DNA of 33,384 nt from positions 1 to 33,384 of the forward strand of contig CADEGL010000011.1 in assembly GCA_902826885.1 (NCBI GenBank), in the 5' to 3' direction. Positions 1-33,384 of the stretch are shown piece by piece (position 1 is the stretch's first letter; every line of letters starts with the position of its first letter). The stretch comes from an uncultured Alphaproteobacteria bacterium (lineage in GTDB: Bacteria; Pseudomonadota; Alphaproteobacteria; CADEGL01). Below the pieces are notes generated by a model. It was not told the DNA's origin and searched no databases. It saw nothing but the letters and a program-made list of their open reading frames with translations. A program made the position numbers and the translations under genes.

Positions 1-2
1 AT

Positions 3-596
3 ATGTCGCTGGAAGCGGCGGTTCCGATCGCCGAGGCGGAAGCGGCGTTGGGCGTGTCGTCGGTATATTTCGTGCTGGTGCGCAGCGAACTTTACAACCC
101 GTTCGCCCCGGACGGCGCGGCGGCACTGGCCAGGATCGGGGCGCTGGGCCACGAAATCGGTCTTCATTTCGACGCCGCGCTTTACACAGGGGCGACCCTC
201 GAGGAAGCCGCGGCGCGGGAGTGCGCCATGCTGGAGACTTTCATCGAGCGCCCGGTCCGCACCATCAGCTTTCACCGGCCGCACACCGCTCTTCTCGGCC
301 GCAAGGGCCTGCTGGCCGGCCGGCGTCACGCCTATGAGCCGCGCTTCTTTCATGACATGGGATACAGTTCGGATTCGCGCGGCGGTTGGCGCCACGGCCA
401 TCCCTTGGCGCACGAGGCCGTGGCCGCCGGCCGAGCACTGCAGCTTCTGACCCATCCGATCTGGTGGCAGGACCCGCCCGTCTCACCCACCGCGCGATTG
501 GACAACCTGCTCGATGCGCGCATGCATGCGCTGGATCGCGCGCTGGCCGCCCATTGCGACATCCACGTGCCTGGGCGCAAAAGGAATGCGACATGA
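3..596 (+). CDS. Polysaccharide deacetylase family protein, 5'-truncated
   Basis: This is the C-terminal part of a NodB-like polysaccharide deacetylase-type protein; the window edge removes the start. The first visible Met is probably internal, because the region corresponds to the stretch just after the metal-binding Asp motif of this family and only two bases precede it. Visible family features are the GHEIGLHFD segment near visible residue 50 and the SFHRPH segment near residue 89, both supplying His side chains typical of metal-dependent deacetylases. Family members of this subtype sit in amino-sugar O-antigen clusters, where they are thought to deacetylate a sugar, though the substrate is not established. 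The stop codon overlaps the next gene's ATG (ATGA), indicating one operon with the wbpBDE-like trio. Family call is firm; substrate is unknown. Confidence 0.8.
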   Translation: MSLEAAVPIAEAEAALGVSSVYFVLVRSELYNPFAPDGAAALARIGALGHEIGLHFDAALYTGATLEEAAARECAMLETFIERPVRTISFHRPHTALLGRKGLLAGRRHAYEPRFFHDMGYSSDSRGGWRHGHPLAHEAVAAGRALQLLTHPIWWQDPPVSPTARLDNLLDARMHALDRALAAHCDIHVPGRKRNAT

Positions 597-1588
597 ATGC
601 ACGCGTCGGTGTCGTCGGTCTTGGCCATTGGGGGCCTAACCTCGCGCGGAATTTCGCCGTCCACGGCGCGCTGGCCGCGCTAGCCGATTCGCGCCCCGAG
701 GTCCTGGCCCGCTTCGGCGCGCAATATCCCGGCGTGAAGACCTTTCCCGATCTCGAATCGATGTTGGCGGCCCGGGCGGTGGACGCCGTTGCCATCGCCA
801 CGCCGGCCGCCACCCACGGCGCGCTCGCGGCGAAAGCCTTGGGCGCGGGCCTGCACACATTCGTGGAAAAGCCCTTGTGTTTGGACCTGGATGAGGCGCG
901 CATGCTTGGCGCCACCGCGAAGGGCGCGGGGCTGACGCTCATGGTCGGTCACCTTCTTCTTTACCATCCGGCCTTCATCGCCCTGCGGTCGCTGGTGGAA
1001 GCCGGCCGGCTGGGGCAGCTGCGCTACATCTATTCCAACCGCTTAAGCCTGGGGAAAATCCGGCGCGAGGAAAACGCGCTATGGTCCTTCGCCCCTCACG
1101 ACGTCTCGATGATCCTGGCGCTGGCCGGCACGCTGCCGCGCCGTGTCGTGACGACCGGCGGAAGCTATCTTCTGACCGGCGTCGCGGATACGACCCTGTC
1201 GCACCTGGCATTCCCCGACGGGATGCAGGCCCATATCTTCGTCTCGTGGCTGCATCCCTATAAGGACCATCGCCTGGTGGTGGTGGGAAGCGAGGGCATG
1301 GCGACGTTTCACGACAGCGAGCCCGAAGGCCGCAAGCTGATGCTCTATCCCCACGCCGTGGGATGGGAAGGGGAGCTGCCGACGGTGACGAAGGCCGCGG
1401 CCGAGCCCGTTCCTTATGAAACCGGAGAACCCCTCTCGCTGGAATGCCGGCATTTCCTGGATTGCGTCGCCCAGCGCCGCACGCCGCGCTCCGACGCCGC
1501 TGAAAGCCTGCGGGTCCTCAGCGTTCTGGATGCCTGCCAGCAATCTCTCGCATCGGGCGAGCCTGTTTCCTTGGAGTCCCGGCCATGA
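593..1588 (+). CDS. wbpB: Gfo/Idh/MocA oxidoreductase, WbpB/WlbA-like UDP-GlcNAcA 3-dehydrogenase
   Basis: The 331-aa protein has an N-terminal Rossmann motif [11 protein letters not shown] and the family EKP signature with Lys near residue 93. An APHDVS segment near residue 169 carries the conserved His of the Gfo/Idh/MocA C-terminal domain. The NRLSLGKIR segment is typical of the WlbA/WbpB subgroup, which oxidises C3 of UDP-N-acetylglucosaminuronic acid. The start at 593 is chosen because it overlaps the upstream stop (ATGA) and begins right at the Rossmann fold. The same frame is open further upstream to 386, but that extension is a low-complexity shadow of the deacetylase gene. It is followed by an acyltransferase and an aminotransferase, the same trio as WbpB/WbpD/WbpE. 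The family is certain; the exact substrate is inferred from neighbours. Confidence 0.85.
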
Positions 1589-2148
1589 GCGCGCCGTTCA
1601 TCCATCCCACGGCCCTGGTCGACGACGGCGCCGTCATCGGCGCGGGCAGCAAGATCTGGCATTTCGCCCACATCCTGCCTGGCACCCGCATGGGAACGGG
1701 CTGCGTCGTCGGGCAGAACGTGATGATTGGGCCGAACGTCGTGGTCGGCAACGGCGTCAAGGTCCAGAACAACGTCTCGATCTATGCCGGCGTGACGATC
1801 GAGGACGAGGTTTTTTGCGGCCCGAGCTGCGTGTTCACCAACGTGCTGACGCCGCGCGCGTTCGTCGAGCGCAAGCAGGAATTCGCGGCGACTCTGGTCA
1901 AGCGCGGCGCTTCCATCGGCGCCAATGCCACGATCGTCTGCGGCGTGACCATTGGACGCTATGCGATGGTCGGCGCGGGCGCCGTGGTGACGAAGGACGT
2001 CAAGGATCACGCACTGGTCGTCGGCAACCCCGCGCGCCCGCGCGGTTGGGTTAGCCGCAGCGGAGAGGTGCTGGGACATGACTTGGTCTGCCCGCGCACG
2101 GGCGAACGTTATCAAGAAACGGAGGGCGGCCTGATCGCCGCGGGTTGA
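1585..2148 (+). CDS. wbpD: Left-handed beta-helix N-acetyltransferase, WbpD/WlbB-like
   Basis: The 187-aa protein consists of hexapeptide-repeat turns (residues about 7-150, with many V/I-G-x-x motifs). It carries the KIWHFAHI and NVLTPRA segments characteristic of the WbpD/WlbB group. These enzymes use acetyl-CoA to acetylate the 3-amino group of UDP-2-acetamido-3-amino-2,3-dideoxyglucuronic acid in the cytoplasm. The start overlaps the wbpB-like stop (ATGA) and is preceded by a GGAG ribosome-binding site at 1573-1576. Its place between the dehydrogenase and the aminotransferase supports the pathway assignment. The C-terminal tail (CPRTGERYQ) is a common ending in this family. The acyl donor could differ from acetyl-CoA, which cannot be read from sequence. 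Confidence 0.87.
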
Positions 2149-2152
2149 GCCG

Positions 2153-3283
2153 ATGAGCACAAAGAAGATCGATTTCGCCGGACTCAAAGCACAGTACGCG
2201 CGCATCAAGCCCGAGGTCGCGCGCCGCATCCAGACCGTTCTGGACCACGGCCAGTTCATCTTGGGGCCGGAAGTCGCCGAACTGGAAGCAGCCCTGGCCA
2301 AGCGCGCCGGTGCCAAGCATGCGATCGGCGTTTCAAGCGGCACCGACGCCTTGATCATGGCGCTGATGGCCGAGGGAATCGGCGCGGGCGACGCCGTCTT
2401 CGTGCCGTCGTTCACCTTCACCGCGTCAGCCGAGGTCGTTCTGCTGCTCGGCGCGACACCCGTCTTTGTCGAGGTCGACGCGCGCACCTTCAACATCGAC
2501 ACGGCCGATCTGGACCGCCGCGTGGGCGAGGTCGCGCGCGAAGGCAAACTACTGCCGCGTGCCGTGATTTCCGTCGATCTGTTCGGCCAGCCGGCCGACT
2601 ACGGCACGCTGGACACGCTGTGCCGGCGGCACGCGCTGTTCCTGATCGCGGACGCGGCGCAAAGCTATGGCGCGAAGCTGGGCAACCGCGCGGTGGGCGC
2701 ATTGGCGCCCGCGACGGCGGCCAGCTTTTTTCCCGCCAAGCCGCTCGGCGCTTATGGCGACGGCGGCGCGCTTCTCACCGACAACGACGAGCGCGCCGCG
2801 CACTACGTCTCTATCCGCGCCCACGGCAAGGGCGGCGACAAGTACGACATCGTGCGCCTAGGCTTGAACGCGCGCCTGGATACCCTGCAGGCCGCGATCC
2901 TGATGGCCAAGCTGACGGTCTTCGACGATGAGTTGGCCGCGCGCGAGCGGTTGGCCAAGCTGTATGACGAACGGCTGAAGGGCGCGGTCGAAACCCCGCA
3001 TCGCGTACCGGATTCGGCCAGCGCTTGGGCGCAATACTGCATCCTGGTCGACCGCCGTGACGAAGTCGCGCGCGCATTGAAAGAAGAAGGCGTGCCAACC
3101 GCCGTCTATTATCCGCGGCCCATGCACCTGCAGACGGCCTACGCGCGCTTCGGCGAAGGTCCCGGCTCCTTGCCCGTCAGCGAGCGCTTGAGCGAACGAG
3201 TCCTGGCCTTGCCGATGAACCCCTACCTCGACGCCGCCGGCGCCGAGCACGTCTGCGCCGCCGTGCGTCGCGCCGTTCAGTGA
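2153..3283 (+). CDS. wbpE: DegT/DnrJ/EryC1 PLP aminotransferase, WbpE/WlbC-like
   Basis: The 376-aa protein matches the length and layout of the DegT/DnrJ/EryC1 sugar aminotransferases. It shows the substrate/PLP loop SSGTDALIMAL, the PLP-Asp segment IADAAQSYGA, and the Schiff-base lysine in SFFPAKPLGAYGDGG (Lys about 196). The Q-x-S/A after the Asp is typical. In the WbpBDE pathway this enzyme transfers an amino group from glutamate to the 3-keto uronic acid made by WbpB, and WbpD then acetylates it. It starts 4 nt after the WbpD-like stop and ends in a GTGA overlap with the GNAT gene. Family call is very strong; sugar specificity is inferred from the adjacent wbpB and wbpD homologues. Confidence 0.88.
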   Translation: MSTKKIDFAGLKAQYARIKPEVARRIQTVLDHGQFILGPEVAELEAALAKRAGAKHAIGVSSGTDALIMALMAEGIGAGDAVFVPSFTFTASAEVVLLLGATPVFVEVDARTFNIDTADLDRRVGEVAREGKLLPRAVISVDLFGQPADYGTLDTLCRRHALFLIADAAQSYGAKLGNRAVGALAPATAASFFPAKPLGAYGDGGALLTDNDERAAHYVSIRAHGKGGDKYDIVRLGLNARLDTLQAAILMAKLTVFDDELAARERLAKLYDERLKGAVETPHRVPDSASAWAQYCILVDRRDEVARALKEEGVPTAVYYPRPMHLQTAYARFGEGPGSLPVSERLSERVLALPMNPYLDAAGAEHVCAAVRRAVQ

Positions 3284-3735
3284 GCGCCGCGACCGGCAAA
3301 GATGGCGAGATCAGGACGCTTCAACGCCTCGATATCGAGGCTTTTTCGGATGCCTTCGTCGCCATTGCGGCCGACCAGCCCGGAGAATATTGGACGGCGA
3401 CGCATTTCATGCACGACTTGCCCGCGAAGTGGTCGCTCTCCTTCGCAGTCTGGTCGAGCGGCCGGCCGATCGCCTATGCGATCCTTTCGGCCAAGGGTGT
3501 CGGGCACGCCCATCTGCACCATTTCATGGTGAGCCCGGCGCACCGGGGCTCCGGCCTCGGCGCGCGCATGGCCGCCGAGATGGAGCGGCGCGTCGCGGAT
3601 GGCGGATTTTCCCGCCTGACGCTGAAGGCCGCCCTCGCCAATCCTCGCAGCTTGGATTTCTACCGCCGTCTAGGCTATCGCCGGCTCTCGGACGAAGGCG
3701 ATTATGCCTTCCTCGAGAAACGCCTTGCGCCATGA
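3280..3735 (+). CDS. GNAT family N-acetyltransferase
   Basis: The 151-aa protein is a single GNAT domain. The acetyl-CoA pyrophosphate-binding motif A is visible as HHFMVSPAHRGSGLGARMAAEM (RGSGLG is the Q/RxxGxG/A loop), followed by a C-terminal FYRRLGYRR segment that matches the usual GNAT alpha4/beta7 region. The start is GTG, overlapping the aminotransferase stop by GTGA, so it is co-translated with the amino-sugar genes. Its location suggests it acylates an amino group on a nucleotide sugar or another cluster product. It could instead be an unrelated acetyltransferase, since GNAT substrates cannot be predicted from this domain alone. The 28 nt to the next gene contain only a short leader. 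Confidence 0.78.
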   Translation: MSAATGKDGEIRTLQRLDIEAFSDAFVAIAADQPGEYWTATHFMHDLPAKWSLSFAVWSSGRPIAYAILSAKGVGHAHLHHFMVSPAHRGSGLGARMAAEMERRVADGGFSRLTLKAALANPRSLDFYRRLGYRRLSDEGDYAFLEKRLAP

Positions 3736-3763
3736 CAACGCCCACTAGAAGAAGCCGTATCCG

Positions 3764-4468
3764 ATGATCGTAGCCATCCACCAACCCAACTATTTGCCGT
3801 GGCTCGGCTACTTTCACAAGATTTCGGCCGTCGACACGTTTGTCTTCTTCGACAACGTGCAGATGCCGATCGGGAAAAGTTTCGTTTCGCGCAACCGGAT
3901 CAAGACGCCTCAGGGTGAGCAGTGGCTGACCGTGCCGACCCATCGGGACAGCAATGGCCGTCCGATCGCCGAGACGGCTATCCAGCCGGGCAACTGGCCG
4001 CGCAAGCATCTGATGACGATCCGGACCGCCTATGCCGGATCACCATGGCTCGGGCCGGTCCTTGACGGTCTACAGCGCGAGTTCGGCACGGGCGAAGGCA
4101 CCATCGCCGATCTCAACATCCGTTTGGTGCGCATGTGCGCGGCGTTTATCGGATTGACCACCGTCAAGTTCCTCCGCGCGACCGAAATGGGACTCGCGAG
4201 CGCTGGGGCCGAGAGCGTGTATGAGATTCTCGACCGCACCGAAGCCAAGACCTACGTGACGGGCGCGGGTGCCGGAACCCAACGCACGATCGACGAAGAT
4301 GTGCTGGCGGGCCGGGGCGTCGCGGTGCGTTATCTGCCAAGCGCTTACCCGCAATACTCGCAGCGCCGCGGCGCGTTTATCGAGAATCTATCGATTTTGG
4401 ACGCAATGCTGAATTGCGGACCAGAAGGCACGCGGGCGTTGATCGGCGCGGCATCACCCTCCGATTGA
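3764..4468 (+). CDS. WbqC family protein
   Basis: The 234-aa protein carries the WbqC-family hallmark N-terminus IHQPNYLPWLGYFHKI, followed by the DTFVFFDNVQ segment and the NRIKTPQGEQWLTVP segment, and is close to the normal family length. WbqC-like proteins are found in O-antigen, capsule and flagellin-glycosylation clusters, usually beside amino-sugar aminotransferases and acyltransferases. Their biochemical role is not firmly established, and a transfer step onto an amino sugar has been the usual guess. Here it follows a DegT aminotransferase and a GNAT gene and shares one base with the next start (TGATG). Family identification is confident; function is not known from the sequence. Confidence 0.82.
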   Translation: MIVAIHQPNYLPWLGYFHKISAVDTFVFFDNVQMPIGKSFVSRNRIKTPQGEQWLTVPTHRDSNGRPIAETAIQPGNWPRKHLMTIRTAYAGSPWLGPVLDGLQREFGTGEGTIADLNIRLVRMCAAFIGLTTVKFLRATEMGLASAGAESVYEILDRTEAKTYVTGAGAGTQRTIDEDVLAGRGVAVRYLPSAYPQYSQRRGAFIENLSILDAMLNCGPEGTRALIGAASPSD

Positions 4469-5661
4469 TGCCGGAGACCCGCCCCTTGCGCGCCCTCTGC
4501 CTCGACATCGAAGGCGGATATGGCGGCTCTTCACGCAGCCTTTACGAATCCATCCGCCATCTGGATACGGCGAAGGCCGCCGCCGAGATCTGGTGCCGCC
4601 GCGAAGGCCCCATTCAACAACGCTACCAAGCGATCGGCGTCACGGCGCGGGTCACGCCCACGATGCCACGCTTCAGCGCGCTTCCGCGCCTGTCGAGAAA
4701 CATCTACGCCGCGGCGCGGGCGGCGTTGGAGTTTCGTCGCGCGGGCCCCTTCCTGACGGATCTTCAACGCGAAGCGGCGCGCTTTGACGTTATCCACTTC
4801 AACCACGAAGCCTTGTTTCCGACCGCGCGGTGGTTGCGCCATCGCACGGACCGGCCTCTGACCATGCATATCCGCACCAATCTGCTCGATACGCCGTTTG
4901 CGCGCTTTCAGATCCGCAGCATCTCGAACACGGTGGACCATCTGATCTTCATCACCGAGAACGAGGCCGAGACGTTCCGTCGCCTCGGCGGACGGCCGCG
5001 CGCCGCTAGCGTGATCTACAATATCGTCGACGTCCCCGCGGCGCCGCCGCCGCTCCACCCCGCGATTCCCGCCGACGGGCGGCTCAAGATCGCCTGCCTC
5101 AGCAATTACTCCTATGCGCGCGGCCTCGATCGTCTGGTCGACGTTGCTGACGTGTTGGCGCGGCGCGGCCGCCGAGTCTTGTTCGTGATGGCCGGTCAAA
5201 TGGCATTGACCGGCTCCATGCCGGGTCTCTTGGGCGCATTGGGCCGGCAGGGCGGCAGCCTGTCCGATTTCGCCGCCGCGCGCGGCCGGTCGGACATGTT
5301 TCAGTTCCTGGGCCATGTGCGGGAACCCGAATCCGTCTTGGCGGCCTGCGACGCCTTGGCCAAACCGACGCGAGAGAACAATCCCTGGGGCCGCGACACG
5401 CTGGAGGCGCTGGCTCTCGGCAAACCCGTTCTGACCTGCGGCCGCTATGCCGTCTTTGTCGAAGACGGCGTCACGGGCGTCCTACAGCCCGAGTTCGATG
5501 CGAATCGGCTGGCCGACGCCATCATGCGCCTCGACGACAACCGCGCCTTGGCACGGCGGATGGGCGAGGCAGGGCAGGCGCGCGTCCGCGCCCTTTGCGA
5601 CGGCCGCAGCCGTGCCCAGGATTTGCGCGCGGTCTGGGATGCGCAGCGAAGGGCCGCATGA
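4468..5661 (+). CDS. Glycosyltransferase, GT-B fold (GT4-like)
   Basis: The 397-aa protein looks like a two-domain GT-B enzyme. The N-terminal domain begins with the LDIEGGYGGSSRSLYESI loop, which resembles the acceptor-side GGxxRS loop of GT4 enzymes. The C-terminal domain has LKIACLSNYSYARGLDRLVDVA and a donor-binding segment with Glu residues (TRENNPWGRDTLEALALGKPVL). The start at 4468 is chosen because it overlaps the WbqC stop (TGATG) and lies just before the first beta strand; the frame is open to 4414 but that piece is a shadow of WbqC. It probably adds one sugar to the lipid-linked repeat unit at the inner membrane. Donor and acceptor cannot be deduced. Confidence 0.78.
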   Translation: MPETRPLRALCLDIEGGYGGSSRSLYESIRHLDTAKAAAEIWCRREGPIQQRYQAIGVTARVTPTMPRFSALPRLSRNIYAAARAALEFRRAGPFLTDLQREAARFDVIHFNHEALFPTARWLRHRTDRPLTMHIRTNLLDTPFARFQIRSISNTVDHLIFITENEAETFRRLGGRPRAASVIYNIVDVPAAPPPLHPAIPADGRLKIACLSNYSYARGLDRLVDVADVLARRGRRVLFVMAGQMALTGSMPGLLGALGRQGGSLSDFAAARGRSDMFQFLGHVREPESVLAACDALAKPTRENNPWGRDTLEALALGKPVLTCGRYAVFVEDGVTGVLQPEFDANRLADAIMRLDDNRALARRMGEAGQARVRALCDGRSRAQDLRAVWDAQRRAA

Positions 5662-7025
5662 CCGACGGCATCGCCCTGAACCGGCGAATGTTGGCGGCCA
5701 TCTTCCTCGGCGCGCTCGCCGTGCGGCTGATCAACCTGCTGCTCTTGTCCGGCGATCTGGGAAATTTCTTCCTGGAAGACGCCCATCTCTATTGGCCGGG
5801 TGGCGGCTATCTGAGCGTGATGGGACGATTCGATGCCCCGCCCGAACTCAGCGCCGGCAGCGGCGCCCCGGGCAGCGAACGCGTTCCGATCTACCTCTTC
5901 TATATCGCGGGCATCCGCATTCTGTTCGGCGACGCGCCGCTGGCCGCCATCATCGGCCAGGCGCTGATCGATGCCGGCACATGCGTCTTGATTGCCCTGT
6001 TGGGCGGCATGGTTTCGCGTCGCATCGGCATTGTCGCCGGCGCCCTGGCCGCTATCTGGCCGAACCTGATCGTGAACAGCGCCGCGCTTCTGTCCGACAC
6101 GCTGTTTCTTCTGATCTTCACGGCCATGCTGCTGGTCGCCGCGCATTATCTGCGCGACGCCGCGCCGCGCCGCGCGGGCTGGGCCGGGCTTCTGTGCGGC
6201 CTGTCGATCATGACGCGCACGGTAACGCAATTTCTGCCCTTTGCGCTGATCGCAGCAGCGCCCGCCATCGCGCTTTATCAGCGCAAGGGCATACGCACGG
6301 CACTATGGGCCACGCTTCTGGTGGCGCTGGGCGCGGCACTGCCGGTTGCGCCATGGCTGGGACGGAATGTCGCTTTGTTCGGCGCATGGGAACTGACCAC
6401 CCAGAAGGGCAGCCACCTGACGAACTGGGTATTGCCTTTGATCCGCCAAGCCCAAGACGGCACGCCGCACGAAACCGCCGCACGGGAGATCGAGGGACGG
6501 TTCTTCGACCGGTTGCGCTCCGAGGGGATCGAGCCCCAGACCATGCCGCCCTTCGAGCGCAGCAAGGCCTTCACCGCCCTGGCGATGGAGGAACTGTCCG
6601 CCCAGCCCGTCTCAGCCATCGCCAAGGCTTGGCTCAAGGGCGCGGCTGTCAATCTGGTGGCGCCCGCCATCACCGTGGACCCGCGCGTGCGCCGGGCACG
6701 GGAAGGCAGCTTTTACAACGATTCAAACCCAGGTCTGGCCGGCCGCATGCAGGCCTATCTGGCCACTTCGGCACCCGCGGTGCGACCGTGGATCGTGGGC
6801 GCCTTGGTCCTGAGCGTCCTATCCCTCGCCCTTCAAGGCTATGGCTTCGTCCGGCTGGCCCGGCGCCTGCCCTGGGCCGCGGTCTTCGCGGCTCTTCTTA
6901 TAGTCTATGTGCTGCTGGTCACCGGCCCGATCGTTTCGCCCAAATATCGCCTGCCCGCCGAGCCGGTCTTGATCGTCCTGGCCGCCATGGGATTAGACGG
7001 GGTTTTTCGCCGGCGGCCGCATTGA
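5658..7025 (+). CDS. Integral membrane glycosyltransferase, ArnT/PMT (GT39/GT83-like)
   Basis: The 455-aa protein has about ten hydrophobic segments. A first membrane span (residues 10-25) is followed by an acidic periplasmic loop with FLEDAHLYWPGGGY, resembling the catalytic Asp/Glu loop of the ArnT/PMT_2 family. Internal segments such as LCGLSIMTRTVTQFLPFALI and VSPKYRLPAEPVL are also characteristic. Such enzymes use polyprenyl-phosphate sugars on the periplasmic side. The start overlaps the upstream stop (ATGA at 5658-5661). The chosen start drops a 21-residue upstream extension that only shadows the previous gene. It may decorate the polymer or lipid A after export; the substrate is unknown. 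It ends the first tightly coupled block of the cluster, since a 94-nt gap follows. Confidence 0.75.
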   Translation: MTDGIALNRRMLAAIFLGALAVRLINLLLLSGDLGNFFLEDAHLYWPGGGYLSVMGRFDAPPELSAGSGAPGSERVPIYLFYIAGIRILFGDAPLAAIIGQALIDAGTCVLIALLGGMVSRRIGIVAGALAAIWPNLIVNSAALLSDTLFLLIFTAMLLVAAHYLRDAAPRRAGWAGLLCGLSIMTRTVTQFLPFALIAAAPAIALYQRKGIRTALWATLLVALGAALPVAPWLGRNVALFGAWELTTQKGSHLTNWVLPLIRQAQDGTPHETAAREIEGRFFDRLRSEGIEPQTMPPFERSKAFTALAMEELSAQPVSAIAKAWLKGAAVNLVAPAITVDPRVRRAREGSFYNDSNPGLAGRMQAYLATSAPAVRPWIVGALVLSVLSLALQGYGFVRLARRLPWAAVFAALLIVYVLLVTGPIVSPKYRLPAEPVLIVLAAMGLDGVFRRRPH

Positions 7026-7033
7026 GCCTTTCC

Positions 7034-7062
7034 TTGCTCTTTCCGCACCAAACTCCTATGGA
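7034..7062 (+). promoter_or_regulatory. Candidate sigma70-type promoter before the KAS III gene
   Basis: TTGCTC (7034-7039) and TATGGA (7057-7062) are separated by exactly 17 nt. They lie in the only sizeable gap (7026-7119) in the first half of the cluster, about 58 nt before the KAS III start. This is a pattern match only; no transcription evidence is available. Confidence 0.35.
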
Positions 7063-7119
7063 TTTGCCGCCCCGCCGCGTCGGCGCAACCTCTTGCTTGG
7101 CCCGCCTCTCTCACACGAC

Positions 7120-8064
7120 ATGATCGGCATCTCCGAGATCGCCACCTATATCCCGGCCGGGCGTGAGTCGAATCTCGACAAACTGTCGAAGTTCGGCATC
7201 ACGAAGGATTTCATCGACGAGAAGATCGGCGTCTACAGCGTCGCGCGGAAGGCGGCGAACGAAGATACCTCTGATCTGTGTATCGCCAGCTTCGCGCGCC
7301 TGCGCGAAAAGACGGGCATCGAGCCGGGCGATGTGGATTGCATCGTCGTCTGCACGCAAAACCCGGATGGGAACGGCTTGCCACATGTCTCGGCGCTGCT
7401 CCACGGCAAACTTGGCCTGCCGCGGCGTTGCGCCAGTTTTGACATCTCGCTCGGCTGTTCCGGGTTCGTCTATTCGCTGTCCATCCTGAAAGCGTTCATG
7501 GAGGCGAACGGCTTTCGCACGGGCCTTCTGTTCACCGCCGATCCCTATTCGAAGATCGTCGATCCGGACGACAAGAACACCGCCCTTTTGTTCGGCGACG
7601 GCGCGGCCGTGACGCTTCTGACGCGCGGTACGGTCAGCCAGCCGCTTCTTACCCCCGTGGCGTTCGATGTCGATTCGCACGGCGCGCAATCCTCGGCACT
7701 GATCAACACAACCGGCAGGCTCCACATGAACGGCCGCCAGGTTTTCACCTACTCGGCCACCGCGGTGCCGGAATCGATCCGCCGCGTACTGGACACGGCC
7801 GGGCTCGGCACCCAGGCGGTCGATTTCTTCCTGTTCCACCAGGGCAGTAAGTACATCGTCGATGCCGTCGCCAAACGGCTGGAGCTGCCCGCCGACAAGG
7901 TGGCGCGCAACATGACCGATCACGGCAATACCGTTTCATCGACGATCCCGATCCTGCTGGAGCCGCTGGTGCACGATGCGCGCGCTCAGCGCATCCTTGC
8001 CTGCGGCTTTGGCGTCGGCCTGTCCACGGCGACGTGCCTTTTGGAGCGGCAGGCGGACGCCTGA
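7120..8064 (+). CDS. 3-oxoacyl-ACP synthase III (FabH-like, KAS III)
   Basis: The 314-aa protein has a full KAS III catalytic triad: Cys113 in SLGCSGFVYSL, His240 in FLFHQGSKYI and Asn270 in DHGNTVSSTIP, at the spacing of FabH. The C-terminal GFGVGLSTATCLL glycine-rich strand is also typical. KAS III enzymes condense acyl-CoA with malonyl-ACP, or act as acyl-transferring thiolase-fold enzymes in specialised pathways. The start at ATG 7120 is chosen over an in-frame TTG at 7093 because IGISEIATYIP is the normal KAS III N-terminus. The gene lies between glycosyltransferases rather than beside fab genes, and no acyl carrier protein is nearby, so a role in making an acyl substituent for the glycan is inferred. 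A candidate promoter lies upstream. A housekeeping fabH cannot be excluded but is unlikely in this setting. Confidence 0.85.
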   Translation: MIGISEIATYIPAGRESNLDKLSKFGITKDFIDEKIGVYSVARKAANEDTSDLCIASFARLREKTGIEPGDVDCIVVCTQNPDGNGLPHVSALLHGKLGLPRRCASFDISLGCSGFVYSLSILKAFMEANGFRTGLLFTADPYSKIVDPDDKNTALLFGDGAAVTLLTRGTVSQPLLTPVAFDVDSHGAQSSALINTTGRLHMNGRQVFTYSATAVPESIRRVLDTAGLGTQAVDFFLFHQGSKYIVDAVAKRLELPADKVARNMTDHGNTVSSTIPILLEPLVHDARAQRILACGFGVGLSTATCLLERQADA

Positions 8065-9167
8065 GCACCGCGGCGGCCAAACCCATCGTCGTTTCCGCCC
8101 CGATCAAAACCGTCTTTGTTCTGCCGTCCTTCGCGGGCGGCGGCGCCGAGCGAGTCGTGCTCAACCTCGCAGGTGCGCTGGAGAGCAAGCGGTTCGCGGT
8201 CGAAATCGTCGTTCTGGATGGGCGCGGCCCGCTGGCCGCATTCGTGCCGTCCGGGATTCCGGTCCACGACCTTCACCGCCCCCGGCTTCGGCAGGCGATG
8301 CCCGCGCTGATGACGGCCCTGCGCCGCCTGCGGCCCCGCGCCGTGATCCCGACCCTCGGTTATTTGAACCTCGCGCTCCTCGCGGCCCGGCCGGTCCTTT
8401 CCGCCACCCGAATCTTCCCGCGCGAGGCCAATCTGCCGTCGGTGAGCATCGCCGCGTTGCCAAGTCCGATGCTCGGCCGCTTGGCCTATCAATTCCTCTA
8501 TCCGCGCGCGGATGGCGTTCTGTGCAACGCGCGCGTCGTGGCCGACGCGCTGGCGCGCGAATGCGGCGTTCCGACCGCGCGCATCCATCTGATCGATAAC
8601 CCCATCGACGTCGCCCAGATCCGTATCGCCGCCGCACCGGCCGTTCGCGCGGATGGCGCGGGGCTCCGCCTGGTCGCGGCCGGAAGGTTGACGCATCAGA
8701 AGGGCTTCGACCGGCTGATCGATCTGTTCGCCACCATGGCACCCGACGCACACCTCACGATCCTGGGCGACGGACCCGACCGTGCTTCGCTCGAAGCGCG
8801 CGCCAAGTCGCGCGACGTCGCGGCACGAATCTCTTTCAAGGGATTTCAAGCGCAACCCTGGCCCTTCTATGCGGGGGCCGACGCGTTTCTTTTGCCGTCG
8901 CGATGGGAGGGCATGCCAAACGCGGCGCTAGAAGCCTTGGCATGCGGCACGAAGGTAATCGCGACACCGGAGTCGGGCGGCATCGGCGAGGTAGCGGCTG
9001 CGGCCGTGCCAGGCGCTGTCATGGTCGGCCCGTGGGGTGAAGGGTTCGCCACGGCCTTGCGTACGGTACGCATCCAACCATCCGCGGCGGCGCGCGCAAG
9101 TCTTCTGCCCGAGCGCTTCACCTTGTCCCGCGCGACGGAATCCCTCGCGCGTATTCTCGCAGCATGA
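8034..9167 (+). CDS. Glycosyltransferase family 4 (GT-B)
   Basis: This GT4-type enzyme has the N-terminal loop VLPSFAGGGAERVVLNLA and a C-terminal donor site with the E-x7-E motif (PSRWEGMPNAALEALACG), preceded by LVAAGRLTHQKGFDRLIDLF and GDGPDR. It should transfer an activated sugar to the lipid-linked glycan on the cytoplasmic side. The start is uncertain. The only conventional in-frame start before the fold is GTG 8034, which overlaps the KAS III gene by 31 nt and has a poor ribosome-binding site. A CTG at 8061 would give the CTGA overlap resembling the ATGA/GTGA junctions seen elsewhere in this operon, with an AG-rich stretch before it. Only the first nine residues are affected. Family call is firm. 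Confidence 0.82.
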   Translation: MPFGAAGGRLSTAAAKPIVVSAPIKTVFVLPSFAGGGAERVVLNLAGALESKRFAVEIVVLDGRGPLAAFVPSGIPVHDLHRPRLRQAMPALMTALRRLRPRAVIPTLGYLNLALLAARPVLSATRIFPREANLPSVSIAALPSPMLGRLAYQFLYPRADGVLCNARVVADALARECGVPTARIHLIDNPIDVAQIRIAAAPAVRADGAGLRLVAAGRLTHQKGFDRLIDLFATMAPDAHLTILGDGPDRASLEARAKSRDVAARISFKGFQAQPWPFYAGADAFLLPSRWEGMPNAALEALACGTKVIATPESGGIGEVAAAAVPGAVMVGPWGEGFATALRTVRIQPSAAARASLLPERFTLSRATESLARILAA

Positions 9168-10266
9168 CCCCAGAACCCTTGCGCATCCTCCACGTCATCA
9201 CGGGTTTGGGTCTGGGCGGCGCCGAGAACATGCTGACCTCGCTGGTTTTGCACAGCGCCGATGCGGGCATGACGCCTACGGTCGTTTCCCTTACCCCCGG
9301 CGGCGAGAACGCCGCGCGCATCCGCGCGGCGGATGTGCCAGTCTCCGATCTCGGCATGCGCCGCGGCCTGCCCGACCCGCGCGCCGTGCGGACGCTGGCC
9401 CTGGCGATCCGCGCCGCGCGACCGCACATCATGCAAAGCTGGATGTATCACGCAGACCTGCTGGCGTTGGCCGCGCGCGCGACGTTGCCGCGCGGCGAGA
9501 GGCCCAGGCTGGTCTGGGGCGTGCGCTGTTCGGACATGGATGTCCGTCGCTATGGCCCCGCCCTGCGTCTGATCATCGCGGCATGCGCACGCCTGTCGGC
9601 CCGTCCCGAAGCGGTGCTGGTCAACTCCCATGCCGGGCGCGCCATCCACGAGCAGCTCGGCTACCGCCCTCGCCGTTTCGAGGTGGTGGAAAACGGCATC
9701 GACACCGACCGGTTCCGGCCCGACCCGGCCGCGCGCACCGAGATGCGGCGAACGCTCGGTCTGGCGCCGGACGGCATCGTCCTTGCCCATGTGGCGCGGC
9801 GCGACCCCATGAAGGATCACGAATCCTACCTGGCCGCGCTCGATCGCATGCCTCACGTCACGGGTCTTGCTATCGGGCTCGGCACCGAAACCTTGCCCGA
9901 GCGTCCCAATCTTCGCCGCCTGGGCCCGCGTACCGATGTGCCACGCCTTCTTGCCGCCGCGGACTTCGTGGTCTCCAGCTCGGCTTTCGGCGAAGGGTTC
10001 CCCAACGTCCTGGCCGAAGGCATGGCCACTGGCGCGCCCGCCATCGCGACCGATGTCGGCGATGCGGCGCGCATCGTGGGCGACACGGGCCGCATCGTGA
10101 AGCCGCGCGATGCAGGCGGTTTGGCCGCCGCGATCGCGGAATTGACCGGCGAAGATTCCACCGCGCGTACCGCGCGCCGCGCGCGGGCGCGGGCGCGCAT
10201 CGAGTCCGTCTACCCTTTGGCGCGCGCGGCCCAATCCTACGCCAGCCTCTACCGAAGCCTGCTCTG

Positions 10267-10267
<1 letters not shown>
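9164..10267 (+). CDS. Glycosyltransferase family 4 (GT-B)
   Basis: The 367-aa GT4 enzyme starts with the family-typical LHVITGLGLGGAENMLTSLV. It has the interdomain HAGRAIHEQLGY and NGIDTDRF segments, which mark the start of the donor domain, and the E-x7-E motif in SAFGEGFPNVLAEGMATG. ATG 9164 overlaps the previous stop (ATGA). It sits between another GT4 gene and the amidotransferase gene, consistent with successive sugar additions during repeat-unit assembly. Sequence alone does not reveal the donor sugar or linkage. Confidence 0.86.
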
Positions 10268-12164
<1,897 letters not shown>

Positions 12165-12168
<4 letters not shown>

Positions 12169-13289
12169 AGATCTGCCAGCTCTGCGCGGTCGACTTCACG
12201 CTTTATCATTTCCTTCTGCCGCTGATGGAGGGCATGCGCGACGCCGGACACGAGGTGATCGGCGTCTGCGCGGACGGCGCATTGGCCACCAAGGTGCGCG
12301 CAAAGGGCTTTCGGGTCGAGAATGTCTCCATCGCGCGCAGCTACGATCTGAAGCGGCACGCGCGTACGGCGAAGGCGCTGAAAGCGTTGTTCCAACGCGA
12401 ACGTTTCGATCTGGTGCACGTCCATACGCCGGTCGCCGCCATGGTGGGGCGTTACGCGGCCTGGCGCGCCGGCGTGCCGAAGATCGTCTACACCGCACAC
12501 GGATTCTATTTCCACGAGCACATGAAACTGCCGTTGCGCGCCGCCCATATCGGCCTCGAATGGTTGGGCGGGCGCGTGACCGACATGCTGTTCACCCAGG
12601 CCGAAGAAGACGCCGAGACCGCGCGGCGGCTCAATTTGTGCCGCGGTGGCCGCGTCCATGCTATCGGCAACGGCGTCGAGGCCGCGCAGTTTCAACGTGC
12701 CGATGCCGCCGCCCGCGCGCGGACGCGCGCGCAGCTGCGAACGCCGGAAGACGCCGTCGTCATCACCATGATCGGCCGTCTGGTCGCCGAGAAAGGCTAT
12801 GTCGAGCTGTTCGAAGCCATGCGCAAGAACAACGCGGTCCTGTGGGTGGTGGGAGACCGGCTGCGCAGCGACCACGCCTCGGGCATCGATACCATCGTCG
12901 AGGCCGTGAAGAAGGACTTGGCCCTGGGGCCGCGCATCCGTTTCCTGGGCTACCGCCAAGACGTCCCAAACCTTCTCGCCGCATCCGACATCTTCACCCT
13001 GCCATCCTACCGCGAGGGCATGCCGCGCTCGATCATCGAGGCCATGATGACCGGCCTGCCCGTGGTGGCGACCGATATCCGTGGCGCGCGCGAGGAAGTG
13101 ATCGATGACGAAACCGGTTTCCTGGTGCCGGTGCGCAACCCGGCCGCGCTGGGCGCGGCGCTGGCCAAGCTGGTAGCCGACCCGTCCTTGCGCGCGCGCA
13201 TGGGCGCGGCGGGGCGCGTGCGCGCGCTCGATCTCTACGATGAAGCCAAAGTGGTGCGCCGCGAGCTGGACCTGATCGCCAGCCTCTGA
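12165..13289 (+). CDS. Glycosyltransferase family 4 (GT-B)
   Basis: The 374-aa protein begins ICQLCAVDFTLYHFLLPLM and contains VHVHTPVAAMVGRYAA. This N-terminal layout is typical of GT4 enzymes that extend undecaprenyl-diphosphate-linked amino sugars (PglA/WbpH-like). The donor domain has ITMIGRLVAEKGYVELFEAM and the E-x7-E motif in YREGMPRSIIEAMMTG. GTG 12165 overlaps the amidotransferase stop (GTGA). The gene ends 3 nt before the convergent FkbM gene, with no visible terminator between. It is likely the transferase acting early on the lipid carrier, but specificity is not readable. Confidence 0.85.
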
Positions 13290-13292
13290 CCC

Positions 13293-14078
13293 TTAATCCG
13301 GCCGCCAGAGAATCTCGCCGTCCTGCGGCGCCGAGATCGCCTGGGGGCCGTCCTTGGCGCCGACCAGATAAGGCCGGTAGCCGCGCCGCTCGAGCGAAGC
13401 CCAGACCGTTTCGAGCGTATCGCCCGCCCGCGCCAGGTGCGAGCCGATCAGCTCCAGCATCAGCGCCGGCCGGAACCGCTCCAGCGTCTCTTGGGCGCCC
13501 GCGAGCATCCGCCCCTCCCAACCTTCCACGTCGGCTTTGATGAAATCCACGCGGCGCAAGGCGCGCGCGCGGACGAACGTGTCCATGGTTCCGATCTCGA
13601 CCGTCTCGGTGCGCATGGGACCGGCGCGGTCCGGTCTGCCCAGATGACTGAGGCCGAAGCCGTAAGCGCCGCTCCGCTTGATCGGCATGGCGAGCCGCGC
13701 TTGGCCCGGCGCGTCGCCCAGCCCCGACGCCACGATCTCCACATTCGCCAGACGCCGCCAGCGCACGGTTCGCGTCAGGATCGAGCGCGCATAACTTCCC
13801 GGCTCAAAGGCATAAACCTGGCCTTGCGGCGCGAGGCTCGCGAACAATTTGGCGAACTGGCCCGCATGGGCACCGACGTCAAGCACGACCCCATCGCTGG
13901 GCAGTAACGGGCGCAGCGTCGGCACAAGCTCGCGGTGATGGTCGTAAGCGAACGCCTTCCACAGATGGGCGGCGTAACGCACCCGGCCGGGCCAGGCCAG
14001 TTCGCGCCAATCGAACGGACCATCGCGGGAGGGCGTGGAGGACGGCTGCATGGGCGCCATCAAGCACGCATCACCCAT
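13293..14078 (-). CDS. FkbM family methyltransferase
   Basis: The protein of about 261 aa is a SAM-dependent FkbM-type methyltransferase. It has the SAM-binding motif VVLDVGAHAGQFAKLFA, the following acidic loop VYAFEPGSYAR, and the FkbM-specific VDFIKADVEGWEGRMLAGA with its Asp-Glu pair. Such enzymes commonly O-methylate sugars or glycan ends. It is the only gene of the polysaccharide locus on the minus strand, convergent with the GT4 gene (3-nt gap) and divergent from the O-antigen ligase-like gene. The start is uncertain: ATG 14078 is chosen, with ATG 14060 and a TTG at 14087 also in frame and no strong ribosome-binding site. It may cap or terminate the polymer, or decorate a monosaccharide. 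Confidence 0.83.
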   Translation of the reverse strand: MGDACLMAPMQPSSTPSRDGPFDWRELAWPGRVRYAAHLWKAFAYDHHRELVPTLRPLLPSDGVVLDVGAHAGQFAKLFASLAPQGQVYAFEPGSYARSILTRTVRWRRLANVEIVASGLGDAPGQARLAMPIKRSGAYGFGLSHLGRPDRAGPMRTETVEIGTMDTFVRARALRRVDFIKADVEGWEGRMLAGAQETLERFRPALMLELIGSHLARAGDTLETVWASLERRGYRPYLVGAKDGPQAISAPQDGEILWRPD

Positions 14079-14138
14079 ACTGGGCAACCGCCGGTTTCTC
14101 CGGTTGACCGCCCCGCGGGGTTCGGGGATACAGCTTCG

Positions 14139-15380
14139 GTGGCCGCCACAAGACGACTGATCCCGATTCTAGCCGGTGCCGCATTCCTGGCCATGCCGCT
14201 GGGCGTGCTGGCGCCGATGCAGCTCGCAACCTTGGCCGCGATCGCGGCTCCTCTATGCGTCGTTTTCGGCTGGCGGGTGTTGCGCGAAAGCGATCACGCG
14301 CCGCGCGTGCTTCTTGTCTCCCTCGTGCTTCTCGTGGCCTGGATGGCGGCCAGCGCGTTGTGGACCGTCAACGTCCACTTCACCCTGATCGAGACGGCAC
14401 GCTTCGGCCTGATGGTCCTGGGCGGGCTGATCTTGGTCGCCGCCGCACGCGCGCTGGATGCGCGCGGACGCCAATCCGTCGGCAATTGGTTCATGGCCGG
14501 CTTCGTCGTGGGGTTGGCGATCCTGGCCTTCGAGATCGCGACCGAAGGGTTGCTGTTGCGCTCGGCCTGGTGGGTAATCGGCCTGGATAAACGCTTCATA
14601 TTTTCCGTCACCTACAACCGGGCGACGTCCGCGATCGGCGTGCTGGCCTGGCCGGCCGCCTTGTTCTTCCTCCAGCGGAGAGCGCCAGTGATCGCCGCCA
14701 TCGCGCTGGCGACCGGCGCTTTCCTGGTTCAGGACCTGCAGAAATGGGCGTCCCTGATCGCGCTTCTGTCGGGCGCCGTGGTCTTCGGAGCGGCGCTTTT
14801 GTCCGCGCGCGTGACGGCGCGTGTTCTGGCCGCGTGCGTTGCCCTTTTGCTGCTCGCGGCACCCATCCTGCCCCGCACCGTCCTGGCGCCGGACGCCGTG
14901 GTGCGCGCCTATCCGGACATCGCCTTTTCCGAATATCACCGCATACTGATCTGGGACTTCGCCGCCAAGCGCATCGCCGAGCGGCCGATCCTCGGTTGGG
15001 GCATGAACAGCGCGCGCGTCATGCCGGGCGGCAAGGATACCGCGCCGACGGACATCCCAGGCCGCACGCGCGGCACAGGCGATAAGCCTGTCGAGCTGAT
15101 GCCGCTCCACCCGCACAACACGCCGCTGCAACTTTGGCTGGAGTTGGGGGTGCCCGGCGTCCTCCTGGCCGCGATCCTGATCACGGGCCTGCTTCTTTTG
15201 GCCGCGCGCCATCCCGCGGGACCGATGGCGCGCGCGGCTAGCCTGGCCACGGTTACCAGCGTCATCGCCATCGCGGCCATGAGCTTCAGCATGTGGCAAA
15301 GCTGGTGGCTTTCCGTGGTTTGGCTGGCCGTCATGCTCCTGACCAGCGCCGCGCCGCCCCCTGAAAGGGCGCGGCCATGA
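14139..15380 (+). CDS. O-antigen ligase/polymerase family membrane protein (Wzy/WaaL-like)
   Basis: The 413-aa protein has about 11-12 hydrophobic segments and a large loop that carries RILIWDFAAKRIAERPILGWGMNSARV and PHNTPLQLWLELGVPGVLL. This is the hallmark of the Wzy_C/O-antigen ligase fold, with the conserved His of the H-x-H-N-type motif. It acts in the inner membrane on periplasmic lipid-linked glycans, either polymerising repeat units or ligating them to lipid A-core. GTG 14139 is chosen because it follows a GGGGA site (14124-14128) and precedes the first span; the frame upstream only overlaps the FkbM gene in antisense. The stop overlaps the next ATG. Whether it is polymerase or ligase cannot be decided. 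Confidence 0.8.
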   Translation: MAATRRLIPILAGAAFLAMPLGVLAPMQLATLAAIAAPLCVVFGWRVLRESDHAPRVLLVSLVLLVAWMAASALWTVNVHFTLIETARFGLMVLGGLILVAAARALDARGRQSVGNWFMAGFVVGLAILAFEIATEGLLLRSAWWVIGLDKRFIFSVTYNRATSAIGVLAWPAALFFLQRRAPVIAAIALATGAFLVQDLQKWASLIALLSGAVVFGAALLSARVTARVLAACVALLLLAAPILPRTVLAPDAVVRAYPDIAFSEYHRILIWDFAAKRIAERPILGWGMNSARVMPGGKDTAPTDIPGRTRGTGDKPVELMPLHPHNTPLQLWLELGVPGVLLAAILITGLLLLAARHPAGPMARAASLATVTSVIAIAAMSFSMWQSWWLSVVWLAVMLLTSAAPPPERARP

Positions 15381-16375
15381 CAGGCTTCGCCCTCGCGCTT
15401 CTCGGCCTGTCCGTCGCCGGGCTGACCTGGCTCGCGACGCGTGCCGTGCTGGGCTTGCTGGTCCGGCGCGCGATCCTGGACCGGCCGAACGAGCGCTCCA
15501 GCCACGACACGCCGACGCCGCGCGGCGGCGGCATCGCGGTGGTCGCCGTCCTTGTTCCCGCCTGGATCGCGGCCGCGCTCCTCAGCGGCGCGACGGTGCC
15601 ATGGCCGGTGCTGGGCGGGGCGCTGTTCCTCGCCGCCGTGTCCTGGCGCGACGACGTGAAGAGCCTCGGCATCCTTTGGCGCCTGGGCGTGCAGGTCCTG
15701 GCCGTCGCCTGCGGCCTGGCCGCGATCGACGGGCCTGTGTTCCGCGGCATTCTGCCCGCCTGGCTCGATACGCTGGCGGCGGGCTTCCTGTGGCTGTGGT
15801 TCGTCAACCTCTACAACTTCATGGACGGCATCGACGGCATCGCCGCGATCGAGACGGCGTCGATCGGCGGCGGCGTGGCGCTGGTGGCGCTGGGCGCCGC
15901 CATGGGACCCGCCGGCACCGCGGCCTGGGGCATCGCCCTGGCCGCCGCGGCGCTGGGATTCCTGCCGTGGAACTGGCAGCGCGCCAAGCTGTTCCTGGGC
16001 GACGTGGGCAGCGTGCCGCTCGGCTATCTCGCGGGCTGGCTGCTTCTGTCACTGGCCGCCGCGGGCGCGTGGAAGGCCGCGCTGATCCTGCCGCTCTATT
16101 ACCTGGCCGATGCCACGATCACGCTGTTGCGCCGGCTCAAGCGCGGCGAAAAGGTCTGGCGCGCACATCGCGAGCATTACTATCAGCGCGCGGTGCAGGG
16201 CGGCATGAGCCACGCGTCCGTGGTGAAAGCCGTCCTAGCCGGCAACCTGGCGCTGGCCGGCCTGGCGCTTGGGGCCGAGACGGGGTTGGGTACCTTGGCC
16301 CTCGTCATGGCCGGCACGGTGGCCGCGATTCTCCTTTATCGCCTGACCTTCGCCCACGCGCCGGGACCCGCCTGA
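15377..16375 (+). CDS. Undecaprenyl-phosphate HexNAc-1-phosphate transferase, WecA/WbpL family (GT4/MraY)
   Basis: The 332-aa polytopic protein belongs to the MraY/WecA superfamily. Visible catalytic features are DRPNERSSHDTPTPRGGG in the first loop, the DD pair in SWRDDVKSLG, NFMDGIDGIAAIE with its Asp residues, LFLGDVGSVPLGYL, and the C-terminal HREHYYQRAVQGG with its sugar-phosphate His. Such enzymes start O-antigen synthesis by moving a HexNAc-1-phosphate from UDP-sugar to undecaprenyl phosphate in the inner membrane. It is coupled to the ligase/polymerase-like gene (ATGA) and followed by the WbpM-like gene, the classical wbpL-wbpM pairing. The HxHY-type C-terminal motif favours the WbpL/WecA branch over MraY. 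The exact first sugar is unknown. Confidence 0.87.
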   Translation: MTGFALALLGLSVAGLTWLATRAVLGLLVRRAILDRPNERSSHDTPTPRGGGIAVVAVLVPAWIAAALLSGATVPWPVLGGALFLAAVSWRDDVKSLGILWRLGVQVLAVACGLAAIDGPVFRGILPAWLDTLAAGFLWLWFVNLYNFMDGIDGIAAIETASIGGGVALVALGAAMGPAGTAAWGIALAAAALGFLPWNWQRAKLFLGDVGSVPLGYLAGWLLLSLAAAGAWKAALILPLYYLADATITLLRRLKRGEKVWRAHREHYYQRAVQGGMSHASVVKAVLAGNLALAGLALGAETGLGTLALVMAGTVAAILLYRLTFAHAPGPA

Positions 16376-16471
16376 TCCAGCGCGGATTATGGTTTTCCGG
16401 CCCCTATGCTATGGTCGCCGTGGCGCGCGCGTCCGTGCCGCCGCCCTGTCCGCCGCAGCCTCGAAGGACGG

Positions 16472-18397
16472 ATGAAGCCGATCCGCATCAGCCGCGCCCG
16501 CATCGCCTTTTTCCACGACGTGGTCATGGCCGCGCTGTCCTTCGTCGCGGCGCTGTATTTGCGCCTGGGCGACAACATCTCGGAATATCCACCCGATTCG
16601 ATCCTGCTTTGGACGGCCCTGTTCACCGCCGTATGCGGCGTGGTCTTCGCGTCGATGAGTCTGTATCGCGGCATCTGGCGCTATGCCTCGCTCGACGACA
16701 TCCTGGGCATCGCCAAGGCCGTTACATTGGCCATTCTGGTCTTCCTGCCGGTGATGTTCCTGCTGACCCGCCTGCAGGACCTTCCGCGTTCCCTGCTCGT
16801 CATCAATTGGTTCGTGCTGCTGGCGCTTCTCGGCGGACCGCGCGTCCTCTACCGCATCTTCAAGGATCGCAGCGTCGAGGCCGTTTTGGTGCGCGACGGC
16901 CACCAGCGCGTGCCCGTTCTGATGTTGGGCGCGGGCGACGGAACCGAGTTGTTCATCCGCGCAACGCGCCATCGGCCAGGCGCCGGCTATCGCGTCGTCG
17001 GCATCGTCGACGACAAGGGCACGCGTATCGGCCGGCGCATTCACGGCGTGCCCGTGATGGGCGGAGTGGAGGCGTTGGCCGATATCGTGCAACGCCTCGC
17101 GCGCAACGGCACGCGACCGCAGCGCCTGGTGGTGACCGCCGAAGGTTTCGACGGCATGCGCATGCGCGCCTTGCTCGAGGCCGCGTCGGTCAACGGCATG
17201 GCGCTGGCGCGGTTGCCGCGATTGACCGATTTGAAGTCCGGCGCGGCCGACGAGGTGGAGATCCGGCCCGTCGCGATCGAGGATCTTTTGGGCCGGCCGC
17301 AGGCGGCCCTCGACCGCGAAGGCATGCGCGCGCTGATTGCCGGACAGCGCGTCATGGTGACCGGCGCGGGCGGCACCATCGGCAGCGAATTGGCGCGCCA
17401 GATCGCCGATTTCGGCCCGTCGCACCTGACCCTGCTCGATAACGGCGAGTACAATCTTTACCTGATAGACCAAGAGATGGGCGAACGCGCGCTGTCCGTG
17501 CCGCGCGCCGCGGTTCTGTGCGATGTCCGCGACCGCGAGGCCACGGCGCGCGCGATTGACGAGGCCAAGCCCGAACTGGTTTTCCATGCTGCGGCGTTGA
17601 AGCATGTGCCATTGGTTGAAACCAACGTGGTCGAAGGCGTGATGACCAACGCCATCGGGACGCGCAACGTGGCCGATGCCTGCCGCGCGGCGGGCGTACG
17701 CGCCATGATGCTGATCTCGACCGACAAGGCCGTGAATCCGACCAATGTGATGGGCGCCACCAAGCGGGTGGCCGAAAGCTACTGCCAGGCGCTCGATTTG
17801 GTGGATGCCCAGCGCGAGGGCGGCACGCGCTTCCTGACCGTGCGCTTTGGCAACGTGCTGGGCTCGACGGGCTCCGTCGTGCCGCTGTTCCAACGTCAAA
17901 TCGCTGCGGGCGGGCCCGTGACCGTGACCCATCCCGAGATCACGCGTTACTTCATGACCACCCACGAAGCCGTCGAGCTGGTGCTGCAGGCAACGGCGCT
18001 TGGCGTCCATGCGCCCAAGGATTCCGGCAAGATCTACGTCCTCGACATGGGCGAGCCGGTGAAGATTGCCGACCTGGCGCGCCAAATGATCCGCCTGTCG
18101 GGCTTGCGTCCCGACCATGATATCCAGATCCGTTTTACCGGCCTGCGCCCCGGCGAGAAGTTGTATGAGGAGCTTCTGCACGATTCCGAGCAGCCGATTC
18201 CGACCGACCGCGGCGGCATCCTTCTGGCCGCGCCGCGCGCGGTGGACCACGCCTTCCTGTCGCGCGCCATGGACGAATTGGCCGAGACCGCCGCGCAGGG
18301 CCGGGCGGTGCAGGCCGTGACGATCCTGGCGCGCCTGGTGCCGGAGGGACAACTGACGGCCTCCTCGCCACCGACACCGTCCGCGGCGGTGCGGTGA
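16472..18397 (+). CDS. wbpM: UDP-GlcNAc 4,6-dehydratase, WbpM/CapD-like membrane protein
   Basis: The 641-aa protein has an N-terminal half with four hydrophobic segments (residues about 10-120), a CoA-binding-like middle domain ([11 protein letters not shown]), and a C-terminal SDR domain. The SDR domain has a [18 protein letters not shown] motif near residue 297. The catalytic set is Ser416, Met427 and Lys431 (VMGATKR), so Tyr of the classical SDR motif is replaced by Met as in WbpM. These enzymes convert UDP-GlcNAc to a 4-keto-6-deoxy sugar, the precursor of QuiNAc/FucNAc. ATG 16472 follows AAGGA; in-frame open sequence reaches 16406 but lacks support. A TGCTATGGT extended -10-like element lies at 16407-16415 in the 96-nt gap, so it may have its own promoter. 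Confidence 0.88.
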
Positions 18398-18440
18398 TTT
18401 TCGTCTTCCCGTCCCGTTTTCCGAAAGAGCGACGATTTCC

Positions 18441-20021
18441 ATGACGAACTTGGTTCCGATTCGCCGTGCCCTTCTGTCCGTTTCCGACAAGACCGGTTTG
18501 GTTGAGTTCGGCCGCTATCTGGCCAGCAAAGGCGTCGAGCTTCTGTCGACGGGCGGCACCGCCAAGGCGTTGGCCGAAGCCGGTGTGCCCGTGAAGGACG
18601 TCTCGGACCATACGGGCTTCCCCGAAATGTTGGATGGACGCGTCAAGACGCTGCATCCCGCCATTCATGGCGGTTTGCTGGCGCGGCGCGACTTGGCCGA
18701 ACACACGGCGGCCCTAGCCAAGCACAAGATCGCGCCGATCGACCTTTTGGTCGTGAATCTTTATCCGTTCGAAGCCACCGTCGCGCGCGGCGCCTCCTTC
18801 GAGGATTGCATCGAGAATATCGACATCGGCGGTCCTGCCTTGATCCGCGGCGCTTCCAAGAATCACGACTTTGTGGCCGTTGTCGTCGAGCCAGCGGATT
18901 TCGAATCGGTCCGCGCCGAAATGGAATCCAACAAAGGCGCCACCACGTTAGCCTTGCGGCGCAAGCTGGCTGCCAAGGCCTATGCCCGCACCGGCGCCTA
19001 CGACGCCGCGATTTCGGACTGGTTCGCCAAGCAGGAAGGCGAGGCCTTCCCCGAGCGCTTGGTCCTATCCGGCACGCGCGCCCAACTCATGCGGTATGGC
19101 GAGAATCCCCACCAAGCGGCCGCGTTCTATTTGGGCGGCGATGCCCGTCCGGGCGTCGGTACGGCCAAACAGCTTCAGGGCAAAGAGCTGAGCTACAACA
19201 ATCTGAACGATGCCGACGCCGCCTTCGAGCTGGTGGCCGAGTTCGCGAAGCCGGCCGTGGTGATCGTGAAGCACGCCAATCCGAGCGGCGTGGCCGTGGG
19301 CGACAGCCTGCCGCCGGCCTATGCCCGTGCCTTGGCCTGCGATCCGGTCAGCGCCTTCGGCGGTATCGTCGCGGTCAACCGCGCATTAGACCGGGAAACG
19401 GCGGAAGCCATCGCCAAGTTATTCGCCGAGGTGGTGATCGCGCCGTCCTATGACGATGGCGCGCGCGCCGCGCTGGCGGACAAAAAAAATCTGCGCCTCT
19501 TGGAAACGGGCACCATGCCCGACCCCGCGGCACATTCGCGCACCGTGCGCACGCTGGCGGGCGGCTATTTGGTGCAGGCGCGCGACAACGGGCGCGTTAG
19601 CCGCGAATCCCTAAAGGTCGTGACGAAGCGCGCGCCCACGGCGAAGGAACTGGACGACCTTCTGTTTGCCTTCTCGGTCTGCAAGCACGTCAAGTCCAAC
19701 GCCATCGTCTACGCCAAGGACGGTGCTACCGTTGGTATCGGCGCGGGTCAGATGAGCCGCGTGGATTCCAGCCGCATGGCGGCGGAGAAGGCACGCTTGG
19801 CGTCGGAGGCCGCGGGCGAAACGGAAAGTCGCGCCAAGAACTCCGTGGTCGCGTCCGACGCGTTCTTCCCCTTCCCCGATGGGCTGATCGCCGCGGCGGA
19901 AGCGGGCGTCACCGCCGTGATCCAACCCGGCGGCTCGATGCGCGACAACGAGGTGATCGCCGCCGCCGACGAGCGCGGCCTGGCCATGGTGATGACCGGC
20001 GTCCGGCATTTCCGGCACTAG
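18441..20021 (+). CDS. purH: Bifunctional AICAR formyltransferase/IMP cyclohydrolase
   Basis: The 526-aa protein is full length for PurH and catalyses the last two steps of de novo purine synthesis. The N-terminal IMP cyclohydrolase domain (about 1-200) has [20 protein letters not shown] and the [16 protein letters not shown] signature. The C-terminal AICAR transformylase domain contains LRYGENPHQ-like sequence ([12 protein letters not shown]), the catalytic Lys-His pair in [12 protein letters not shown], and a C-terminal [13 protein letters not shown]. The start is ATG 18441 with a weak upstream ribosome-binding site. It stands just downstream of the polysaccharide locus, separated by 43 nt with no clear terminator, and ends 6 nt before the convergent transporter gene. 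It is a housekeeping gene that marks the end of the variable region. Confidence 0.97.
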
Positions 20022-20027
20022 GCCGGC

Positions 20028-21308
20028 TCAGCGTAAATATTTCGGCACGCGCACGGGCAACAGCAATAGAAGTCCGAGAATCACGAGCGCGAGCGCGGTC
20101 GCCATGCCGGCGCGCTGGCTCTCCAATGCGATGGTTGCCCAGCCGAACAGAAGGGGGCCGAGAAAGGCCGTGGCGCGGCCGGTGAAGGCATAGAGGCCGA
20201 ACATCTCGGCCTCTTGGCCCGGCGGACTCATATGCGCCATCAGCGAGCGGCTGGCGGCCTGGGCCGGACCGAAGAAAAGTCCTAAGAAAACGCCGAGCAC
20301 GAAGAACGCCGTTTTGCTTTCGACCAGGAGCAGCGCGGCCCCGAAGCCGATCAGGCCCAGAAGCGCCAGCACGATGGTGCGCTTGGGCCCGATCCAATCG
20401 TCGATCCAGGCGAAGCCCGCGGCACCCAAGCCCGCGGTCACGTTGATCGCGATGCCGAAGGCCAGGATCTCCTCGAAGCTCATCCCGAAGCTGCCGGCGG
20501 CATAGATGCTGCCGAAGGCGAACACGGTGTTGAGTCCGTCCATGTAGATCATGCGCGCGAAGAGAAAGCGGGCGATCTGCTTGTGCTGGCGGATGCCGCG
20601 CAGCGTGGAAAAGAGCTGACGCGCCCCGTCCCGCATGGCGCGGCCGAAGGGCTCGCCCGCGACGCGCCGGTCGGGCGTCCACAGAAACAGCGGCAGGGCG
20701 AAGACGACGACCCAGGCGGCCACGATCAGCCCGGCCGCGCGCACCGGCTCCTGCGACGCCGCATCCAGACCGAAGAGCGGCGGATCGGTCTTGATCAGCA
20801 GCAGCACGGTGGCGAGCGCGAGCAAGCCGCCGGCATAGCCCGTGCCCCAGCCCCAGCCCGATAAGCGGCCGAGATGCTTGGAATCCGTCAAACCCGGCAG
20901 CATCGCGTTGTAGAAAGTCATGCCGAATTCGAACGCCACGGTACCGATGGCGAAGCAGGCCAAGGTCCACACGACATAGTCCGGCGAGGGTTTGGCGAAC
21001 CACAGGCCGGCCGCGCACAAGGATAGGATCACGGTGAACACGGCGAGGAATGGCTTCCGCCCGCCGCAGCGATCCGCGATGGCGCCGACAAAGGGCGCGG
21101 CCAGGGCGACCGTGATGCCAGCCAAGGCCAGTGCATAGCCCCACTGCGCCGTGCCCGTCTCGATGTCGGGCGCCACGGCCTTGGCGAAATAGGTCGAGAA
21201 CACGAAGGTCTCGACGATGGTCGGGAAGGCCGAGTTGGCCCAGTCATAGAAGCACCAGCCGACCAGCGCCTTGGGCGAGGCGCGCCCGGCGCCGGCCGCT
21301 TGCGTCAT
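20028..21308 (-). CDS. UMF1-family MFS transporter (Atg22-like)
   Basis: The 426-aa protein has about 12 transmembrane segments. It has the UMF1/Atg22-type N-terminus (GWCFYDWANSAFPTIVETFVFSTYF) and the MFS loop motif ADRCGGRKPFL. Known relatives are poorly characterised exporters or amino-acid permeases; the substrate is not known here. The ATG lies only 10 nt after the stop of the large glutamate dehydrogenase gene, so the two genes are almost certainly co-transcribed. That context suggests, but does not show, handling of an amino acid or related nitrogen compound. The 3' end converges on purH with a 6-nt gap, leaving no room for a separate terminator. Confidence 0.85.
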   Translation of the reverse strand: MTQAAGAGRASPKALVGWCFYDWANSAFPTIVETFVFSTYFAKAVAPDIETGTAQWGYALALAGITVALAAPFVGAIADRCGGRKPFLAVFTVILSLCAAGLWFAKPSPDYVVWTLACFAIGTVAFEFGMTFYNAMLPGLTDSKHLGRLSGWGWGTGYAGGLLALATVLLLIKTDPPLFGLDAASQEPVRAAGLIVAAWVVVFALPLFLWTPDRRVAGEPFGRAMRDGARQLFSTLRGIRQHKQIARFLFARMIYMDGLNTVFAFGSIYAAGSFGMSFEEILAFGIAINVTAGLGAAGFAWIDDWIGPKRTIVLALLGLIGFGAALLLVESKTAFFVLGVFLGLFFGPAQAASRSLMAHMSPPGQEAEMFGLYAFTGRATAFLGPLLFGWATIALESQRAGMATALALVILGLLLLLPVRVPKYLR

Positions 21309-21318
21309 GGCATGCGCC

Positions 21319-24300
21319 TCAGCCGCCGGAGAGCGTGCGCAGACGGCGGCTGGCGACAGCCAGCATGGCCATGTCGACCGCGGCGGTGGCTTTGAATTCG
21401 GCCAAGAGCGCGTCGATCCGTTTCAACGCGTGGCCGCGCGCGGCCAGAAGCGCGTCAATGGACGCCTTGGCATCCGCGCCGCCCTCGCCCAGTGCCTTCA
21501 CGGTCAAATCCGCCTGCTGGGCGCGGAGATCGTCGATTACGGCGTCGACCGCGCTTTTCTGCCAGGCCGTGTCGGTCTTCATGGCGCGAGCCGCGGCACG
21601 GAGCCATTCGAAGCCAACGCGCGCGCCGAGCGCGAAATAGACCTCGGCCGCCGTCTCGATGCGCTGCTGGGTCAGGCGCGAAATACGCACCAGGTCGCAG
21701 GCAGAGCCCATCTCCTCCAAGCATGCGACGCGGCGCGCCAGATCCTCCGGCACGCCGTTTTTCGTCAGGCGTTCGGCGTGGCCACGAAACCGCGCGTCAC
21801 GCTCGGGCGTCAGCACGCCTTCGAGACCGCGCGCCAGCGCCGTGATCCCCGGCCGGAAGACGGCGGCCGTCGCCGCCACATCGAGCGGATGGGTGCCGTT
21901 GCGTAGGAACCAATAGATCGAGCGCTCTATCAATCTGCCCACGTCGCGCATCATTTCGGTCTGCAGCGCCGCCGGCACCTTGTCGTCCAGCTTCTCGATC
22001 GGCCGCCACAGGCCACGAATGTCGAAGGCATCGCGGGTGATGGTATAGGCGCGCGCGACGTCCGCGGCGCTGAGCCCCGTACGCTCCTGCGCGTCATGGA
22101 CGAAGGACGCGCCCACGCGGTTGATCACGCTGTTGGTCGCGACTTCGGCAATGATCTCGCGACGAAGCCGGTGTTTCTCCAGCGCCTCGCGCAGCTCGTG
22201 CAGCGGCTTGGGGAAATAGGCCACCAGATCGTCGAACAGAAGCGGATCGTCTGGCAGGTTCGACGCCAGCAGATCGTCGTAGAGGGCGATCTTGCCGTAG
22301 GCCAGCATCACGGCGATTTCCGGCCGGGTCAGGCCCTGGCCCGCGCTACGGCGCCGGCCAATGGTCTCGTCGTCGGGCAGGAATTCGAGCGCCCGGTTGA
22401 GGCGCCCATCCCGCTCAAGGCTCGTCATCATGCGCGCCTGCTGATCCAAAAGCTCCTGCGCGCGCGCCTCCATGACCGAGATGGCCTGGGTCTGCTGGTA
22501 GTTGTCCTTCAGCACCAGATCGGCCACTTCGTCGGTCATCTTCATCAGCAGCGCGTCGCGCTGCTTCATGGTCATGTCGCCCTCGGACACGACCTCGCCC
22601 AGAAGGATCTTGATGTTGACCTCGTGGTCCGAGCAATCGACGCCGCCGGAATTGTCGATGGCGTCGGTGTTGAGCCTTCCGCCGCCCAGCGCATATTCGA
22701 CGCGGCCGCGCTGCGTGCAGCCCAGATTGGCGCCCTCGCCGATCACTTTGGCGCGGATCTGTTTGCCGTCCACGCGGAGCCCGTCGTTGGCGCGATCGCC
22801 CACCTCCAGATGGGATTCCGTCGACGCCTTCACGTACGTACCGATACCGCCGAACCAGATCAGATCGACCTGGGCCTTGAGGATAGCCGTCATCAACTCA
22901 TTGGGCGTGACGGCATCTTTGACGATGCCGAAGCAAGCCTTAGCCTCGGGCGATAGTTTGATCGACTTCAGATCACGCCCATAGACAGCGCCGCCCTTGG
23001 ACAGGAGCTTGGCGTCGTAGTCGTTCCAGCTCGAGCGCGGCAGGCCGAACAGACGCTTGCGCTCGGCGAAGCTCTTGGCCGGATCGGGGTCGGGATCGAC
23101 GAAAATATGCAGGTGGTTGAATGCCCCGAGCAGCCGCATGCGATCGGAGCGGAGCGCGCCGTTGCCGAAGACGTCGCCCGACATGTCGCCCACGCCGACG
23201 GCGGTGAATTCCTGCCTCTGGACATTGACGCCCAACTCGCGGAAATGGCGCTGGACCGAGACCCAGCCGCCCCGCGCGGTGATGGCCATTTCCTTGTGGT
23301 CGTAGCCAGCCGAACCGCCGGAGGCAAAGGCGTCGTCGAGCCAGAAGCCGTATTCGCGCGCGAGCGCGTTGGCGATATCGGAGAAGGTGGCCGTGCCCTT
23401 GTCCGCCGCCACGACCAGATACGGATCGTCATCATCGTGACGCATGGTGCGCGCGGGCGGCACGATCTCCTTGCCCTTGCGGTTGTCGGTCAAATCCAGC
23501 ATGCCGCGGATAAGCGTCTGGTAGCAGCGGACCACCTCGGCCTGGAGCGCCTCGCGGCCACCTTCGGTCGGCGGGCGCTTGAGGACGAAGCCGCCCTTCG
23601 AGCCCACGGGCACGATGACCGCGTTCTTCACCACCTGGGCCTTCATCAGGCCCAAGATCTCGGTACGGAAATCCTCGCGCCGGTCGGACCAGCGGATGCC
23701 GCCGCGCGCCACCTTGCCGCCGCGCAGATGCACGCCTTCCATGTGGGCGGAATAGACGAAGATCTCGACCATCGGCAGCGGCAGCGGCAGCTCGTCGATC
23801 TTGCGGCTGTCGAGCTTGACCGAGAGATAGGACTTAGGCGCACCCTTGGCATCGCGCTGAAAGTAATTGGTGCGCAGAGTGCAGGAGATGAGGTTGCGCA
23901 GGCGGCGAAGGATGCTGTCCTCCTCCAGGCTGGTCACGCCGTCCAGCGCCGTTTCGATCTCTCTCGCGATGTCGTCGCCGCGCGTGGAATCGATCCGACC
24001 CGGATCGAGCCTCGTCTCGAAGAGATTCACCAGAAGCCGCGCAATAGCTGCGTGCTTTGAAAGCGTGTCCTCGATCAGTGCCTGGCTGTAGGGCGCGCGC
24101 ACTTGGCGCAGATAACGCACATAGGTGCGCAGGATGACCACCTCGCGCCAATCGAAGCCCGCACGCATGATCAGGCGGTTGAGCCCGTCGCTCTCGGCTT
24201 CGCCGCTCCAGATGCGCTGGAACGCGTCCTGGAACTTGGCGCGCACGGCGCCCAGGTCGACCTCGGCACCCGCCGCGGTCATCTCAAAATCATGGGCGAA

Positions 24301-26127
24301 GACGGACGGTCCGCCGGCCCCCGTGATCTCGAAGGGACGCTCGGCCACGACCTTGAGGCCCATATGCTCCAGCATGGGTAGAACGTCCGAGAGCGCGAGC
24401 GGCGATTCGGCGTGGAAGATCTTGAAGAACAGCTCGCCTTCGGTCGCACCTAGGCGCCGGTAGAGATTCATCGCAATCGGCGCGCCCGCGCGCACGGCCT
24501 CGACCCGCTCGATGTCGGACACGGCGGTCTCGGCATCGAAGCGGTACTGGTAGCCGGGCGGAAACGCGTCCCGATAGCGGTCGAACAGTTCGTGCGCCTG
24601 CGCTTCGCCCACGCGCTGGACCAGGTCGTCGACCAGGTCGTCCGACCAGCGCCGCGCCGCGGCGGCCAGCCGTTCTTCGACGGCAACCACGTCGACGCCC
24701 TCGGCCACGCCGTGGGCCGAGCGGACGATGTAATGCACCCGCGCCATGGGCGCGTCGGAAATATGCGTGTTGAAGTCGACCGTCTCGCCTCTCAACTCCT
24801 CGCGCAGGATGCGTTCCATGCGCTGGCGCAGTTCGGTCGAGTAGATCTCGCGCGGGACATAGATCAGGCACGAATAGAATCGCGCATACTCGTCCTTCCG
24901 CATGAACATGCGCAGGCGCTGGCGCTCTTCCAGATGAAGGACGCCCATGGCCGTGTCGTACAGCTCGGCCACGCCGATCTGGAACAGTTCGTCTCGCGGA
25001 TAGGTCTCCAGAATATGCTGGATAGCCTTGGCGTTGTGGCTGTTGGACGCGAAACCGGTGCGCTCCAGCACCTGCTGCACCTTGCGTCGCAGCAGCGGAA
25101 TCTCGTGCGGAACGTGGCTATAGGCCGAGGAGGTGAAAAGGCCGACGAAGCGGCGCTCGCCTATGACTTCGCCTTTGGCGTCGAATTGCCGGACGCCGAT
25201 ATAGTCCATGTAGACCGCGCGATGCACGGTCGAGCGCGACGTCGCCTTGGTGATGATGAGCAGCGACTTGGCGTGCGCCTTGCTGGCCTCAGTGGGAGTC
25301 AGCGGTGTGTCGTGGCGCGCGCTCGAATCCGCCGTCACGGTACGCAGAAGGCCCAGGCCTGAACCCGGTACGATGCGCAGGTACTCCTCGCCCCCCTTCT
25401 TCTCCAGCTTGTAATCGCGCGCGCCCAAGAAGGTGAAGTTGTGGTCGCACATCCATTCCAGGAACGCGTGATCCTCGGCACGCTCCTCGGCCGGCGTCGG
25501 CGGCGGGTTGCGGTCTAGGTCCTTCAACACCTCAACCATGCGTGCTTGCATGGGCTCCCAGTCCTCGACAGCGGCGCGCACTTCGGTCAGGACCTTCAGG
25601 AGGTTGTCGCGGATGGCGTCGAGCGCAGCCTCGCCCGTGCGCTGATTCACCTCGACATGCAGGACTGATTCGTCGGTTCCATCCTTGGCGCCGCGCTCCA
25701 GCACGTCGGCAAGCTTGCCGTCCTTTTCGCGCCGCACGCGAATGACGGGATGGATCAACAGATGGACGATCAGATCCTGGCGATTAAGCGAAGCCACCAC
25801 CGAATCGACGATGAACGGCATGTCGTCATTGACGATTTCGACCACCGTGTGGGTCGAGTTCCAGCCATGCTCGTCCTGATTGGGATTGTAGACGCGCAGC
25901 TTGGGCACGCCGGCGCCGCGCTTTTGCGCGAACCGCCACAGCGAGAGCGCGGCGGCCGTCAGCGTCTCGACCTCCTGCTCCAAAAGGAGATCGGGCGCCA
26001 CACCCTGATAATAGAAGCGCGCAAAACGCTCCGCGGCGGCGGCTTCGCCCTTGGGCGCAGCCGCGCGCGCGCGGGCAGCGATTTGGTCGATCAGTTCGGC
26101 CTTGAGCTTGGCAGGTTGGACCGGCAT
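21319..26127 (-). CDS. NAD-specific glutamate dehydrogenase, large (about 180 kDa) type
   Basis: The 1602-aa protein belongs to the giant Bac_GDH family, which deaminates glutamate to 2-oxoglutarate and ammonia with NAD. The first 750 residues or so form the regulatory N-terminal part with ACT-like regions (early IVNDDMPFIVDSVVASL). The catalytic core begins near residue 800 with GKVARGGIRWSDRREDFRTE and the substrate-binding PVGSKGGFVLK (near residue 840). NAD-domain signatures follow (GVGDMSGDVFGNG near 980, NSGGVDCSDHEVNIKIL near 1160), then a long C-terminal helical domain. The ATG at 26127 is preceded by GGAGGC. It is transcribed with the UMF1 transporter and likely serves glutamate catabolism. 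No frameshift is visible. Confidence 0.95.
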   Translation of the reverse strand: MPVQPAKLKAELIDQIAARARAAAPKGEAAAAERFARFYYQGVAPDLLLEQEVETLTAAALSLWRFAQKRGAGVPKLRVYNPNQDEHGWNSTHTVVEIVNDDMPFIVDSVVASLNRQDLIVHLLIHPVIRVRREKDGKLADVLERGAKDGTDESVLHVEVNQRTGEAALDAIRDNLLKVLTEVRAAVEDWEPMQARMVEVLKDLDRNPPPTPAEERAEDHAFLEWMCDHNFTFLGARDYKLEKKGGEEYLRIVPGSGLGLLRTVTADSSARHDTPLTPTEASKAHAKSLLIITKATSRSTVHRAVYMDYIGVRQFDAKGEVIGERRFVGLFTSSAYSHVPHEIPLLRRKVQQVLERTGFASNSHNAKAIQHILETYPRDELFQIGVAELYDTAMGVLHLEERQRLRMFMRKDEYARFYSCLIYVPREIYSTELRQRMERILREELRGETVDFNTHISDAPMARVHYIVRSAHGVAEGVDVVAVEERLAAAARRWSDDLVDDLVQRVGEAQAHELFDRYRDAFPPGYQYRFDAETAVSDIERVEAVRAGAPIAMNLYRRLGATEGELFFKIFHAESPLALSDVLPMLEHMGLKVVAERPFEITGAGGPSVFAHDFEMTAAGAEVDLGAVRAKFQDAFQRIWSGEAESDGLNRLIMRAGFDWREVVILRTYVRYLRQVRAPYSQALIEDTLSKHAAIARLLVNLFETRLDPGRIDSTRGDDIAREIETALDGVTSLEEDSILRRLRNLISCTLRTNYFQRDAKGAPKSYLSVKLDSRKIDELPLPLPMVEIFVYSAHMEGVHLRGGKVARGGIRWSDRREDFRTEILGLMKAQVVKNAVIVPVGSKGGFVLKRPPTEGGREALQAEVVRCYQTLIRGMLDLTDNRKGKEIVPPARTMRHDDDDPYLVVAADKGTATFSDIANALAREYGFWLDDAFASGGSAGYDHKEMAITARGGWVSVQRHFRELGVNVQRQEFTAVGVGDMSGDVFGNGALRSDRMRLLGAFNHLHIFVDPDPDPAKSFAERKRLFGLPRSSWNDYDAKLLSKGGAVYGRDLKSIKLSPEAKACFGIVKDAVTPNELMTAILKAQVDLIWFGGIGTYVKASTESHLEVGDRANDGLRVDGKQIRAKVIGEGANLGCTQRGRVEYALGGGRLNTDAIDNSGGVDCSDHEVNIKILLGEVVSEGDMTMKQRDALLMKMTDEVADLVLKDNYQQTQAISVMEARAQELLDQQARMMTSLERDGRLNRALEFLPDDETIGRRRSAGQGLTRPEIAVMLAYGKIALYDDLLASNLPDDPLLFDDLVAYFPKPLHELREALEKHRLRREIIAEVATNSVINRVGASFVHDAQERTGLSAADVARAYTITRDAFDIRGLWRPIEKLDDKVPAALQTEMMRDVGRLIERSIYWFLRNGTHPLDVAATAAVFRPGITALARGLEGVLTPERDARFRGHAERLTKNGVPEDLARRVACLEEMGSACDLVRISRLTQQRIETAAEVYFALGARVGFEWLRAAARAMKTDTAWQKSAVDAVIDDLRAQQADLTVKALGEGGADAKASIDALLAARGHALKRIDALLAEFKATAAVDMAMLAVASRRLRTLSGG

Positions 26128-26163
26128 TTCGCCTCCGCGGTCACGTCACGCGCGCAGGCTAGC

Positions 26164-26192
26164 CGTTTAGAGCCGCGTGGCAAGCTTGACAA
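26164..26192 (-). promoter_or_regulatory. Candidate sigma70-type promoter for the glutamate dehydrogenase gene
   Basis: On the minus strand TTGTCA (26192-26187) and TAAACG (26169-26164) are separated by 17 nt. They lie about 37 nt upstream of the gdh ATG, in the 101-nt gap after the phasin gene. It is a sequence match only. Confidence 0.38.
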
Positions 26193-26228
26193 GGACGGGT
26201 TTCAGGCGTTGGCCGGCGCACCGAAACC

Positions 26229-26672
26229 TTATCTTTTAGCCGCCTTCTCGACCGCCGCCTTGGTCGCGTTCGCGGTGTGGTTCGCCGCGCTGTGCGCGGC
26301 CTCCACGCCGGTCTGCGAGATACGCGCGGCAACCTCGAACAGCTTTGTCGCCTGGCCCAGATAGGCCTGCGTCGCCGACCGGGCGTAATCGACGTGGCGG
26401 CCCAGCGCCTCGGCCGGGGTGCCGGCGGAAAGGATCGAACGCGCAGCTTCCGCACCGGCGTCGAGCTGATGGCCCGCGAAGCGCACCATCTCTTCGTTCA
26501 GCTCCTTCATGCCCGAGAACATGGCGTCGGCCGCACGGGTGAAGTGCTCCAAGTTGTTTTTCGCCAGCGCCATCACGTCGTCGATATCGGCGGGGGCGCG
26601 GAACGGCAGCTCCGCCCAGACGGCCTCGCGGGCGGTCTTGTCCGAATTTTTCTTGCCGGTGGTATCGGTCAT
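26229..26672 (-). CDS. Phasin family protein
   Basis: The 147-aa protein is predicted almost entirely helical, with the phasin core FTRAADAMFSGMKELNEEMVRFAGHQLDAGAEAARS and an Ala-rich C-terminus (ANHTANATKAAVEKAAKR). Phasins coat polyhydroxyalkanoate granules in the cytoplasm, although some family members have other roles. ATG 26672 is selected because AAGGAG lies 8 nt upstream; the frame is open to 26996, but that extension is Arg/Pro-rich non-phasin sequence. It lies upstream of gdh on the same strand with a 101-nt gap. No PHA synthase gene is present here. The 5' region (26673-26971) is long, non-coding and carries repeated motifs. Confidence 0.85.
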   Translation of the reverse strand: MTDTTGKKNSDKTAREAVWAELPFRAPADIDDVMALAKNNLEHFTRAADAMFSGMKELNEEMVRFAGHQLDAGAEAARSILSAGTPAEALGRHVDYARSATQAYLGQATKLFEVAARISQTGVEAAHSAANHTANATKAAVEKAAKR

Positions 26673-26971
26673 GTCACTCGCTCCTTCCCAAAGAATCCGA
26701 AGGCCAAACAGCCGGGCGGGACTCGCGTTCCCGGCGGCGGCGTTACGGTCGTTCATCAGAGGCGGCGCGGCGCCGGATCGGGCCTGCAAGGGCGGCAAAG
26801 GCGGCGTCGTCGGAAAAATCGTGCGCCTCGACATCGGAGATTGCCAGCGCTTTGTGGCCGGGACGTGACGGTCACACGCAATCAGAGTGACGATATTCAA
26901 TATGTTGTGTGATTTGTCTAAGTCATGCCAATATGTTGCGATCTCGTGACACACAACGAGGGAGATGCGGC
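26673..26971. promoter_or_regulatory. Divergent intergenic region, phasin / 82-aa gene
   Basis: This 299-nt non-coding stretch separates the phasin gene (-) from a small + strand gene. The half next to the phasin gene is G+C-rich with no convincing ORF. The half near the + gene is AT-rich and holds two copies of CAATATGTTG (26898-26907 and 26929-26938) spaced 31 bp. A palindromic ATATT-C-AATAT overlaps the first copy (26893-26903). Candidate promoter elements lie here in both directions, e.g. minus-strand TTAGAC/GAATAT. These look like operator sites but the bound protein is unknown. Confidence 0.5.
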
Positions 26972-27220
26972 GTGGGTGACCGGCAACAGCAGGCACGGGT
27001 GACGGCCTTGTGGATCATGCACGGCGCGGCCTGCGTGAAACTCCTCCGCGCCCATGGCTCGGAGATGCATGCCGACAATTTCGAAGCCGCCTTGTCGGAG
27101 TTGACCGAGATCGTGGCCCACGAGCTGGGGCGCGAACATTTGGTCGAGGCGCTGGACTGGGCCGCCAGCCAAGCCGACCAGAGCGGCGTCGAGTTCGACG
27201 CCATTCCCATCCGGCACTGA
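26972..27220 (+). CDS. Conserved-looking small protein of unknown function (82 aa)
   Basis: The predicted 82-aa soluble protein starts at GTG 26972, which is preceded by a purine-rich GAGGGAGA site with about 6 nt spacing. The longer in-frame start at 26909 would place coding sequence across the operator-like repeats and lacks a ribosome-binding site. The protein looks helical, without a signal peptide, with central AALSELTEIVAHELGREHLVEALDWA and no motif I recognise. It is divergent from the phasin gene and is closed by a strong hairpin and T-tract terminator (27271-27306). These features support a real gene. Function is unknown; a link with phasin/PHA metabolism is only positional. Confidence 0.62.
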   Translation: MGDRQQQARVTALWIMHGAACVKLLRAHGSEMHADNFEAALSELTEIVAHELGREHLVEALDWAASQADQSGVEFDAIPIRH

Positions 27221-27247
27221 CGCGCGAGGAATTCTCGTCCCGACTTT

Positions 27248-27299
27248 GTCGAAGGACGAGCTTCCGCAAGCCTCACCCTTCGACGAGCTCAGGGTGAGG
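27248..27299. repeat. REP-like nested palindrome
   Basis: GTCGAAGG (27248-27255) is repeated inverted as CCTTCGAC (27277-27284), and CCTCACCCT (27271-27279) pairs with AGGGTGAGG (27291-27299) around the loop TCGACGAGCTC. Very similar 'TCGACxAGCTCAGGGTGAGG' palindromes occur dispersed in many proteobacterial genomes, to my knowledge. Here one copy is used as a gene-end hairpin. Confidence 0.6.
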
Positions 27300-27306
27300 A
27301 TTTTTT
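27271..27306 (+). terminator. Rho-independent terminator after the 82-aa gene
   Basis: A perfect 9-bp stem (27271-27279 with 27291-27299, 11-nt loop) is followed by A and six Ts (27301-27306) on the + strand. The T tract overlaps the stop codon of the convergent scfR-like gene (27305-27307). No T tract follows on the minus strand, so termination favours the + direction. Confidence 0.75.
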
Positions 27307-28735
27307 ATTCCGACGAGAATGCGTAAGGCGAAATCTCGCGCCGGTGTTCGCTGACGAAGAGCGGGCGGTTCATCGGCGGGAAAGCGCGCTGGTTGCAGTC
27401 CTCGCGTAAGCAGAGGCGGCAATTGACCCCGATGGGCGTGACCGCCGCCTGGCTCTCCAAATCATAGGCGTCCGCATAGACGATGCGGCGCGCGTGGCTG
27501 ATTTCACAGCCGAGGCCGATGGCCATGAGCTGCTCGGGTGCCTGACCGCCCGCGCCCGGCCGCGTGACCGTTCGCGCGATGCTGAAGTAAGTCGCGCCGT
27601 CCGGCATCTGGATCACCTGCGTCAGGATGCGGCCTGGGCGCTGGAAGGCGTCGTGCACGTTCCAGCGCGGACACGCCCCACCCAGCCGCGCGAACTGGAA
27701 GCTGGTCGCGCTGAAGCGCTTGGAGACGTTGCCCGCGTTGTCGACGCGGATGAGGAAGAACGGCACGCCGCGCGCGCTGGGCCGCTGCAAGGTGGTGAGC
27801 CGGTGACAGACCTGCTCCACGCTGGCGCCGAAGCGGCGGGCGAGGACATCGACGTCGTAACGCAAGGATTCCGCCGCGGCCAAAAACCGCTCGTACGGCA
27901 TCATCACGGCGCCCGCGAAGTAATTGGCCAATGTGATGCGGCATAGACGGCGCGTATCGCCTTCAGCCAGACGGTCGTCCTGGGTCAGCCGGTCGAGCAA
28001 CGCGCCTTGCTCCAGCACCGCGACCTGCACCGCGAGGTGAAACACGCGGCCGGCTTCCGTCAGCATTTCCGACAGAAGCACGCGGTTGCGGTGACGGTCG
28101 AAGCGGCGCAGCGTCGTCGGCATCACGTCCACCGGCATGATCGCGACGGCCGCGCCATGCGCGCGCTGCAGATGGGCGCGCAAGGAGGCAAACATCTCCT
28201 CCCGTTGCAGCTTGCCGCTTTCATGCAACGCTTCCGCCGCGGTCTCGAGCTCGGGGAAATGATTGTTATGGGCGCGCAGGAACTCGCGGATCTCCTCGGC
28301 GGGGAAGCGCGCGACATCGCCCGTGCCTTCCTCGCGCGCGAGGCGCTCGGCCATTTCGGTCGCGTTCGCGCCCGAATCGCGATAGGCGCGATAGAGATCG
28401 ATCACCGCGGCGGCCAACTCCGGATTGGATGAAGCCAGCTCCTTCAACTCGTGCTGGCCGACGCCGCGCTCGCGGAACAGGGGATCGGCGAAGGCCTCGC
28501 CCAACCCTGCGAACAGGCGCCCGCCGTCCTCGGCGCTGAACGCCTTCACATCCAGGTTGTAGACCTCGGCCAGACGCAAAAGGACCTGGGCCGAGATCGG
28601 GCGCTGGTTGCGCTCGATCAGGTTGAGGTAGCCGGTCGAGATACCAAGCTCTTCGGACATGCGCGCCAGGGTCAGACCCTTCTCGCGCCGCAAGCGCTTG
28701 ATTCTGCCGCCCTGAAACAGCTTCACATCGGCCAT
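27305..28735 (-). CDS. XRE-family ScfR/RamB-like regulator (short-chain fatty acid type)
   Basis: The 476-aa regulator has an N-terminal HTH_3 domain (about 8-65: RIKRLRREKGLTLARMSEELGISTGYLNLIER). A central IrrE/ImmA-like region follows (about 200-310, with YFAGAVMMPYERFL). The C-terminal ScfR-type domain (DUF2083) contains a conserved Cys cluster CRLCLREDC. Its length and domain order match the RamB/ScfR group, members of which control glyoxylate-shunt and acetate or propionate genes and can sense acyl-CoA. The start is ATG 28735. It is divergent from aceA, the expected target. Tandem TTTACAAT repeats lie 27-43 nt upstream of its start and suggest autoregulation. The ligand is not known. 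Confidence 0.9.
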   Translation of the reverse strand: MADVKLFQGGRIKRLRREKGLTLARMSEELGISTGYLNLIERNQRPISAQVLLRLAEVYNLDVKAFSAEDGGRLFAGLGEAFADPLFRERGVGQHELKELASSNPELAAAVIDLYRAYRDSGANATEMAERLAREEGTGDVARFPAEEIREFLRAHNNHFPELETAAEALHESGKLQREEMFASLRAHLQRAHGAAVAIMPVDVMPTTLRRFDRHRNRVLLSEMLTEAGRVFHLAVQVAVLEQGALLDRLTQDDRLAEGDTRRLCRITLANYFAGAVMMPYERFLAAAESLRYDVDVLARRFGASVEQVCHRLTTLQRPSARGVPFFLIRVDNAGNVSKRFSATSFQFARLGGACPRWNVHDAFQRPGRILTQVIQMPDGATYFSIARTVTRPGAGGQAPEQLMAIGLGCEISHARRIVYADAYDLESQAAVTPIGVNCRLCLREDCNQRAFPPMNRPLFVSEHRREISPYAFSSE

Positions 28736-28761
28736 GGCTGCCTATCCCGCGTGCCAGGTTG

Positions 28762-28778
28762 TTTACAATTTTTACAAT
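28762..28778. promoter_or_regulatory. Tandem TTTACAAT operator-like repeats
   Basis: TTTACAAT occurs at 28762-28769 and 28771-28778, a 9-bp period, 27-43 bp upstream of the scfR-like ATG and overlapping its candidate -10/+1 region. Such close direct repeats are common for XRE regulators that control their own promoters. Binding is inferred. Confidence 0.45.
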
Positions 28779-28806
28779 ATAACGCAATGCACACAAAATT
28801 TTTCAA
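28777..28806 (-). promoter_or_regulatory. Candidate promoter for the ScfR-like gene
   Basis: On the minus strand TTGAAA (28806-28801) and TTATAT (28782-28777) are spaced 18 nt, in the AT-rich intergenic region, 42 nt upstream of the ATG. The -10 element partly overlaps the second TTTACAAT repeat. Confidence 0.4.
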
Positions 28807-28820
28807 CATAATATCCTTTT

Positions 28821-28865
28821 AATATTCAACGATTTATGGACCTAAACGTTGTTTTGTTGAATATC
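28821..28865. promoter_or_regulatory. Inverted AATATTCAAC / GTTGAATATC pair upstream of aceA
   Basis: AATATTCAAC (28821-28830) and its inverted partner GTTGAATATC (28856-28865, 9 of 10 matching) are separated by 25 bp. A degenerate copy ATTTTTCAAC lies at 28798-28807. The element also occurs as GATATTCAAT in the phasin upstream region (26892-26901). These may be ScfR-type operator half-sites, which is inference. Confidence 0.45.
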
Positions 28866-28875
28866 ACACTAACTC

Positions 28876-28901
28876 AAGCCGACAACGGCTTAAGCATTTT
28901 T
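28876..28901 (+). promoter_or_regulatory. Small hairpin plus T tract in the aceA leader
   Basis: AAGCCG (28876-28881) pairs with CGGCTT (28886-28891) around ACAA, and TTTTT lies at 28897-28901, immediately before the AAGGAG ribosome-binding site (28907-28912). It could act as a weak attenuator or mRNA stabiliser. Confidence 0.35.
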
Positions 28902-28919
28902 CCGGCAAGGAGCACCACC

Positions 28920-30212
28920 GTGGCCAAGACCGATTTCGACACCCTCGTCCCCGCCGCCCCCAAGGGCCGTTTCGACGGCGTGAAGCGCGACTACACGGCG
29001 GCCGAGGTCGCCAAGCTGCGCGGCTCGCTCGCCGTCCGCCACACCATCGCCGAGGCCGGCGCCAACCGCCTGTGGGAACTGCTCCATTCAACCGATTACG
29101 TCCATGCGCTCGGCGCCATGACGGGCAACCAGGCCGTGCAGATGGTGAAGGCCGGCCTCAAGGCCATCTACCTCTCCGGCTGGCAAGTCGCCGCCGATTC
29201 CAACCTGGCCGGCGCCACCTATCCGGACCAGAGCCTCTATCCGGCCAACAGCGGCCCGGCGCTCGCGAAGCGCATCAACGCCGCCCTCCAGCGCGCCGAC
29301 CAGATCCAGCACATGGAAGGCAAGGGCGACACGCATTGGTTCGCGCCCATCGTGGCCGATGCCGAGGCCGGCTTCGGTGGCCCGCTGAACGCCTATGAGA
29401 TCATGAAGGCCTATATCGAGGCCGGCGCCGCGGGCGTGCATTTCGAGGACCAGTTGGCCTCCGAGAAGAAATGCGGCCATCTGGGCGGCAAGGTGCTGAT
29501 CCCGACGCAGGCGCATATCCGCAACCTGAACGCGGCGCGCCTGGCCGCCGACATCGCGGGCGTGGCGACGGTGACCGTCGCGCGCACGGATGCCGAAAGC
29601 GCCAAGCTGATCACCAGCGACATCGACCCGCGCGACCGCCAATTCCTGACCGGCGAACGCACGGCCGAGGGCTTCTTCCGCCTGAAGGACGGCACGGGCC
29701 TCGCACACTGCATCGCGCGCGGCCTGGCCTTCGCGCCCTATGCCGATCTTCTGTGGTGGGAAACCTCGCATCCCAACCTCGACGAGGCCAAGCAGTTCGC
29801 CGAGGCCGTGCGCAAGGACTTCCCCAACAAGATGCTGGCCTATAACTGCTCGCCGTCCTTCAACTGGAAGGCCAAGTTGGACGCCGACACGATCGCGCGC
29901 TTCCAGCGCGAGTTGGGTGCCATGGGCTACAAGTTCCAGTTCGTGACCCTGGCCGGCTTCCACAGCCTCAACCACGGCATGTTCGAGCTGGCCCGTGGCT
30001 ATCGCGACCGCGGCATGGCGGCTTACTCCGAGTTGCAGCAGGCCGAGTTCGCGGCGGAAGCCGAGGGCTATACCGCGACGCGCCACCAGCGCGAAGTCGG
30101 TACCGGTTATTTCGATGCGCTGGCGGTGGCCATCGGCGGCGGCGCGTCGTCCACCACGGCCTTGGCCGAATCGACCGAGACGGCGCAGTTCAAGCGCGCC
30201 GCGGCCGAGTAA
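28920..30212 (+). CDS. aceA: Isocitrate lyase
   Basis: The 430-aa enzyme is full length for class 1 bacterial isocitrate lyase, which splits isocitrate to glyoxylate and succinate in the glyoxylate shunt. The catalytic signature [14 protein letters not shown] is present with active-site Cys185. [18 protein letters not shown], the Mg-binding [20 protein letters not shown] and [10 protein letters not shown] are all intact. GTG 28920 is used because AAGGAG lies 7 nt upstream and VAKTDF is a typical N-terminus; the in-frame extension to 28836 crosses the operator elements. It is divergent from the ScfR-like regulator and followed by a DUF4170 gene in the same transcript. Expression is probably carbon-source dependent. 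Confidence 0.97.
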
Positions 30213-30235
30213 AGCGAGAGAGAAGGAGACCAATC

Positions 30236-30439
30236 ATGTCCCAAGCGAACATGCGCTACTGGATCGTGGGCGGCGAGTACGAGGACGCGGGCTTCGAGCG
30301 TCTGGTCACCGGCACCGAGAAGCTGGTCGGCCCTTTCGCCGACAAGTCGGGCGCCGAGCAGGCCTGGCGCGAGATGTCGGTCGCGACGCGCAGCTCTTGC
30401 CACACGCGCTTCACCATCGCGGAAGAGCGCGCGCGCTGA
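30236..30439 (+). CDS. DUF4170 domain protein
   Basis: The 67-aa protein matches the DUF4170 pattern: MRYWIVGGEYEDAGFERLVTGTE near the start, GPFADKSGAEQAWREMS in the middle and TRFTIAEE at the end. It begins 23 nt after the aceA stop with an AAGGAG site and ends before the strong terminator at 30468-30504, so it is the second gene of an aceA transcript. DUF4170 proteins are small alphaproteobacterial proteins with no experimental role that I know of. The coupling to isocitrate lyase hints at an accessory function in the glyoxylate shunt, which is inference. Confidence 0.85.
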   Translation: MSQANMRYWIVGGEYEDAGFERLVTGTEKLVGPFADKSGAEQAWREMSVATRSSCHTRFTIAEERAR

Positions 30440-30467
30440 ACCATCTTAAATTCGTCTGAACGCGATC

Positions 30468-30504
30468 GAGCCTCGCTCCTGCCGGAGCGAGGCTCTTTCT
30501 TTTG
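30468..30504 (+). terminator. Strong rho-independent terminator of the aceA-DUF4170 operon
   Basis: A perfect 12-bp stem, GAGCCTCGCTCC (30468-30479) with GGAGCGAGGCTC (30484-30495), has a TGCC loop and is followed by TTTCTTTTG. On the minus strand the hairpin follows the RcnB-like stop but lacks a T tract. Confidence 0.9.
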
Positions 30505-30509
30505 ATGCT

Positions 30510-31001
30510 TTATTGAACCAAGTCGGAGAGGCCGGCGGCAACCATGCCAGTGCCCGTCGCGATCAACAGAATATCCTTGGCCACGCGCACGTACTTATAG
30601 CCCGAAGGCGGCGGCGTCAGCCGCACCGTGAGGCTCGACGGAAGGTCGTAATAGACGACGTCGCGCGGCAGCGGACGGCCGCGTTGCCATTTCTTCGCCT
30701 GGCCCGGCGGCATGCAGCCGTTGTGCTTTTTCGCAAGGCCCGGCGGGCAATGACCACGCGATTCCATATCGCCGTAGTAATTGCCAAGCACGACGCGGTC
30801 GTCGTCGGAGAAGTTGAAATTGACCGAAACGTTGCCCTCGTTCTCACCCTGGTCGTTCTGATTCTGATGCCCCTTCCCTTTTCCATTGCCGGGGCCGGCG
30901 AGAGCGCCTCCGGCGGCCAACATGGTCACCGCAATGGCGAGCGCGGCCGCAGCCAAGCGGCGGCGAGAAGAAGGCAAAACTGGATCGGCACGAAAAGACA
31001 T
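30510..31001 (-). CDS. RcnB-family periplasmic protein
   Basis: The 163-aa protein has a signal peptide with Arg-rich n-region (SSRRR) and Ala-rich core, probably cleaved after ALA near residue 35. The mature part starts with a Gly/Asn/Gln-rich segment. It then has the family hallmark CPPGLAKKHNGCMPPGQAKKW, a YDLP segment and a C-terminal PPPSGYKYVRVAKDILLIATGTGMV, as in RcnB-type proteins. RcnB is a periplasmic protein linked to nickel/cobalt homeostasis in enterobacteria, but many alphaproteobacterial members have unknown functions. The start is ATG 31001 with an AGGGAGA site. It faces the aceA operon end convergently. A VSVNFNF strand near residue 58 resembles the end of the protein encoded at 33078. 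Confidence 0.75.
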   Translation of the reverse strand: MSFRADPVLPSSRRRLAAAALAIAVTMLAAGGALAGPGNGKGKGHQNQNDQGENEGNVSVNFNFSDDDRVVLGNYYGDMESRGHCPPGLAKKHNGCMPPGQAKKWQRGRPLPRDVVYYDLPSSLTVRLTPPPSGYKYVRVAKDILLIATGTGMVAAGLSDLVQ

Positions 31002-31130
31002 GGCTGGGATCTCCCTGGGTGTGTGACCTGGGTACGCTCGTCTTCATGATACGCGCAAACGGACATATGCCGTCGCGAGATCAAGTGGAGTGGTTTGGGA
31101 ACAGAGTTGCGATACCCGACGGGAAGAGAC

Positions 31131-31184
31131 GGTCGTGCCCCGCGATATCTGTCGGCACGATGACGAACATCGCGGGGCACGACC
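31131..31184. repeat. Perfect 16-bp inverted repeat
   Basis: GGTCGTGCCCCGCGAT (31131-31146) is followed after 22 nt by its exact reverse complement (31169-31184). It lies in the 224-nt non-coding gap between the RcnB-like and first lipoprotein genes. No T tract follows in either direction, so it is not a standard terminator. It could be a dispersed palindromic repeat. Confidence 0.85.
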
Positions 31185-31190
31185 TTGGAG

Positions 31191-31218
31191 CGGGCCCGAG
31201 CCGGGGGATTCGGACCCG
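31191..31218 (-). other. Hairpin downstream of lipoprotein gene 1
   Basis: CGGGCCCGA (31191-31199) pairs with TCGGACCCG (31210-31218) with one G-U-type mismatch, just after the minus-strand stop at 31226. No T run follows. It may protect or end the lipoprotein mRNA. Confidence 0.4.
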
Positions 31219-31225
31219 TTTCCTG

Positions 31226-31447
31226 TTACTTGTCGTCCTTGCCGGTCAAGGCGCCCGTCGCGGCACCCGCGGCACCGCCAATCAGAGCGCCGGTCAAGGG
31301 CGCGCCAGCAGCCGCACCGATTAAGGCACCGCCACCCGCGCCGATGGCGCCGCCCGATAGCGCGCGCTGCTCTTTGTTGCTCATACCGGAACAGCCCGCC
31401 GCCGCCAGGGCGACAATCGCAACGAGAACGAGTGAGGATTTTTTCAT
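31226..31447 (-). CDS. Small glycine-zipper lipoprotein, paralog 1
   Basis: The 73-aa protein has a lipoprotein signal peptide with lipobox AAAGC (lipidated Cys19, Ser at +2, which suggests outer-membrane sorting). NKEQRALSGGAIGAGGG follows, then a glycine-zipper stretch of GxxxG/AxxxG repeats (about 30-66) able to form a helical hairpin in membranes. It ends in the charged tail TGKDDK. ATG 31447 is chosen because GGAG lies 6 nt upstream; earlier in-frame ATGs at 31459 and 31453 are less well placed. It is closest to the two paralogs directly upstream on the same strand. YMGG/17-kDa-antigen-like proteins have this form; function is unknown. Confidence 0.8.
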   Translation of the reverse strand: MKKSSLVLVAIVALAAAGCSGMSNKEQRALSGGAIGAGGGALIGAAAGAPLTGALIGGAAGAATGALTGKDDK

Positions 31448-31496
31448 TGCCATCTCCATCGCTGGGTGGAACGCGGGTCGGATTTCCCCCGTCTTG

Positions 31497-31721
31497 TTAT
31501 TTGTCCTTCGAGGTCACGGCGCCCGTCGCGGCGCCCGCGCCCGCGCCGACCAAGGCGCCCACGACCGGCGCGCCGAAGGCCAAGCCTCCGACCAGGGCAC
31601 CGCCGGCTGCGCCGATGGCGCCGCCCGACAAAGCGCGTTGTTCCTTGTCGTTCATGCCAGAGCAAGCCGACAAGCCAAGCGCGAGAACGGGCACGAAGAC
31701 AAAAGCGAATTTCCTGACCAT
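31497..31721 (-). CDS. Small glycine-zipper lipoprotein, paralog 2
   Basis: The 74-aa protein shares the block DKEQRALSGGAIGAAGG with both neighbours. It has a lipobox LSAC (Cys20) and a Gly/Ala zipper domain, ending in TSKDK. The start is ambiguous: ATG 31721 is annotated, but an ATG at 31733 overlaps the paralog 3 stop (TGATG) and would add four residues (MMGT) with translational coupling. No intervening terminator separates it from paralog 3, so they form one transcript. The 49-nt gap to paralog 1 is empty. It is a likely outer-membrane-anchored structural or stress protein, but no function is established. Confidence 0.8.
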   Translation of the reverse strand: MVRKFAFVFVPVLALGLSACSGMNDKEQRALSGGAIGAAGGALVGGLAFGAPVVGALVGAGAGAATGAVTSKDK

Positions 31722-31732
31722 TGTCCCCATCA

Positions 31733-31957
31733 TCACTTGTTGATGCTCTTGTCCATCAGCGCGCCGACGGCCGTACCGGCGGCGGCGCCGACGGCCGCGC
31801 CAAGAAGAGGCGCGCCCGCAATGGCGCCAATCACCACGCCGCCAGCCGCGCCGATGGCGCCGCCCGACAGGGCACGCTGCTCGCGGTCGTTCAGACCGGA
31901 GCAAGCCGAAAGGCTAAGGACTGCGACGGGCAGCAGAATAATTGCGAATTTTTTCAT
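31733..31957 (-). CDS. Small glycine-zipper lipoprotein, paralog 3 (first in operon)
   Basis: The 74-aa protein has a short signal peptide with lipobox LSAC (Cys19), the shared block DREQRALSGGAIGAAGG, and a Gly/Ala zipper to residue about 66. It ends in MDKSINK. ATG 31957 is preceded by GGGGAA with about 7 nt spacing. It is the 5'-most of the tandem set, so promoter elements should lie in the gap at 31958-32170. The near-identical core with paralogs 1 and 2 shows tandem duplication followed by divergence of signal peptides and tails. Confidence 0.8.
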   Translation of the reverse strand: MKKFAIILLPVAVLSLSACSGLNDREQRALSGGAIGAAGGVVIGAIAGAPLLGAAVGAAAGTAVGALMDKSINK

Positions 31958-32170
31958 GACTGGGTTCCCCATTTCCACGCCCGCCCTGGCGAGCCCCGGT
32001 GACGCGCCGAGCGGCGCGCCTTGGTCTAACAATGGAAAGAGGTAGCGGGTTGTTCGTGATCTCGATGTGACAAGTTTGGGATTGAGCCCAATCAATTGAT
32101 TTTCTTAAAGTTTATTGGGATTCATCGACCCTGGACGGGTCTCCCGCCATCGCCGCCCAGGGGGTTCTCG
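31958..32170. other. Non-coding gap between lipoprotein operon and Gly-rich gene
   Basis: This 213-nt stretch has no credible ORF. It contains a 6-bp GC-rich hairpin (CGCGCC 32003-32008 with GGCGCG 32013-32018) and an AT-rich part with TTGGG...CCCAA symmetry (32076-32091) and CCCAAT...ATTGGG further on. The lipoprotein promoter should lie here but I cannot define it. Confidence 0.45.
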
Positions 32171-32983
32171 TCAGCGCAGATCGCCACGCGCCGGAGCCCC
32201 GGCGGATGCCGTCGTGCTCCTGCCAGCCGAAACACCGGTTGTCGCACCAGGACCGATATCGCCCGTCGTATCGCCGCGTTGGATGGCGGCGGCGCGCATG
32301 GCCACCGCCGCGTCCCGCGCGGGGGTCGAACGCAGGCCAAGCAGCGCATTCACCGATTCGACGGTGCTTTGGCTGACCGATTTGTTGCTGGCGTTGGCCA
32401 GCGCCTGTGCCGCCGCGTTCACATCCTTCGCCTCCATGGCGCGGGCATAGGCCGCGACCTGTCCGACCCGCGAATTGGGCGCGGCGTTGGCCAGCGCCGC
32501 GGGCGAAGCATGGGCCGCGTTGAGCGCGCCAAGAGAACTGGCCGCCTTGCCCAGCTTGCCGTCCGCCGACGCCGCGGTGCCTTTCAAACCTTTTGCCGAA
32601 TCGGCGCCTTTGGCACCCTTGGAACCTTCGCTGCCCCGAGCGACGCCATCCCCGCCTTTGGCATTGCCCTTGCCGGGACTGCCATCGCCGCCCAAGCCTT
32701 TACCCTCACCCGCTCCCAAACCGGCTGCACCATGACCGTTGCCGTTGCCATTTCCATTGCCGGCCCCGGCGCTTCCGCCGGCACCGCCGCCATTACCGTT
32801 TCCGTTTCCGCCGCCTCCCCCAGCGCCGCCGCCACCTCCACCGCCACCACCGCCCTTGGCGAAGGTGGCATTGTCCTTCAGGCCCAATGAATGCGAGTCG
32901 AGCGCGAATGGCGCAGCCGCGAGACAAAAGGCAAGCGTCGTCGCGGACATCAGGGAGGAGAAGCGGATGGACGTGCGAACCAT
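32171..32983 (-). CDS. Secreted Gly/Asn-rich low-complexity protein
   Basis: The 270-aa protein has an N-terminal signal peptide (hydrophobic LMSATTLAFCLAAAPFA, cleavage near residue 25-30). A long poly-Gly tract follows, then GN repeats (GNGNGNGNG), Gly/Lys/Ala segments and an Ala-rich C-terminal half with helical sequence (AAYARAMEAKDVNAAAQALANASNKSVSQ). ATG 32983 is supported by GGAG 8 nt upstream; the upstream frame to 33070 is not. I recognise no enzymatic domain. It could be an extracellular matrix or surface protein. The low-complexity glycine codon run is a candidate for strand slippage. It is downstream of, and possibly co-transcribed with, the gene at 33078. Confidence 0.6.
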   Translation of the reverse strand: MVRTSIRFSSLMSATTLAFCLAAAPFALDSHSLGLKDNATFAKGGGGGGGGGGAGGGGGNGNGNGGGAGGSAGAGNGNGNGNGHGAAGLGAGEGKGLGGDGSPGKGNAKGGDGVARGSEGSKGAKGADSAKGLKGTAASADGKLGKAASSLGALNAAHASPAALANAAPNSRVGQVAAYARAMEAKDVNAAAQALANASNKSVSQSTVESVNALLGLRSTPARDAAVAMRAAAIQRGDTTGDIGPGATTGVSAGRSTTASAGAPARGDLR

Positions 32984-33029
32984 GGCGTCGTCTCCATCGG
33001 TAGGATTGGAGCGCTGACGGAAAGTCATT

Positions 33030-33056
33030 CGCCGCCGCCGATTTCCGGCGGCGGCG
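33030..33056 (-). other. GC-rich hairpin between the two last genes
   Basis: CGCCGCCGCCG (33030-33040) pairs perfectly with CGGCGGCGGCG (33046-33056) around ATTTC, in the 94-nt gap after the stop of the gene at 33078. It may be a partial terminator or mRNA-processing hairpin, since only a short T run follows on the minus strand. Confidence 0.45.
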
Positions 33057-33077
33057 CGATTTCGCCTCAACGCATCA

Positions 33078-33368
33078 TCAGTCGAAATTAAAGGTCAGGC
33101 TCACGCCCGGCGGTGGGTAATAAGCCACACGCGGGGGCGGCGGCGGATACCACACATAAGCCGGCTCGGGCTCGACATAGATCACGCGCGGACGCGGCGC
33201 GACATAAACCGGGCGTTCCACATAGACCACGTCGCCGCGGTCGTAATACCCGTGGTGCTTGCGATGCTTGCCGTGCTTCCACGGTGGGTCCGCCAAGGCC
33301 GGCGACAACGACGCGGCGGAAAAAGCCAACGCCGCGACCAGTCCGATAGCCACCCGTTTCGACAGCAT
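33078..33368 (-). CDS. Secreted Pro/Tyr-rich small protein
   Basis: The 96-aa protein has a clear signal peptide (LSKRVAIGLVAALAFSAASLSPALA, cleavage after ALA near residue 27). The mature part has a His/Lys-rich section (HGKHRKHHGYYDRGD), then YV-E/V-P repeats, a poly-Pro run and a terminal VSLTFNFD strand. ATG 33368 is chosen because GGGAGG lies 6 nt upstream; the ATG at 33374 falls directly on that site and is unlikely. No known family is recognised with confidence. Similar small His/Pro/Tyr-rich envelope proteins occur in alphaproteobacteria. The last bases of the window hold only its ribosome-binding site. Confidence 0.65.
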   Translation of the reverse strand: MLSKRVAIGLVAALAFSAASLSPALADPPWKHGKHRKHHGYYDRGDVVYVERPVYVAPRPRVIYVEPEPAYVWYPPPPPRVAYYPPPGVSLTFNFD

Positions 33369-33384
33369 GAACATCCTCCCATGC

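Follow-up and report, generated by a model that had tools for sequence, protein, structure and literature searches.

The only FabH-like KAS III found in the genome of this uncultured alphaproteobacterium is encoded at positions 7120-8064 (forward strand; P0001) of the 33,384-nucleotide stretch analysed here (the window), among genes of glycan synthesis. Judged from its relatives, it appears to descend from the KAS IIIs of sugar-acylation cassettes, and on balance we consider it probable that it now does the job of a housekeeping FabH that the cell has lost. What appears new is that a glycan-type KAS III would stand in for fabH: searches of an open-access library, judged mostly by title or the start of the abstract, gave no published description of such a case. 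KAS IIIs proposed to serve amino sugars, and second KAS IIIs feeding fatty acid synthesis, are already known.

The protein and its single-copy status

The open reading frame has zero internal stops and encodes 314 aa. Its product passes both Pfam models (ACP_syn_III, 71.4 bits with a cut-off of 24; ACP_syn_III_C, 78.3 bits with a cut-off of 26.6). The three FabH catalytic residues, reported as intact in a first-pass annotation of the window, are indeed present: Cys113, His240 and Asn270 are invariant in 42 of 42 aligned KAS III rows (5 from the family described below, 12 of cassette type, 3 of vio type, 5 of purH type and 17 canonical alphaproteobacterial). An AlphaFold2 model built from nine sequences (pLDDT 88.1, pTM 0.90) found only KAS III-type enzymes, mostly FabHs, among its best 50 PDB matches, with a 3-oxoacyl-ACP synthase III (3gwa) first and TM values of 0.83-0.87 (normalised by query); the predicted fold is that of a KAS III. 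The alignment also revealed differences from the FabHs of the class at four positions which we take to contact CoA or ACP in canonical FabH: Trp is replaced by Phe31, Arg by Lys35, Asn by Ser243 (HQAN to HQGS) and Arg by Tyr245. The cassette types share these changes, and the vio and purH types share them in part.

The source genome (G000), a draft assembly of 134 contigs (96.87% complete, 4.71% contaminated), was compared with four other genomes, all MAGs, of the same alphaproteobacterial family (f1; G001-G004). The family genomes are drafts, 87-100% complete, and the absences reported here rest on sequence searches of those drafts. Exactly one KAS III match (E <= 1e-10) was obtained per family genome, with orthologs 96, 69, 65 and 66% identical to the window protein; apart from the window gene, matches in the source genome were limited to two weak ones (26% identity). 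Outside the family, this query picked up a KAS III at 27-34% identity in 34 of 36 genomes (with a second in G015 and none in G027 or G034) and was therefore sensitive enough. Searches with PF08541 gave one strong match in each of the five genomes, namely the window gene or its ortholog, and a weaker match over the cut-off in G000 and G001 (28-34 bits); PF08545 matched the window gene and one type III PKS-like protein in G000. The latter, the second PF08545/PF08541 match of the source genome (C3, L005; 353 aa), was rejected as a FabH, as it scored only 54 bits on the FabH model. Its best NCBIfam match was of DpgA type (146 bits, under the cut-off of 425), its neighbour is ICMT-like by eye, and by these matches it resembles a type III PKS. 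The window gene is the sole FabH-like KAS III in the source genome and in all five family genomes examined, a status missed from one window and one that the first-pass annotation had itself named as refuting its glycan reading.

In 24 of 25 KAS III loci of the class (L011-L035), plsX is found within the same short region as the KAS III gene. The window gene lies outside the plsX-fabH-ihfA position, and in all five family genomes plsX and ihfA adjoin, in that order, without an intervening fabH (in G000 as rpmF-plsX-ihfA). For G000, where only 446 bases of contig remain after plsX, a canonical fabH lost beyond the contig edge was considered and rejected, because ihfA occupies those bases and comes next after plsX in the other four genomes as well. 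In G003 plsX is read in two overlapping frames (G003:C148:1605-2563), a frameshift in either the MAG or the gene. Further genes of fatty acid synthesis are present in G000 as fabD (end, by eye)-fabG-acpP-fabF and as fabA-fabB-fabI, the latter three all over their NCBIfam equivalog cut-offs. According to PMC8666670, the malonyl-ACP decarboxylase family MadA/MadB lets E. coli live without FabH. No member of this family (YiiD_C, PF09500) was found in the five family genomes; among the 16 genomes searched only G647 had one, and the E. coli control was positive.

Two further observations concern ketosynthases more widely. Of 385 class genomes, 32 (G034, G058, G100, G106, G119 and others), several of them nearly complete, gave nothing at E <= 1e-15 in the KAS III search; in some alphaproteobacteria fatty acid synthesis may begin without a KAS III, or with one that has diverged strongly. 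Elsewhere in the source genome (L137; G000:C7:38001-52000), two ketosynthase-like genes flank a FabG-like gene (by eye) in what looks like an aryl-polyene-type cluster.

Relatives and ancestry of the gene

Housekeeping FabH (TIGR00747) shares with the window KAS III its fold, Cys-His-Asn triad, size and proposed reaction, but the window protein falls under the curated cut-offs, with 178.2 bits on TIGR00747 (cut-off 292.1) and 208.5 bits on NF006829 (cut-off 249), as compared to 413.8 and 430.2 for a canonical FabH (L140). It is only 27-34% identical to the FabHs of the class.

Closer relatives were found in other company. The five family orthologs, scanned against a genome collection, matched eight loci. 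Besides those of the four other family genomes, these came from two Lentisphaerota MAGs (53%), from Aquimarina sp. MMG016 (46%) and from Ruminococcus flavefaciens (34%). In Aquimarina (L093), genes for a 210-aa protein, KAS III, ACP, an LpxD-like hexapeptide acyltransferase and NeuB lie in a nonulosonate run (pseudaminic acid by eye); in one Lentisphaerota locus (L092), KAS III lies between Polysacc_synt_2 and DegT genes, in PseB/PseC order. Relatives within the class were G073 (L131; 50%), with NeuB (by eye), an LpxD-like gene, a 204-aa protein, KAS III and ACP, and G153 (43%), in a PKS/NRPS-like cluster with an ACP (by eye). The plasmid search yielded Pontibrevibacter (L154; 52.6%), with ACP, a hexapeptide protein, a 203-aa protein, KAS III, FdtA and DegT, and a vio-type KAS III of Burkholderia glumae (pBGF3; 35%), with vioA, ACP, an SDR and an acetyltransferase. 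Across the phylum (E <= 1e-46), 6 of 397 other genomes matched, namely G501 (37%) and five members of a single genus (45-48%). Three of these five were read (L158-L160), and in them KAS III lies in a flagellar gene cluster, with FlgK, flagellin and FliD around it in L158 (Pfam). By an acyl-amino-sugar cassette we mean a KAS III accompanied by an ACP and a hexapeptide acyltransferase, LpxD-like or not, next to NeuB/PseI or FdtA/DegT genes.

A protein of about 204 aa without a Pfam match directly precedes KAS III in three such cassettes (L093:9357-9989, L131:1802-2416, L154:14378-14989) from Bacteroidota and Alphaproteobacteria; mutual identity is 21-27%, and it may be a partner of the cassette KAS III. 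On a Pseudomonas veronii plasmid (L155:9136-12930), a KAS III 45% identical to the window protein follows phbB and phbC, an arrangement that suggests acetoacetyl units made by KAS III for PHB.

In a tree of 49 hand-picked rows (of four 'other' loci, L111 was omitted as the same gene as L133), the family KAS IIIs formed a clade (100/98) within the cassette clade (100/99), and their nearest neighbour was the Pontibrevibacter protein (93/88). The bootstrap of this first tree was not fully settled; in a second tree minus six rows, mostly long-branched, the family stayed in the cassette clade (100/99). The phylogeny against housekeeping FabH that the first-pass annotation had proposed as a check came out in its favour, and descent in common with the FabHs of the class, imposed as one clade, was rejected (AU test, p = 6.57e-06). 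Members of the cassette clade come from N-acyl-amino-sugar cassettes, from a PHB operon and from a flagellin locus. These sequence comparisons give good support to a glycan-acylation ancestry, because the nearest non-family relatives occupy acyl-amino-sugar cassettes; those nearest by tree (Aquimarina, G073 and Pontibrevibacter) are 46-53% identical to the window KAS III and carry ACP, a hexapeptide acyltransferase and the protein of about 204 aa. As a control, a second, canonical-type KAS III (28-29% to the query) was found in all four named hosts (both Lentisphaerota, Aquimarina and Ruminococcus), adjoining plsX in both Lentisphaerota, and G073 and G153 keep a canonical plsX-fabH. The presence of the cassette enzyme alone therefore does not go with fabH loss.

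Comparable enzymes have been described. It has been proposed that the KAS III VioS of Pseudomonas syringae makes the acyl group for an amino sugar (PMC3927599) and that wfpC/D/E/F/G of Flavobacterium psychrophilum provide an amino-sugar acylation step (PMC6519341). The first-pass annotation had called such a product not predicted by standard O-antigen pathways, which was too strong given these published proposals. Like the window gene, the viosamine-island KAS IIIs of P. syringae and B. glumae lie within a glycan gene set; VioS has its own ACP and reductase, whereas the window gene has neither and belongs to the cassette clade rather than the vio type. The flagellin-linked KAS IIIs of L158-L160, at 45-48% identity, are presumably orthologs of PP_4379 (PpFabH1). 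In Pseudomonas putida this enzyme is an acetyl-CoA-using KAS III of fatty acid synthesis (PMC12490732), the same role as proposed here. G647, the genome among L158-L160 that was checked for MadB, has it, unlike the window-gene family with no PF09500 match. FabW of R. solanacearum (RSp0194) is a divergent second KAS III able to feed fatty acid synthesis (PMC4549310); it prefers octanoyl-CoA and its host keeps FabH, whereas no canonical fabH was found in the host of the window KAS III.

The glycan locus and selective constraint

Upstream of KAS III, all on the forward strand, lie genes encoding a Gfo/Idh/MocA oxidoreductase, a putative sugar dehydrogenase (593-1588; Pfam 82 bits; best NCBIfam match UDP-GlcNAc 3-dehydrogenase, below its cut-off), a left-handed beta-helix (hexapeptide) acyltransferase (1585-2148; Pfam Hexapep; NeuD/PglB/VioB model below cut-off), a DegT/DnrJ/EryC1 sugar aminotransferase (2153-3283; Pfam 334 bits), a GNAT acetyltransferase (3280-3735; Pfam), a WbqC-like protein (3764-4468; Pfam 196 bits), a GT4 glycosyltransferase (4465-5661) and, as direct flank, a PMT_2-type membrane glycosyltransferase candidate (5661-7025). 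The downstream flank is a GT4 glycosyltransferase (8034-9167, true start uncertain), so that the gene does lie between glycosyltransferases, as first annotated. Beyond it are two further GT4 glycosyltransferases (9164-10267 and 12165-13289) on either side of an asparagine synthase-like amidotransferase (10276-12168), an FkbM-family methyltransferase on the reverse strand (13293-14054), an O-antigen ligase/polymerase (Wzy_C; 14007-15380, start picked by eye), a WecA-like polyprenyl-P sugar-1-P transferase (Glycos_transf_4; 15377-16375), a CapD-like nucleotide-sugar dehydratase (Polysacc_synt_2; 16406-18397) and purH (18441-20021), all forward apart from FkbM. purH serves as a landmark, as KAS III lies beside it in several families.

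The early remark that no ACP is nearby was borne out: tblastn with six ACPs, including the genome's own acpP, gave no hit, either in the window or among the nine other family loci searched. The cassettes' protein of about 204 aa was likewise absent from the window and the family loci searched, and the hexapeptide protein at 1585-2148 is only about 24-25% identical to the LpxD-like cassette transferases; by sequence, the locus appears to lack the dedicated ACP and adjacent LpxD-like acyltransferase of a cassette. A promoter of its own, also proposed for the gene, found no backing. A sigma-70 consensus scan of 6800-8200 gave 0 sites (0.2 expected), a weak scan that leaves room for an alphaproteobacterial promoter, and in G002 the stop of the gene before it and the KAS III start share bases (ATGA), an overlap indicative of translational coupling to the glycan operon. 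What had been observed from the window alone thus held for reading frame, triad, flanks and lack of an ACP, and failed for the promoter.

KAS III is kept in all five family genomes while its neighbours change. Among the four family loci that reach far enough, the GNAT ortholog is present in two (G000 and G002) and absent from two (G001 and G004), WbqC is present in all four, and the PMT_2-type gene is kept in three of four testable loci. Three family genomes (G000-G002) showed orthologs of CapD, WecA and Wzy, and fewer genes separate KAS III from purH in G003. The suggestion that KAS III supplies an acyl group for the GNAT or WbqC step agrees with the glycan-acylation ancestry, but GNAT is inconstant and no acyl-ACP tie was found for WbqC.

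Between G000 and G001, dN/dS of KAS III was 0.034 (Nei-Gojobori, rough where dS > 1), the lowest of 17 window genes measured, a set that leaves out FkbM and GNAT (no ortholog in G001). The 13 other glycan-locus genes ranged from 0.092 to 0.231; purH, MFS and GDH gave 0.063, 0.079 and 0.108. The same comparison gave 0.029 for plsX, 0.027 for acpP, 0.027 for fabB, 0.037 for fabG, 0.058 for fabA, 0.067 for fabF and 0.082 for fabI. The constraint on KAS III matches that on the fab genes (0.027-0.082), unlike that on its glycan neighbours.

Probable replacement of FabH and its alternatives

The proposed course of the reaction is as follows: KAS III would load an acetyl group (most likely) from acetyl-CoA onto Cys113 and condense it with malonyl-ACP, the general AcpP being the carrier, with His240 and Asn270 serving the decarboxylative Claisen step, in an overall FabH-type ping-pong. 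The acetoacetyl-ACP formed would be processed and elongated by FabG, a FabA/FabZ-type dehydratase, FabI and FabB/FabF. Sequence shows the catalytic triad, the sole copy, the fabH-less junction, the cassette ancestry and the strong constraint, together with a predicted fold; activity, substrate and essentiality are what we infer; the single-copy status lends indirect support to initiation from acetyl-CoA, and a preference for acetyl would follow by analogy with PpFabH1 and the P. veronii PHB operon. Counting for replacement are the sole copy and fabH-less junction in five of five genomes, the presence of the other fatty acid synthesis genes with no PF09500 match, the low dN/dS, the canonical FabH kept by cassette hosts and a parallel case. 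Counting against it are the place within a glycan operon (coupled in G002), the changed CoA/ACP contacts, the draft state of the genomes and the class genomes in which no KAS III match was obtained. In addition, the FabB of P. putida F1 reportedly initiates fatty acid synthesis, and E. coli survives without FabH (PMC8666670), so that initiation by FabB/FabF is possible.

The parallel case lies in two other families, f125 (G235) and f76 (G083, G198, G292, G369), each genome with one KAS III match at 34-37%. In these purH-type loci (L133, L134, L145, L146, L147) the only KAS III match of the sampled genomes is vio-related. CapD- and WecA-like genes lie between KAS III and purH in G235 and G198; in G083, G369 and G292 the order is rpe, heparinase, KAS III, inositol-phosphatase family gene, purH (Pfam for G083 only), and no glycosyltransferases were recognised by eye beside KAS III. 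ihfA follows plsX without fabH in G083, G369, G235 and G132, the last also with a single KAS III; beside plsX in G292 no fabH-like ORF was found, nor was ihfA picked there, and no plsX match, hence no junction result, was obtained for G198. The purH-type KAS IIIs form their own clade (100/100), joined with the vio type (100/99), and two of them scored 210 on the FabH model, against the cut-off of 292. They were rejected as the same gene as the window KAS III (one clade: AU test, p = 3.0e-05): both lie at or near purH, yet in different clades. The pattern in f76 and f125, with canonical fabH gone and a VioS-related KAS III next to purH (in one genus lacking glycan genes there), arose independently of that in the window-gene family. 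Where fabH is gone and a glycan-type KAS III has no glycan genes around it, FabH replacement is the best explanation, which favours reading the window gene in the same way.

An exclusive role in the glycan is unlikely. The enzyme would make a 3-oxoacyl-ACP, to be reduced by FabG and moved to an amino sugar by the hexapeptide acyltransferase (1585-2148) or another, while fatty acid synthesis would start without KAS III, e.g. through FabB/FabF once malonyl-ACP is decarboxylated. The nesting in the cassette clade, an aminotransferase and a hexapeptide acyltransferase in the same locus, the VioS and wfpC-G precedents, and a Pse-type nonulosonate gene set on the KAS III contig of G001 (L051; some members named by eye) all fit this role. 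It accords poorly with the absent cassette partners, the GNAT in half of the loci, a constraint far beyond that of any glycan neighbour measured, the coincidence of fabH loss with KAS III presence in five of five genomes, and the f76 equivalent standing without glycan genes. The original interpretation is therefore supported in part, as to an ancestry apart from housekeeping FabH, and is weakened by the sole copy and the missing partners.

We give a similarly low probability to dual use, in which one enzyme would prime fatty acid synthesis and, through the general AcpP, supply a short 3-oxo- or 3-hydroxyacyl chain for a surface amino sugar, with one committed step shared. Cassette ancestry, a retained place in the glycan locus, the coupling in G002, sole-copy status and housekeeping-level constraint are all consistent with it, but the analysis turned up no N-acyltransferase dedicated to acyl-ACP, and the hexapeptide protein is distant from the cassette transferases. 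That a canonical fabH exists and is merely missing from the drafts, incomplete and slightly contaminated as the source genome is, seems very improbable, as plsX and ihfA are joined without it in five separate assemblies, one estimated as 100% complete, and a relocated copy would need to be missing from all five.

FabH is a textbook housekeeping gene and a standard drug target. If its replacement by the window KAS III is real, a core step was handed to a mobile gene, fabH being excised from its operon and replaced from a variable surface-sugar locus, and enzymes of this kind would be natural variants in the FabH role with altered CoA/ACP contacts. A broader and doubtful proposal is that, within Alphaproteobacteria, KAS IIIs of glycan acylation took the place of housekeeping FabH on two or more occasions, each of the two at or close to purH, and that the enzyme captured by the window-gene family serves both fatty acids and a surface amino sugar; membrane and glycan synthesis would then be tied to one enzyme in an O-antigen-type locus. 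For annotators the warning is that such an 'O-antigen gene' may be essential.
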